Both the position numbers and the translations under genes were made by a program. Below are positions 1-64,000 of a stretch of 64,000 bases of DNA, piece by piece (the stretch's first letter is position 1; each line of letters starts with the position of its first letter). The DNA comes from Erinaceus europaeus (Eukaryota > Chordata > Mammalia > Eulipotyphla > Erinaceidae). The notes beneath the pieces are model-generated. The model saw only the letters and a program-made list of their open reading frames with translations. It did no database searches and was not told the origin of the DNA. Where the stretch lies: positions 115,392,890 through 115,456,889 of the forward strand of contig NC_080164.1 in NCBI RefSeq assembly GCF_950295315.1, in the 5' to 3' direction.

Positions 1-316
1 CACATAGGTTGCACATAGGTGCATTTATAAAAATCTCACAGTTAATTTTAGTCAAAGCAATAAAATAAGACCATGAACTGTTCATGTATCTGTGTTTTTG
101 TTTTATCCTCCTTAAAGAGGTTTTTTCTCATAATTTCCTTAGTACATTTATTCCTTCGTCCTTCTCTTTGAGCACTTCTTTATCACTTTTAATCTCCTGT
201 AGTTAAATATTGGATGTTGCATAATATTTACTCAGGTTCGCAGTGAGTGTTCAGAAGTATAATAAAGCCTTTTCATGCTGGAGTAGCCTCTTTCGATTTA
301 TTTGAGCAATCTTGAT
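1..316. other. unique AT-rich sequence, nothing recognised
   Basis: No repeat head, long frame, splice-like exon or RNA gene was recognised in this stretch. Confidence 0.5.
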
Positions 317-537
317 GGCTGAGGGCCAGGAAGTGGCACACCTGGCCTATCACAGATTACCACACTCAAGGACCCAGATTCAAGCCCTCAGTCTCCATCT
401 ACAGAGGGACAACTTCACAGGTGGTGAAACAGTGCTGCAGCTGTGTGTGTGTCTCTTTCTCCATCTCTGTCTAATCTTTCCTACACAATATCTTTGTCTC
501 AATCTATTGAATGAATAAATAAACAGTTTTTTTTTTT
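317..537 (+). repeat. B-type tRNA-derived SINE
   Basis: The head reads GGCCAGGAAGTGGCACACCT, followed by a degenerate B box (CCCAGATTCAAGCCC), the CCACCTGCAGGGGGA-like middle (here degraded), GGTGGTGAAACAGTGCTGCAG, a CT-rich stretch and AATAAATAAA. This is the standard B-type layout seen elsewhere in the window. Imperfect flanking similarity (TTTGAGCAATCTT versus TTTGAGTGATGACCTT) suggests an old target duplication. Confidence 0.75.
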
Positions 538-1642
538 TAAGTTTGAGTGATGACCTTGCAATTTCTAGGGAGCGGGTGACAGTGGAGAAAACATTCAAGC
601 TCACCTTGGTTGGAGAGACTCTCTGCCCCCTGCATTTTAAATGAATCCTCTAAATACTCTATAGTATTCTAACTTAGATCTGAAAGAAAACTGAAATTTT
701 ACTCTTTCTAACATACTAATTTCAAATTTTGATCACCTGCTGTGTTCCACAATTTTCCTGAGAGTAGTCAAGGGCTCTGCTTGGAAGGCAGGAGCTGTCA
801 CTTCCCATTTTAGAGCCCGAGTAAGAGAAGCGTTCCGAAATACTGTGCCCTTGATCTGAGAGATGGAAGTTGCACTTTGTCCTGCATTGGCTTCCAAAGG
901 ACTTGCCTTTGCCAGGCTGGTGAATGGAAATATTAAAGAATGGGTGTCAGAACAGAAACACCATGAGGAAGGTCTTTCTTTGTGAGTGATGAAGCCCTAT
1001 TCTTTCTAAATGTCAGGGCTCCCCAAGCAGAGCAAATGCAATGATTTTGGCCATACTATTTTTCACAAACTGACATATATATGTGTGCCTGTGTGTTGGT
1101 TTAGCTAAGGAAAGAACTCAGTGACAGAAGTATTGAGTACTGGTGGCAGAAGTTCCAGAAATTGAAAAGGACAGCACAGTCTCACTGTTTGTTCTTACAG
1201 ACCAGGGTGCATAGTATATATGACAGTCACACTAAATCAGTTTCAGAGGGAGAGCCTTCCTCAGAACATGCATTCCAGCCATTGCAGAGAACTGACTTGA
1301 GGTAAGATATTTCTTTTTCTTCTGGTCTTTGCACATCAATGAGTGCAAACATTGCACATCTGTGCATGTGCAGCAATTGAAACTATAATTTCAAAATGGA
1401 GTGTTAAATTGTTGACATTAGTTTTCTACAAAGGAGTCATGGTTTTCAATATTTTCACAGCAGCAACTTTCATATTGGTAACCAGTGTTGATGCTATAAA
1501 ATTCAGGGACTGCCTGGGATTTCTCAGTTTACTAATTCCATGTGATTTTTTGAAATCTGTTTAGCATCTGACTTATTAGAGCTTGTATATTAGCTCTTGC
1601 ATTTGCAATTAATATTAGAAGTATGGATCTCATTATGCTTTC
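538..1642. other. unique sequence, nothing recognised
   Basis: No SINE head, L1 similarity or coding-like frame is visible. Short frames here have ordinary random composition. Confidence 0.5.
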
Positions 1643-3225
1643 TTAAATTTTTATTTATAAAAAGGAGACACTGACAAAAAGTAGGATAAGAGGGGTACAA
1701 CTCTACACAATTACCACCACCAGATCTCTATATCCCATCCCCTCCCTGTTAGCTTTCCTATTATTCTTTATCCCTCTGGGAGTATGGACCCAGGGTCATT
1801 GTGGGATGCAGAAGGTGGAAGGTCTGGCTTCTGTAATTGCTTCCCCACTGAACAGGGGCATTGACAGGTCAATCCATACCCCACCCTCTTTCTCTCTTTC
1901 CCTTGTGAGGTGGGGATCTGGGAAGCGGGGCTCCAGTACACATTGGTGGGGTCGTCTAGCCAAGGAAGTCCGATTGGCATCATGGTAGTATTTGGAACCT
2001 GGTGGCTGAAAAAAGAGTTAACAAATAAAGCCAAACAAATTGTTGACTAATCATGAACCTAAAGGCTATAATATTGCAGGTGAAGGTTTGGGTGTCTCCA
2101 TTTTGTAGATAGTAAGCCTATTTTAGTTATATTCCAAAGGACCCATGAGTATACTCGTTTTTTTTTTTTTTTTCCTTGAGCCTGAAATCTGATATGCAGG
2201 TGGATCCAAGTTATAGTCTGGGGAGATGATTTCATGGTTGAAAAATGGGCTAGAAAGCTGGATCAGGGAAGAGAGTAGCTCCCAAATATGGGAAAGGTGT
2301 ATAAATATTATTGACTGTAAATCCCACCAATTTGATGTGGTCTGGGGCCCATATTCACCATAGGAGCCTGTGTGACCTCTGTATCCCTGTAGATCTGAGC
2401 TCACATTCTTTGGTCATGAGAAGAAACATTCCAAGCTGCCCCAGTATGAGGACCCATCTTGCTCAGGTGTAGCATAGAGTATGTTGTCCATCCTCCCTTT
2501 GGAGGATAGAACATTCTCTACCGTTGTTGATCCAAGTTGAGGGCAAAATCCTATGGGGGCCCAGAAAGGGGTCTATTGTGTTGTTCCTGATAGAGATGAC
2601 CGGTAATAATGGAGAGAAGAATTTATTCGAGGTCTAGGCCCATCCTGTCTGTTTGGGAATATCAGGACTCCCAGAATAGGCCCCCAGCTAGCTGATGGGG
2701 TGGCTTGATAGTGACTAAAGAGTCATCATTAAAGTATGCCAGTCTCTTGCCCTTATTCAGCACTTACAGTCCTTGCTTTGATATGGTTAGTTGTGGAATG
2801 AGTGAGGGAAGTATAATAGGAAATAGGTGAAGAGGGTAGCTAAGTCTAACTAGACACTGTTTCCTTATGGACTTTATACTGTTTCACTGCAGACTATTGT
2901 GTACTTTTGCTTTCAGGTATATATTTTGCCCTAATTTATGAATATATGTGAACATATGCCCTATCTCATGGGACCTGGTCTGTTTCTAGGTTTTGGGACT
3001 TTGTTAGGAAGTGGACTACCCGAAATGGAATTAGAGAATCCTATGAAAGGTAAGGTCTCACCCTTGTAATGAGGATGAAGGGTTGACATTCCATGCCTGA
3101 TGTCTCTGGACACAGTCTGAGGTGAAGCATGCTGAGGTGGTACTGGTTGTGTTGATTAGGTTGAGATCGGCAGATGCAATATCATTTGGTATGAATTGAG
3201 AGAGACATGCAGGAAAATCTCGTAT
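1643..3225 (-). mobile_element. L1 3' UTR, long form (5'-truncated L1)
   Basis: The sequence aligns by eye with the 3' UTR of the L1 at 46,085-50,890. It shares the blocks around CACACAATTCCCACCACCAG, TTCTTTATCCCTCTGGGAG and GGTCTGGCTTCTGTAATTGC, all on the minus strand, with the L1 3' terminus at the low-coordinate end. Unlike that L1 it holds an extra block of about 800 bp (roughly 2,060-2,880), which is also present in the fragment at 42,897-44,870. No ORF2 sequence remains. The fragment ends just before an A-type SINE. Confidence 0.8.
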
Positions 3226-3277
3226 GCTTTTTATGTATTTATTTAATTTATTTTTTAATTTAGTTAATTTATTTATT

Positions 3278-3547
3278 TTTTCCTTTTTTTGCCCTTGTTT
3301 TTATCATTGTTGTGGTTATTATTATTGTTGTTATTGATGTTGTTGTTGCCGGACAGGACAGAGAGAAATGGAGAGAGGAGGGAAAGACAGAGAGGGGGAG
3401 AGAAAGAGAGACACTTTCAGACCTGCTTCAACACCTGTGAAGCAACTCCCCTGCACGTGGGGAGCTGGGGGCTCGAACTGGGATCCTTATGCTGGCTCTT
3501 GCATTTTGCGCCACCTGCGCTTAACCCACTGTGCTACAATCTGACCC
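3278..3547 (-). repeat. A-type tRNA-derived SINE
   Basis: On the minus strand the tRNA-like head and B box (reverse complement of GGGGGCTCGAACTGGGATCC), the purine/pyrimidine body and the ACAACAACAATAATAATAAC, AACAAGGGC tail appear in the canonical order. It abuts a B-type SINE in the same orientation. Confidence 0.85.
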
Positions 3548-3757
3548 CTTATTTATTTATTTATTTATTTATTTTGGATAGAGACAGAGAGAAATTGAAA
3601 GGGACGGGGAGATAGAGAAGGAGAGAGATAGAGAGGGAGAGAGAGAGAGAGAGAGAGACCGGCAGCCCTGCTTCACCGCTCATGAAGCCTCCCCCATGCA
3701 GGTGGGGAGCAGGGGCTTGAACGTGGGTCTACAAGCATTGTGACCTGTGCAAATATC
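3548..3757 (-). repeat. B-type SINE with (ATTT)n tail and (GA)n tract
   Basis: Seen on the plus strand it starts with (TTTA)n, then TTGGATAGAGACAGAGAGAAATTG, a GA-rich tract, CCCTGCTTCACCGCTCATGAAG and CAGGTGGGGAGCAGGGGCTTGAAC. This is the reversed B-type order. The tRNA-like head has decayed. Confidence 0.75.
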
Positions 3758-3845
3758 TCATCTGTTTTAATGTGATCAATTGTAGTCTTTGATACCTTGA
3801 GAAGCATGAGTGGTTCTGAAAATCTTCATTTAAAAATGTTCCTCT

Positions 3846-4130
3846 GGGAGTCAGTGGTATTGCAGCAGGTTAAGCACATGTGGCACAAAGCACAAGGATC
3901 AGCTTAAGGAACCCGGTTCAAGCCCCCGGCTCCCCACCTGCTGGGGAGTTGCTTCACAGGTGGTGTAGCAGGTCTGCAGGTGTCTGTCTTTCTCCCCCCC
4001 CCTCTGTCTTCCCCTCCTCTTTCCATTTCTCTCTGTCCTATCCAACAACAATGACAACAATAATAACTACAACAATAAAACAAGGGCAACAAAAGGGAGT
4101 AAATAAATAAATAGTAAAAAGTAATTCTAA
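3846..4130 (+). repeat. A-type SINE
   Basis: The head GGGAGTCAGTGGTATTGCAG is followed by GCAGGTTAAGCAC, a B box (CCCGGTTCAAGCCC) and the full A-type tail ending AACAAAAGGGAGTAAATAAATAAA. Near-identical flanks (AAAATGTTCCTC and AAAACATTCCTC) look like its target duplication. Confidence 0.85.
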
Positions 4131-4520
4131 AAAAAACATTCCTCATAGACATCTAAACATACAGCTCAGGTGTTACATGCTTGTCAGCATGACTGATGGG
4201 GAGAATGAGTGTGTTTGATATATTTAACCTATATTCTTTATAAATAACATCTGCTGCTTGGTTACTTTAAAATATCAGGCTGTTTGGATCTCTAGTTACA
4301 GAGTAAATTAAGTAAAAAATATTATAATTTTTACTTACAAAAGTTACCTTTTTGTTTTTTTTTTCGAGATTAAGTGTCTGTGTTTCTGATGTAGCATCAT
4401 TAAAGAAGTGTATGTGCTTCGTGCTTCCCCCTGGGTTGGCCTCACTGAGTAGCACTGCTGTCTGGAGTCAGGGCAGAGACTCAGCAGGAATAAATGCAGG
4501 ACACTGGGGGTGAGGGGTAG
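4131..4520. other. unique sequence, nothing recognised
   Basis: No repeat or coding signal is recognised between the SINE and the following CT-rich microsatellite. Confidence 0.45.
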
Positions 4521-4531
4521 GCAGAGTGCTC

Positions 4532-4576
4532 TTTCTTTCTTTCTTTCTTTCTCCCTTTCTTTCTTTCTTTCCCCCT
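4532..4576. repeat. (TTTC)n microsatellite
   Basis: A run of TTTC units is interrupted once by CTCCC and once by CCCC. Confidence 0.9.
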
Positions 4577-4607
4577 CTTCTTTTTACGTATAATGGATTA
4601 TTCTTTT

Positions 4608-4918
4608 TTGTTTTAATTTTATTAGTGATTTAATAATGATTGACAAAATTGTGGAATAAGGAAGTACAATTCCATACAATTCCCACCACCAGAGTTGCAT
4701 ATTCCTGTCCCTCTACTGGAAGGTTCCCTATTCTTTATCCCTCTCTGAGACTGTTCTTTATGGGGTGAAGTTCTTTATGGGGAGAAGAAGGTGGGAGGTC
4801 TGGCTTCTGTAATTGCTTCTCACTGGACATGGGGATTGGCAGGTAGATCTATACTCCCAGACTATTTCTATCTTTCCCTAGTGGGACAGGGCTTTGGGGA
4901 GATGGGGTTCCAGGGCAG
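4608..4918 (-). mobile_element. L1 3' UTR fragment
   Basis: It contains AATAATGATTGACAAAATTG, ATACAATTCCCACCACCAGA and GAAGGTGGGAGGTCTGGCTT, matching the terminal part of the L1 3' UTR on the minus strand. It has the same subtype as the fragment at 19,340-19,880. Confidence 0.75.
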
Positions 4919-5022
4919 AGTGTTTTCTATCACTGTTTGGAATGGTTCTCAGGGAACTGTCAAAACCTAAACTGGGACTCTGTATGTAGGAACCTGGCAC
5001 CCCCTTAGAAAGCTGGAAATGG

Positions 5023-5166
5023 GGCTGGGAGACAGCATAATGGTTATGCAAAAGCCTTTTAAGCCTGAGGCTCTGAGGTTCCAGGTTCAGTCTGCAGCCC
5101 CATCATAAGCCAGAACTGATCAGTATTCCGGTGTAAAAAATAAAAAAATAAAAAATAATAATAAAG
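5023..5166 (+). repeat. C-type SINE
   Basis: The head GGCTGGGAGACAGCATAATG is followed by GTTATGCAAA, a B-box-like GGTTCCAGGTTCAGTC, CCAGAACTGATCAGT and an (AAAT/AAT)n tail. The CT-rich middle of longer copies is missing. Confidence 0.7.
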
Positions 5167-5660
5167 AAGAAATATGGAAACCGTCTTGATTGCCATTTCA
5201 ACACATATTTGTCATCAACAACTTTGTAGTCATAGTTAAGATCTGAAAAATAGTAATAATAATAATGGCTTCCCTTACAACATGGACACTCTTTGCTGCT
5301 TGTTGGTTTCTGGTTCTCCGCCCTTCTTTTCATTGCTCTGGTTTTGCCAGATTTACTCCAGCATGGCCCCATGTCTGCCCTGGCCGTCCTATGTAATTCT
5401 GTGTGGCTGCTTTGCCTCTAAATACCTGGGCCAGGATTGCTGACATTTGAACCTCAACCTATTCCAAATGGTCCACCTTCCTAAAAGGAAAGCAGTAGTT
5501 TTCACCATCTGGGAGAAGAATATGTGTTCAACTCTTGTCCTTCCTGTTGGCTTATTCCCTCCTCTGTGTCACCAGCTAGAACCCTGAAGGACCTGTGCTT
5601 GAAGGACTTGCATTTCTGTGCTTCCTTGTGTTGTTATCCTGCCTACTATGGCCTAGTTGA
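5167..5660. other. unique sequence, nothing recognised
   Basis: No repeat family or convincing exon is recognised. Short frames present on both strands lack any familiar motif. Confidence 0.45.
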
Positions 5661-5667
5661 GACTTTA

Positions 5668-5792
5668 TGCAGGAAACAGGGAGAGAGAGGGAGAGCAGAA
5701 CATAGCTCCATTTTATAGGTGCGAAAAGATCCAACCCAAGGCCTCTGACATGTGAGGTATGTACTGTCACACTGAGCCACCTCCCTAGCCTC
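5668..5792 (-). repeat. D-type SINE, decayed
   Basis: A GA-rich tract, then AAGGCCTCTGACATGTGAGG and GAGCCACCTCCCTAGCC, follow the reversed layout of the D-type copies at 12.2 and 16.6 kb. The copy is decayed, so the family assignment is tentative. Confidence 0.5.
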
Positions 5793-5811
5793 AACATGAT
5801 TATTATTGTTG

Positions 5812-5998
5812 TTGTTTTAATTTCATTTATATATTGATAGAACTGAGAGAAATTGAGGGGGAGGGGAGATATAGGTGGAGAGAAAGAGTAAGAGAGACAC
5901 CTACATCACTACTTCACTGCTGTGAAGCTTGCCCTGTAGTTGGGATTTGGGAGCTTAATAAGGTGTGTGCTTAACTGGATGCACCACCACCCAGACCA
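5812..5998 (-). repeat. B-type SINE
   Basis: The reversed order is seen: ATTGATAGAACTGAGAGAAA, a GA-rich tract, TCACTGCTGTGAAGCTTGCC, a degraded B box and GATGCACCACCACCCAGACC. Confidence 0.7.
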
Positions 5999-6107
5999 TA
6001 GCATACACTTTTTTTTTCAGTGTAGAGAAAGTTTATTTATTCCAGTTTAAGGAAATTTTTATTAGTGAATTAAGTGTCTTACAAGTTTATGTAATTACAG
6101 GTGGTTT

Positions 6108-6170
6108 AACCCCACATCACACCCACATCACACCCCCACATCACACCCCACATCACACCCACCACCAAAA
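6108..6170. repeat. CCCCACATCACA minisatellite-like array
   Basis: CCCACATCACA-type units of 10-13 bp are repeated about five times in tandem with small length differences. Confidence 0.8.
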
Positions 6171-6270
6171 TCCAGTTTCCATTGATAATCACAGTACTCT
6201 CACAGAGTCTTAGAGACAGTTTTGCTGTTGCTGTTCCCCCTCCATCGTCCTTCCCTCCTTCTCTCTCTCT

Positions 6271-7066
6271 CTTAATATTTTTATTGGGGGATTAATGTTC
6301 TACATTTGACAGTAAATACAATAGTTTGCACATGCATAACATTTCTCAGTTTTCCACACAACAATGCAACCCCCACTAGGTCCTCTGTCATCCTTTCTGG
6401 CCCTGTACTTTCCCCCTACCCACCTACCCACCTACATCAGAGTCTTTTACTTTGGTGCAATATGTCAATTCCAGTTCAGGTTCTACTTCTGTTTTCTCTT
6501 CACATCTTGTTTTTCAACTTCTGCCTGAGAGTGAGATCATCCCATATTCATCCTTCTGTTTCTGACTTATTTCACTTAACATGAATTTTTCAAGGTCTAT
6601 CCAAAATTGGCTGAAAATGGTGAAGTCATCATTTTTAATAGCTGAGTAATATTCCATTGTGTATATAGACCACTACTTGCTCAGCCACTCATCTGTTGTT
6701 GGACACCTGGGTTGCTTCCAGGTTTTGGCTATTATAAATTGTGCTGCTAAGAACATAGGTATACAAAAATCTTTTTGGATGGGTGTATTGGGTTCCTTAG
6801 GATATATCCCCAGGAGAGGAATTGCAGGATCCTAGGGTAGGTCCATTTCTAGCCTTCTGAGAGTCCTCCAGACTGCTCTCCACAGGGTTGGACCATTGAC
6901 ATTCCCACCAGCAGTGCAGGAGAGTCTTTTGACCCCACAACAACTCCGGCATTTATTGTTGCTACCTTTTCTGATGTAGGACATTCTAACAGGAGTGAAG
7001 TGGTATCTCATTGTTGTCTTTATTTACATTTCTCTAATAATCAGGGACTTGGAGCATTTCTTCATG
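6271..7066 (-). pseudogene. L1 3' UTR and ORF2 C-terminal end (older subfamily)
   Basis: Read on the minus strand this is the C-terminal end of L1 ORF2 and a short 3' UTR. Reversed matches include CAGCCACTCATCTGTTGTTG, TTGGGTTCCTTAGGATAT and CATTCCCACCAGCAGTG, which line up with 47.6-47.98 kb of the better-preserved L1. The 3' terminus (ATGTTCTACATTTGACAGTA) matches the plus-strand L1 tail at 60,719-60,938 rather than the 46 kb L1, so this is a different, probably older subfamily. ORF2 similarity stops abruptly near 7,060, where about 100 bp of unrelated sequence leads into ORF1 sequence. The reading frame is decayed. Confidence 0.8.
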
Positions 7067-7164
7067 GCTCTATCCTTGAAAGGGAGAGACTGATAGGTGG
7101 GGTGTCTTTTCAGACCTCCATCTCAAGGATGGGGGAGTTCCCCTATGCTCTACCATGCTCTCAT

Positions 7165-7737
7165 ATAATCCCATAGTTGTCTAATCTATATAAATTCTCA
7201 GCTATTATGTCCTGAAGAATACTTTCTTCCCCTCCCTCTCTTTCTTCCTCTGGTAAGCCAATAAAGCGTATATCATTTCTTTTGAAGTCATCCCATATGT
7301 CTCTGTTGTTGTTTTTAGTATCTCTCAATCTCATTTGGAGATCTTTTACTTCTTTTTTAGTTGTGCTAATTCTGTCTTCAGCCTCATTTATTCTATTCTC
7401 TCTCCCCTCTACTGTTTTCTGCAGTTCACCTATTTTGTTACCCTGTTCTGATACTGTTTTAGCTTATTCAACTAGCTGTGTTCCTAGCTCAGCTATTTCA
7501 TCTTTCAACTCTCTAATAACCTTGAGATAATTAGAATTTTTTTCCTAGAGTCCCATTTGTTGTTTCTGCATTTCTGATCACAATTCTTTCAAACACTTTA
7601 CTCACTCCTGTGACTATTTCCTTAATAAGCGTTTAGATGTTTACCTCACTATTTTGTGGTTCAACCTTTGGGGGACCTTTAGCTGGAATCTTGTCTTGGT
7701 TCATTTCTCCAATATTTCCTCTTGTTGATTTAGCCAT
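7165..7737 (-). pseudogene. L1 ORF1 (N-terminal part), broken
   Basis: L1 ORF1 encodes the trimeric RNA-binding protein of the L1 particle. On the minus strand a start at 7,737 gives a basic, lysine-rich N-terminus. This leads through a heptad-like region into RDIWDDFKRNDIRFIGLPEE (around 7,300-7,240), which I recognise as the start of the ORF1 RRM domain (compare the N-I-R-I-I-G-I-P-E motif of mammalian ORF1). The frame has stops soon after the N-terminus and again near the ORF1 break at about 7,165, so no protein is made. The RRM remainder, the C-terminal domain and most of ORF2 are missing; the sequence passes through about 100 bp of filler into the ORF2 end. The start was chosen from position and composition, not from homology of the first residues. 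Confidence 0.7.
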
Positions 7738-7988
7738 TCTATATAGCATGTTATGAGGTTCAGCTCTCAGTACTTTTCAAATTACTAATCACTCTTGCCT
7801 GGATTGATTTATGTCTAAGTAAGGTAGTTAAAGAGTTCACAGTTGTGGAAATTAATAGTTGTTTCAATATTATTTCAATCCCTGAGTAGGAACACAGAGA
7901 CTGTTAAAAGCCTCTTTTGTTCTTTTTCTTCCCTGTTGGCTATGGTTGCCTGAGGGCTTTTAAACTATACGTAGGCTTCTTAGCTTAA
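7738..7988 (-). other. possible L1 5' UTR next to ORF1
   Basis: By position this lies immediately upstream (minus strand) of the broken ORF1. No independent similarity to a known 5' UTR was recognised. Confidence 0.35.
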
Positions 7989-7994
7989 TCACTC

Positions 7995-8337
7995 TGTTCC
8001 AGTCTCTTGGAAACAGAGTTGGCAGTCAGCTGAGGTAAAGAACAAACACCTCATCACAGACCCCTGCAAGCGTCAACGCGGCTTTGACCTAGCACGTTAT
8101 GATTGGGCTCTCCTCAATCGCTATCGAACAGGCCATGGCCGGTGCGCTGCTATGTTCCACCGCTGGGGAGCCAGAGATGACCCGAACTGCCCCTGCGGCT
8201 CCAGACAGACTATGGCCCACATAGTCAACGATTGCCACCTCTCCAGATTCAAAGGAGGTCTCGAAACTTTACATTAGGCTCAACCTGATGTTGTTGACTG
8301 GCTACAGAAGAAGGGCAAACGCTAGAAGAAGAAGAAC
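7995..8337 (+). pseudogene. 3' end of a non-L1 LINE (Jockey/I-like), copy 1
   Basis: The frame encodes the C-terminus of a non-LTR retrotransposon ORF2. It includes LLNRYRTGHGRC, HRWGARDDPNCPCG and the H-I-V-N-D-C motif; the C-x-C-G-(x)-Q-T-M-x-H-I-V-x-x-C arrangement is a Cys/His finger typical of Jockey/I-group elements and unlike the L1 C-terminus. One in-frame TAG (at LH*AQP, CAG in the other copy) makes it a pseudogene. The normal stop TAG is followed directly by AAGAAGAAG. Roughly 15 differences over about 340 bp separate it from copy 2 at 59.35 kb. A 6-bp TCACTC flanks it at 7,989-7,994 and 8,338-8,343. It lies inside sequence that may be an L1 5' UTR. Confidence 0.75.
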
Positions 8338-8360
8338 TCACTCCTGACGAAGAGACAAAG

Positions 8361-8480
8361 CAGGGTGGGTGGAGAGATTGCATAGTGGTCATGCAAAGAG
8401 CCTCTCACATCCCAAGGATCCAAGGCTCCAGGCTCAATTCAGCTTCTCTACCAAGTCAGGCAGCATATCTGGGCCTTGTG
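8361..8480 (+). repeat. C-type SINE
   Basis: It shows GGTGGAGAGATTGCATAGTG, GTCATGCAAAGAG and a B-box-like GGCTCCAGGCTCAATTCAG. The CT tail is weak. Confidence 0.6.
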
Positions 8481-8484
8481 AGTT

Positions 8485-9555
8485 TCTAAACAAGGTCTGT
8501 TTATAGTCTGTAGGTTCTGAGGCAATTATTCACTATGTTCTCATCAGGAGAACAATGTGGAAAGGCTCCTACTATATAGCTCCTACTATATAGCCTGCTA
8601 GTCCACTGAGGTGTAGATCTTCTCCTGAGTTTCCTGGTCAGTTTTTTGTTCCCAGATGTCAGCACAGGACCTCCCCCTTGCTGCTCCAGCCTCTGAGGGC
8701 AAGATCAAAGGAGACTCACAGTTGCATTTGGTAAGTCTTAGGGGAGTCTTCTCCCTTCAGCAGTCTTTTTGTTGGTAAAACAGACTGGAGTTGGTGCCTC
8801 AACTGGTAAACTGCTGGTCTGTTACCAGCCACTCAGTCTCTCCTTGGGATCCTCTCTGGACACGAGCCACGCATGTTTGCATTCAATGGTGTTTTGGTGA
8901 GTTCCTGAAGTCGTTCTAGTCATGCCTTCTTGCAGTCCCAGTTGGTTTCCTTTCCGCATTCACTTTTTTTGTCCCATCTATTTCATGGAAAATCTCAAAA
9001 GCTTTCTCTACCCTCCATAGATTCCCTAATAGATTCATGTGTGCTGTCAGTCAGTCAACAGATTCATAGTAGGGAGTGAATTATGTACTCACAAGAGCCA
9101 ATTATATATATTTGTAATTCTGTGTTAAGTCTTGGGAAGGCTCAGTGCAAATATGTCAATGTTGTCTGGTTCAAGGTGCTTAGCTTAGTCTTGCAGACTT
9201 CAATTTGTGGGAAAGGGCTGACCCCATAGTACTAAATCCATGCTCCACTCCAGTGCACAGGCAAGAAGAAAGCTAAACATCTTGAAGCAACCAAGTCTCC
9301 TTCAGAGTCTGATACTGGCTTAGTCAGCATGACCTTGGTCTTCTTGAGAATTGCTTCTGCTCCTTTGTTCTGTGTCACATCTGCATTCTCCAATGAGTGA
9401 CAAAAGCCTTTCTCATGCTCAGTCTAGCAAATTGCATTGTTAAGAGTTAGTCAGAGACACTGGTAAAAAGCTGCAGTCCACCATCTCACCTGTTGTTGCT
9501 GGTTTGCTGGTGCATGATAGAAAAGGGCATGTACTTTTTTTTATCCCAAAAAAGT
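8485..9555. other. unclassified; possibly continuation of L1 5' UTR
   Basis: No coding frame is seen. A 14-bp unit (GCTCCTACTATATA) is tandemly duplicated at about 8,566-8,593. Position upstream of ORF1 allows an L1 5' UTR origin, but this was not shown. Confidence 0.35.
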
Positions 9556-9561
9556 ACATGC

Positions 9562-9725
9562 TAGGTTGGCAAAATAGCTCACCTGTGTGCTGCTCTGATG
9601 TGTGAGCAGCATAGATTCTACCCTGATCCCCACTGCATTGAAGGAAACTTTAGTGTTCTAGTTTTGTTTTGTTTTTTCCTTCCCTCTCTCTACCTCTCTC
9701 TATATATCTGAAAAGTGAAATAAAC
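9562..9725 (+). repeat. D-type SINE
   Basis: The head TTGGCAAAATAGCTCACCTG is followed by a degenerate B box, CCCCACTGCATTGAAGGAAA and a CT-rich tail ending AAAAGTGAAATAAA. Confidence 0.65.
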
Positions 9726-9729
9726 AAAG

Positions 9730-10369
9730 GCCAACAAAAGTACATGTCAAGGGAGTTACAAGTCCTGAGTAGCAAGCACATCGTGCATTAAAGCCAGTTC
9801 TCTCCTTTGGCTCTTCTGGGTACCAGCAGCAAAGCAGTTTTCTAATTCTAAGGATACTAGAAAAAGAGGAAAAGGCAACTTGAGTTGAAATCTTTCCCAA
9901 CCTAATGCAGCACTCATCATAAAACTTTTGTATAGCCAAAACATTTATGCAGCCACCTTTACCCTCATACAATTTCATCTCCTTCCTGTTCACCTCTTAT
10001 CTGCCTTTTAGTTTGCAGATTATCTTCTTTGTAGGCATTCTGAAAGCCATCAATGTGAACACCACTCTCCACTGAAGAGCAAGCAACAGTGGTTCAAATC
10101 AAGCCTTTATAATACTCCTCCAGCTGTCCAGTTCCAAATGGGGGCTCACTTACCATTTTTCTTCAGAAGCTCTTCTTGACTTCCCCACTGACTGACCTGT
10201 ACCAAGCACTAGGTAAAATTCTATCACCTTCTCGATTAGTTTTTCATCTCTGCTTAAAGGAAAAATAAATAAATAAATAATAGGTATTTTTGTATGGGCC
10301 CAGGTGGGCCACAAAGATATGCAATGCTCAGAGTCAATACCTGTTTATTAGGGTCTGCATATTTTGTAA
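9730..10369. other. unique sequence, nothing recognised
   Basis: Overlapping short frames on the minus strand show no known domain. A short (AAAT)n run lies at about 10,264-10,280. Confidence 0.45.
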
Positions 10370-10382
10370 TGGTCTGGGATAT

Positions 10383-10662
10383 ATTTTTTAATATTTATTT
10401 ATTCCCTTTTGTTGCCCTTGTTGTTTTATTGTTGTAGTTATTATTGTTGTCGTCATTGTTGGATAGGACAGAGAGAAATGGAGAGAAGAGGGGAAGACAG
10501 AGGGGGAGAGAAAGATAGACACTTGCAGACCTGCTTCACTACCTGTGAAATGACTCTCCTGCAGGTGGGGAGCCAGGGCTAGAACCAGGATCCTTACGTG
10601 GATCCTTGCGCTTTGCACCACACGCGCTTAACCCACTGCGCTACATACAGCCCAACTCCCAT
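10383..10662 (-). repeat. A-type SINE with 13-bp target duplication
   Basis: A complete reversed A-type element. It is flanked by perfect TGGTCTGGGATAT copies at 10,370-10,382 and 10,663-10,675, which fix both ends. The tRNA-like head keeps GCGCTTAACCCACTGCGCTA (reverse complement). Confidence 0.9.
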
Positions 10663-10679
10663 TGGTCTGGGATATTCTG

Positions 10680-11580
10680 ACAGCTAGACTAACCCTCACT
10701 GACAACCTCTGATTGGTTCCTTGCAAGGTTGCTGACCGCAAGCAAAATAAATCAGTCATTCCAACAATGCTCAGGGTTGATTCAGAAACACACCACCAGA
10801 GGAGAGGGCAGATTGGAGAGTGTGATCAGAGTGAAGACTGTGTGCATTGTTCTTTATTCTAGGGCTAAGGACCTCAACCCCATTAGTCTCTAGAAGACCT
10901 CTCTCTCTCTCAATACCAAGGTGGGAGGTGGATGCTTTCCAGTGGAAGATGCAAGGTATCCTGGGTCCTGGAGCCTGTGGATTTGTGCCTGTGTAGGTTC
11001 TCTCTAATGCCCAGAGTGTACTGAAATAGGGATCTAAATAGTAATGTTCACAAGCTCAGCAATTGTCTTTTGTCTTTTGGAGGTTGCAATATCTTGCAGT
11101 ATCTTCCCTGGTCTAAAAATATCTTTGCCACAGGGGTTTAGCTCTTAAGAACTTCCTCTGCAGACATCTGTTTCCATGCCCCCACTGAGGACTTTAGTTG
11201 CATGCCCCCACTGAGGACTTTAGTTGGAGGTGGGAAGACTAATCACCAATTTCTGGAAACATAGACCCACTGCCCAGAGACCTGGAGAGCCAGAGCACGA
11301 AACTCTATAATGCCAGCTTTGGCATGATGGGAACTTTTCAGGATTATTATTCAGACCTGCAGAAGCTGGAATGTATTAGCCTCATTCCCTCTGGGGAGTG
11401 TCAGGGAAAAGTGGGAGAGAGCAGAAATCCAGAAACTGAATTTAGGGGCAGCCAGGAAGGGGGTCAAAGGGCCCCAAATCTTCCTGCCTACTGTGAGTTT
11501 TCTTGCTTCTACAGCTGTGAGGCTTCAATATTGCTAGAATAAAGTCCTCCATTTTTAAAAACTTATCAATAATACATTCA
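10680..11580. other. unique sequence with a 26-bp tandem duplication
   Basis: Nothing coding was recognised. A 26-bp unit is perfectly duplicated in tandem at 11,175-11,226. Confidence 0.5.
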
Positions 11581-11593
11581 AAAATATTTACTA

Positions 11594-11973
11594 GTGGGAT
11601 CATGTGGTAGTGCAGCAGGTTAAGCGCACATGGTGAAAAGTGCAAGGACCAATGTAAGGATCTTGGTTCGAGCAAGGATCAATGTAAGGATCTTGGTTCG
11701 AGCCCCCAGATCCCCACCTGCAAGGGGGTCACTTCACAAGCAGTGAAGCAGGTATGCAGGCGTCTATCTTTCTCTCCCCCTCTCTGCCTCCCCTCCTCTC
11801 TCGATTTCTCTCTGTCCTATCCAACAACAACATCAATGGCAACAATAACAATAAGAAAACAACAAGGGCAACAAAATGGGAAAAAATAGCCGCCAGGAGC
11901 AGTGGATTTATAGAGCAGGCACCTAGCCCCAGCAATAACCTTGGAGGCAAAAAAATAAAATAAAATAAAAAAT
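11594..11973 (+). repeat. A-type SINE with extra 3' hairpin module and B-box duplication
   Basis: An A-type head and tail are followed by the extra 3' module (GCCGCCAGGAGCAGTGGA to AACCTTGGAGGC) and (AAAAT)n. The segment holding the pol III B box (GGATCTTGGTTCGAGC) is tandemly duplicated at about 11,643-11,701. Target duplications are AAATATTTACTA at 11,582-11,593 and AAACATTTACTA at 11,974-11,985. Confidence 0.88.
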
Positions 11974-11989
11974 AAACATTTACTAACTT

Positions 11990-12130
11990 TTATAGAGGAA
12001 GGGAGAGAAACGAAGAGTAGGAACTGAGAGCACTGCCCAGCCCTGGCATTATTCAGTGGCAATGATTAAACCTGGGACATCTGTCATGTAATCAACCTTG
12101 TGTGCTACCCCTATGCTGTCTTCCTGACCC
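11990..12130 (-). repeat. D-type SINE, decayed
   Basis: Reversed D-type order: AGCACTGCCCAGCCCTGGC, AAACCTGGGACATCTGTCAT, then GCTACCCCTATGCTGTC. Assignment is by layout only. Confidence 0.5.
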
Positions 12131-12189
12131 CAAATATTTCCATTTATACTTACTGTTAAGGGATTTATTTATTGAAATCTGGGTGTCTC

Positions 12190-12372
12190 ATACATACATG
12201 ATTTTATTTCCCATGGTCAACTTTTTTATTCTGTTTATTCCTGATGCAGAAAGAGGGAGAGCTATCACAGAGCTTCCCCTAGTGCTTTGATATTCCCACA
12301 TGGTCTCAGGACTCAAACCTGGGACCTGCTCATGGCAAAACACATGCGCTGCTAGGTTGGCTTCCAGTCCCC
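12190..12372 (-). repeat. D-type SINE
   Basis: In reverse complement the head region reads AACCTAGCAGCGCATGTG then TTTTGCCATGAGCAGGTCCC, with a B-box-like CCCAGGTTTGAGTCC. A GA-rich tract lies at the tail side. Confidence 0.65.
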
Positions 12373-12374
12373 AA

Positions 12375-13049
12375 ACTTCCGTTTTACATAACCCTCATTA
12401 ACACAGAATGACATAAGTGCCTCACAGGCCTGTGAGTATGTTATAAAATATTTGACTCCAGGGTCTTATCACATGCAAACATCAGCGTACGCATTATTCA
12501 TGTCAGAGTTCTTACCTGCTCAGATAATGAGGAATTTTTGATCAGTAGATGGAATGTTTATTAAATACAGATATGACGAAGGTTGTAAATTGATGATAAT
12601 AGCAGTCGATCAATTTTTGTAATGTGATTTGCTCAGTTTCACTATAGATTTATAAAAGGTGTGTGGGGGGAAGGGGGTTAAATTTCTAATTTCTGTCCCA
12701 GAAGATCCAAGGATAAGGTTGTCTCATAGCTTGTTTATCAGCATTGTTAAATTTAATGATCCAGTCAATCAGACTTAAATTATAGTGAAACCACTACATA
12801 GATAGATTCATAACAGCCAATCTAATGAGTTCCATTAAAGTAGCAATGACAAGTAAAGGATTTCTGAAACAAACACAGAGGTTTTTATCAGGAATCTACC
12901 ATATACATTTCACCCATCATTCCATTGGAAAACTGTAGAAATAGGATGCTAGGTGGTGGATTCTGGAGTTGGCTGTGGCTCCTGACTGCTGTTCAGTGAA
13001 CTGTGTGGTGAATGGGTGCTGAGCAGGCTACTTGAGATGAGTAGTAGCG
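12375..13049. other. unique AT-rich sequence, nothing recognised
   Basis: No repeat or gene signal was recognised. Confidence 0.45.
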
Positions 13050-13057
13050 ATCACTTT

Positions 13058-13356
13058 TTTTTTTTCCTCCAGGATTATTGCTGGGGCTCGGTGCCTGCAC
13101 TATGAATCCACTGTTCCTAGAGGCTATTTTTTTTCCCTTTTGTTGCCCTTGTTTATCGTTGTTATTATTATTGTTGTTGTTGTTGCATAGGACAGAGAGA
13201 AACGGAGAGATGAGGGGAAGACAGAGAGGGGGAGAAGAAGATAGACAGCTGCAGACCTGCTTCACCACTTGTGAAGTGAAGCCCCTGCAGGTGGGGAGAC
13301 GGGGGCTCAAACTGGGATCCTTATGCCGGTCCTTGCACTTTGCACCATGTGCACAT
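13058..13356 (-). repeat. A-type SINE with 3' hairpin module
   Basis: The plus strand opens with the extra module (CCTCCAGGATTATTGCTGGG to CACTGTTCCTAGAGGC), then the reversed A body. ATCACTTT at 13,050-13,057 and 13,357-13,364 is the probable target duplication; the distal part of the tRNA head is missing. Confidence 0.85.
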
Positions 13357-13604
13357 ATCACTTTATTTCTTATCCCTTCTTTATACAACTCTCCTGCTTG
13401 CAAATAGCATGGGTAGGATTGCAGGAAAGCACAGTCAAATCAAAAGAATTGGCCCCAGGTCTCTTCCCAGTGATCAGATTCTCCATTAATGCCAAGTTAT
13501 GTACAGTTCTCACACAAAAGCATTTGTTTTTAGTGTTTTTAACATCCTAATGACTAGTGACACAACACTTCTATGAATTCACTAGTCAGTTTTTTATTTT
13601 ATTA

Positions 13605-13900
13605 ATTAAATTTATTTATTTTTATTTCCACCAAGGTTATGGTTGGGGCTTAGTGCCAGCACTATAAATCCACCCCTCCCAGAGGCCTTTTTTTTTTTTT
13701 TTTTCACTTTATTCCAGAGAACAGAGAAAAATTTAGAGGAGAGTTAGGGAGAGAGAAAGAGGAACACATGCAAACCTGCTTTACCCTTTGTAAATGGCCC
13801 ACACTGCAGGTGGGGACTGGGGGCTTGAACCTGGGTCTTTGCTCAAGTCTTTGTGTATACTACTAGTGCGCTTAACAGGGTGAGCCACTTTCCAGCCCAG
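13605..13900 (-). repeat. B-type SINE with 3' module
   Basis: It carries the module (CACCAAGGTTATGGTTGGGG to CCTCCCAGAGGCC) followed by the GA-rich body, CAGGTGGGGACTGGGGGCTT and a tRNA-like end with GTGCGCTTAACAGGGTGAGC. Confidence 0.75.
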
Positions 13901-13904
13901 ATCA

Positions 13905-14625
13905 ATTGTATTTTATTAATTATAACTTCTATAAGCATAGGGGTTAAGGCAGTGAATTCTGGTTTACATCAGTGTCCTTTAAATTATGTGTTTGTGTCCT
14001 TCTCTTCATTGTTGCTCTAGAATGACCACATTACTATTGGGAAGATATGGTGTGCAAAGCAGGCCCCATGCTTCTGTCAGTTCTTGGCGTGTCAGTCTGA
14101 GTCAGAAGTTAGGGGAAAAGAGAGGAGGCTAGTGCGAGCGTGCCAATAATACACCAGGCACACACATGCTCTATTCAGGACACATGATTTTCTTATGTTC
14201 ATTTCTATTTCATATATTTATATTGGAAGTCAAACAGAATACTGTTTGAGAGAGAATGTGAAGAAACTTCATTCTTTTCCCCCGTATTCTATGCATATTG
14301 AAACATGATACAATAAATAATTCAGACTCTTCACTGAGTAAATAAATCTTTATTGGATTCAGAAATGACCAGTGATGTTTGCATCATTGTGCTTAATAGA
14401 GAGTATTTAATGATCTTAGTGTAGCCTTTTAAGCAAGCCATTCTACTCTTTCCTCTAAAGACTCATGACTGCTCAGTAGCCAAAGTTTTGATGAATATTT
14501 GTAAGTTGACTTATTAAAGCTCATTAGTAGCTGAATAAGAAGTTATTACATAAATTTTTCATGGTGTCATGGGTTTTTGCAATGCTATGTGGCTCTGTGT
14601 TCATAGCCTGTTAGTTCACATTTGA
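13905..14625. other. unique sequence, nothing recognised
   Basis: AT-rich, with no familiar repeat or exon seen. Confidence 0.45.
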
Positions 14626-14629
14626 TTCT

Positions 14630-14867
14630 ATTTTTTTCCCACCAGAATTATTGCTGTTGTGCATCTTTCCACTGCTCCCAGTGGCCATTTTCCCTCTTTT
14701 CTTAGATGGTAAGAAACAGAGAAATAGAAGTAGAGAGAGATAGAGAGAGAAGGAGAGAGCAGAACTGCTCCACTGCTCTCAGAGCTTCCTCCTCCATGCA
14801 CTCCCATATATGTCATTTTGCACATGGTGACAGATGCATTCTACCCTGAGAGTCACCTGCCGGCCCC
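14630..14867 (-). repeat. B-type SINE with 3' module, diverged
   Basis: CACCAGAATTATTGCTGTTG to CTCCCAGTGGCCATTTTCC is the module. It is followed by a GA-rich tract, a decayed B box and a CACCTGCCGGCCCC end. Confidence 0.65.
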
Positions 14868-14869
14868 CT

Positions 14870-15640
14870 TACTGCACAGTTTAACACAGTTTCCCTCATC
14901 TTGAAGGGGCCATTTTCATAGGAAAACCTACAGGTATTAAAAAAAATTGCAATCAAATTTATGATAAGAATATTGCATTTTTTTGTTTACTTAACTGCTT
15001 AGAAATCATTTCAATTGAGGAAAAAAATCTCTGATACAATATATTAAAAAAACTTGTTTGCAGGCAAGGCTAAATTTAGACAGCATTTAGTTATTTAATT
15101 TACATGTTTCACTAATAAACTTAAAGAACCACTTTGTAATGATCTTTCTTCCTATTATAATAATATTAACATGAATCATGTAAAAATATCCTTTAAGTAG
15201 TGGCTCAACCCTCAACTACTTTGACCTCATTTATGTATGATGAGAAATGAATATGTCATCTTACACAAGGTGAATCATTTAACATCATATTTGTTTTATA
15301 ACACTGACTTTATAAGATTTATAGTGAAAGTAGTAATTTGATAGTGATTTGCTAAAGGAGTAGAGAGAGAGAGAGAGAGATGAAAGAAAAACAACTTCTG
15401 AATCACTTCTAGGCCTACAGAATACATATTTCTAAATTTATTAAGTTGTGCTATAAAAAATTATGGGGAAAATATATGTGGCTTTAGAGTTTCATAAAAA
15501 TATTAGAGCTACAGATCAAAATGAAAAATGTTTTTTATTTTTATACTTTTTATAGATTTAGGCATTCTACCTTTTTTTTTCCTAGCCTGGGATTTGTATA
15601 TATAGAATTTCGCTGTTCTAGGACTGATTTTTTTTTCATT
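14870..15640. other. unique AT-rich sequence
   Basis: Nothing is recognised except a short (GA)n run at about 15,362-15,381. Confidence 0.45.
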
Positions 15641-15641
15641 C

Positions 15642-15644
<3 letters not shown>

Positions 15645-15686
<42 letters not shown>
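15645..15686. repeat. (GATA)n microsatellite
   Basis: About ten uninterrupted GATA units on the plus strand. Confidence 0.95.
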
Positions 15687-15770
15687 AATTAAGATTGTGT
15701 TTCCTCCAGTATTGTGGTGCTGGGACTCAAACCTGGGCCATGCACATGGCAAACCACTTACTCTCTTGAG

Positions 15771-15799
15771 CTATCTATCTATCTATCTATCTATCTATC

Positions 15800-15846
<47 letters not shown>
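15771..15846. repeat. (TATC)n microsatellite
   Basis: About 18 TATC units with one CATC interruption. This is the reverse complement of the GATA tract 85 bp upstream. The intervening 85 bp resembles a reversed SINE head (GGGACTCAAACCTGGGCCAT). Confidence 0.93.
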
Positions 15847-15848
<2 letters not shown>

Positions 15849-15849
15849 G

Positions 15850-16545
15850 CCCCTTGCTTTTCTTGCTTGTAAACTGATTTTCAAAAGATGTAATAAATAC
15901 TATTGTTAAATTTCTGTCATTTATTTGTTGTAAGTGGTCTTTTTTGTTTTTGTATAATTCCGAGCCAAGAGTCTGTGCCAACTGTCATAAGGAAAGAACC
16001 CATGTGATAATTACTTGACATGTTAATATTACAATGGCCCTTATTGAACCTGTAAATAGTTCTCTTGGATAATGCACCTGCTTTGTTATGTATATGACAC
16101 AAGGTGAAGCTAGGCCACACAGCACTGGGGGAAGCTTTGGAGCTATGGCATCTTTCCTTCTTTTCTAGCTCGACTTATCTCTCTCTCTGCTTTTCTCTTA
16201 ATATCTGAACAACTGTCCGTGGATAGGTGAAGTGCCCGAGACAACAACAGTGAAATATCCGTTGTCTTTTGGTTTCCACAGTAATGCTTTGAAAATGTAA
16301 AAACAGATGATCAAGAAAGTAATATCTGTCAAAATGTCTATACAAACCAATTAAAGTCTAGGCTGGTGTCTGTCTGAAATAATGATATAATTTAGTCATG
16401 TAAAAAGTCAGACTTTCACTTGCCTGTGAAAATGAAGCCAGTAACTTTCAGAGACTCGATGTCAGCCAAGAATAAATGTCTACGGTATGGCATCCATCAT
16501 CTCTGCATTGCTTTGGAAAGAAACAGAAGCATTTTTTCTAAACCT
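15850..16545. other. unique sequence, nothing recognised
   Basis: No repeat or gene signal was recognised. Confidence 0.45.
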
Positions 16546-16547
16546 TT

Positions 16548-16677
16548 TTTTCTTTCTTTTTTTTTTTTTTGAAAGATTAGTAGGGAATGTCAGAACAGAG
16601 CAGAGATGAAGGCTGTCTAGCCTGTGGCCTCAGTTGATCAAGTCCAGTGCTCAACCCACTGAGCACCTCCCCAGCCT
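16548..16677 (-). repeat. D-type SINE, short and decayed
   Basis: A poly-T start, GAACAGAGCAGAGATG and CCCACTGAGCACCTCCCCAGCC match the reversed head-side order of related copies. Confidence 0.5.
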
Positions 16678-16679
16678 AC

Positions 16680-17412
16680 TCTAAAACCTTTGCATTCACT
16701 ACCTTAGTCACTGATAATGCCTGGTGCTGCATTTCACCCTTGCAGTGTGAGGCAGTCGACACTTTTTTTCTTGCAGAAAAGAACCATCCTGATGAGACGA
16801 TTTGCACTTTTCTTGAGTAAGCTCATTTCTCCAAGTAGGATTTTTCCTTCCTAACATGGTCAGTATTGAGAGTAACTGAAACACAGCACTCCAGTTCCTT
16901 GTGGTAGGACTGAAGTGTCCACTGCAGTTCGAGGGAATTTAGACAAGGCTATGTGTGAATTTTACATTGATGGGAGAATGTTTACATATTGCTTGAAGTC
17001 TAGGTGTGAAATCTAGACCCTGAGCCTCCCTGCAAGATCAACAGAAACCCTCATGGCTCTGAAGGTCTAACCTAACCCTGTCCCCACAGGGTTCAAAGTA
17101 GTTATGTCTTTTTGAAGATGACTCGCAGACTTCAGTATCCATTCTTCTATCTATCCCAGCTTTAGACCTGTACTGCACAGCTAGGTCCCATCTTGCTGTT
17201 GCTATTGGCTACTCCTATTGAAGGGGAGTGTTGAGGGAAAAGGGAAGGTCCCCCTCCCCCAAGCTTTATTCTGAGGTTTTTAGACTGTCTTCCATAAGGA
17301 AGAATTAAAAAAAAAAGACAGTTATGTTTCAGGGAGTCAGACATTTATTGAGGGAAAGTAAGGAGAAAGAAGAGGAAATTACATGCCATAGAACCACACA
17401 GATCAAGAGAAA
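16680..17412. other. unique sequence, nothing recognised
   Basis: No convincing coding frame or repeat was recognised. Confidence 0.45.
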
Positions 17413-17430
17413 AGGGAGCATGATATCTTT

Positions 17431-17638
17431 TTTTAAATTATGTATTTATTATTGGATAGAGACAGAGAGAAATTGAGAGGGGAGGAGATAGACAGGGAGA
17501 GAGACAGAGAGATACCCGCAGCCCTGCTTCACCACTCATGAAGCTTTCCCCTTGCAGGTGGGGCCTTGGGGCTTGAACCTGGGTCCTTACGCACTGTAAT
17601 GTGAGTACTTAACCAGGTCTGCCACCTCCTGGCTCCCC
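17431..17638 (-). repeat. B-type SINE with 18-bp target duplication
   Basis: A full reversed B-type element. Perfect AGGGAGCATGATATCTTT copies at 17,413-17,430 and 17,639-17,656 define its ends and indicate L1-type integration. Confidence 0.92.
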
Positions 17639-17817
17639 AGGGAGCATGATATCTTTATTTTTGTTCATCTCAGGACAAATTTAGCTGTGGCCTTTTGTTT
17701 TTTCCCCACTAATATATGGATTGCTTGTTCAATTTCCTTGAACAATTCCAAAGATTGCTTTTGTTTGGTAGCTATTTTAATAGCATTCATTTATTTTTAT
17801 ATCTACTCCTTAAAAAT

Positions 17818-18008
17818 ATGATATTTTTCATTTATTGGATATAGAGACAGAGAGAAACAGAGTAGGGAGAGGGAGAGAGACAGAGACATTATAGTACTGT
17901 TTCACCACTGTGAAGCTTTCCCCCTGCAGGTGGGCTGTAGGGGGTTGAATTTGGGTCTTTATACATGGAAATATGTATGTTTAACCAAGTACACCACCAC
18001 CACTTGGA
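17818..18008 (-). repeat. B-type SINE
   Basis: ATTGGATATAGAGACAGAGA, a GA-rich body, TTCACCACTGTGAAGCTTTC and ACCAAGTACACCACCACCAC appear in the reversed B order. Confidence 0.75.
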
Positions 18009-18209
18009 TTAATAACTCTCTTTTCCTGTGAACTGAGGGTCTGGAGCATGTACAATAGTGCATACATGATTCTACCTCTTTGGGCTATACAATTTTTTTT
18101 TTTGTCCATGGATTTCAAAAAGTGTTTAATGGATCACTTAGTTACTTATGAATAAAGAAAAGACCCCTTAGTTAACCCTAAAATGTGAATACCAGTATGT
18201 TTGAGCTAT

Positions 18210-18355
18210 ATATTTCACATACAGACAGAAAGACAGAGTACAGCACTGAAGCTGTTTCCTTTGCCGTAGCACATCCATAGGGTGCCCAGACTTGAACCTC
18301 AGTTTCTTGGGGCAATGCAGGAACCCTGCCTGGTGAAATATCTCTCTGGACCAAT
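18210..18355 (-). repeat. D-type SINE, decayed
   Basis: CAGACAGAAAGACAGAGTAC, CAGCACTGAAGCTG, CCAGACTTGAACCTCAG and CTCTCTGGACC follow the reversed order. Confidence 0.5.
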
Positions 18356-18359
18356 AGTT

Positions 18360-19335
18360 CATCTTTTAAAACACCCTTTGATTATTGTCTTCTTAAGATA
18401 TACTTCCTGTTCATTTTGAACCCTATCATTTATAATTTATAACTCAGTTTTCCAGATTCTCTAGGAAGTTTAAGTTTGGTAATTTTTTTCAAGTATTGAG
18501 TATTCTCAAATATTGGTGACTGCTTCAATTATTGATTCTATTCCTTGCATAACCAGACACTGCCTCTCTTTGCTATGTGTTAAAAAAAAAAAAAGCCAAC
18601 ATCTAATTCCACTTCCATTCGGTTTTACATTGAAATCTTACTACCAATTTTGATTTATCAGGAACTAATTTCCAGATCTGTGAGTTATTATTTAAACCAC
18701 TTGCTGTTCCTACTGACATTTCTTCCTGCTTTTTTGGCCCATTTACTATCATTAGCACCTCCAACAGATGGGAAGCACAGAGAGAAAGCAGGAATGAAGT
18801 TAATTTTGCTATTTGTTGGAAACCAGAATTAAAGGTTTTGTAGGCTAGGACATTAAATTTAAGGTATAAAATAGGATTTGAAATTGGCCTGTAAGAGAAT
18901 GATAATATCCCTCCTCACAAAAAAGGTAATGATAACAATTATTGTCTAGCCCTTGACCAGTATAAGTGATATGTGAAAAGGAATTGTTACTCTCTTCCCC
19001 TCACACACCTACTTTATTGGGGCTGAGGGTTAATGATTTACAGTACAATTGGTAACACACCGGTACAACTTTTCATCTCCCTGTCATAGGTGTAAAAAGG
19101 CTGAATTAAAGTCACATCTACACTATCAGGTTATATGTTCCTATGCAAATGTCTAAGGTATTTCTCTCTATTCTGTCTTCTACAAAATCCAAGCAATAAT
19201 AGATTTTTTTTTTAACAAAATGATGTTATATTGAAAAAGAGTGTTAGTAGAAAGGAACTGTAAAGGTTATAAGGGATATTCCCATTACTCCTTTTAGTGT
19301 TTGAATGAGTTATGCTGACTCATTTACACTTTCTT
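18360..19335. other. unique AT-rich sequence, nothing recognised
   Basis: No repeat family or gene signal was recognised. Confidence 0.45.
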
Positions 19336-19339
19336 TTCT

Positions 19340-19880
19340 TTTTTTGTATTGATTTCTTTTTTTTAGTTATCATTATCATTATTGCTTTAATAATGATTGA
19401 CAAGATTGTGGTATAAGAAAAGGGCTACAATTCCATACAGTTCCCACCATCAGGATTCTGTATCCCAGCCTCTCCATTGGAAGTCTCCTTATTCTTCATC
19501 CCTCTGGGAGCATGGACCCTTTTTGGGGTGCAGAAGGTGGAAAGTCTGGCTTCTAAAATTGCTTCTCCACTGAACATGGGTGTTGACAGGTAGACCCATA
19601 CCCCCCAGACTGTTTCTATCTTTCCCTAGTGGGACAAGGCTCTGGAAAGGTGGGGTTCCAGGACACATTGGTGAGGTCATCTGCCCAGGGAAGTCAGGTT
19701 GGCGTCATGGTAGTGTCTACAACTTGGAGGCTGAAAAGCATTAAAATATAAAACAGAACAAATTGTTTAATAAATAGGAACCTAAAGCTAAGAATATAGC
19801 AGATGTGGAGTCTTTATGTTGGAAGTAGCTAGAAAGTCTGTTTTAGGTATATTCCAAGGGGCTCATGACTTTACTAATTG
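19340..19880 (-). mobile_element. L1 3' UTR fragment
   Basis: AATAATGATTGACAAGATTG, TCCCTCTGGGAGCATGGACC and GGCTGAAAAGCATTAAAATA match the reversed L1 3' UTR. A poly-T-rich low end marks the old poly-A tail. Confidence 0.78.
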
Positions 19881-19884
19881 CTGC

Positions 19885-20365
19885 CTAAGTTCAACAGTTC
19901 ACATTTATACTTTCTTATTTAGTTTCTCTGTGATGTGATTTACTAAGTTGATGGTTACTTTACCATTCTGCAAGAATAGAACACTTAACTATTCTTGAGA
20001 ATCTAATTGGTTTTAAGTGGTTTCAAATACTGACCTCACACTCCCCCCCCCGCCCCGTCTGTAGTTAACTGACATACAGTCCAAGTCAAGAAGATAATAT
20101 TTTATCAAGCCTGAGGTCACTGGTGGCTAGTGACTAGGTCTATTAACAGTCTCCTGCTATGCATTTTTTATTATTGGAAAAAGAGTCCTTACCTCCTAGT
20201 GAGGTAAAGATGGTCCTCATTTCAAATTATCAAGGAAGAAAACATCAGGGAAGGCAAGAATATGTTTAAATAGTCTGAAATGTGACAAAATGAGAAGGAC
20301 AGGGGAATATGATGAAAGCACATGAAGGGAGGATTTTCTAAACAAATGATAAGACTGCAGTTAGA
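19885..20365. other. unique sequence, nothing recognised
   Basis: It contains a C-rich run at about 20,044-20,055 and otherwise nothing recognised. Confidence 0.45.
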
Positions 20366-20375
20366 TGAATGTAAT

Positions 20376-20741
20376 CTATTCTTTTTTCTTTCTTTTTTTT
20401 TTTTGCCTCCAGGGTTATTTCTGGGGCTCGGTGCCTGCATCACGAATCCACTGCTCCTAGAGACCATTTTTTCCTCTTTTGTTGCCCTTGTTTTATTATT
20501 ATTATTATTATTGTGGTTATTTTGTTGTTGTTGCTGTCATTGGATAGGACAGAGAGAAATCGAGATAGGAGGGGAAGACAGACAGGGGCAGAGAAAGACA
20601 GACACCTGCAGACCTGCTTCACCACCTGAAGTGAAGTGACTCCTCTGCAGGTGGGGAGCAGGGGGCTGGAATCGGATCCTTAAGCTGGTCCTTGCGCTTC
20701 ACGCCACATATGCTTAACCCGCTGCACCACTACCCGACTCC
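20376..20741 (-). repeat. A-type SINE with 3' hairpin module
   Basis: The module (GCCTCCAGGGTTATTTCTGG to CTGCTCCTAGAGACC) precedes the reversed A body and head. TGAATGTAAT at 20,366-20,375 and 20,742-20,751 is the target duplication. Confidence 0.9.
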
Positions 20742-20828
20742 TGAATGTAATATTTTCTATATTAACTACCCTTGTCTAATCTAACTTAATTTCTTTCTTA
20801 TCTACATCAATATAAGGCAATAGGAAAC

Positions 20829-21124
20829 TTTTTTTTTTTCTTAACCTTTTTGTCTCCAAGGTTATCTCCAGGCTTAGGGCCAGTAATATGAATCTACTAC
20901 TCCTAGTGGCCATTCCCCCCCCCCCATTTTATTGGATAGGACAGAAAGAAACTGAGAGAAGAGGGGAAAAAATAGAGAGGAAGAAGGGAGAAAGATAAGA
21001 TACCTGCAGACCTGCTTCCCAGCTTGTGAAGCGTCCCTCCTGCAGGTAGGGAGCCAGGGGCTCTAGCCCAGAGCCTTATGCAGGCCCTTATACTTGGCAC
21101 TATGTGCACCACTGCCTGGCCCCT
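20829..21124 (-). repeat. A/B-type SINE with 3' module
   Basis: TCTCCAAGGTTATCTCCAGG leads into a C-rich run, TTGGATAGGACAGAAAGAAA, CCTGCAGGTAGGGAGCCAGG and CACCACTGCCTGGCCCC. Head features are intermediate between A and B. Confidence 0.7.
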
Positions 21125-21246
21125 GGAAACAATTTTTTTCAAATCACAAAATTTAGATAGTCTATAAGTAAGTAATTTTAGGGAGCAAAGTGGTTTTATT
21201 TCTATGACACAGTTCATATTCTTTCTTTCTTTTTAAAGTAAACTTG

Positions 21247-21523
21247 GGGGCTGGACGGTATCCACCCGGTTAAGCATACAGGGTATGAAGTACACATAAG
21301 AATCCAGTTCGAGTTCCCTTCCAGGTCGTTTCACAACAGGTGAATTTCATGCAGGTCTGCAGGTGTCTGTCTTTTACTCCCCTTCTCTGTCTTCCCCTCC
21401 GCTCTCCATTTCTCTCTGTCCTATCTAACAGCAATAAAAATAACAATAACAGGAACAAGAGCTGCGATAGTGTTAACCCTGGAGCCAAAAAAAAAAAAAA
21501 AAAAAAAGAAGAAGAAAGAAAAG
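21247..21523 (+). repeat. A-type SINE, internally shortened
   Basis: The A-type head is intact. The tail jumps from AACAATAACAGGAACAAGAG to the end of the 3' module (GTTAACCCTGGAGCC) and a poly-A of about 21. AAAGTAAACTT and AAAGTAAATTT flank it. Confidence 0.8.
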
Positions 21524-21524
21524 T

Positions 21525-21950
21525 AAATTTAATGAGATTTAAATGTGAAAATAAGCTTGGAATCTACAATATATATCTTGGGAGAAAACCCATTTTTCTA
21601 TAACTCAGTTTCAAAGGGACTTAGATTTTTATATATTTTGAAATTCTTTCCAGGTTCATATTAAGAGCTGTGTTGAGTCCACAAGCAGGAAGTTGTGTGA
21701 GGGAATGAATATATTACAGTGTGAGTTTGTAGGTATGCTGTGTTATACATGAAGTGAGAGTATGTATAAGCACATGTGAATACACAGGAGGGGAGACAAA
21801 AGTAGAGGGTGTGGTGAGCTGAATATTGAATGAATAAAGGTTGTAGAAAAACTGTGAGTCAGCAAGTACAAAGTAACCCTAGACCAGTTGGAGACTGTTG
21901 AAATGACCACTGCAAATCTCAGCTGTTATATTCTTGCCTTTGGGTTCTTG
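21525..21950. other. unique sequence, nothing recognised
   Basis: Nothing was recognised. Confidence 0.4.
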
Positions 21951-21954
21951 ATTA

Positions 21955-22380
21955 GTCAACAATTTGTTCTGCTTTATATCTTAATGCTTTTTCAGCCACC
22001 AAATTGCAGATGTTAACATGACGCCAACCTGACTTCCTGGGTAGATGACCTCATCTAAATGTCCTGGAAACCCACCTCCCCAGACCTCTGTCCCACTAGG
22101 GAAAGAGAGAGAGACAGGCTGGGAGTATGGATCAACCCGTCAATGCCCATGTTCAATGGGGGAGCAATTACAGAAGCCAGACCTTCCACTTTCTGCACCC
22201 CATAATGATCCTGGGTCCATGCTCCCAGAGGGATAAAGAATAGGAAAGCTATCAAGGGAGAGAATGGGATACAGAGTTCTTGTGGTGGGAACTGTGTGAA
22301 ATTGTATCCCTCTTATCCTATGGTTTTGCCAGTATTTCTATTTTGTAAATAAATTTTTTAAAAAAGGAAAGAAAAAAAAG
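21955..22380 (+). mobile_element. L1 3' UTR fragment with poly-A
   Basis: In plus orientation it reads AGACCTTCCACTTTCTGCAC, AGAGGGATAAAGAATAGG and GGTGGGAACTGTGTGAAATT, ending in an A-rich tail. It matches the 46-47 kb L1 3' UTR. Confidence 0.82.
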
Positions 22381-22512
22381 TGAAGCAAGAGTTTTTGCAG
22401 CAGGTTAAGGAGTTGCAGTCTGCAAGTCTTAGAAGGTAAGCACATATAGAAAGGTGAAGAAGCAATCAGTTGGGCTCAAAATGTTAATTAATAATGCTTA
22501 TCACTGAAACAT

Positions 22513-22760
22513 AAAGCTGGGGAGGCAACCTAATGGTGATGCAAAGACTCCATGCCTGATGCTCCAAGGTTCCAGGTCAGTCCCCAGCACCTTTATATGC
22601 CAGAGCTGAGAAGTACTCTAGCTCTTTCCCTCTCTCTCTCTCTCCCTCTCTCTCCTCTCTTCTCCCCCTCCTTCTCCCTCTTTCTCCCTCCATCTTCCTT
22701 TCTCTCCCTTCCTCTCCCTCTATCATTTGAAAATAGAGTAAAGATAATATTTTTAAAGGT
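22513..22760 (+). repeat. C-type SINE with long CT-rich tail
   Basis: GCTGGGGAGGCAACCTAATG, GTGATGCAAAG, a B-box-like GGTTCCAGGTCAGTCC and CCAGAGCTGAGAAGTAC precede about 100 bp of CT-rich sequence. Confidence 0.72.
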
Positions 22761-23165
22761 TATGCTAATTTTAAATTACTTCTTTTATGTTTCTTTGTAA
22801 CTTGCCAGTATTATAAGTTGAACATGCATTAACTTTATAGTTACTCAAGAAAACAGCACTTAAAAAATGTTTTGACAAGGAGGTTTTGTCTTGAAGTTTT
22901 GGAGTACTCTCTGCTCTGGGACTCTGGTTGATAATGGAGTATAACTTGAGATCCTATAAAAATAAGTTAGTTCAGTAAGAGTTATGATTGGTAGTGGTTT
23001 CCACTTGGGGTCTAAATGGGCACAGTATAAGTTCCCTCTTAAAACCCCTGACTGATAACAGCTTATGATGGAATAACAGAGGTAGGAAGGGAAGGAATCA
23101 CATTCACAATAGCCCTTCTCTCTTTTGCCCCTTTCTCTCTTTTATTTTTCCTTTTCTTTAATTAA

Positions 23166-23443
23166 AAATGTTTAATATTTATTTATTTCCTTTTTGCCCT
23201 TGTTTTTATGGTTGTTGTAGTTATTATTGTTGATGTCATCATTGTTGGATAGGACAGAGAGAAATGAAGAGATGAGGGGAAGACAAAGAAGGAGAGAGAA
23301 AGACAGACACCTGGAGACCTGCTTCACCGCCTGTGAAGCGACTCCCCTGCAGGTGGGGAGCAGGGACTTGAACAGGACTCCTTATGCCAGTCCTTGTGCT
23401 TTGTGCCATGTGCGCTTAACCCACTGTGCTACCGCCCGACTCC
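23166..23443 (-). repeat. A-type SINE
   Basis: A full reversed A-type element ending CTACCGCCCGACTCCC. The flanks TAATTAAAA are shared on both sides. Confidence 0.88.
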
Positions 23444-23446
23444 CTA

Positions 23447-23642
23447 ATTAAAATATTTATTTATTTATTTATTTATTGGATAGAGACAGAGAGAAACTGA
23501 GAAGGGAGGGGGAGATAAGGAGAAAAAGAGACTGCTGCAGCACTGCTCCACTGCTTTGGAAGCTTTCCCCCTGCTAGTAGGACCTGGGGCTTGAACCTGG
23601 GTCCTTATGTGTGTGCTCCATCAGGTGCACCACCATCTGGCC
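23447..23642 (-). repeat. B-type SINE
   Basis: A (TTTA)n start, GGATAGAGACAGAGAGAAAC, TGGGGCTTGAACCTGGGTCC and a GGTGCACCACCATCTGGCC end. Confidence 0.82.
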
Positions 23643-23818
23643 TTCCCTTTTTTTTCTTTCTCTTAGAGACTTAGCTGAATTAATTTGATTCCACCTTTGT
23701 AATCACAGTAATGCACCGTCTTCTCTGAACTGTGATTTCCAAAGTTTTTGGAACAGTGGGCCCCAAACTCCCCCAATCTCTTGCCACCTTATTTAGCTAA
23801 AATAGAATTGAACTTTTA

Positions 23819-23926
23819 GGACTGGGCAGTGGTGCACCTAGTTCACTGCACACATAACAGATCTCAGTGACCCAAGTTCAAGCCCCAGGCCCCCAACTAC
23901 AGGGGTAAAGCTCATGACTAGTGAAA
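23819..23926 (+). repeat. B-type SINE, 3'-truncated
   Basis: GGACTGGGCAGTGGTGCACC, a B box (CCCAAGTTCAAGCCCC) and GTAAAGCTCATGACTAGTGA; the CT-rich tail is missing. Confidence 0.7.
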
Positions 23927-23929
23927 ACA

Positions 23930-25505
23930 AAAACTTTCTCACAGAGGAACTTCCACCAGGAAATAAAAGGAAAGAAATATCTTGGAACCGATGGGCGTTA
24001 GAACATGGTCTTCTGTCTTAGAGCATAAAACAGATCTTGGCATAGTCCAGTGCCCACACAAATTCTGCATTGTTGGTGAGAGCCTGCAGGAAATGTTAGG
24101 ATTTTGGCAATTCTTGACTATTCAGTTTTGTTGCTGTGTTTTTTGCCCTCTAAGGAATTTATGTTTTCCCAAATGAAAACATAATTTAAGCGTCCCAGTC
24201 TCATATGTTAAATGGGCAAGTGGGTAAATGAGTGTTAACAATACATTTCTCTATTCTTTGATCTTCTGCTGGAATCTGGCAAGAAATCTGTTGGACAGTA
24301 TGCAATTTTTATATTAGTAAACGATACTGAAGTACATTTTAGTCCATGTTTTAAAAATAGCACTATTTGATCCATATGCTTGAAATATTAAGGTGATTAT
24401 TACAAATTCTGGTTGATAATTCTCCAATTAAATCCAAATTATAGTAGCCTGACATCCAGCATCCTGGGACTTTGGCTGTGGCTGCATTTCCTGCCAACTT
24501 TGGCAATCACTGATACTCAGACAATTGCTCCAGGTGTAGTGAGGTCACAGTGGCTCCCTCCTCCCCCCCCCCCCACCCCTTCATTCTAATCCTCTTTGGT
24601 GTCTGAAATCTCTCCAGACCTGCAGGCACCACTATACCCCTGTCTGAACCCCAGCCCACTCACTCAAACTTCGTCTACCTTTTCTAACAAACTTCCATAG
24701 GCCCTTATTGTGACTTAGGAATCCTAGAAAGTTATCCCTATCTCCTATCATATGTGAATCTTACAGAGTCCATCCAAAACATGGAAGAATCAAGTTGACT
24801 GGGGAAATTGAGTATTAAGTGATGCCCCACACAACCTCTCACCAGAGACTCACCCCAAAAGTGAATGTCAGCTCCTTCTGTGGAGCCTTGATCAGTCATG
24901 CAAGCATCCTCCTCTAGTTATAATGTTCCAGTTCTCTTATTTGAATTGTTGTTTCTCCCTTAAAGTTGCTCCCTCAGTATGAGGCATGTCTCCCAGTCCC
25001 AAATTAACACACAAATAAGAGGGAGGTAGCCAACTGAGTCGCACGCACACCTGTGCATGTCTACTCTTTATACTCCTGTCGCAAATAGTTTTTTTGTTTG
25101 TTTGTTTTTGATTTGCTAAATTATTGAAAGGGTTTTTCTAAGAATGGTACTAAATGGATCTTATGTTTTATCAAAGAAGTGGTTGGGGAAAAGAGGACTG
25201 GGACTGGTAGATCTCCAAATGGCAATCTTTCTACCCTTGTATTGATTGGCTAATTTCAGATAATTTAGATACATTGCACACATGAATGAAGTGATGTCAA
25301 GTGCAAACGGTGGAAATAATTGTCAGGCTATAAGGATGAAAAAACCTTGGATACAAGGGTATGTCTTGAAGATATGCCTTCATTTTGGAAATTAGAGACT
25401 ACCCAGGAGACACTTTGCACTCAATCTTATATTTATTTGAGTCTAAATCTGCTTGAGATAATCATTGGATCCTGATATCATTATTGACATGAGCATTTTC
25501 ATGTT
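23930..25505. other. unique sequence, nothing recognised
   Basis: A 1.6 kb stretch without recognised repeats or coding signal. A C-rich run lies at about 24,564-24,580. Confidence 0.45.
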
Positions 25506-25509
25506 GTTT

Positions 25510-25787
25510 TATTTATTATTACATTTTTATTTTGTTATCAGTTTTATTACTGGGACTTGGTACCTGCACAAGGGGCCCACTGCTCCCTGCAGTAGTAATT
25601 TTTCTCCTTTTATTTATGGAGACAGATAAAAGTTAAGAAGGAAGAGGGACAGAGAAGGTAAAAGAGATGGAAAGGCACCTGTGGCAGTACTTGACTGCTT
25701 GTGAAACTTCCCTCATACAGGTGGGGACCAGGGACTTGAACCCAAGTCCTTGCATATGGTAACTGATGCACTCTACTGGCTGGCTTC
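25510..25787 (-). repeat. B-type SINE with 3' module, diverged
   Basis: TTATTACTGGGACTTGGTAC and CCACTGCTCCCTGCAGTAG are the module. The GA-rich body, GTGGGGACCAGGGACTTGAA and a tRNA-like end follow. Confidence 0.7.
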
Positions 25788-25794
25788 CTTACTT

Positions 25795-25884
25795 TTTTTT
25801 TTTGTATTTGAAATACCTACTTTTATTGTTAATGTTGCACCAGAGCCTCAGCCTCATGCTCAGATGATGCCACAACTCTTAGGC

Positions 25885-25940
<56 letters not shown>

Positions 25941-26105
25941 CTTTATTATAAAGTGAAAGAATTAGGAAGGAGAGACATCAAGGAATTGCTTCACTAGCCA
26001 CAGAGCTTCCCTGGGGTCCCCAAGTGGTGCCAGGACAGACTTTGACCTGAGGCCTCTCACAGGGGTAAGGCACATACTGGACCCCATGAGCTATCTCCTT
26101 GCCCA
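25795..26105 (-). repeat. D-type SINE interrupted by an (ATATGT)n microsatellite
   Basis: A GA-rich tract, AGAGCTTCCCTGGGG, TTTGACCTGAGGCCTCTCAC and CATGAGCTATCTCCTTGCCC follow the D order. The hexanucleotide run occupies about 25,886-25,939. Confidence 0.55.
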
Positions 26106-26109
26106 TAAG

Positions 26110-26410
26110 TTTGACAAGATTGAGTCATTCCTGTGGATACTTGTCTTCCTAAGGGTTTTGAATCCGTCAGGTGTATGTAGATTTGCTTTTGACTAATTCC
26201 ATCGTTTTCCAACTTCCATCTACAATTGCCCATGACGTTTACCTGCTAAAATATGTAAAGCCATATAAACTGAAGGAGTTCAGTTACTCTTAGCAATTAG
26301 CTTCCAGCTAGAAGCTCCACTCACAGATAAACAAATGGGGAACACCAAAAGAGACTCTCCCCCCTTGAAACATAACATTAAATAACTGAAAATTCACCAG
26401 TAAGAAAGTT
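26110..26410. other. unique sequence, nothing recognised
   Basis: Nothing was recognised. Confidence 0.4.
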
Positions 26411-26414
26411 GATT

Positions 26415-26598
26415 TTATTTTATTTTTAATGCATTTTACTTATTTATTTTACTGAAAAAGAGATACAGAGAGAAACACAGATAGACCAGAGCACTGCTCA
26501 GCTCTGGTTTATGGTGGTGCTGAGGACTGAACCCAGAACCTCAAAGCCTTAGCCACAAAAGTCTTGTATAACCCTTATGATCTCGTCCCAACCTAGAG
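26415..26598 (-). repeat. D-type SINE
   Basis: ACAGAGAGAAACACAGATAG, AGAGCACTGCTCAGCTCTGG, TGGTGCTGAGGACTGAACCC and TTATGATCTCGTCCCAACC appear in the reversed order. Confidence 0.6.
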
Positions 26599-26599
26599 A

Positions 26600-27424
26600 G
26601 GCCAATAAATTGGAGAAGGTGCTTTATTGAAATGTAAAAGTAAAACAAATAAAGCCAACAAAACAATTACTGTTCACAGATTTTTATTTTTGTATTACTA
26701 AATTTGAATGTGTGTTCCTCTTGCATATCCTTTAAGGTCCCTAATCATGGCAATTCTTTGGTGGCTTAAAGAAATCTGGTGATGCCATCATACTGGACCC
26801 TAGTCAGGAAATCCTTGGATTCCCATACAAATACGATGGGACTAGACCTATGTTAGATCCCTCTTTCTACCATCACTGGTTACTTTCATCAGGAATGGTA
26901 TCATAAACCCTCTTGTGGGGGCTTCCCAGGGCCTTGCCCTCACCTTAAAGCAGCAAAGGTAGGGACTTCTCCAGTCTCTGAAGGATGGTTGAGTCATCCT
27001 GCCCTGAGGAAGGCTGGTCCTGAAACTAATGCAGCCTGCAATGTTCCTAGCTGTGACCATGAATTTCAAGCTCAGATCAACAGAGACTCAGATCAACAGA
27101 TCAGAAGTTACATAGGCTCTGGTGCTAAATATAAATTATATATATATGGGCCCTCAGTCAGGTTGATGGGGTAAACAGTTAATTTTGTTTATAGATTTTT
27201 TTTTCAAGATTGGGAGCTACTCTGCCTTAATTTAACTTTCTAGTCCTTTTCTCAACTCTGATACCATCTTTGCAAACAGTATTTTTGTCCAACTCCATGT
27301 TAGCTCTCAAACTCAAGCAAATACTGCAATAGTCATGGGCCCCTAAGAACATGCATAAAATAGACTTCCTGGCTTCTTTCTACCCTAAGATCCCTATTCT
27401 TATCTGCTCTGTTCCTACTTTTTG
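26600..27424. other. unique sequence, nothing recognised
   Basis: Short frames on both strands lack recognisable domains. Confidence 0.45.
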
Positions 27425-28045
27425 GTTCCTGTTAATTAACCAATTTATCCTGCTTTATATCTTACCTCCAAGTTGCAAATGCTACTATGATTCCATCCTG
27501 ACTTCCCTAGGTAGACAACCTCACCAGTGTGCCCTGGGACCTCACCTCTGCATAGCCCCATCCCACTAGAGAAAGATAGAAATAGGCTAGGTTTATGGAT
27601 CCATCTGCCAACACCCATGTTTAGCAGAGAAGTAATTACAGAAGCCTGAACTCCCACCTTTTGCATCCCAAAAGGAATTTTGTTCCACACCCTCAGTGGG
27701 GGAGAAATGATAGGGGAAAAATGACCAGAGGGCTCTGAAATCCCAACTCCATCAGGAACCAGAAAGAGGAAAAAGGGAGGGACATTTGGATGTAGTAATA
27801 GGTATATGTGTTACTTTGAACAGAAGACAAGATGGGACCACAGGGGGAAAAATGCAAATATATACAAATATAGATAGATAGTTGTAGAAATAATAGTTAA
27901 CCCATATCTGCAACCTTGAAAGAACTGTTGTAGCTTATGATGGAGGAATTGGGGATTCAGAACTCTGGTGCTGGGAATGGTGTGGAGTTGTACCCGTTAT
28001 TTTGTAATTTTGTAAATCAATATCAAATAAAATTTTAAAAGGAAA
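27425..28045 (+). mobile_element. L1 3' end, older subfamily with poly-A
   Basis: Plus orientation: CCCACTAGAGAAAGATAGAA, TAATTACAGAAGCCTGAACT, AGAAATAATAGTTAACCCAT and TGTAAATCAATATCAAATAA. It is close to the fragment nested at 54,072-54,525, so the two share a subfamily. Confidence 0.8.
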
Positions 28046-28050
28046 TCAGG

Positions 28051-28205
28051 TGATGCTCTAGGGAGACAGTTCCACCTATTAGAGCACCGACTTACATGCC
28101 TGAGACCCCAGAGGCCCCAGGTTCAATCCCCAGCACCAACATATGCCAGAGCAGAGCTATGCTGTGTTCTCGGTCTCTCTATTTCTCTGTTCCTCTGGTG
28201 AGAGA
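28051..28205 (+). repeat. C-type SINE variant
   Basis: CTCTAGGGAGACAGTTCCAC, a B box (CCCAGGTTCAATCCCC), CACCAACATATGCCAGAGC and a CT-rich end. Confidence 0.65.
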
Positions 28206-28407
28206 AGAGGAGGCTGCTGCAACGAATCATTTCCTAGCCTCTCTCCTTTATTTGACTTGACTCAGAGCTCTTAAAGTAAGATAAGGAAGTAATTGTGCTT
28301 TGAATTTCTCTAAGAATCCAGCTAGAGGGCAGCAATCTAAATAAGCATTTCTAGGAATACAGGTCTAATGACCCAGGTCATTCTGATAAGAAAAATATGA
28401 TTTTCCT

Positions 28408-28609
28408 TGGGCTGGGCAGTGGTGCACCCAGTTAAGTGCACATAATGCCAAGCTTAATGTTCAAGCCCCCCACTTCCTGCCCGAGGGGGTGGGTAGTGGA
28501 CATGCTTCACAAGCCCTAAAGCAGGTCTGCAAGTGTCTTTCTCTTCATCTATCTGCCTTCCTTCTCAATTTCTCTCTGTCCTATCAAATAAAAAAGTAGA
28601 AAAAAAAAG
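28408..28609 (+). repeat. B-type SINE
   Basis: GGGCTGGGCAGTGGTGCACC, a degraded B box, GCAGGTCTGCAAGTGTCTTT and TTCTCTCTGTCCTATCAAAT with an A-rich tail. Confidence 0.78.
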
Positions 28610-28689
28610 AACTATGGCTTTTCCATAAAAAGTTACGAGAATCATGTCAAACTGATACCCAGGATTCAACCAAAGCAGTTTAGAGCAGG

Positions 28690-29622
28690 GCAGGAGATAT
28701 GTGGACCCTATACTTCTCTCCAGAGCCCAAGAGCCAGCTCAGAGACCTAGAGGCATCTAGAAAGACACATGAAGTGAGATGCATGCTGATAGCTAGAGGG
28801 CTGGAAGATGGGTGTGTCTTTCCTGCAAGTTGGGCTCCTAGGTGTCTGGGTTGGGAGCTAAGCCTAGTCCAAGGCACTGGGGTCGGTGGGGGTGGCACAG
28901 CTCCTGTCGGCAGTGGCTCCAAGCTCCTGAAGCTGCCAGTTGCCAGTGAAACCTGACACCCGGGCTGCTGGGTTGAGGGCTGGCCCTCTCAGTTGTCCCA
29001 GCCTCTTGTACCGTATATTTACACATCCACACACCACCTCTAACTTCAGGCACTCTTGTTTGCGCAACTGCTAGGGTTTCTCAAGTGCATGTGGCAACTC
29101 TGGCCGGCCAGCTCCTTGGGGGAAACCGGCGGGTTTCCGGGGAGCTGCCAGAGCCACTGCAGGGACCTGGGGGAGCAAACAGGGCGGGCAGGCGGCCGTG
29201 GGAAGACCCCCACAACAACCCGCCTTGCTTCCTTCCAACCAGCCACAAGCAGCATGGGGCGCGACACTTCCCCTTGGCGTGGGAAGTAAAGGAGCCTGCC
29301 CGCCTCTCTCTCTCTCTCTCTTTTTTTCTTTTCTGTGGATTCTAGAAGCTTTCTTCCTTCAGAGCTGCTGCAGTCCTGCATCTGTCTGGTGGTGCCTGGA
29401 TCAGGGTAGGTGGCCTGGGGGTGCCTGGGTGCCTGAGGCTGGGGCAAGGAGCTGCGGGCACAGCTGCAGGGAATAGGGAGGAGGCTGAACACAGGGCACT
29501 GAGAGCGACTGCAGGAATCCCGGGATGGTGCAGAGAGAGAGGGAGGGAGGGAGGGGGACAGAGAGAAAGAGAGAGAGAACAAAGCTTTTTTCATAAGACA
29601 AAAAAAAAAAAAAAAAAAAAAA
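28690..29622. other. GC-rich, CpG-containing island of unknown origin, ending in poly-A
   Basis: Markedly richer in G+C and CpG than everything around it (for example 29,100-29,290). The high-coordinate end carries a (GA)n-rich stretch and 23 consecutive A at about 29,600-29,622. Long frames on both strands are low-complexity or frame shadows. It could be an unannotated promoter/first exon or a GC-rich retro-inserted transcript; I recognise neither. Confidence 0.5.
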
Positions 29623-29964
29623 GCCCAAGCTGGTGGTATGTGCTTCTGGACTTAAAAATAGATTGAATTAAAAAAAAAATCACCTCTTCTCAATACCCTT
29701 TCTTTTACTATCTCTACACTCCCCCAACACCTTTTCCCCTAGTGGCTTAAGAGAACTACCTAGCTAACAGGCAAGGGGGGGGGGGGGATGGGTAGGGTTC
29801 AATAGGAAGCAATCTGACCACATCGTAATAATAAGCATTGTAAGAATAAGCATTTTTCAGGCATCAGATGATTGTGAATGATGGTTTCACCAGAAAGTTT
29901 TTGTTGACATTTGATAAAAGGTAGCATTTTGAGGAAGTAGTCATTACCCCTTGAGTGTGTGTAT
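29623..29964. other. unique sequence, nothing recognised
   Basis: It includes a G run at about 29,776-29,788. Confidence 0.4.
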
Positions 29965-29978
29965 AGAATGTTGTCATT
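29965..29978. repeat. target-site duplication, left copy
   Basis: AGAATGTTGTCATT, identical to 30,019-30,032. Confidence 0.85.
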
Positions 29979-30018
29979 TGCCCACCAAAATAGCTCAGTT
30001 GGAAGAGCATTAGACTGA
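29979..30018 (+). pseudogene. 5' half of tRNA-Phe(GAA), retro-inserted without a poly-A tail
   Basis: CCAAAATAGCTCAGTTGG, then GAGCATTAGACTGAAGA, matches the 5' half of tRNA-Phe(GAA) from about nucleotide 1 through the anticodon loop, with several substitutions, and then stops. The insert is 40 bp, has no A tail and is flanked by perfect 14-bp AGAATGTTGTCATT copies. The 3' end is ambiguous by a few bases because the tRNA's AGA overlaps the duplication. This is a retro-inserted fragment, not a tRNA gene. Confidence 0.75.
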
Positions 30019-30032
30019 AGAATGTTGTCATT
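30019..30032. repeat. target-site duplication, right copy
   Basis: AGAATGTTGTCATT, identical to 29,965-29,978. Confidence 0.85.
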
Positions 30033-30041
30033 AAAAATTAA

Positions 30042-30065
30042 ACAACAACAACAACAACAACAACT
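30042..30065. repeat. (AAC)n microsatellite
   Basis: About eight AAC units. Confidence 0.9.
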
Positions 30066-30069
30066 TAAC

Positions 30070-30685
30070 ACTGCATTGACTACAAGTCTTCTTCAAACAG
30101 AAGGGGAGCTAGTGTTACTCTGGATTCCTTAGAAGTGTCAGGTTTTTCAAGCTCAGTATGACCAAGGAGTCCACGCTCCATGAAATCTATATCTATTTTA
30201 ATTTAGATTGAACTGTCATCTTCAAGCATTTACTGCTCTTATCATATTTTCTTTTATGTTGCTTTTTTTTTTAAATTTAGCTACACATCCTTGTTTTATC
30301 TCTTTCTAAATTGAGGAAACAAAGTGTCACTGGGTTCTTAACATATAAAAGTCCTAAAGGGTTTGTTTACTGTAAGTAGAGCAATGTGTTGCTGAGTCTA
30401 CTGAGCTGGGCATAATAACTGAAATTGAAAGATATTTATAGAGGAGTTAAGTACTTTGCTTAATTGCTAGAAGATGGACAGACACATTAAATACAAACTG
30501 TCCCTGGACTCTAATTAGAATACAAAACCAGCCCTTAAGGGCAAGAATGAACAGTGGTATTAAACTGGGTATCATAAAATGTAAAACACACAAAATTAAT
30601 ATATTAGAAGGGGGAAAATCCAGTAAACAAGCTTTTTTTTTTTTTTAAGGCACATTGGATTTGTTGAGATCTTCCTTTTTATTTT
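30070..30685. other. unique AT-rich sequence, nothing recognised
   Basis: Nothing was recognised. Confidence 0.45.
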
Positions 30686-30698
30686 GAATTTCTGAAGT

Positions 30699-30921
30699 TT
30701 GAGGGGCTGGGTGGTGGTGCACCTGAATGAGTACACATATTACAGCACACAAGGACCCAGGTTGGAGCCTTTGGTCCCCACCTGTAGGGGGAAAGCTTTG
30801 CAAGTGGTAAAGCAGTGCTATAGGTGTCTCTCTGTCTCTCTCCCTCTCTATCACACCCTTCCCTCTCAATTTCTGGCTGTCTCCAATAAATAAATAATTA
30901 AATAAATATAAAAAAATAATA
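30699..30921 (+). repeat. B-type SINE with target duplication
   Basis: GGGCTGGGTGGTGGTGCACC to AATAAATAAATAATT in canonical order, flanked by AATTTCTGAAGT at 30,687-30,698 and 30,922-30,933. Confidence 0.9.
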
Positions 30922-31023
30922 AATTTCTGAAGTCTTTTTTCAGGAACTATCATTCAGGAGATACGTTTTTGGTGGAAGTCATTTCAGTGAGAATAAGGGG
31001 TAAAAAAAAAAGTGAGTTGGAAT

Positions 31024-31303
31024 TTGGGCGGTAGCGCAGCTGGTTAAGCACACCTGGCGGAAAGCGCAAGGATTGGCATCAGATCCTGGTTCGAGCCCCG
31101 GCTCCCCACCTGCAGGGGAGTTGCTTCACAGGCAGTGAAGCAGGTCTGCAGGTGTCTAACTTTCTCTCCCCCTCTCTGTCTTCTCCTCCTCTCTCCATTT
31201 CTCTCTGTCCTAACAATAATGACATCAACAACAACAACAATAATAACTATAACAACAATAAAAAACAAGGGCAACAAAAGGAAATAAATAAATATTAAAA
31301 ATT
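31024..31303 (+). repeat. A-type SINE, well preserved
   Basis: GGGCGGTAGCGCAGCTGGTT, a perfect B box (GGTTCGAGCCC) and the full A tail ending AACAAAAGGAAATAAATAAA. This is among the best-preserved A heads in the window. Confidence 0.9.
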
Positions 31304-31304
31304 G

Positions 31305-32425
31305 AGTTATTCAGATCTGGACTTTACTTTGAGGTATGTGTAGAAAAATACACAACTAGCATGATAAAGGATTTTTTTTTAATTGTTCTTTCTATGTGTT
31401 GAAATTCTGTCCTTGACTTTCAACTATTAAAATATCACTTGATTTTATTACTTCATCTCAAATGTTTTGGATTTGAGAGAAGGGTGGTTTCTCGTAATGT
31501 TCTTCTGGGTCATCTATGTTGGAACGCTGAACCATTTTGAAAAGAAAAACCTGGTAGTCACTGGGGGCAGAATTGCATTCTTGTGGAAAAAAAATACTAC
31601 AGAACAAGCAGATACAACTGTAGACTGAAGTGTAAAAGTGAAAAGTGGGTTGGAATCCCCAGTTAAATCCTTTCTAGACAAAGCCTAGGCTCTGCGAGTT
31701 TTTCCATCAGTCATGGTGTTATTTATGGTGTGCTTTTGGACTCTCCCAGTGAAGGGTGGGGGTAAAGGAAGTGGGGGTGGGGCAGGAAGGGTGAGGAATG
31801 TGCAGCAGGTGGTGATGAGTGGTGAGATTGAGTCTGATTACTTTGCCCTCTTGGCTGAAGCCTATTTGGTGTTTACTAACAGATCTCTGAACAGTTTTGC
31901 TGTGACCTACTGGCCCACTAAAGTGTACTTTCTTTCTAAGTCTTTAGAATCAGGTTGGTTCCTCGGGGCTGAATTTTGGTACTGCTGTGAAGTCCAGGTT
32001 GGGCAATGGTTTCTGTCAGGAGGGTAGTGGGAACCCACTGTGTAATGTGGTATTTGGGGAACCATCATAGTGACGTGTAATTGTTTTCCTGTAGAATTTT
32101 TCTCATCATCTCTGAAGGGCTCTCTGTCTTTTGAGTTTCTAGGATGCTTATTTTCCCTTCTGTCACCATTCAATTCTTGGTAAATTGTGATCACTTTGGA
32201 AAAACAAGATATTAGAGATGAATAGAGGCTTCAATTACAGATAGGTACCCAGTTGTTTTGCCTGGTACGAAGAGGGTTGATGAGAACAAAAACTGAAAGC
32301 AAACATCCAGAGAAACCCATTCATTCAGCCTATTCATTCCTTCAAGATAGAGCCCATCTTGCCTAGGGAGTGGGGGTTAGGGGTGGGGGAGAGTTTTAAA
32401 ATAAAAAGATGCCTGTTTATTATTT
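31305..32425. other. unique sequence, nothing recognised
   Basis: A G-rich patch lies at about 31,754-31,810. An open frame there (31,713-32,027) has no recognisable domain and is not supported as a gene. Confidence 0.45.
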
Positions 32426-32429
32426 TAAA

Positions 32430-32645
32430 AATATTATTCTATTGGGTAGGCTAATAGTTTACAGCATAGTCTCTGACACATAGGTAAACCTCCTTATCTC
32501 CCCTTGATGTGTCTGAGAGACACTGCTCCCTCTCCCCCATCATGCACCAGGGCCCCAATGTCCCTTCATTCTGTCCCTATCCCTCCTTCCCCAGTGTCTT
32601 TTGCTTTCATGCAGTACACTCCTGTTTATTCTTACACCCATGATT
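32430..32645 (-). mobile_element. old L1 3' end, degraded
   Basis: AGTTTACAGCATAGTCTCTG, ACCTCCTTATCTCCCC and TGTCTTTTGCTTTCATGCAG resemble the reversed L1 end seen at 6.3-6.5 kb but are strongly diverged. Confidence 0.5.
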
Positions 32646-32663
32646 AAAGGACTATGATTCCTT

Positions 32664-32872
32664 GGGGCCAGACGGTGGCACACCTAGTTAAGCATACACA
32701 TTACAGTGCTGGAGGACACAGGTACAAGCCTCCAGTCCCCACCTGCAGGGGGAAAGCTTCAGGAGTGGTGAAGCAGTGCCTTTCTGTCTCTCCCCATCTC
32801 TGTCTCCCCCTCGCAATTTATCTCTGTCTCTATCCAATAATAAATACATAAATAAAAACTTTTTTAAAAAAA
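32664..32872 (+). repeat. B-type SINE
   Basis: GGGGCCAGACGGTGGCACAC to CCAATAATAAATACATAAAT in canonical order. Confidence 0.85.
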
Positions 32873-32879
32873 GATTAAG

Positions 32880-34985
32880 ACTCCTCTAAGACGGCAAAGA
32901 TAATTTTTTTTAAATAAAATCTTAAATAGTTAACTTAGCCATGAAGCTAATGCTCTTCATGTGAAGAATTGGAGTCTCATACTGAGTCTCTGAATGGTAG
33001 CCCATCTGGCCTTCCTATGTGAACTCAAACATTACAAGATTATGACAGCTAAGCAAACTTTCAGCAGCTAAGTGAAAGCACATTTGAAAGTGAAGGGATT
33101 ACTGTGATGAGTCAAAGAATGTTGGGAGGTTATTATGTACATGTGTACTTGTAAGCACATCTGCATTCTACTATAGCATCAGCACATTTCATCTTTATAG
33201 AGTGAAGATGTGGTTGTGTAAGTTCCTTGTTCTAAAACCTCTGATGGAACCCAAGAACCTACAACAATTTTCACTAAAATCTTCAGTGCAACCCTAGGGA
33301 AAAAAAAAAAAATCTCTTCCAAGTCATTCCTTCTTGGCTGTCTCTTCTAGATAAGGATCTTTGGCTGTTCACAATTATGATTTCTTAAGTTTTCATTCTC
33401 CTCAGACATCTGCTGCCTGAGAAGTCCTTTTTGCTTCTTACTGGTCAGTTCAAGGGAAAATTCCTTTGGGAGAATCTATCAGTCTTACGCAGTTAGAGCT
33501 CATCATTTCATCTTATCTATTTCCATACTGCTTTAGGCAGATTTTGAATGATAGTTTTTAATATGTGTATATGTTTCTTCCACTCCAAACAGTGACAGTG
33601 AATTTCTAAATGAATATATAAATGCTGTGGGGTCCTCCTATCCCCTATCTAGTGCCCATCATCACCTTGGAATCATACTAAACATCCACTGATATTTTCT
33701 TCACAAATGAATAACCAAACACATGATTTAATAAAGTACAGGTGGATGGTAGTTATATCTCCCCAAAGGCTTTTTTAACTCAAGAGTTCATTTTTCTGAA
33801 AGCAGCAAGACTGTAAAACAGAACTCCCTTTCTGGAAGCCAGGCATGTTTGCTTAATCACTGCAACTGGTGAAATATTAGGCTCTTACAATGGGAAAAAA
33901 AAAAAAAACAGAAAATGACTGTGAAATCACCCTTTTCTTTTAGAAATAATAGAATAGACTTGCAATTAAAGATAAAAGAAACAATTATAATAGAGACACA
34001 TTTTCCACAGTTATTTTTTACATTATACTGAAAAAAATCTATGATCTATATGCTCACAGTGGGAAGTCCTGGACTTCGCTGAGAGGATTAATATTGGAAT
34101 TAAATCTGAAGATTATTTGCTGTGGGATGGGCAATAGTCTTAATTAATGAACATAGAAATACTGATTTTGCCTATTTGGTTATTATCTCAAGTGTTAGTT
34201 CTTAAAGGATATTGATTTTAATTAAAAGAGAAGAGAAAATTAAGAGGGACATCTTCTTGTTAGTAGTTCTGCATTTTTATCAATCCTTATTTTCCCATCT
34301 CATTTAAGCATCTAAAATTTCTTCCAGAAAATACTTGTCTTAATCTATAATTATTTCTGCTGCCTAATATGTGTGTGGGGGGGTGGGGTGGAGTGGTGGG
34401 GGTGGTACGGTTAAATACCATTGGAGCCAAAATAAAGATGAGTTCATTTTGTTTTCAAGTCAATACCCTTATCACTTACATAATGCTGTTTAGCATGTGG
34501 ATACTTTTTCATCCAAGAACGCATAATACTTGTCTTTCAGGCACTAGCCAGGGACCTTGAGTTCAAGTTACTTCTTAGTATCTCCAAGATGACTGGAGAA
34601 AACCAAGCATTAATATTTTAGAGTCTAGCCACACATTTTTCTAAATCCTTTGTGTTCTCTACTTGTCTAAAATTATATGACCAGAAATTTGTCTTTAATA
34701 ATTACACTATAATACTTGGTGCTAAATTTCCTTTTGCACTATATTTTAATGACTCTGTCTTCTCTCTGTGTGTGTCATAAGCACAGACACACACATACAC
34801 ACTAAGTAAATAAACCTCTAAAAGTAAATAAAACTTCTTTCTGATTAAATGGTCTTGATTGTTTTATTAGAGGAACAAAACCCAAGAAATCACAACACTT
34901 TTCATTTTAGCTTGTCACTTATGAAACTTGATGCTTACTTATGACCTAGTCAAGGTTTTCAAATAATACCTGTGCCTATAAGCCT
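32880..34985. other. 2.1 kb unique AT-rich sequence
   Basis: The longest repeat-poor stretch apart from short A runs and a G-rich run at about 34,375-34,400. No exon or RNA gene was recognised. Confidence 0.5.
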
Positions 34986-34989
34986 AGTA

Positions 34990-35560
34990 TTATTATTATT
35001 ATTTGTTCACTTAACACAGGTTAAAGTTTCAGGGGAGTAACTTGGCCTTCACTATCCCCACTACCCACCACCCAGGTTTCAGTACCATCCCACAAAAAAG
35101 GAATGCTTCTATCCTTGCCTCCTGCTCACTCCCTTTCCCTACTCCCTCCAATAGCTGCCATAGTTTTCATCAAGTCTGAGAGTTTTTTTTAGTTAATTTG
35201 CATTATTTACTTATATTCTATATAGGAATATAAATATATGGAATATAAATAAGTTGGAATTAAATTTGAAGATTTAGACAACTGTTTTTTTTTTTTTACT
35301 TCCTTATCTCTATGAGTATAATCACTCTGAGTTCCAAATATTTTGCCCCAAAATACATAACTTCATCTTTCTTAATGGCTAAATTGTATTCCATCACTTC
35401 TATGTTCCAGTGCTTCTTTTCTTTTTTCTTATCCATGGACATTCATCAATTTACTCTAAATTTTGAGTTTGATTTTAATACACCTATCATAGCGATACCT
35501 TTTAGCTAAGTTAATTTAAACTCATGTAAGTAGAAGTTGATTGCCTTCACTTTTTGAAAA
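34990..35560 (-). mobile_element. old L1 ORF2 end/3' UTR, degraded
   Basis: TCTTAATGGCTAAATTGTAT, TCCATCACTTC and ATCCATGGACATTCATCAAT are decayed forms of the reversed ORF2 end seen at 47.55-47.64 kb. Confidence 0.5.
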
Positions 35561-35564
35561 TTTT

Positions 35565-36095
35565 ACGTTAGTCATATAATTGAATATTCCTAATTTTCTT
35601 GTAGCTTCAGTTTAGCATTTTGGAGCCAGAATTTATTTTTCAGATTACTTAAAAAATATCATTGCAACATTCTAGGTGCTATTTTAATACTCCCTGGTGG
35701 GTAAAGTGACCTTGCTTAGAATGTTACATATCTTGAAAACTTTAGAAGGGAAATCATTTCTGAGTAATTTTGAAAGGAGCTTGTTAAGACCCAGTATGTG
35801 AATTCTATTCAATGTGTGTCTCAAATGTATATAAAGGTGCCCTTGGGGATATTTTTGAGAAAAGGAACAGAAAACCTTTTTCTTACTTGTGAAACCTCTC
35901 CTAAGGCCTACAGAGTTGTAATAGATATTGTTTTCTACTCATCTAATTGTCTCTTAAGACCATGAAGTAATTTTTCAAACTTTCCAAAAAGAAAAAGTAG
36001 TTCTCTCTTATTTTGCCCCAAAATTTCTCTCAGAGTCTAACCAAGTCTGATAATGGTGACCACTCTAATGAATTAAGGGCCTGTGGAGTCCCAAA
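35565..36095. other. unique sequence, nothing recognised
   Basis: Nothing was recognised. Confidence 0.4.
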
Positions 36096-36108
36096 CACTC
36101 CAGAAGGT

Positions 36109-36110
36109 AT

Positions 36111-36149
<39 letters not shown>

Positions 36150-36435
36150 TTTTTCCCTTTTGTTGTCCTTGTTTTTTATTGTAGTTATTATTGTTGTTGT
36201 TATTGATGTCTTAGGACAGAGAGAAATGGAGAGAGGAAGGGAAGACAGAGAGAGAGAGAGAGACACCTGTAGACCTGCTTCACCACCTGTGAGAGAGACA
36301 CCTGTAGACCTGCTTCACTGCCTGTGAAGTGACTCCCCTGCAGGTGGGGAGCTGGGGGCTCGAACTGGGATCCTTACACTGGTCCTTGCACTTTGCACCA
36401 CATGGGCTTAACCCGCTGCGCTACCACCCGACTCC
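36109..36435 (-). repeat. A-type SINE with internal duplication
   Basis: It begins with (ATTT)n and runs through the reversed A body. The segment GAGAGAGACACCTGTAGACC and its continuation is duplicated in tandem at about 36,258-36,328. CTCCAGAAGGT at 36,098-36,108 and 36,436-36,446 is the target duplication. Confidence 0.9.
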
Positions 36436-36449
36436 CTCCAGAAGGTCTT

Positions 36450-37335
36450 TTAACATGTCCTTTTCAAAATTCTAGCAGTTAGAATGAATTAGTAATTTTA
36501 GAAGTAGTTTAGTCCATATTTAATTTATACATTATTAGTCCCATTCTTTGAAAGTCTTTAGACTCACGGAGATAATACAGTTAGCAGCAGTACGGAGTTG
36601 AGATCAAAACTGGGCCGACCTGGACCTACATATCTTACTCTTTCTGCATTGTGACTAATCACTCCAGGCTTCCTTCTTCAATAATTCATCTTAGAGCTGT
36701 GTTTCAACAGGTTTCACATGCAGTAAAATTTTATGGTCTCCTTGAACTGTCCTTGGAGCTCTCTGCAGATCTTTTAGATGGCAACAGTTTTGTAGAGTGG
36801 AGTTGTGGTTTCTGGGATGGTTTACCACTATCAGGGGTCTCCTGTGACAACAAACAACAGCAACAAACCTGTGATGACAAACAACAGTAACAAAAAGACT
36901 TATAGATCTGCAACAATCTATCCTTATTGCTGAATTTCAAATGGGTTGTATGGCAGGTGGAAGTAGAGGAGGGAGAAAGTGGAAGTTGGTCCTCATACTA
37001 AGGATATGCTTTGTGAAAGTTAAAATCTAGCAGGGAAGCATGATTTCTTTCAGGGAGGGATAGCAACTGAGAAGAAGAATTGAGAGTGTGGCGGCTGTTC
37101 CCACTGGGAACTCAGAAATGAAATGGACAGTAACTAGGGGAAGTGATTTCCAACCCAGGCTTTCAAGAGCAAGGAACTTTAATCCCAGTAACCCTTTTGA
37201 GTACATCTCCTCTAGTGGTGTAAGGCACCTGGGAAGACAGCTCTCTAGTTTCTTCTCAGTGTGTCATCTCTAATTGTTTCATTGTGTTGAGAGTATATGG
37301 CTTAAGAAAGATCTTTTTTTGGGGGGGGGCGGGGT
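36450..37335. other. unique sequence; no supported gene
   Basis: A 79-codon frame (36,651-36,890) ends in CAA/ACA-rich codons and shows no known domain. A G run lies near 37,320. Confidence 0.45.
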
Positions 37336-37340
37336 GAGAT

Positions 37341-37539
37341 GAGGGGACAGGCAGTGGTGCACACAGTTGAGTGCACACAAGTGATCACATGCAAGGACCA
37401 GATTCAAGCTCCCAGGTCCCCATCTCTTAAGGCTGGGAGCTTCACGAGTAGTGAAGCAGTGCTGCAGGCTTTTTTTCTTGTCCTCTTTCTATCTACTCCT
37501 TTTCTCTCAATTTCTCCCTGTATCTCTGTTCTATCAAAA

Positions 37540-37582
<43 letters not shown>

Positions 37583-37583
37583 A
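37341..37583 (+). repeat. B-type SINE with long (AAAT)n tail
   Basis: GAGGGGACAGGCAGTGGTGC, a degraded B box, AGTAGTGAAGCAGTGCTGCA, a CT-rich stretch and about eleven AAAT units. Confidence 0.82.
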
Positions 37584-37606
37584 AGCATGTTAAAAGAGAA
37601 GTTTAC

Positions 37607-37885
37607 TAATTTATTTATCTTGCCTCCAGAGTTATCACTGAGGCTCAGTGCCAACACTAACAATCCACAGCTCCTGGTATCCATTTTTTCCATTTTATTT
37701 GATAGTTACAGAGAGAAATTGACAGAGGAGGGGGAGATAGAGAAGGAGAGGGAAAGACATGAAGACCTGCTTCACTGCCTGTGAATCAGACCCCCTGCAG
37801 CTGGGGAGTGGTGCTCAAACCCGAATCTCCTTGTGCAGATACCTGGCACTATGTCCTATGTAACCCTGTGTACCACCATCCGGCC
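37607..37885 (-). repeat. B-type SINE with 3' module
   Basis: TTGCCTCCAGAGTTATCACT to ACAGCTCCTGGTATCC is the module; the GA-rich body and GTACCACCATCCGGCCCC follow. The flanks (GAGAAGTTTACT and GGAAAGTTTATT) look like diverged target duplications. Confidence 0.78.
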
Positions 37886-38149
37886 CCTGGAAAGTTTATT
37901 TTTTAAGATAAGGACATAGAGTGAAAGAGACCATAGCGCTGAAGTTTACCTCAATTATTTCTTAGTTTAAAAATGTAAATATAGGAATTTTCAGCATGAA
38001 GGGCTGAACCAGGATAAAAGTAAAAGGATCTTAATGTCACTTTACTATCCCTAGTTGCAGTAACATAGGACTTAGCCAGAGTAGTGTCACCTTCAGAGTC
38101 CCACTTTGATTTCTTTATCATATTATGATTTATTACTGTAAGACAGCCA

Positions 38150-38440
38150 AGTGCAGTATAGATGATTTTTCACTTTTTTCTTTTTAATAGTGATTTAAAA
38201 GTAGTTTACACGATCATAAGCTTAGAGTGGTATAGTTTCACACTGCAACCACATTCTCCCTCTCCAGCCCCACCCCCCAACAATAGCCACCCTAGTAGTG
38301 ACAGTCTTAGAGAAAATTTGGTCTCTCTCTTTCTATTTGCTAGTTTCCGAGTTTCAACGCCTTATATTCCACACTTGAGTGCAGCACACTTGAGTGCTGG
38401 ATGCAGCAGTTGTCCTTCACTTTGTTACTGCACCTAGCAT
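38150..38440 (-). mobile_element. old L1 3' end, degraded
   Basis: TAATAGTGATTTAAAAGTAG, GGTATAGTTTCACACTGCAA and CCAGCCCCACCCCC resemble the reversed L1 segment just 3' of ORF2 (47.22-47.34 kb), heavily diverged. Confidence 0.4.
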
Positions 38441-38444
38441 GAAC

Positions 38445-39610
38445 GGTATTATAGATGATTTTATACAGAGGCATCAGTAGGCCATACAGGAGACCCCTGC
38501 CTTCTTATCTTTGTGGTTTCTGATTGAAATACGTTCTCAGCATATACAGGGTCCTATCCAGGTTCTTTGGTCCCCTGTGATAAGTGAAGTCTTCAAAGAA
38601 TTGTCTGGGTGAGGAGCTCTGAGAACTGCCACACAACAGATGGGACAGCTGGAGGAGGGTGGGTGGGAGAAGGGCAGAAACAAGGTCACAGAATAACAAG
38701 TGTCAGAAGCCAAGGAGTCGGGAAAAGAGAAAAGCTAGTTGTTTTGAGGGATTAGGAGCCTCAGGACTGTAGGTGGTTTGTATCAGATAGGATCTAGTCA
38801 AGTCTAATGATAGAAAATGATGGCTGAAGCCTCATTATGTGCAAGTCATGGCAAGCACTTATCATAGGTTATCTTCACGAACTCTTATGCTCCCCTCTAA
38901 CTAGGTAACACTATTCTCTATCTCCCTCCTCCCCCCTTTCTCTCACCTTTCATCCCTCCCTCCCTTTGTCTCTCTCCCTTCTTTTCTATAGATGGGAAAA
39001 ATGTGAGAAGTACCTTACCAAAACCACACTAAGTGCTAAGTCTGGGAATCTAAAGCAAAATAGTTCACTCCAAGGGGGACAAACTTTGTTCTGCAATCGG
39101 ACCAGTGTGCAAGCTTCTTCCGACAGGCAAAAGCCTTGCTGCATTGACCTCCTTGAGCACAAAGGTGTAGGTATGTTCTCGGTAAATAAGACCATTTAAT
39201 AATGCCTGCTTCACAGTGTTACTATGTTTCTGTATAGTGAATGAAATGAGTAATGCATGTGAAGAGACTGGAATGCTGTCTGGTACCTGCTGAGTTTTAA
39301 TCCCTGTCAACATTTACTAATAGCACATTCAATTAATGTGGGAAATCTGAACAACATTTTTAAAAACAGTATTACTGACCATAAAGTCAAAGTAGTGGTT
39401 CATAGCCAATGTGCCTTTTTATAGAAAAAGGAACAGAAAGGAAAGCATGGGAAAAAAAAAGAGAGAAAGTGACAATGTTTACTATATTGTCTAAAAGTAA
39501 AAATGATTTCATGTTTTAAATTTCCCTTTTGATGTGTGCAAGCTTCTCACATCCTAGGAAAACTGAAAAAAAAAAAAAAAACAACTAGGTGCTACTGATA
39601 AATGTTTTAA
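38445..39610. other. unique sequence, nothing recognised
   Basis: Frames on both strands at 38,966-39,313 overlap each other and show no domain. Confidence 0.45.
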
Positions 39611-39614
39611 AAAG

Positions 39615-39886
39615 GCATTGGGCAGGTGACCTCACCAATGTGTCCTAGTACCCCACTTCTCCAGAGCCCTACCCCACAATGGAAAGATAGAAACAGACTG
39701 GGGTTATGGATCAGTCGACCTTCTAGCACCCATGTCTACCAGAGAGGCACATACAGAAGCCAGAACTCCCATCTTCTGTATCCCATAAGAATCTTTGGTT
39801 CATACTCCCCATACGCCCAGAGGGGTAAAGAATAGGGAAGCTTCCAATGGAAGGGAGGGTATATTAAACTCTGGTGGTGGGAATTG
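39615..39886 (+). mobile_element. L1 3' UTR fragment (first part, interrupted)
   Basis: GTGACCTCACCAATGTGTCC, GAAAGATAGAAACAGACTGG and TGGTGGTGGGAATTG match the L1 3' UTR in plus orientation. It is split by an A-type SINE and resumes at 40,174. Confidence 0.8.
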
Positions 39887-40173
39887 TTTTTTTTTTTTTT
39901 TAATATTTACTTATTTTCCCTTTTGTTGCCCATGTTGTTTTATTGTTGTAGTTATTATTGTTGTTCTTGATGTCATCATTATTGGATAGGACAGAGAGAA
40001 ATGGAGAGAGGAGAGGAAGACAGAGAGGGGGAGAGAAAGATAGACACCTGCTTCACCACTTGTGAAGCAACTCCCCTGCAGGTGGGGAGCCAGGGGCTCG
40101 AACCAGGATCCTTGTGCTGGTCCTTGAGTTTAATGCCACAGACGCTTAACCTGCTGCGCTACCGCCTGACTCC
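39887..40173 (-). repeat. A-type SINE inserted into an L1 tail
   Basis: A complete reversed A-type element flanked by CTGGTGGTGGGAATTG (39,871-39,886) and CTGGTGGTAGGAATTG (40,174-40,189), a 16-bp target duplication with one mismatch. Confidence 0.92.
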
Positions 40174-40253
40174 CTGGTGGTAGGAATTGTATGCCCCATG
40201 TCCCAAAATCTAGTTTACCATTATTAAATCACTAATAATAATATTAAAAAAAA
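40174..40253 (+). mobile_element. L1 3' UTR fragment (second part) with poly-A
   Basis: TTAAATCACTAATAATAATA and a short A run end the L1 interrupted by the SINE. Confidence 0.8.
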
Positions 40254-40519
40254 AGACATTGTAAGAAAAAGTCTTTAATTTGACCAAAGAGGTGCTACAG
40301 AGGTAGGAGCTGGAATTTGCATGAAATCTCAAGCCAGCACTGCATTTGCCAGAGTGACACTCTGGTTCTTTTACTTTTTTTTTCTTCTTTCTTAAGTAAG
40401 TTAAACAAACAAATAAGTAAATCTTATTTAACAAGAGAATAAAAGAAACTTTTAAAAATAGCATTTCACAAAGTGTGGTCCCAGGACCAACAGGTTTAGC
40501 TTAGAGTTTTGAGGAATGC

Positions 40520-40640
40520 AGGTCGAAAAGTGAATGACACATTTAGACTTAAGGTCATAAGGTCCCAAATTTGATGCCTGGCATCGCATGTACCAGAGTG
40601 ACGCTTTGGTTCCCTCTCTCAGTCTCATCAGTAAATGAAT
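40520..40640 (+). repeat. C-type SINE, decayed
   Basis: AAGGTCCCAAATTTGATGCC, TGTACCAGAGTGACGCTTTG and a short CT tail followed by AGTAAATGAATA. Confidence 0.5.
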
Positions 40641-40731
40641 ACGTATGAAAAAGAAGTAAATTACTTCACCTCATCTGGACCTAGCCATTTGTGTTTTAAC
40701 AAGAGTTCCAGTTCATTAAAGACCATTATGT

Positions 40732-40854
40732 GGGGGAGCCAGGTGGTGTCGCACTTGGTTGAGTACATACATTTCAGTGAGCAAGGAGCTGGGTTCAAGC
40801 CCCTGGTCCTCACTTGCAGGGGGAGAGCTTCACAGGTGGTGAAGCAGGAAAAAA
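40732..40854 (+). repeat. B-type SINE lacking its CT-rich part
   Basis: GGGGGAGCCAGGTGGTGTCG to GGTGGTGAAGCAGG, then directly poly-A. Flanks AAAGACCATTATGT (40,718-40,731) and AAAGACCATTGTGT (40,855-40,868) show it inserted in this short form. Confidence 0.88.
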
Positions 40855-41109
40855 AAAGACCATTGTGTATGAAAAGGGGGCATTTGAACAAACAAGTCAG
40901 GTTGTATCCCAATTACATAGATGTGGTTAAAAGCACATTCTGTGTTGGATTGCCTACATGCCTAATTTTGCCCAGAAAGCTGTCCTGTGTTGCGCAACTT
41001 GGCTTGTATGTGGTTGTTTCTCCTGTTTTTCTGTGTTGCTGGCTCACAGTTAAGGCAGGTGCAGAGGAGGAGTCATCACCACTTTACATGTGGAAGAGCT
41101 CTGGCTAGT

Positions 41110-41310
41110 TAGATCCTGCACTCTTTGTATTGCACCAAAGCAAAGGACACTGGGGGAAGTGGGGAAGGAACAGGCAGGAATGGAGAAGGCCCTAAGCTGG
41201 GAGTGAGAGTCTTCTTTAGACTTCCTTTCTCAGGGAGATGAGACAATGAGCCCATGTTCCAATAACTGTACTGTAAACCATTCTTTCTCCAATAAAAGAA
41301 TGGGGCAGGG
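41110..41310 (+). mobile_element. L1 3' end, older subfamily
   Basis: TATTGCACCAAAGCAAAGGA, CACTGGGGGAAGT and CTCCAATAAAAGAATGG resemble the L1 tail at 60,719-60,938. Confidence 0.6.
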
Positions 41311-41475
41311 AAAGGAAGAAGAAAGAAAAGGTATCAGTCTTTGTGAGTAGCCCTGAGTCCTGATTATCTAAATTGTAGTTAATTTTGAAACATTTTAATG
41401 ATAGTCCAAATGTCTGAACAGTTGTAAAATTAGATAAAAATATAAGACTTTATTCAAACTTTAACTAAAAGACTT

Positions 41476-41596
41476 CATTCAAAGGACTAGCAATTAGCTC
41501 ACATGGATAGTGAGCCTGCTTTACCATAAGCACAACCTAGGGCTCTAGTCTGTTCTCTACTGTACTGGGGGGAAGATCTGTTACTGTGGTCTGTCC

Positions 41597-41639
<43 letters not shown>

Positions 41640-41655
41640 AAAAAGTCAGTCCACA
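41476..41655 (+). repeat. D-type SINE with (CT)n
   Basis: CAATTAGCTCACATGGATAG, TACTGTACTGGGGGGAAGAT and an uninterrupted (CT)n at about 41,598-41,637. Confidence 0.7.
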
Positions 41656-41664
41656 GCAGTGAAG

Positions 41665-42025
41665 CCCTGGTGTTGACAAAACAAACAAACAACCTGCATT
41701 TAATATTTTACTAATTGCAGCATTCATTTTTAAAAGCTCAGATTTTAGATAAACAAGATAATATGATTAATTAGCTAAAAGTAACACTGATGATAAACAA
41801 AATAAACTTTTGGTGAAACTGGCAGTGATATAAATTTGCATACTGGAAGACTTTTTTCCCTTCAAAAAAAAAAGTCATCAGGAAAAAAAAATCAAGGAAT
41901 GTGTTTAAGATATTTGCCAGTATTGATATCATTATTTTTAATAGAGAACCAATAACATGGCAGATGTTTGTTCATGATTTATCCAGAATTTGGTCTTTGG
42001 AAGGTATAGTCAGCATTTAAACTTT
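41665..42025. other. unique AT-rich sequence, nothing recognised
   Basis: Nothing was recognised. Confidence 0.4.
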
Positions 42026-42027
42026 TT

Positions 42028-42309
42028 AAAATATTTATTTTTTTTCCTTTTGTTGCCCTTGTTGTTTTTCATTGTTGTTGTAGTTGCTGTTGTTGTTGTT
42101 TTTGATGTCATCATTGTTGGATAGGACAGAGAGAAATGGAGAGAGGAGGGGAAGAGAAAGATAGAAACCAGCAGACCTGCTTCACCGCCTATGAAGTGAC
42201 TCCCCTGCAAGCAGGGGGCAGGCGGCTCAAATCTGGATCCTTCCACCTGTCCTTGTTGTGCTTTGTGCCACATGCGCTTAACCATAACACTGCGCTGCCG
42301 CCCGACTCC
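42028..42309 (-). repeat. A-type SINE
   Basis: A full reversed A-type element ending CTGCCGCCCGACTCCC, with a GTTGTTGTT-rich tail. Confidence 0.87.
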
Positions 42310-42489
42310 CGGTATATTCATTTTTTTAAATTTAAGCTGTCTGAGAAGACTGAGTCAGAATTCAGTAGAAAATATCTGAGGATTTTTTGGTTCAATTTTA
42401 AATAAGAGACCTTAGATTTTTGAATACCTGTATACTTTCAGAAGAGCAGGTTTCTGATGGATACTAACGACCTCTTCTAGAAGTAAATA

Positions 42490-42568
42490 TTGGGTTGTCA
42501 GAAAATTCATCATGCATTTTTACATAGAAAACCTTGGAAAAATAGATTATGACTTTTGGACAACCCAA
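42490..42568. mobile_element. 79-bp mariner-type MITE
   Basis: Starts TTGGGTTGTCAGAAAATTCA and ends TTTTGGACAACCCAA, which are inverted repeats of each other for about 10-16 bp with further imperfect pairing inward. TA flanks both ends (42,488-42,489 and 42,569-42,570), as expected of Tc1/mariner insertions. There is no transposase. Size and layout resemble the short non-autonomous mariner derivatives of mammals. Confidence 0.82.
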
Positions 42569-42571
42569 TAC

Positions 42572-42896
42572 TTAGTGTGTGGAGTATTTTTTCCAAGGCA
42601 ATAAAATGTCAGAAAAACTCATTTTCAGGAATAAAAAAATTGGCTTTCTGGCTTACCACAGGTAAAATTGCATATATAACCAATGGCATGAGAAATGTCT
42701 CCAAAGATCCTTCCTTATTTTGTCTTTTATATTGGAGAACAACAGAATAGGAGGAGGGAGAAGAGGACTACAACTGCTGTATTAACTAACTTCTGTGGAC
42801 TCGGCTAAATTGGCTGTTTCTTTCTCTATATTTTGATGAGAGACAGATAAGAGCATTGGTCCAGCATATTCAATACCAGAAATCAGACTTGGAATA
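42572..42896. other. unique sequence, nothing recognised
   Basis: Nothing was recognised. Confidence 0.4.
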
Positions 42897-44870
42897 TTTT
42901 TTTAAGGATTTTGTTTAAAAATTTCATTTATAAATAGGATACACTGACAAAAACCATAGGATAAGAGGGTTACCACTCCACACAATTCCCACCACTAGAA
43001 AACTCTGTCTCCCATCTTCTCCCCTGATAGCTTCCCTATTCTTTATCCCTCTGGGAGTATGGATCCAGGATCATTATGGGGTGCAGAGGTGGAAGGTCTG
43101 GCTTCTGTAATTGCATCCTTGCTGAACATGGGCATTGACAGGTCAACCCATATTTCCAGCCTGTCTCTTTCTTTCCTTATTGGGGCAGGGGTCTGGGTAA
43201 GTGGGGCTCCAGGACACATTGGTGAGATCATCTGCCCAGGGAAGTCTGGTTGGCATCATGTTAGCATCTGGAACCTGGTAGCTGAAAGGAGAGTTAACAT
43301 ATAAAGTCAAACAAATTGTTGACTAATCATGAATCTAAAGGTTGGAATAGTGCAGATTAAGAGTTGGCAGGTGTCCATTTTGAAGATAGTTAGTAGGCCT
43401 ATTTTAGTTATATTCCAAAGGTCTCATGACTATACTAGTTTTTTTTCCCCTGAACCTGGCATCTGATATGCAGGTAGATCCAAGTTATTGCCTGGGAGAA
43501 TGTCTGTTGTCATGGCTGCAAAAAGGGCCAGGGATCAGGGATCCAAAAAACAGGACCAGGGAAGAAAGTAGCTCCCCAAAATGGGAAATGTGTATAAAAA
43601 TTGTTGATTTTGTAAACCCCATCGATTTGATTTGATGTGATCTGGGGCCCATATTCAGCTTAGGAGCCTATGTGACTTCTGTATCCCTGTAGATCTGAGC
43701 TCACATTCTGTGGTCATGAGTAGTAACATTCCAAGCTGCCCAATTTTAGGACCCATCTTCTTCAGGTGGAACATAGAGTTTGTTGTCCAGCCTCCCTTTG
43801 GAGGATGGAACATTCTCTACTGTTGTTGATCCAAGTTGAGAGCAAGGTCCTATGGGGGCCCACAAAGGGGTCTGTTATGTTGTTCCTGATAGAGATGACC
43901 AGTAATAATGGAGAGAGGGGTTTATTCAAGATCTAGGCCTGTCATGTCTGTTTGGAAATCTCAGGACTCCCTAAATAGCACCCCAGCTGATGGGGTGGCC
44001 TGATAGTGACTAAAGAGTCATCGTTAAAGCATACCAGCTTCTTGCCCTTATTCACCTTTTGCAGTCTTTATTTTGATAAGGTTAGCTTTGGAGTGACTGA
44101 GAGAAGTATAATGGGAAGTAGGTGAGGAGGGTATCTAAGTCTGAGTAGACACTATCTCATTAGGAACTTTATGATGTCTTTTTAGGTCTTTCTACTTGCT
44201 TGCTGCATATACTGACTCACTGCAGACAGTTGTGTACTTTTGCTTTCAGATATATATTTTGCCCTAATTTATGGATATATGTGAACATATGCCCTATCTC
44301 ATGGGACCTGGTCTATATCTAGGTTTGGGGACGTTATTAGGAAGTAAACCACCTGAAATGGAATTAGAGAATCCTAGGAAAGGAAAGGTCTCACCGAGTA
44401 TTGAGGCTGAAGGGCTGATGTTCCATGCCTGACATCTCTGGATACAGTCTGAAGTGAAGCAGACTGGGGGAAATATAGGCTCTATAGAGGAAGCAGGAGG
44501 TTCCTGTTGTCTTAGGGTTTAAGAAGGCAATAGTTATTACTGTAATCAAATTATTTGACAATTAGGTTAACTTTGAAAAGTCTTTTGTTAAGATTTGCTG
44601 TATCATACACATCATTACCATAATTTATGTCCTTTGACATTATTTGTATATAGCTGTGTCTTATAGAGTAATGCTAACTACTGGTTGCTTCTCTTCTCCC
44701 TAGTCTAAGGTTTTAAGAGAATCAACATTTCAAAGACTCAGCCTATGGTCTTTGCATTAAAAAGTTTGAGACATTCAATCAATTTCCCCCCTCTCATATT
44801 AATTAAATAGTGATTTATATGACTACAAGTTAATAAGAGTGTACAGAACAGACTTGGAATCTTAAACATG
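42897..44870 (-). mobile_element. L1 3' UTR, long form
   Basis: Nearly 2 kb of reversed L1 3' UTR reaching the segment just 3' of ORF2 (CCCCCTCTCATATTAATTAA, shared with 47.2 kb). It contains the approximately 800-bp block that the 46 kb L1 lacks and that the 1.6-3.2 kb fragment also has. Confidence 0.82.
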
Positions 44871-45009
44871 TAAGTTCTGTGTTTTTCTTGCTGGCTTCCC
44901 CCAGGCAGAATCAATTAGATTTTCTAGACCTTAGTCTCTCTATATGTAAAATAAAGGAGTCAGAGTAAATTGATTCCTTTATTATTTTTTGTACGCAGGG
45001 CTTAGCTCT

Positions 45010-45150
45010 CCATTCAGTTAGAGAGACAAGAAGAGGTGTGTGGGGGTAAGAGGGAGATATAGGAGAGCAATTGCTGTGTGGCACTGGGGTTTGATCCTGG
45101 GCTGCACCTAGTCAAGGGATATGCTCTCCCTTTGAGCTAGCTCTCTGGTG
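45010..45150 (-). repeat. D-type SINE
   Basis: GAGAGACAAGAAGAGG, GCAATTGCTGTGTGGCACTG, GGGGTTTGATCCTGGGCTGC and GAGCTAGCTCTCTGG in the reversed order. Confidence 0.6.
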
Positions 45151-45209
45151 TAAAAACCTTTTTGTATTGTTCCAGTCTCTGTTGCTATTGGTGCTGTCTT
45201 TGTATTGAG

Positions 45210-45893
45210 CAATTTTGATATGAGTGCTGCTCTATGTATCAGAAATAAGTTTGACTTTAGATGTTGGAGAGGGATGTGGAGAAAAAAGGGACACTTTTGC
45301 ACAGCTGATGGGAGTTTTAAATGGTCCAACTATCATGAAAAGCAAAATATGGAGACTTAGGACACTAGGAATGGACGTACGCTGTGACCCAGCAATTCCT
45401 CTCCAAGTGATTTACTCAAAGGAAACAAAGATATTTATCATAAGAGATCTTTGTATACCTATGGCAGCACGATTTGTACTCACTAGAATCTGGAAGCAAT
45501 CTAGATGTCCAACATCAGATGAGTGGCTAAAATAAAATAAATGTGGCATATATACACGAGGGAATACCACTCAGCTCTTAAAAACAATAAAGTTGTCTCC
45601 TTTTCATCCTCTTGAATGGAATTTGATGACATCATGTTTTGTGAGAAAAGCAAAAAGAGAAGGATGAATACCAAATGATCTCATTCATTAGTGATACTTA
45701 ATAAATAGGGACAGAGAGAGAGAACACAAAGTGAAACATAGACTGGGCATGGTATATTACATCAAAGCAAAGGACTCTAGGGAGGGAAGGGTACAAGAAA
45801 GGGAGAAAACTTTGGAGGTTGAGCACATAATGAAACTGTGCACATGTGTCAATGAACCCACTGTCAATTATTAACCCCTTCAATAAAAAAAAA
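45210..45893 (+). pseudogene. L1 ORF2 C-terminal end and 3' UTR, older, with poly-A
   Basis: The plus strand encodes a decayed L1 ORF2 C-terminus, including DVRCDPAIPLQVIYSKE and TRIWKQSRCPTSDEWLK (about 45,370-45,535). These match residues of the L1 at 47.6-47.8 kb ([15 protein letters not shown] and [13 protein letters not shown]). It continues into a 3' UTR ending CAATAAAAAAAAAA. The frame is interrupted upstream of this segment and just after it, and the remaining 5' part of L1 is missing. Confidence 0.82.
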
Positions 45894-46069
45894 ATGTCTG
45901 ACTTTACAGAGGAGTGAGAACATGGAAACCATATAATGGCTTGATAAAGTTTACCTTGAACATTTCTTGATAAAACTCATGTGTCAAAAGACTATTTTTT
46001 TTTTCTTTTTAATCAACTGTAGGTTTGGGGGCATAGGCAGTAGAACTCACTAGCAGGTGAATGAAAATA

Positions 46070-46084
46070 CTTGAGGGAATTTCT
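46070..46084. repeat. target-site duplication of the 46 kb L1, left copy
   Basis: CTTGAGGGAATTTCT, matching 50,891-50,905 (CTTGAGGGACTTTCT) at 14 of 15 positions. Confidence 0.9.
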
Positions 46085-46115
46085 TTTTTTTTTAAATTTT
46101 TTATTTAAGAAAGGA

Positions 46116-47440
46116 TTAATGAACAAAAACATAAGGTAGGAGGGGTACAACTCCACACAATTCCCAACACCCAGTCTCCATAACCCACCCCCTCCCATGA
46201 TAGCTTTCCCATTCTCTATCCATCTGGGAGCATGGACCCAGGGTCGTTGAGGGTTGCAGAAGGTAGAAGGTCTGGCTTCTGTAATTGCTTCCCCACTGAA
46301 CATGGGCGTTGACTGGTCGGTCCATACTCCCAGTCTGCCTCTCTCTTTCCCTAGTAAGGTGTGTCTCTGGGGAAGCTGAGCTCCAGGACACATTGGTGGG
46401 GTCTTCAATCCAGGGAAGCCTGGCCAGCATCCTGGTGGCATCTGGAACCTGGTGATTGAAAAGAGAGTTAACATAGGAAGCCAAACAATTTGTTGAGCAA
46501 TCATGGATCCCAAGCTTGGAATAGTGGAGAGGAAGTGTTGGGGGGGAGGGGTACTCACTGCAAACTCTAGTGTACTTCTGCTTTCAGGTATATATTTTGC
46601 AGTAGTTTATGGATACGTGTGCACATAAGCTCTCTCTCACAGAAACTGGTGTATATCTAGGTTATGGGACTTTGTTAGAAAGTGAACTACCTGAGATGAA
46701 ATTAGAGTGTACTATAAAAGGAAAGGTCTCACCCGAGTAATGAAGCTGAAGGGTTGTCATTCCACACGTGAAGTCTCTGGACACAGTTGGAGGTGAAGCA
46801 TGTTGAGGTGGCAATCGTTGCGTTGGTTAGGTTGTGATCAGTGGATGCAATATTATTTGGTTTGGGTTGGGAGATGCATATGGGAAAGTGGGCCCTATCC
46901 AAGGGTTCCAGGACTGGGGGAAGTAGGGGCTCTACAGGGAGATGTGAGGTTCCTGCTGTCTTAGGGTTAAAAAAGACAATCGATAGCTAATGTTGTCATC
47001 ACATTATTTGGTAATTGGGTTAACTTTGAAAAGTCCTTTTGTTAGGGTTTGCTGTACAGTATCCAGTATCTTGTATATAGCTGTGCTACTGGATGCTTCT
47101 AATCTACTTGGTCTAGGCTTTTGAGAGAGTCCGCATACGAAATACGCAGCCTATATAATAAAAGGATTCAGTTTGTGTTTTGAGAAACTTTGAGACATAC
47201 AATTGATTTTCCCCCTCTCATATTAATTAACTACTGATTTATATGTCTACATTTTGCTAGGAGTGTACATAAACACCATTCCTACCACCAAAGGACTGTG
47301 ACCCATCCCTCCCGCCCACTCCCACCCCCCACTGGCTCAGGAAGCTGCATGTCTACCCCTCAACACTGGGTTTTTACTTTGGTACCCTACTTACAATTTG
47401 ATCAGGTCCTGCTTTTAGTTTCCCTTTCAGATCTTCTTCA
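46116..47440 (-). other. L1 3' UTR, short form
   Basis: About 1.3 kb between the ORF2 stop and the poly-A tail. Relative to the long-form UTRs at 1.6 and 42.9 kb it lacks an internal block of about 800 bp, joining near 46,540-46,560 at a G-rich stretch. Confidence 0.85.
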
Positions 47441-50400
47441 TCAACTTCTGTTGATGAGTGGGATCATCCCATACTCATCTTTATCTTTCTGACTTAGTTC
47501 ACTTAACATAATTCCTTCTAGCTCTGTCCAAGATGGGTCAGAGAAGGTGGGTTCATTGTTTTTGATAGCTGCATAGTATTCCATTGTGTATATATACCAC
47601 AGCTTTCTCAGCCACTCATCTGTTGTTGGGCACCTGGGTTGCTTCCAGGTCTTAGCTATTATGAATTGTGCTGCTATGAACATAGGAGTACACACCTCTT
47701 TTTGGTTGGGTGTTATGGAGTCCTTGGGGTATAACCCTAGGAGAGGAATTACTGGATCATATGGAAGGTCCATGTCTAGCCTTCTGAGAGTTTTCCAGAC
47801 TGCTCTCCACAGAGGCTGTACCAATTTACATTCCCACCAGCAATGTAAAAGGGTTCCTCTGTCCCCACATCCTCTCCAGCATTTGTTGCTGCTGTCCTTT
47901 TTGATGTATGCCATTCTTACAGGAGTGAGGTGGTATCTTAGTGTTGTCTTAATTTGCATTTCTCTGACAATCAGTGACCTAGAGCAGTTTTTCATATGTT
48001 TGTTAGCCTTTTGGATCTCCTCTGAGGTGAATGTTTTGTTCATATCCTCTGCCCATTTTTGGATGGGGTCATTTGCTTTTTTGGTGCTAAGTTTGCTGAG
48101 CTCTTTATATATTTTGGTGATTAGTTTCTTGTCTGATGTCTGGCATGTGAAGATCTTCTCCCATTCTGTGAGGGGTCTCTCTGTTTGTTTAATAGTTTCT
48201 TTGGATGTGCAGAAGCTTTTCAATTTGATGTAGTCCCATTGGTTTGTTTATGCTTTAGTCTTTCTTGCAATTGGGTTTGATTCATCAAAGATGTCCTTGA
48301 GGTGTAGGTGGGAAAGTGTTTTACCAATGTTTTCCTCTAAGTATTTGATTGTTTCTGGTCTGACATCTAGGTCTTTGATCCATTTGGAGTTGATTTTTGT
48401 CTCTGGTGAGATAAAGTGGTTCAATTTCATTCTTCTGCATGTTTCAACCCAGTTTTCCCAGCACCATTTATTGAAGAGAGCCTCCTTTTTCCATTTAATC
48501 CTTTGGGCCCCCTTATCAAAGATTAGATGCCCATAGGTGTTGGTATTTATTTCTGGGCTTTCAATTCTGTTCCACTGGTCTGTGTGCCTATTTTTGTTCC
48601 AGTACCATGCTGTCTTGATGATGATGGCTTTATAATATAGTTTAAGGTCTGGGAGTGTGATGCCTCCATTTCTGTTTCTTTTCCTTAAGATGGTTTTGGC
48701 AATTCTAGGTGTTTTCAGGTTCCAGATAAATGATTGTAGTGTTTGTTCTATTCTCTTAAAGAAGCTTGGTGGAACTTTGATGGGTATTGCATTAAATTTG
48801 TATATGGCTCTGGGGAGAATATTCATTTTGATGATATTTATTCTTCCAATCCATGAGCATGGGATATCTTTCCATTTCTTGGTATCAGTTTCTCTTTCCT
48901 TGGGTAGCGACTCATAGTTTTCAACATACAAGTCTTTCACTTCTTTGGTCAACTTTATTCCTAGGTATTTGATTGATTTTGCTGAAACAGTAAATGGGAG
49001 TGATTTCTGGATGTCTTCTTCTTCAGATTTAGTGTTTGCATAAAGAAATGCCACTGATTTTTGTACATTGATTTTGTAGCCTGATACCTTGCTATATTGC
49101 CTAATAACTTCCAGTAATTTTCTACTGGATTCTTTTTGGTCTTTCTATGTATACTATCGTATCATCTGCAAATAGTGAGAGCTTGACTTCTTTCCTTCCA
49201 ATCTGTATTCCTTTGATTTCTTTCTCTTGCCTGATTGCTATGGCAAGAACTTCCAATACTATGTTGAAGAGTAAAGGTGACAGTGGACAGCCCTGTCTAG
49301 TCCCCGATCTGAGGGGGAATGCTTTCAGCTTCTGTCCACTGAGTATGATGTTGGCTATAGGTTTGCTATATATAAACTCCAATATCTTGAGGAATTTCCC
49401 ATCTATTCCCATTTTTTGTAGAGTTTTGAGCATGAATGGGTTTCAATTTTGTCAATGGCTTTCTCTGTACCTATTGAGATAATCATGTGGTTTTTGGCTT
49501 TGCTTTTATTGATGTGGTGAATGACATTGATTGACTTACGGATGTTGAACCAGCCTTGTATTCCTGGGATGAATCCCACTTGGTCATGATGAACAATCTT
49601 TTTGATGTGTTGCTGTATCCGGTTGGCCAAGATCTTGTTAAATATTTTGGCATCTATGTTCATCAGAGATATTGGTCTGTAGTTTTCCTTTTTTGTTCTG
49701 TCCCTATCAGCTTTTGGTATCAGAGTGATGTTGGCTTCATAAAAGGTGGAAGGGAGTATTCCTGTTTCTTCAATCTTATGGAATAGCTTAAGAAGTATGG
49801 GTATTAACTGTTTCCTGAAAGTTTTGTAGAATTCGTCTGTGAAGCCATCTGGTCCTGGACTTTTGTTGTTGGGGAGATTCTTAATAACGGTTTCAATTTC
49901 TTTGTCTGTGATTGGTGCATTTAGATTTTGTAGTTCTTCTTGGTTCAGTTTTGGAAGTTCATAGGTTTCTAGGAATTGTTCCATATTTTCAGATTCTCTA
50001 GCTTGGTGGCATATAGTTCTTTATAGAAGTTTCGCAGGATTCTCTGGATTTCTGTGGTGTCAGTTGTGATATCTCCTGCATCGTTTACAATTCTATTAAT
50101 TTGAGTCTTCTCTCTTTTTTGTTTGTTGAGTCTGGCTAGGGGTTTGTCAATTTTGTTTAATCTTTCAAAGAACCAACATTTGGCTTCCTTGATCTTTTGT
50201 ATGGTTCTTTTATTTTCGATGTTGTTTATTTCTGCTCGAACTTTAGTGATTTCTGTCCTTCTGGTTGCTTTGGGTTCCTTTGTTCCTCTTCCTCTAAGTC
50301 CTTGAGGTGTGCAGTAAGGTCATTCATTTGAGCTTCTTCTTGGTGTTTAATATGTGATTGTATGGCTATAAGTTTCCCTCTCAGTACTGTTTTAGCTGTG

Positions 50401-50890
50401 TCCCAAATATTTTGATAGGTTGTGTCTTCATTTTCATTAGTTTCCAGGAACATTTGAATTTCCTGTTTGAGTGAGTCTCTGACCCAGTGGTTCTTAAGGA
50501 GCATGTTGTTTAGTTTCCAAATTCTGTGTCTTTTAATAATTTTCCATTTGTTGTTAAATGTTACTTTTACTCCACTGTGGTCTGAGAAGATACTTGGGAT
50601 GATTTCAATGCTCTTGAATTTATTGATGCTGTCTTTGTGGCCTAACATGTGGTCTATCCTTGAGTATGTGTTATATGGATTTGAAAAGAAGGTGTATTCC
50701 AGTTTTTTGGGGTGGAGGAGTCTGAAAATGTCCAAGAGGTCTAGTCTGTCGATCTCTTCATTCAATTCTCTTGTATCTTTATTGGTTCTCTGCTTTGTTG
50801 CTCTGTCTGAGTGTGAGAGTGGGGTATTGAAGTCTCCCACTATTATTGTATTACTATTGATGTATTTTTGAAATTCTTTCAGTAGATGCT
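47441..50890 (-). pseudogene. L1 ORF2 (endonuclease/reverse transcriptase), broken
   Basis: ORF2 encodes the L1 endonuclease and reverse transcriptase that copy L1 RNA at a nicked genomic target. Visible on the minus strand: the C-terminal part of the endonuclease with GDFN, SRIDHML and SDHSGV (50,840-50,530); reverse transcriptase motifs [10 protein letters not shown] and YRPISLMN (about 49,870-49,680), [14 protein letters not shown] (about 49,300) and the catalytic FADD (about 49,150); and the C-terminal Cys segment [18 protein letters not shown] (about 47,900-47,850). The frame shifts at least three times between 50,226 and 49,054, with a nonsense codon near 48,246. The first catalytic aspartate is also lost: the usual I-S-I-D-A-E-K-A-F-D reads [10 protein letters not shown] at about 49,465-49,490. 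About 100 N-terminal residues are missing. No active enzyme is possible. Confidence 0.93.
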
Positions 50891-50905
50891 CTTGAGGGAC
50901 TTTCT
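50891..50905. repeat. target-site duplication of the 46 kb L1, right copy
   Basis: CTTGAGGGACTTTCT; see the left copy at 46,070-46,084. Confidence 0.9.
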
Positions 50906-52655
50906 AGTCCTCACTATTTTGGCGTAAAGCTGATGGGTGGTCCACAATACTGTACATGATACAGTGAATTTAACAGTTTCCTCCTACAAATTGCTGCCTC
51001 TCTCCAAAGCCAACAGCATCTCCATTGAGGAGCTGGTTGATGTTGATAGATTGAGCTCTGGTTCCTTGTCTGATAAAGCCATAGGAAAGACTGGAAATTA
51101 AGTCCTATACTTTCTGTCATTTTAGTAACACAGATGCAGACTGTATCTATTCTTAGACAACAACTGACAACTGGTATTCATGATGGAGGAGAGAGAAAAG
51201 CCTCCAGTTCCCTACACTATGTATTAACTCTCTAGTATGGAAACATTTGAACATTTCCGTGCTGTTACTACATGTACACAAGGAACTTGAAGACCTGGGA
51301 ATACTTCCTTTGACTGTGAAGTCACTAACCTGTTGATGACAGCTGAGTTTGCAAAGAAAGGGTGTACAGAAGTACTGTTCCATTCTATGTAACTAGACTT
51401 TTTTTTTTTTATGTTCAAAGAAGCACCGTGGTTAAAGCATTCAGTGCTTACATTTGATTCCCTACGATAGGAAATCCCACTTTCTTAACAGTCCTACATA
51501 TGAGGAAAGACACAAGAGCTTCCTGTTCCTCCTCTGGCTTCTTTCTGCATTTGGGGCAGCCTTGTGGGTTCTGAGTCAGATTCAGGGAAACATCCAGTCA
51601 GCAAGATGACTCCTGGGGAATGCTTTCAAATTGGAGGTGAGCTGTGTTTTGGAATCACTTAAGTCACAAAAGCATTATATTAAAATGTCATCTGCTCTTC
51701 CTCCTTGCACTTGTCAATCTCTGGTGTGCTGATGTGTGTGTCTTTTCTATCTTTCTTTCCCTCTTTTTTTTTTTTTTGAGCCACTACTTCTATTCCACTC
51801 TCAGACACTAGGACACTATGGTAAAATGTTTTTGCATGGGTGTAATTGTTGTCTAGTGAACTTAAATCCACTTGATATTTTCCAGCTGTGAAAGGGAATC
51901 CTTGCTTCTCATTTCTTTCCTGGATTTGTACTTTAATAATTCTGCAGGATAAAGGGATATGGAGGTGAAATTGAAATGTATAACTTCACTTACGCGTTTA
52001 GTAAAAATTTCAAATTAAAGAGCAGTTTATAAATATAGAATTAAAAAAACAAGTTTGGGGGGTTAACCGTTCAGCTTCCTGATCTGTTAGCTCTCCAGCA
52101 GTCTTATTAAAAGCTGGATGAATGATATTAGAAGACTTCACTATAAAAACCAAGTTAGAAATCACTGCTACCATCTCATTTCTCTGCCTTTTAATATGGA
52201 AAACCAGTTTCTAGTTACAAAGATAATTTGCCCCAGGATACAGTCAGCACAAGGCAGACCAGATGCTTGGATTTTGGTTTTGGTTAACTGTTTTTTTCCC
52301 CCAAGGCATTGTTCTATTCCTCTGAGATTTTGCCCATATGAGACAGACCCTAAGACACTCAGTGAGTCTAATGAGTTACCTACTCTGCTCTGCAACCAGA
52401 AGATACTAGCTATACCTCAACTGGTAAATTGGAGAAGAATCGTTCATGATGTTCCTGCCCTGTCTTCTATCTTCTAGATGAGGAATTACAGCTGAGGACA
52501 AAGATGATAAGTATGGAACTAACATTGTACAAATACTTTTTACCATGCTTACATAACTCTAAAGGCAGATGAAAAATATATTCAAATCAAGGTATATTTT
52601 GTAGTACTTTTTACTTTTTTAAAACATGTTTAAGGGAATTGCTTGTAACAATTGC
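50906..52655. other. 1.7 kb unique sequence
   Basis: No repeat, exon or RNA gene was recognised. Frames at 50,914-51,418 and 52,118-52,477 show no domain. Confidence 0.45.
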
Positions 52656-52659
52656 TTTC

Positions 52660-53603
52660 TTATTGGAGGTTAATATTTTGTCTTTGCATAGTCTTGAATG
52701 CATAGGCAAAACTTCTCATCACCCCTTCCTTGATTGGCATCTAGGAGACACAACAGGATCCAGTGTCCATTCATCCTGTCTCTTTCCCTTCTTCCCTTGA
52801 GTCCTTTGGTTAGACTCCCAGTCTAAGCTTCACCATATGTTTTACCTCACTGTTCTTTGTTATAAGTTGCATTTATAAGTGAGATAGTTCAATATCAGTC
52901 TTTCTCTTTTTGGCTTGTCTCATTCAACATGATGCCCTTGAGTTCTGGCCAAGCTATTACAAAGGAGATGACTTCATCAATTTTGACAGCTGCATAATAC
53001 TTCATTTTGTATATGTACTTCAACTTATTTAGCAATTGAACTGTCCTTGGTCATCTGGGTTTCTTCCAAATTTGGGATATTACACGCTGTGCTGCTATGA
53101 ATGTTAGTCTGCTTGGATCTTTTTAGATAGGAGCTTTTCTTTTCCCTGGGTAGATCCTTAGGAGAGAGATTACTGAGTCATGAGGTAAGTCCTCCTCTAG
53201 AGTTCTGATGAATCTCCAGACTGTTTACCATACAGCTTGTACCAACTTACTTCCAACCAACTTTGTACGAGAGTCCCTTTTTTCCCACAGCCTCTCCGAC
53301 AGTTGGTGTCTCTGTCTTTCCTAATGTGTGACATTCTCATGGATATAAAGTGGTGTCTCTCTGTTTTTATTACATTTCCCTGATCACCAGTGACTTAGAC
53401 CATAGTTCATATGTCTGTTGGCTCTTTTAATCTCTTTTTTTGGATAATATTCTGCCCATATCTCTCCTCCCTCCCCCATTTTCAACTTATTTATTTATTT
53501 ATTTATTTTATTGCTGAATTTGGTGAGTTCACTGTAAATTTTGGTTATTAGTCCTCTGTGTGATACACGACACATGAAGATTTTCTCTCTGTTATTATGG
53601 TTC
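52660..53603 (-). pseudogene. L1 ORF2 end and 3' UTR: 3' part of a twin-primed L1
   Basis: Decayed reversed ORF2 end, with TCATCTGGGTTTCTTCCAAA and TATTACACGCTGTGCTGCTA matching 47.63-47.68 kb. Similarity ends at about 53,600 at the position equal to [11 protein letters not shown] in the reference L1. There the sequence switches to L1 in the opposite strand. Confidence 0.82.
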
Positions 53604-54071
53604 CAGCAAACTTAAGACAGCAGAAGAAAAGATACATAAGTTTGTCTGAAGATAGAAAATGCCCAGGTTAGACAAAGCAGTCCTGAGCAGAACAAAGCAA
53701 GAATGGTATTAATGGTATTATGGTATTATGCTTCAAGAAGCATAATACCTCTACACATACTACTGAGGACTATAATCCAGATGGCCTAGTACTGGAACAA
53801 ACAGACACAAAGACCAGTGGAATAGAACTGAAATCTCAGAAATCAGCCCCTAGACCTGTGATCAAGTAATTTTTGATAAGGATGCCCAAAATGTCAAATG
53901 GCAAAAGGGAAGTCTATTTAAGAAATGGTGTCGGGATAATTGGGTTGAAACATGCAAAAGAATGAACATGAACAACCAAATTTCATCATATATAAAAGTT
54001 AACTACAAATGAATCAATAATATAGAAGTACTTTGAAGCCATCAAATACTTAGATGAATACATGAGCAGAA
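53604..54071 (+). pseudogene. inverted 5' part of the twin-primed L1 (first piece)
   Basis: Plus-strand ORF2 sequence, decayed: TGGAACAAACAGACACAAAG, GACCAGTGGAATAGAACTG, and GAAATGGTGTCGGGATAATT. It is upstream ORF2 sequence relative to the minus-strand part and reads towards it in inverted order. It is interrupted at 54,071 by a nested L1 tail and resumes at 54,526. A 13-bp perfect inverted repeat (GGTATTATGCTTC/GAAGCATAATACC) lies at 53,722-53,749. Confidence 0.8.
54056..54071. repeat. target-site duplication of nested L1 tail, left copy
   Basis: GAATACATGAGCAGAA, pairing with 54,526-54,541 (GAACACATGGGTAGAA), 13 of 16 positions identical. Confidence 0.85.
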
Positions 54072-54476
54072 TATGGAGAAGCAATTACAAAAGCCAGAAC
54101 CACCCACCTTCTGCACCCCATAAAGGGTTTTGGTCCATTTTTCCAGTTGGAGAGGAAATGTTAAGATGACCAGAGGTTTCTGAACTCCAACTTCATCAGA
54201 CCAGGAAAAAGAAGAAAAAAGGAAGGACATCCAGAAGTAGGAATAGGTGTAGGTGTGACTTAGAAAGAAAGAGAAGATGGGATCATGGGAAAAATTGGCA
54301 AATATATACAACTATAGACAGATAGTTATAGAAATAATAGTCAACCCATATCTGCAACCTTGGGAGAACTACTGTAGTTTCCAGTGGAGGGAACTCTGGT
54401 GGTGGGAACAATGCAGAATTATACCCCTGTTATCTATGCATTTGTGGATCAATATTAAGTCACTGACAAAGTTAAG

Positions 54477-54511
<35 letters not shown>

Positions 54512-54525
54512 ATTTTTTAAAAAAA
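54072..54525 (+). mobile_element. L1 3' UTR fragment nested in an older L1
   Basis: GGAGAAGCAATTACAAAAGC, CACCCACCTTCTGCACCCCA and AGAAATAATAGTCAACCCAT match the L1 tail at 27.6-28.0 kb. The end holds a (TA)n run and A-rich tail at about 54,470-54,525. A 16-bp duplication of the host L1 flanks it. Confidence 0.88.
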
Positions 54526-54690
54526 GAACACATGGGTAGAACTCTCTCCCCTGTAAGTTTTTGTAATCTCTTCATTGATTCAAATCCAACAACAAGGAAA
54601 ATGAAAGCAAAAATAGATCAGTGGGACTAAATCAAACTGAAAAGCTTCAGCACAGCAAGGGGAATCACTGCCATAACAACTATTTTGAAC
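54526..54690 (+). pseudogene. inverted 5' part of the twin-primed L1 (second piece)
   Basis: Translates to SNPTTRKMKAKIDQWD (about 54,580-54,630), equivalent to [10 protein letters not shown]...NQWD of the reference ORF2. It ends at about 54,690, only a few residues from where the minus-strand part at 53,603 begins. Confidence 0.82.
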
Positions 54691-54749
54691 CCATTATATA
54701 GCACTGTTATTTTATTTGATGTCGCCTAGGCTTCACCTTTCCAGACTGA

Positions 54750-54935
54750 TTTTTTTCAGCTAGAGAGAGACACACAGAAAGGAGACACTACAGTGCCAAA
54801 GACTCTCCAGAACAGAAGTCTTCCCATATGGTGTATGTGGGGGTTGTAGGTTGAGGGATGAGTGGACTTGAGCCTGGGTGACATCCATGAGAAAACAGCC
54901 ATCCTTCCAGGTGGGCTGTCACACCCTGTATCTCT
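54750..54935 (-). repeat. D-type SINE, decayed
   Basis: AGAGAGAGACACACAGAAAG, CACTACAGTGCCAAAGAC, ACTTGAGCCTGGGTGACATC in the reversed order. Confidence 0.5.
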
Positions 54936-54939
54936 GGAT

Positions 54940-55620
54940 TTAACACACCATAGATTTTCATTCAGTGCAATCTTCAAACAACTTTGACTGTACGTTGTTC
55001 TCTTATGCTGTTCATAGCTCCTGAAACAAGCAGTAATAATAAAATAATAATAATAATAATAAACTTCTGTGATTAGGGGCTTCATGGAGAAAACAGAAAC
55101 AGTGACAAAAGTAGCAACCAGTTAATCTGTGTTGTTATAGCTCTGGTGATGCCATCATGGCTGCTGCACTGAGGGAGGGAAGAAGGGTTGTGGAGGGGGC
55201 CTGCAGTGAGAACCAGAGTCTCTCTTTGCTCTTTATGCTCAGTTGCTTGTCTTCTCTCTGTTTGCTTCCCTTCAGCCACAGTTTGATTTGTGGAACATTC
55301 CAGGGAGTCTCCTTAGCTCCCCAGACATTAGCAAGGCTGGGGTGGGGGCTTAGATAGAGAAGAGGAAACCCCACAGAGAGGAGCTTGGTGATTCAGCCTG
55401 TGGCACAGCTGGCTGAAAGGGACTCCCTCCCACAGAGGAAGGTGAAACTTTGTGGGGAAGCCCCAGAAAGCTGCTCCAGGCATGCTACAAACTGTTCTGA
55501 AAATTGTAGGGTACAATCTCAGCAAAATGGATATATGTATATCTCTTAACAGGGCATTCAATTTGCTTTGCCTGGGACTCAGTGGTGTCAGAGCTGGGGT
55601 GGGGCTCAGCCTCAGGTATA
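54940..55620. other. unique sequence, nothing recognised
   Basis: Several overlapping short frames on both strands show no domain. Confidence 0.4.
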
Positions 55621-55638
55621 TTTATTTGGTTTACTTTC

Positions 55639-55941
55639 TTTTTTCTTATTTATTTATTTATTTGCCTCCATGTTTATCACTGGGACTTGGTGCCTGCACT
55701 ACAAATCCACAGCTCCTGGTGGCCATTTTTTTTTTTCTTCTATTGGATAGGACAGAGAGAAATTGGGGGTGGGGGGAGGTAAAGAGGGAGAAAGAAAGAT
55801 AGATACCTGCAGATCTGCTTTACTATTTATGAAGTGACCCCCCTGCAGGTGGGAAGCCCAGGGCTGGAACCTGGATCCTTACACAGGTCCTTGTGCTTGT
55901 ACTGTGCTGCACTTAGCCTGGTGTGCCACCACCCAGCCCTC
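55639..55941 (-). repeat. B-type SINE with 3' module and 14-bp target duplication
   Basis: TTGCCTCCATGTTTATCACT to ACAGCTCCTGGTGGCC is the module; the body and GTGTGCCACCACCCAGCCC follow. Perfect TTTGGTTTACTTTC copies at 55,625-55,638 and 55,942-55,955. Confidence 0.92.
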
Positions 55942-55959
55942 TTTGGTTTACTTTCAAGA

Positions 55960-57040
55960 CAGAATGGGACACCCATGGTTTGTGAGACTTGGTCTCTGTT
56001 TAGCAAGTAACAATTGGACCAAATGTGTAGCAGTAATGGTGGCACATAACTTTACTGCTGCTTTCTGCTTGATGCCATAAAGGTTTTTTTCAAGCCTCAG
56101 AGCTGTTAGGCAAAGTAAAATTTTAGTGAACTATTTTGTGGAAATGCCAAGCAATTAGTGTGTGATGTCATTTATGGGATGCATTATTAATGGGAAATGC
56201 TAGAGTAATTCAGAAAGTAAATGATATGTAAAGGTCATATTATCGTGTGCCTGGAGGGAGCAGAAATAGAAATGAAGAGTAGAGAAAAAGAGAAAGGGAA
56301 AAGGGAGAGGGAGTGAGATTAAGAGGGAGGGAGGGAATATATATATGTATGGAGAGAGAGAGAGAGAGAATAAAGCAGAATATGCTGGCATTTCTGGTGG
56401 TACTTCCCAGTAGTCTGTGAAATGCCAGTTCCCAGCTGGAGCTGGTTGGTCCAGGTTGCTGGAGACAAGTTCTGATCTGCTTAAGAGACTGGTGATTGAC
56501 TACTGATACTCAGGTTAACTGATGAATTACAACCAGATTAATTAAGCCTTTTAATTTATTTTTAATAGACCTGAGGACAAGCAGGAGGGCCTCTGGCAAA
56601 CTGCTAACTTAGTGGGCCAGGGTAAATCACTCCCTTAAATCAAAGCCATGATGGGAAGCAAGGTGCTTGCTGCTTTTGCTTAAGGTGGAAGTCCTTTACT
56701 TTGCAATTTCCCATTATTCCACTGTTAGATTTCCAAAGAACTCCTTTTAGAATGTGTTCACACAGCATCCATGCTACCTACCTGCCTTTAGAGAGGTTAA
56801 CTTGTAGTTGTAATTGATTGCAATGAAAGACAGGGAAGCATTCTTATTTTTGTCTGTGAAGAACTGAAGTTAAACAATGCTGCCAAAGAACATAGTTTTT
56901 GGTAGTTTGGTCAACTTATTAACTTGGTAGCCCCAAGTCCTATTTGAATAATGTATTTTCCTTTACAAATCTGACCATAGAACTTTTTGTGAAAAATAAG
57001 TGATAGCTTATTAGTAATTGTTAGTGTATTTGAAAATGGT
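55960..57040. other. unique sequence, nothing recognised
   Basis: (AT)n and (GA)n runs at about 56,338-56,368. Nothing else was recognised. Confidence 0.45.
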
Positions 57041-57041
57041 T

Positions 57042-57328
57042 TTTTTTTTCTTGTTTTTGTCCACTGGGCTTTTGTGCCTGCATGATTCCACCATTCCTGG
57101 CATAATCTTTTTTCATTTCAGTCTCAGAGACAGAAATAGAGGCAGGGGAGAGAGGAAGGGGGAGAGGGAGGAAGAAAGTGAGAGAAGGCAAGAGGGAAGG
57201 AGCGTGAAAGAGAGTTACAGCACTGCTCCATTGCTTATGAAGCCTCACCCCAGCAGGTGGGGACCAGGGACTTGAACCTGGGCCCTTGCACATGGTAATG
57301 TTTGCACTCAACTAGGCTTGCCACTACC
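57042..57328 (-). repeat. B-type SINE with 3' module, host of the LTR element
   Basis: TTTTTGTCCACTGGGCTTTT, CCACCATTCCTGG, the GA-rich body and AGGGACTTGAACCTGGGCCC in the reversed order. The last tRNA-like bases (CTTGCCACTACCTGG) are split by the LTR element and resume at 58,823. Confidence 0.78.
57323..57328. repeat. 6-bp target duplication of LTR element, left copy
   Basis: ACTACC, identical to 58,823-58,828. Confidence 0.85.
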
Positions 57329-57724
57329 TGTTGTTAAAATTCGGAAGGCTCTTGCCAGCAGGGCTAGCTTCACGGGCGGGTAACAGAGACGCGGAGACAA
57401 CGGCTGGGCAGGGAAGCTGTATTTCTTTATTCAGGAACAACGATTCATAAACTAAGACACACTAATCACCAAACAGAACTCTGCTGTCTCTTTGCAGCGG
57501 CGCAAGCACTCTCCCTTACTCTCGAACTCAGGAACCCTCCAACTCTCGAACTCTGGAACTCTCGTACTCGGGAACCCTCTGGCCCTCTCTCTCTTCCTCT
57601 CGAACTCAGGAACCCTCTCTCAGGGTTCCTTGGGGCGGGGCCAAGCGGCCCGCAAAATTAACTGGACTGATCCAATTCTCTTGGCGGGGGAGGGCTAGAA
57701 CAAACCAATGTAAAGCATACGACA
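57329..57724 (-). repeat. 3' LTR of a class-II-like LTR element
   Basis: 396 bp bounded by TG and CA (minus strand TGTCGTATGC to TTTTAACAACA). The minus strand has a GC box (GGCCCCGCCCC) and, near the R/U5 side, an AATAAA polyadenylation signal (57,426-57,431). The middle is a minisatellite of about 20-bp CTCTCGAACTCAGGAACCCTC-like units. It differs from the other LTR by six substitutions and a 26-bp unit. A 6-bp target duplication and the tRNA-Lys primer fit class II (betaretrovirus-like) elements. Confidence 0.92.
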
Positions 57725-57725
57725 A

Positions 57726-57741
57726 TTCCCCCTTTTCTTTT
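57726..57741 (-). promoter_or_regulatory. polypurine tract
   Basis: On the minus strand AAAAGAAAAGGGGGAA precedes the 3' LTR by one base. This is the expected primer site for plus-strand DNA synthesis and fixes the element's orientation. Confidence 0.88.
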
Positions 57742-58049
57742 AACTAAATGGCTACAGTATCAAGGGTGTTGGGTGAACAGAAACATATATCATACAGGCA
57801 TTTTTAAAAAAGAAACTGGCACAAACATGGAGAAACATGCAAGCAAATAACAAGAACCAGCGTGCTGCCAAGGGAAAGCCTGAGGGGGCCATATCTGCCT
57901 CTGTGGGCTAAACTTTATCAGCTTAAAAAAAACATTTCTTGCCTCTGGGGGGCTACTTGCCTCGATGGGCATTTGTATGGGGGCGGGGAACAGCCTAGAG
58001 TCCCAAAGGCAGCTGGCTGCAACTTACTTACTATGAAACAAAACTTGTT

Positions 58050-58138
58050 ATTAGCATATCTACTGCATGATCCAACGTTTCTAATAGAGAAGGAATTTGA
58101 GACTTTTACATATCAACAACGTCTTTTAACCTTTTGTT
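58050..58138. repeat. internal direct repeat, copy 1
   Basis: Shares TTCTAATAGAGAAGG, TTTTACATATCAACAA and TTTAACCTTTTGTT with copy 2 at 58,205-58,293. Confidence 0.85.
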
Positions 58139-58204
58139 ACACCCATTCAAGATGGAGACACACCCTAGGTGTGGGCTGGAGAGGAAACCTCAGGCATGAG
58201 AATA

Positions 58205-58293
58205 ATTAGCATAGCCATTGTGCGATCTACCATTTCTAATAGAGAAGGTAGTGGAGAGTTTTACATATCAACAAGTCTATTTAACCTTTTGTT
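58205..58293. repeat. internal direct repeat, copy 2
   Basis: See copy 1. The two copies are 67 bp apart, separated by a CACACCCTAGGTGTGGGCTG-containing spacer. Confidence 0.85.
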
Positions 58294-58322
58294 TAGACCA
58301 ACTTAGTTAAAATATATTGATT

Positions 58323-58395
58323 GCCCGGCTAGCTCAGTCGGTAGAGCATGAGACTCTTAATCTCAGGGTCGTGGGTTCGTGCCCCACGTTGGGCG
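58323..58395 (+). tRNA. complete tRNA-Lys(CTT) copy forming an extended primer binding site; not a tRNA gene
   Basis: 73 nt matching tRNA-Lys(CTT) end to end: acceptor GCCCGGC, D-arm GCTCAGTCGGTAGAGC, anticodon CTT at 58,356-58,358, T-arm GTGGG/CCCAC and acceptor GTTGGGC plus discriminator G. By my memory of the mammalian tRNA the only difference is A58 to T at 58,380. The 3'-CCA, absent from nuclear tRNA genes, is present at 58,396-58,398. Two bases separate it from the 5' LTR. In the element's (minus) orientation the first 18 nt after the LTR are the expected tRNA-Lys primer binding site; here the complement continues through the whole tRNA. The altered A58 lies in the pol III B box, and there is no reason to think it is transcribed as tRNA. 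Confidence 0.9.
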
Positions 58396-58398
58396 CCA
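58381..58398 (-). promoter_or_regulatory. 18-nt primer binding site (tRNA-Lys1,2 type)
   Basis: The minus strand reads TGGCGCCCAACGTGGGGC, complementary to the last 18 nt of tRNA-Lys(CTT) including CCA. It ends exactly at nucleotide 59, next to the modified A58. Confidence 0.93.
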
Positions 58399-58400
58399 TT

Positions 58401-58822
58401 TGTTGTTAAAATTCGGAAGGCTCTTGCCAGCAGGGCTAGCTTCACGGGCGGGTAACAGAGACGCGGAGACAACGGCTGGGCAGGGAAGCTGTATTTCTTT
58501 ATTCAGGACCAACAATTCATAAACTAAGACAAACTAATCACCAAACAGAACTCTGCTGTCTCTTTGCAGCGGCACAAGCACTCTCCCTTACTCTCGAACT
58601 CAGGAACTCTCCCTTACTCTTGAACTCAGGAACCCTCCAACTCTCGAACTCTGGAACTCTCGTACTCGGGAACCCTCTGGCCCTCTCTCTCTTCCTCTCG
58701 AACTCAGGAACCCTCTCTTGGGGTTCCTTGGGGCGGGGCCAAGCGGCCCGCAAAATTAACTGGACTGATCCAATTCTCTTGGCGGGGGAGGGCTAGAACA
58801 AACCAATGTAAAGCATACGACA
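58401..58822 (-). repeat. 5' LTR of the class-II-like LTR element
   Basis: 422 bp, TG to CA on either strand. Same features as the 3' LTR (AATAAA complement at 58,498-58,503, GC box, minisatellite). It has one extra 26-bp unit (GGAACTCTCCCTTACTC and so on) around 58,605-58,630. Confidence 0.92.
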
Positions 58823-58828
58823 ACTACC
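58823..58828. repeat. 6-bp target duplication of LTR element, right copy
   Basis: ACTACC; see 57,323-57,328. Confidence 0.85.
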
Positions 58829-58869
58829 TGGTCTCAATCTCAGAATTTTAAATCTTTAGGTCTAAAATC

Positions 58870-59268
58870 TATGCATTTAAAGAGCTTGAGACATTCAATC
58901 TCTTTTCCTATCTCCTATTTTATAAGCAGCGATTTATAAGACTATAAGTAAATAGAAGTATGCATTAACATCATTCCCACCACCAAAGGTCTGTGCCCCT
59001 ATCCCCAGCCCCTTTCAGTGGAACTGAAACTCTGCCCTTTCAACCTCCCTGCCCCCAATGAGAGTCTTTTACTTTGGTGCAATACTCCAAACCGAGACAA
59101 ATTCTGTTTTGTGTTTCCCTTTCTGTTCTTTCTCAACTTCTTTTTATGAATGAAATCATCCCATATTCATCTTTCTCTTTCTTGCTTATCTTACTCAACG
59201 TAGTTCCTTCAAGCTCCATCCAAGATGGGTCGAAGAAGGAGGATGCATTATTCCTAATAGCTGAATAT
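58870..59268 (-). mobile_element. L1 ORF2 end and 3' UTR
   Basis: Reversed L1: CATTCCCACCACCAAAGGTC, GAGAGTCTTTTACTTTGGTG, TCCATCCAAGATGGGTC and CTAATAGCTGAATATG correspond to 47.2-47.58 kb. Confidence 0.8.
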
Positions 59269-59282
59269 GGGGAAATATTTTG
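59269..59282. repeat. target-site duplication of the 59 kb SINE, left copy
   Basis: GGGGAAATATTTTG, identical to 60,266-60,279. Confidence 0.9.
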
Positions 59283-59347
59283 TTTGTTTTATTTATTTGT
59301 TTATTTATTTTTTGCCTCCAAGATTATTGCTGGGGCTCAGTGCCTCA
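59283..59347 (-). repeat. A-type SINE, 3' part (interrupted by LINE)
   Basis: (TTTA)n then the 3' module TTTGCCTCCAAGATTATTGC, TGGGGCTCAGTGCCTCA. The module breaks at AGTGCCTCA, where the LINE fragment is inserted. Confidence 0.9.
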
Positions 59348-60008
59348 TCTCTGGCATTATGCTATCCCGCTGCAGAATACTGTGCCCCAGTATGGTTCTG
59401 TAGCCCCCATGTCCACTTGGTCGATTCCAAATTATATTCCTCCATGAGGATAATTTCTGGAACCATCCGTTCCACCCCGGTTCCATGGCTGCCAGTTCTT
59501 AGCAACATCGCCCCGCCAGATATTCGTCGGGATGCAGCATCATCTAAGTTCATTTCCCACGTCTACGCTCGACCGGACCTGCCAATATACACGGATATCT
59601 TCGCCCACCCTGTCCAACGCTTGACGTCTCGTCACCCAATCTGGTCCCCTATGCCTACACTGAACTTCTCTGTTCCAGTCTCTTGGAAACAGAGTTGGCA
59701 GTCAGCTGAGGTAAAGAACAAACACCTCATCACAGACCCCTGCAAGCGTCAACCCGGCTTTGACCTAGCACATTATGATTGGGCCCTCCTCAATCGCTAT
59801 CGAACAGGCCATGGCCGGTGCACCGCTATGTTCCATCGCTGGGGAGCCAGAGACAACCCGAACTGCCCCTGTGGCTACAGACAGACTATGACCCACATTG
59901 TCAACGACTGCCACCTCTCCAGATTCAAAGGAGGTCTCGAAACTTTACATCAGGCTCAACCTGATGCTGTTGACTGGCTACAGAAGAAGGGCAAACGCTA
60001 GAAGAAGA
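59348..60008 (+). pseudogene. 3' end of a non-L1 LINE (Jockey/I-like), copy 2, open frame
   Basis: A 5'-truncated non-LTR retrotransposon fragment with an open frame from 59,348 to the TAG at 59,999-60,001, about 218 codons. In order: AAEYCAPVW and SSMRIISGTIRSTPVPWLP (post-reverse-transcriptase thumb region), LPIYTDIFAHPVQRLTSR, SWKQSWQSAEV, LLNRYRTGHGRC and a C-terminal Cys/His finger C-P-C-G-Y-R-Q-T-M-T-H-I-V-N-D-C. This matches the C-terminus of Jockey/I-group elements common in invertebrates and fish, not L1 or L2. The stop is followed directly by AAGAAGA, so there is almost no 3' UTR. AGTGCCTCA at 59,339-59,347 and 60,009-60,017 is its target duplication within the SINE. The catalytic region is missing, so it is a dead fragment. 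Confidence 0.85.
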
Positions 60009-60265
60009 AGTGCCTCAACTACAAATTCACTGCTTCTGGAGGCCATTTTTCCCATTTTGTTGACCTTGTTGCTGTTGTTATTGTTGCCATTGCATTTTTT
60101 TTTTGGAGAGGACAGAGAGAAATCAAGAGGACCTGCTTCAGTGCCTGTGAAGTGACCCCCCCATCCCTCACAGATGGGACCTGGGGGCTCAAACCGGGAT
60201 CCTTATGCTTGTCCTTGAGTTTGCACCATGTGTGCTTAACCTGCTGCGCTACTGCCCAGCCCCTA
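60009..60265 (-). repeat. A-type SINE, 5' part (resumes after LINE)
   Basis: Resumes at AACTACAAATTCACTGCTTC, GGAGGCC, then the reversed body and tRNA-like end GTGCTTAACCTGCTGCGCTA. The body is shortened (direct jump from AGAGAAATCAAGAGG to ACCTGCTTC). Confidence 0.88.
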
Positions 60266-60279
60266 GGGGAAATATTTTG
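60266..60279. repeat. target-site duplication of the 59 kb SINE, right copy
   Basis: GGGGAAATATTTTG; see 59,269-59,282. Confidence 0.9.
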
Positions 60280-60309
60280 AGACAGTGTAAATTACTGGCT
60301 CTTCCATTC

Positions 60310-60440
60310 TTAAAAACAATAGATTTATTAATTATAAGAAACAGAGAGAACACTGCTCAGCCCAAGGATATGATGGCGTTGGAATAGACTATGGTCCCTT
60401 GGGCTTCAGGGGTGCAAGTGGTGCTCTAACAGAGTTAGCT
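60310..60440 (-). repeat. D-type SINE, decayed
   Basis: AAGAAACAGAGAGAACACTG, TCAGCCCAAGGATATGATGG and later tRNA-like remnants in the reversed order; weak. Confidence 0.4.
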
Positions 60441-60659
60441 ATCCCTCCATCCATTCAGACACAAATGTTAGTACTCACTGATGAGTCCTGCTTGAAACCA
60501 TTGTCACTGTGGTGTTTATCAGATGTAGTTGTCTATTGGGTCATCAGTTCTACATTTGTTAGTGCACTTCTTGGCTGTGCACTCCAGTTTCACGGAAGGA
60601 AGGAAGTTTCTGTGCAGTGCTCTCCAGCTCTTTCTCTCTGTGATTCTTTTTCTTTCTCT

Positions 60660-60718
60660 TTATATTTTTATGTAATTTTTCTTATATTTGGTAAGACAGA
60701 GATAAATTGAAAGGAGAA
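60660..60718 (-). repeat. B-type SINE (first part, interrupted by L1)
   Basis: TATATTTGGTAAGACAGAGA then TAAATTGAAAGGAGAA, the tail-side part of a reversed B element split by an L1 tail. Confidence 0.75.
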
Positions 60719-60938
60719 ACAAGATCAGAAGACAAAACACAAAACAAGAACTGGAATTGGCATATTGCACCAAAGTAAAAGACTCTGGGGTGGGGGGTGG
60801 AATACAGGTCCAAGAAGGATGACAGAGGGGGTTGTATTGTTATATGGAAAACTGAGAAACGTTATGCATGTACAAACTATTGTATTTATTGTCGAATGTA
60901 AAACATTAATTCCCCAATAAAGAAATTTAAAAAAATAA
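60719..60938 (+). mobile_element. L1 3' end nested in a B-type SINE
   Basis: ATTGCACCAAAGTAAAAGAC, GAAAACTGAGAAACGTTATG, CATTAATTCCCCAATAAAG and an A-rich tail: the same subfamily as the reversed copy at 6.27-6.5 kb. GAAAGGAGAA at 60,709-60,718 and 60,939-60,948 is the target duplication. Confidence 0.9.
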
Positions 60939-60948
60939 GAAAGGAGAA

Positions 60949-61104
60949 GGAGATAGAGAGGGAAAGAGAGAGAGAGATACTTGCAGTACTTCTTCAGTGC
61001 TCATAAAGCTCTCCCTTGCAGATGTGGACCCAGCGCTTGAACCTGGGTCCTTGCACATAGTAATGTATGCACTCAGCCAAGTGCACCACACAACCTGGGC
61101 CCCC
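60949..61104 (-). repeat. B-type SINE (second part)
   Basis: GGAGATAGAGAGGGAAAGAG, CGCTTGAACCTGGGTCCTTG and AGTGCACCACACAACCTGGG complete the reversed B element. Confidence 0.82.
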
Positions 61105-61351
61105 TTTTTAAATCTAATTAAATTAAATAATAAAATTACTCTAACCACTACTTATACATCCATTTATTTATTTATGATCATGTGAACTCATGGACTTGTT
61201 TTGCTTTAGAAGCTATGAACTACTATAATTGGCATTTATTTTGTTCCTCAGATTGTCTAGATTGGGTTGGTCCATCTTCTAGTTGTCTCCTGTGCATTTT
61301 TTTTTTTTTTTTTTTAGAAAATGTCTTGTGTTCTGGCATTTGAAGAAGCTC

Positions 61352-61545
61352 CAGGTTCAGGCCAGTGAGAGAGCTCACCTGGATAGTGCGCTGGCTTTGT
61401 CATGCAGGCTGACCAGGGAGTTTAGTCAACACGGTACTGGAAGGAATTTAGGTGATGTGATCTCTTTCTCTCTGACTTTCTGTTGCTGTTGGTTTCTAGC
61501 TGACATAGTTGGCTCTGAGCTGTGAGACCCCACTGATGACAAAAA
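61352..61545 (+). repeat. D-type SINE
   Basis: AGAGAGCTCACCTGGATAGT, GCGCTGGCTTTGTCATGCAG, a degraded B box and a CT-rich end. Confidence 0.65.
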
Positions 61546-61559
61546 ACAAAAACAGAGAC

Positions 61560-62735
61560 CTCCAGACTCATCTCATACTTTCCTTTCCCATCCCTTGAAT
61601 TTTATCATGCTGTTTTACCTCTGTTGAGAGTCTTTCCTCTCTTCCCTCCCTCACAAGGAACGTGAGTACAAAAATAGAACTCCTTCACATCATGGCTGTA
61701 AGATGTCATTGAACTTATAGATACACAGTGCTTAGCAGAATGCCTGGTTCATTATAGGCACTTGTGGAATGTTGTGGTTTTTATTTCTAAACCTACATCT
61801 GTTTGGGTCTTATCATAATACCTTCTCTGCTCAATACTATATACTTATACTATGTGGATATTTAGGATATATATGCACAATAAAGTTTAAGAAGAGTTAT
61901 TTTTGTTTTATAAAAATTCAATATGATATGCCTTCAATCCCTTAGGTGAGGATAAAGTTAAAGAAGAATAAAGAATGAATGATATGTTGCAACACTATTT
62001 TGTATATTTTAGTATATTTAATGCTTATCTAAGTCTTTTACATATGAAACTGAATAGCAGAAAACATATTTCTTTCAAGTTTCTTTATCTTAGTACAGTC
62101 AAGTAAAGTACTGTGCATAGCCACAAGATAAGGAGTAACTAAGTGAAAAGTAGACTCTCCAACCTGATACATTATTTTGTCTTATAGAAAGACTAGACCA
62201 GTGCGATGGACCACAATGTATAACATTCTTGTTCCCTGTTTTGTTTCTGGGCTTCAATGAAGGGACAGGATAGGAAATATTTTTAAAAAATAAACAGATA
62301 GATAGACAGACAGACGGAAGCAAAGTAAGACTGATCAGTTCAGTACAGAGGATTTTTATTATTATTGATCAGGAATGATCAGAAGTATGGGAAAATTGAC
62401 ATTTACCAGGGTGCCTGTTTTAATAGTGTATCAAGTTTAGTGTCTTATAACATGATAGGTGTCCATAGCATTTTTTAAATGGCCAGATAAAGGTATCACA
62501 GTGAGTCAGGGCTCAGGTTTCTCTCCCTAACTGTGATTTGTAGCTGCCAGAATGATTTCTCTTGGATAGAAAAAAAATTAAATACTTCAGTGGCACCAGT
62601 TATTATATGTGCTTGAGTTTGATTATGATCTAGTTAGCTTCCAAACCCTGTGGAGTATAGGAAGTAGGTATTTTTCTTGAGAGATTTTGATCTCTTAAGT
62701 AGCATAGTGAATCATACTTAGTGGTCACAGAGCTT
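61560..62735. other. unique AT-rich sequence, nothing recognised
   Basis: A short GATAGACAGACA run lies at about 62,298-62,316. The 29-bp segment at 62,029-62,057 recurs inside the microsatellite at 62,834. Confidence 0.45.
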
Positions 62736-62737
62736 TG

Positions 62738-62740
62738 TTT

Positions 62741-62786
<46 letters not shown>

Positions 62787-62881
62787 TTTCTTTCTTTCTT
62801 TCTTTCTGTCTGTCTGTCTTTTCTTCTTTCTTTCTAAGTCTTCTACATATGAAACTGAATAGTTTCTTTCTTTCTTTCTTT
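62738..62881. repeat. (TTTC)n microsatellite with an embedded 29-bp duplicated segment
   Basis: TTTC units with TTCC, TGTC and TTTTCT variants. At 62,834-62,862 the array is broken by a copy of the sequence at 62,029-62,057, then resumes. Confidence 0.88.
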
Positions 62882-62884
62882 CCT

Positions 62885-64000
62885 CTTGGCATATAGAGGG
62901 TACCTTGAATGTTTCTGAGAACCATGAAGAGGTAAATACCAGGGTGTTTCTTTACTGGGTTTCAGTGAGAGAACCATTAATATTTTAATTTTAGTCTACA
63001 GAAATCTAGGAAAGCTTTGCAGTTGCAGATGCTTTTCAGAAGACCTAGCAGTTAAAAAGCAGACAGCTTGTTAGCATCACCCTGTGATGAACCTTCAGTA
63101 GCAAAAATAGGTCCACTCAGTCTCTGTTGATTTGTGCATGATAATCCTTGGTATGGTGGGAATGTTTGTTTACTTCTCATAGTCTAAAGTAAAGAACTCC
63201 TTCCTGGAAGACAACTTGCCCTCTGACTTTTGAGACTGTAGTCTTTTGTATTATTTATGGACCACCTCTTGATCACAAATATTTGTCATGTTAGATTGGA
63301 CAGGTCTTAGTCAAAAAGATTCAGTGCAACAACAAAGTAATACACATGGTCATGCAACAACATGAAGACAAACAGAAGCAAGTTCTAGAGGGCATAGCTA
63401 TAATAATCAAAACCAACACCCTAAGGTACTACAAGTTCTTGGTTTGTTTTTGTGAGGCTTAGTTTTGCAGTTTCCTAGCTATCATCATTAATATCCATAA
63501 TTTGTTTAGAAGTTGAAAATCCTTTGGAAAATTAATACTATCCAAATGTCTTTTTGTCAAAGGCTACCTTTCTTGTTAGAGGTCCCACCAACACAATATT
63601 GGTGACCTAATCTGAAATTTATAGACAGTTTTAGAAGGAAAGGAAATCAGTTTTTAAAACTTAATATTGAACAAGGATGGGAGGAAATAAGTTCTTGTAG
63701 AGGGAACCAACTTATTTACATAAAGAGTGTTGTGATGAGAATAGTATGTGTTAGATGAATATCTAAGAGTTTAGTGTGAATTTGGACACTGCTGATGAAG
63801 GAATTACAAAGAGGCTAAAATAACTAAACTTGATGACTATCAGTAATTAAAGGAAGAAGGTTAAGGAGAAAAGAGAAATGAGATAGGAAAGACCCTAACC
63901 AACTGAGTTTATTAGTCACAAATGTTGGTGACTAAGTGTCACGCTTCATCAGCCTGACTAACAAGAGCAGGGAATTAAAGCATGTGCTTATCTTTCTTTT
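62885..64000. other. unique sequence, nothing recognised
   Basis: No repeat family, exon or RNA gene was recognised up to the window edge. Confidence 0.45.

What the first reader, a model, noticed from the sequence alone, without database searches (positions are those of the whole stretch)
58323..58398. Whole tRNA-Lys reverse-transcribed into an LTR element, with the only mismatch at m1A58
Next to the 5' LTR, where 18 nt of primer binding site are expected, the complement of the entire tRNA-Lys(CTT) including CCA is present. The sole difference from the mammalian tRNA as I remember it is A to T at position 58 (58,380). Known biology: plus-strand strong-stop synthesis normally halts at m1A58, giving an 18-nt site, and enzymes that pass m1A often misincorporate there. 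Inference: reverse transcriptase read through m1A58 with misincorporation, copied the tRNA to its 5' end, and the long product was fixed in the provirus. If other copies share it, the family may have amplified in this form.
Basis: partly seen in the sequence, partly recalled or inferred. Interest (0 to 1): 0.9.

Follow-up and report, generated by a model that had tools for sequence, protein, structure and literature searches.

The report
Whole tRNA-Lys copied into retrotransposon
A short, non-coding, virus-like jumping element in what looks like a mammalian genome carries a copy of its whole primer tRNA where only the last 18 letters are normally kept, and its one difference from the human tRNA lies at the chemically modified base that normally stops the copying.

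Summary
Window 58323-58398 equals human tRNA-Lys(CTT) plus CCA at 75 of 76 positions; the only difference is A to T at position 58. It lies inside a non-autonomous LTR element of 1,494 bp on the minus strand: two TG..CA LTRs, 6-bp target duplication, Lys1,2 primer site after a 2-nt spacer, polypurine tract, poly(A) signals, no Pfam match in the pieces scanned. Place, orientation and the CCA end point to copying of the priming tRNA. Most likely, reverse transcriptase ran through m1A58, put in A, copied the tRNA to its 5' end, and the long product was rescued into a provirus. A review calls the full-length product inactive in HIV-1, so a fixed one is surprising. That a modified A58 was passed is inferred from one base. 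The host genome search was tried 12 times and never answered, so family spread, host T58 genes and parental copies are untested. Closest known thing: the primer over-extension sequence of lentiviruses. New variant of a known kind, on one copy.

The parts
57329..58822 (-). non-autonomous LTR retroelement with both ends, 1,494 bp; 5' LTR at the right, 3' LTR at the left
   Evidence: LTR pair, ends and length
57323..57328 (.). target-site duplication ACTACC, left copy
58823..58828 (.). target-site duplication ACTACC, right copy
58401..58822 (-). 5' LTR, 422 nt, TG..CA; AATAAA at 58498-58503
57329..57724 (-). 3' LTR, 396 nt, TG..CA; AATAAA at 57426-57431; 6 mismatches in 396 aligned positions and 26 nt fewer than the 5' LTR in a tandem array
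58399..58400 (-). 2-nt spacer AA between the 5' LTR and the primer site
58381..58398 (-). 18-nt primer binding site for tRNA-Lys1,2 (TGGCGCCCAACGTGGGGC)
   Evidence: same 18-mer printed for Lys1,2 in PMC8775094
58323..58380 (-). 58-nt extension of the primer site: complement of tRNA-Lys(CTT) positions 1-58, one difference
   Evidence: read as a tRNA on the + strand
58380..58380 (-). the only difference from human tRNA-Lys(CTT): T in tRNA sense (A in element sense) at canonical position 58
57725..57741 (-). polypurine tract AAAAGAAAAGGGGGAAT abutting the 3' LTR
57742..58322 (-). rest of the internal region; no Pfam match in the pieces scanned
58050..58138 (.). imperfect internal direct repeat, copy 1
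58205..58293 (.). imperfect internal direct repeat, copy 2, 83% identical to copy 1

Best explanation
A non-autonomous, class II-like LTR element primed by tRNA-Lys(CTT) (Lys1,2) carries a cDNA copy of its whole primer. Steps: (1) the tRNA primed minus-strand DNA at an 18-nt site; (2) plus-strand synthesis from the polypurine tract crossed U3-R-U5 and went on into the attached tRNA; [quoted passage not shown] (4) the 76-nt tail was kept because the growing plus strand was joined to the leader of a minus strand, by a template jump or annealing from the end of the tRNA, instead of losing its 58-nt flap; (5) the product was integrated. Once in the genome, the form should replicate normally: an 18-nt stop at m1A58 still fits, and longer products up to 76 nt now find their complement too, so the insert is heritable. 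Shown by the sequence: the anatomy and the whole copy at the primer site. Inferred: the order of steps from established reverse-transcription biology, passage over a modified m1A58 (one base), step 4, and any later amplification.
For: 75 of 76 identity including the CCA, exactly at the primer site and antisense to the element. LTR anatomy with 6-bp target duplication and polypurine tract. The single difference lies at canonical 58, outside any CpG (CpG sites listed). m1A58 is the major strong stop, and in-vitro-transcribed tRNA is fully copied (PMC13191261 section 10); passed m1A is misread, with low C readings when a G follows (PMC4787781 section 27), and G59 follows here. Likelihood ratio over drift 40 to 240 for assumed T-misreading rates of 0.1 to 0.6. 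[quoted passage not shown]
Against: One copy only. The host tRNA-Lys genes were not seen. [quoted passage not shown] it also lists further stops at 55, 54 and modified A37 that a full copy must pass. One base cannot prove misincorporation, and G is also an expected misreading in this context. An A58U E. [quoted passage not shown] they also recount that virus grown with A58U tRNA-Lys3 by Renda et al. showed no alteration of the primer-site region (PMC1785368, abstract and sections 13-14), so lack of the mark did not yield over-long sites there.
Confidence: 0.72

Rival explanations
1. The tRNA copy arose by the same read-through, but on a primer that lacked m1A58, and T58 is a later chance mutation.
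For: In-vitro-transcribed tRNA is fully copied, and mutation of the TRMT6-TRMT61A methyltransferase lets plus-strand synthesis pass A58 (PMC13191261 section 10). About 0.58 substitutions are expected in 76 nt since this integration.
Against: Under drift the chance of exactly one substitution falling at 58 is 0.0043, and 0.0014 if it must be T.
Confidence: 0.1
2. The host has a tRNA-Lys(CTT) gene with T58 that lacks m1A58 and serves as primer, so the copy is faithful and no stop at 58 had to be passed.
For: It would explain both the read-through and T58 at once; not excluded, because the genome search did not complete.
Against: A58 is highly conserved in tRNAs (recalled; the Rfam consensus line shows A at that column); the printed human sequence has A58.
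Confidence: 0.05
3. T58 was kept by selection: a tRNA gene reading into the 5' LTR would have both polymerase III boxes, and T58 would weaken the B box (B-box consensus recalled).
For: A box region TAGCTCAGTCGG and B box region GGTTCGTGCCC are present, and no run of four T follows between 58399 and 58845.
Against: No evidence of transcription. It explains only why T58 was kept, not how the copy arose, so it may hold together with the main reading.
Confidence: 0.04
4. A tRNA or tRNA gene fragment was inserted at the primer site by another route (LINE-driven retroposition, recombination or repair).
For: tRNA retropseudogenes exist in mammals (recalled).
Against: Exact register with the primer site, antisense orientation, CCA present, no poly(A) tail, and no directly abutting target duplication; the longest word shared by the 20-nt flanks, GTTAAAAT (8 nt, the longest length tested), lies 9 nt and 6 nt away from the copy.
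Confidence: 0.03
5. Assembly artefact joining a tRNA and an LTR element.
For: Single copy, reads not available.
Against: CCA is not encoded in mammalian tRNA genes (recalled), so a genomic tRNA locus cannot supply it; the copy sits at one-base precision at the primer site; LTRs and target duplication are intact.
Confidence: 0.02

Closest known systems
Primer over-extension sequence of lentiviruses and spumaviruses (Muthuswami et al. 2002, seen only as cited in PMC13191261)
   Same: Sequence directly downstream of the primer site that is complementary to the tRNA beyond the 18 nt, so that plus-strand products reaching past 58 can still transfer
   Different: There it is described for products that end at positions 55 and 54, so it must be only a few nucleotides long (inference); here it covers all 58 remaining nucleotides, in a class II-like element without recognised genes, and its role is untested
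Full-length plus-strand strong-stop product (P1) seen with unmodified tRNA in vitro
   Same: Same extent: copy to the tRNA 5' end
   Different: Described as inactive for transfer; here it is fixed in genomic DNA, with a change at 58
[quoted passage not shown]
   Same: Leftover tRNA-copied sequence in integrated proviruses
   Different: [quoted passage not shown] here next to the 5' LTR and the whole tRNA
Renewal of the 18-nt primer site from tRNA in retroviruses (PMC7472051 passage; HIV-1 primer-site switch to Lys1,2 in PMC1084362 passage)
   Same: tRNA sequence is copied into the provirus during plus-strand synthesis
   Different: The rows and passages that I saw show 18-nt copies, not the whole tRNA
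Class II (ERV2-like) elements with a Lys1,2 primer site, e.g. Cer-SERV-2 (PMC8775094, passages)
   Same: Same 18-nt primer site; 6-bp target duplication (class II habit, recalled)
   Different: No gag, pol or env found here; 1.5 kb only

Membership tests
LTR retrotransposon / endogenous retrovirus | Two direct LTRs starting TG and ending CA | tested here: met
   396 and 422 nt, TG..CA, 390 of 396 aligned positions identical
LTR retrotransposon / endogenous retrovirus | Target-site duplication | tested here: met
   ACTACC on both sides. The joined flanks align without gaps to a SINE copy at 32779-32662, 118 nt, 70% identity, but only 9 of the 118 lie beyond the join, so this is weak extra support
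LTR retrotransposon / endogenous retrovirus | Primer binding site after the 5' LTR and polypurine tract before the 3' LTR | tested here: met
   Lys1,2 18-mer after 2 nt; AAAAGAAAAGGGGGAAT abutting the 3' LTR
Autonomous endogenous retrovirus | gag, pro, pol, env genes | tested here: not met
   internal region only 676 nt; no Pfam match in 9 of the 18 open frames listed (8 of 9 on the minus strand; 1 on the plus strand)
Class II (betaretrovirus-like) ERV | pol phylogeny | not testable with these tools
   no pol in this copy and no relatives reached; the 6-bp duplication and Lys1,2 site only suggest it
Primer over-extension sequence | Complementarity to the primer tRNA directly downstream of the 18-nt site | tested here: met
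   57 of the 58 further positions agree with the human tRNA
Primer over-extension sequence | Helps plus-strand transfer of longer products | not testable with these tools
   needs biochemistry
Primer over-extension sequence | Occurs in a lentivirus or spumavirus | tested here: inconclusive
   no coding sequence to place the element; the 6-bp duplication and Lys1,2 site suggest class II instead (class habits recalled)
Genomic tRNA gene | No encoded CCA in mammals (recalled), A58, polymerase III terminator close downstream | tested here: not met
   CCA encoded, T58, no run of four T from 58399 to 58845
tRNA-derived SINE or retropseudogene | own target duplication and tail around the tRNA part | tested here: not met
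   no abutting duplication, no tail

The most novel reading that the evidence does not exclude
The element founded a family that replicates with a 76-nt, whole-tRNA primer site: a complete over-extension sequence that makes every plus-strand product from 18 to 76 nt usable, so the family no longer depends on the m1A58 stop, and T58 is a fossil of a single read-through of a modified tRNA by a reverse transcriptase in a mammalian germ line.
Probability: 0.3. Interest if true: 0.85.

Novelty: new variant of a known kind. Interest (0 to 1): 0.62.

Why it matters
The 18-nt limit of primer sites is attributed to a chemical mark, m1A58. A full-length product that went past it is described as inactive in HIV-1. 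A provirus with the whole tRNA would show that such a product can be integrated, and a base change at the mark itself would be a natural record of how a reverse transcriptase misread a modified base in a germ line. If sister copies share it, the role of the stop becomes testable by sequence comparison alone. None of the listings, nor the passages that I opened, described such a provirus; some listings were capped (one search showed 10 of 28 papers, 10 of 50), most listed papers were not opened, subscription papers are mostly not in that library, and repeat databases were not searchable here. So novelty in print is not established.

Tried and rejected
The host genome: the genome search 'own' with window 58200-58500 was sent 12 times and never answered. 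Everything about other copies, parental 18-nt sites and host tRNA genes is therefore open.

Public contigs: the tRNA 3' end with N at 58, 0 in viral contigs; a 31-nt LTR piece, 0 in viral contigs; a 23-nt LTR piece, 0 in genome contigs, which holds bacteria and archaea. The 18-nt primer site alone gave 1 contig (L001); ARAGORN finds no tRNA in it, and in the 261 nt that I read the match to the tRNA stops a few bases beyond the 18-mer, so I take it as chance. An 18-nt internal piece gave two places in long contigs, L002 and L003, which I did not read and take as chance. These collections gave no provirus to compare with and cannot serve as a control for the family question.

Protein remnants: no Pfam match at E up to 10 (the filters drop most matches above about 0.1) in eight of the nine minus-strand frames, one of which (57606-57743) lies mostly in the LTR, and none at E up to 0.1 in one plus-strand frame. 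These 9 are a choice from the 18 listed.

U5-leader resemblance: the 8-mer ATTTTAAC occurs at the U5 end and 9 nt beyond the tRNA copy; it is found 4 times on both strands of the window. The best 24-nt ungapped match between junction and internal region was no better than shuffles (14 of 24; 25 of 30 single-base shuffles reached 14 or more), so I do not build on it.

Antisense tRNA folding: the element-sense 76 nt folds to -28.1 kcal/mol, z -2.39; the tRNA sense to -30.4, z -1.47. Nothing more was drawn from it.

Functional tRNA gene, SINE and genomic tRNA capture were rejected (see membership test).

Full report
What is there. ARAGORN calls one tRNA in the window, tRNA-Lys(CTT) at 58323-58398 on the + strand; Rfam also finds it, with 61.3 bits. 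It equals the human tRNA-Lys(CTT) sequence printed in PMC8216282 (one passage) plus CCA at 75 of 76 positions; the single difference is A to T at canonical position 58, window 58380.

Surroundings. A self-comparison of 57001-59600 shows two direct copies at 57329-57725 and 58401-58823. Trimmed to TG..CA they are LTRs of 396 and 422 nt that differ by 6 of 396 aligned bases and by 26 nt in a tandem array. Both outer edges carry ACTACC, a 6-bp target duplication. Joining the host flanks through one copy gives a sequence that aligns without gaps to another SINE copy in the window at 32779-32662 (118 nt, 70% identity), but only 9 of those 118 nt lie beyond the join, and it was the only copy that crossed the join under my filter; so the element probably sits close to the end of a SINE. 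The element is on the minus strand: the right LTR is the 5' LTR, followed by AA, the 18-nt Lys1,2 site and the rest of the tRNA complement; the left LTR is preceded by AAAAGAAAAGGGGGAAT, a polypurine tract. Stretches of 17 nt with at least 16 purines and GGGGG make up 214 of 127,967 places on both strands of the window, so finding one at that exact spot is not chance alone. AATAAA is in both LTRs. The internal region is 676 nt, tRNA copy included, and no Pfam family was found in the 9 frames scanned out of the 18 listed. It is a non-autonomous LTR element of 1,494 bp that must have been moved by proteins supplied from elsewhere (inference).

Age. LTR distance 0.0153 gives about 3.5 million years at a recalled mammalian rate of 2.2e-9 per site per year; this is rough. 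The internal imperfect repeat (58050-58138 and 58205-58293, 83% over 90 columns, gaps counted) looks much older than the integration. If the tRNA extension were as old as that repeat, about 5.4 changes would be expected in its 57 other sites; none is seen against the human sequence, P = 0.005. So the tRNA copy is much younger than the repeat, or it is renewed from tRNA, provided that the repeat arose inside the element. With 0 of 57 changes the 95% upper bound on divergence since capture is 5.1%.

Why it is a copy of the primer. Four features point one way: exact register with the primer site, antisense orientation relative to the element, the CCA end that mammalian tRNA genes do not encode (recalled), and no abutting target duplication or tail around it. 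The 8-mer GTTAAAAT shared by the 20-nt flanks is 9 and 6 nt away and is not an abutting duplication.

Why m1A58 was probably passed. A recent review (PMC13191261, passages and section 10 read) says that plus-strand synthesis mainly ends before m1A58, that in-vitro-transcribed tRNA is fully copied, and that mutation of the methyltransferase lets synthesis extend. PMC4787781 (passages and section 27 read) shows that enzymes passing m1A misread it and that with G on its 3' side the C reading is low, which leaves T and G. Here the 3' neighbour is G59 and the reading is T. Drift would give exactly one change, at 58, to T, with probability 0.0014; read-through with an assumed T rate of 0.1 to 0.6 is favoured 40 to 240 fold. 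These numbers assume a uniform site rate and a human-like host tRNA. The base is not part of a CpG.

Against the reading. It is one copy and one base, and the host's tRNA genes were not seen. The same review says the full-length product (P1) is not an active template in HIV-1 and lists further stops at 55, 54 and modified A37, all of which had to be passed here. So the long tail must have been rescued, by a jump or annealing from the tRNA end to a minus-strand leader; no parental copy was available to see that join. Yu et al. (PMC1785368, abstract and sections 13-14) found that an A58U E. coli tRNA-Lys,3 supported HIV-1 and concluded that modification at 58 is not essential; they recount that the natural A58 was only partly effective as a stop, and that HIV-1 grown with A58U tRNA-Lys3 in earlier work kept an unaltered primer-site region. 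The first point weakens the strict link between mark and stop but makes read-through more plausible; the last shows that over-long products did not enter the genome there.

What it may do now. In later rounds a normal 18-nt stop still fits the primer site. A product that passes 58 would also find its complement in the leader, apart from base 58 if copied correctly. In that sense the element works like a complete primer over-extension sequence, the feature described for lentiviruses and spumaviruses. That this element belongs with their carriers is not shown, and that the extension helps replication is not shown.

Host. The window's SINEs, a LINE with a reverse transcriptase domain and a LINE fragment for which 4 of 73 hits name an organism (eel, coelacanth, turtle, aphid) fit a hedgehog by recall. 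Vingi LINEs in hedgehogs are named as a likely horizontal transfer in PMC3183009 (passages), whose table also lists ERV2 and other LTR families for the hedgehog. A paper on African hedgehog repeats (PMC12026660, passages) reports abundant tRNA-derived SINEs. I did not prove that the fragment is Vingi or that the host is a hedgehog.

Literature. Ten paper searches were made; four listings were capped and one search found no paper. Thirteen papers were opened: passages only of PMC8216282, PMC8775094, PMC9278108, PMC7472051, PMC5930517, PMC12026660, PMC3183009, PMC5639113, PMC1084362 and PMC7599994, and sections of PMC4787781, PMC13191261 and PMC1785368. None of what I saw described a provirus with a whole tRNA. 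The library holds open-licence papers only; Fukuda 2021, Wu 1999 and Burnett 1997 are not held, and Muthuswami 2002 was seen only as a citation.

Verdict. Interest 0.62.

Noticed in passing
58050-58138 and 58205-58293: Imperfect 89-nt direct repeat (83%) inside the non-coding internal region, seemingly older than the integration.
   Followed up: partly
58580-58719 and 57517-57617: Tandem arrays inside both LTRs; the 5' LTR is 26 nt longer than the 3' LTR there.
   Followed up: partly
58306-58313 and 58405-58412: The 8-mer GTTAAAAT lies just left of the tRNA copy and at the U5 end of the LTR just right of it; it might mark how the long product was joined, or be chance.
   Followed up: partly
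7992-8291 and 59668-59967: Two 95% identical fragments; the protein read at 59360-60001 has relatives about 50% identical in eel, coelacanth and turtle, perhaps a horizontally acquired LINE (Vingi-like by recall).
   Followed up: partly
47441-50903, minus strand: Broken LINE; the piece 49403-50020 has a reverse transcriptase domain (RVT_1). L1-like by recall.
   Followed up: no
57150-57328: The element is inserted close to the end of a SINE-like repeat.
   Followed up: partly
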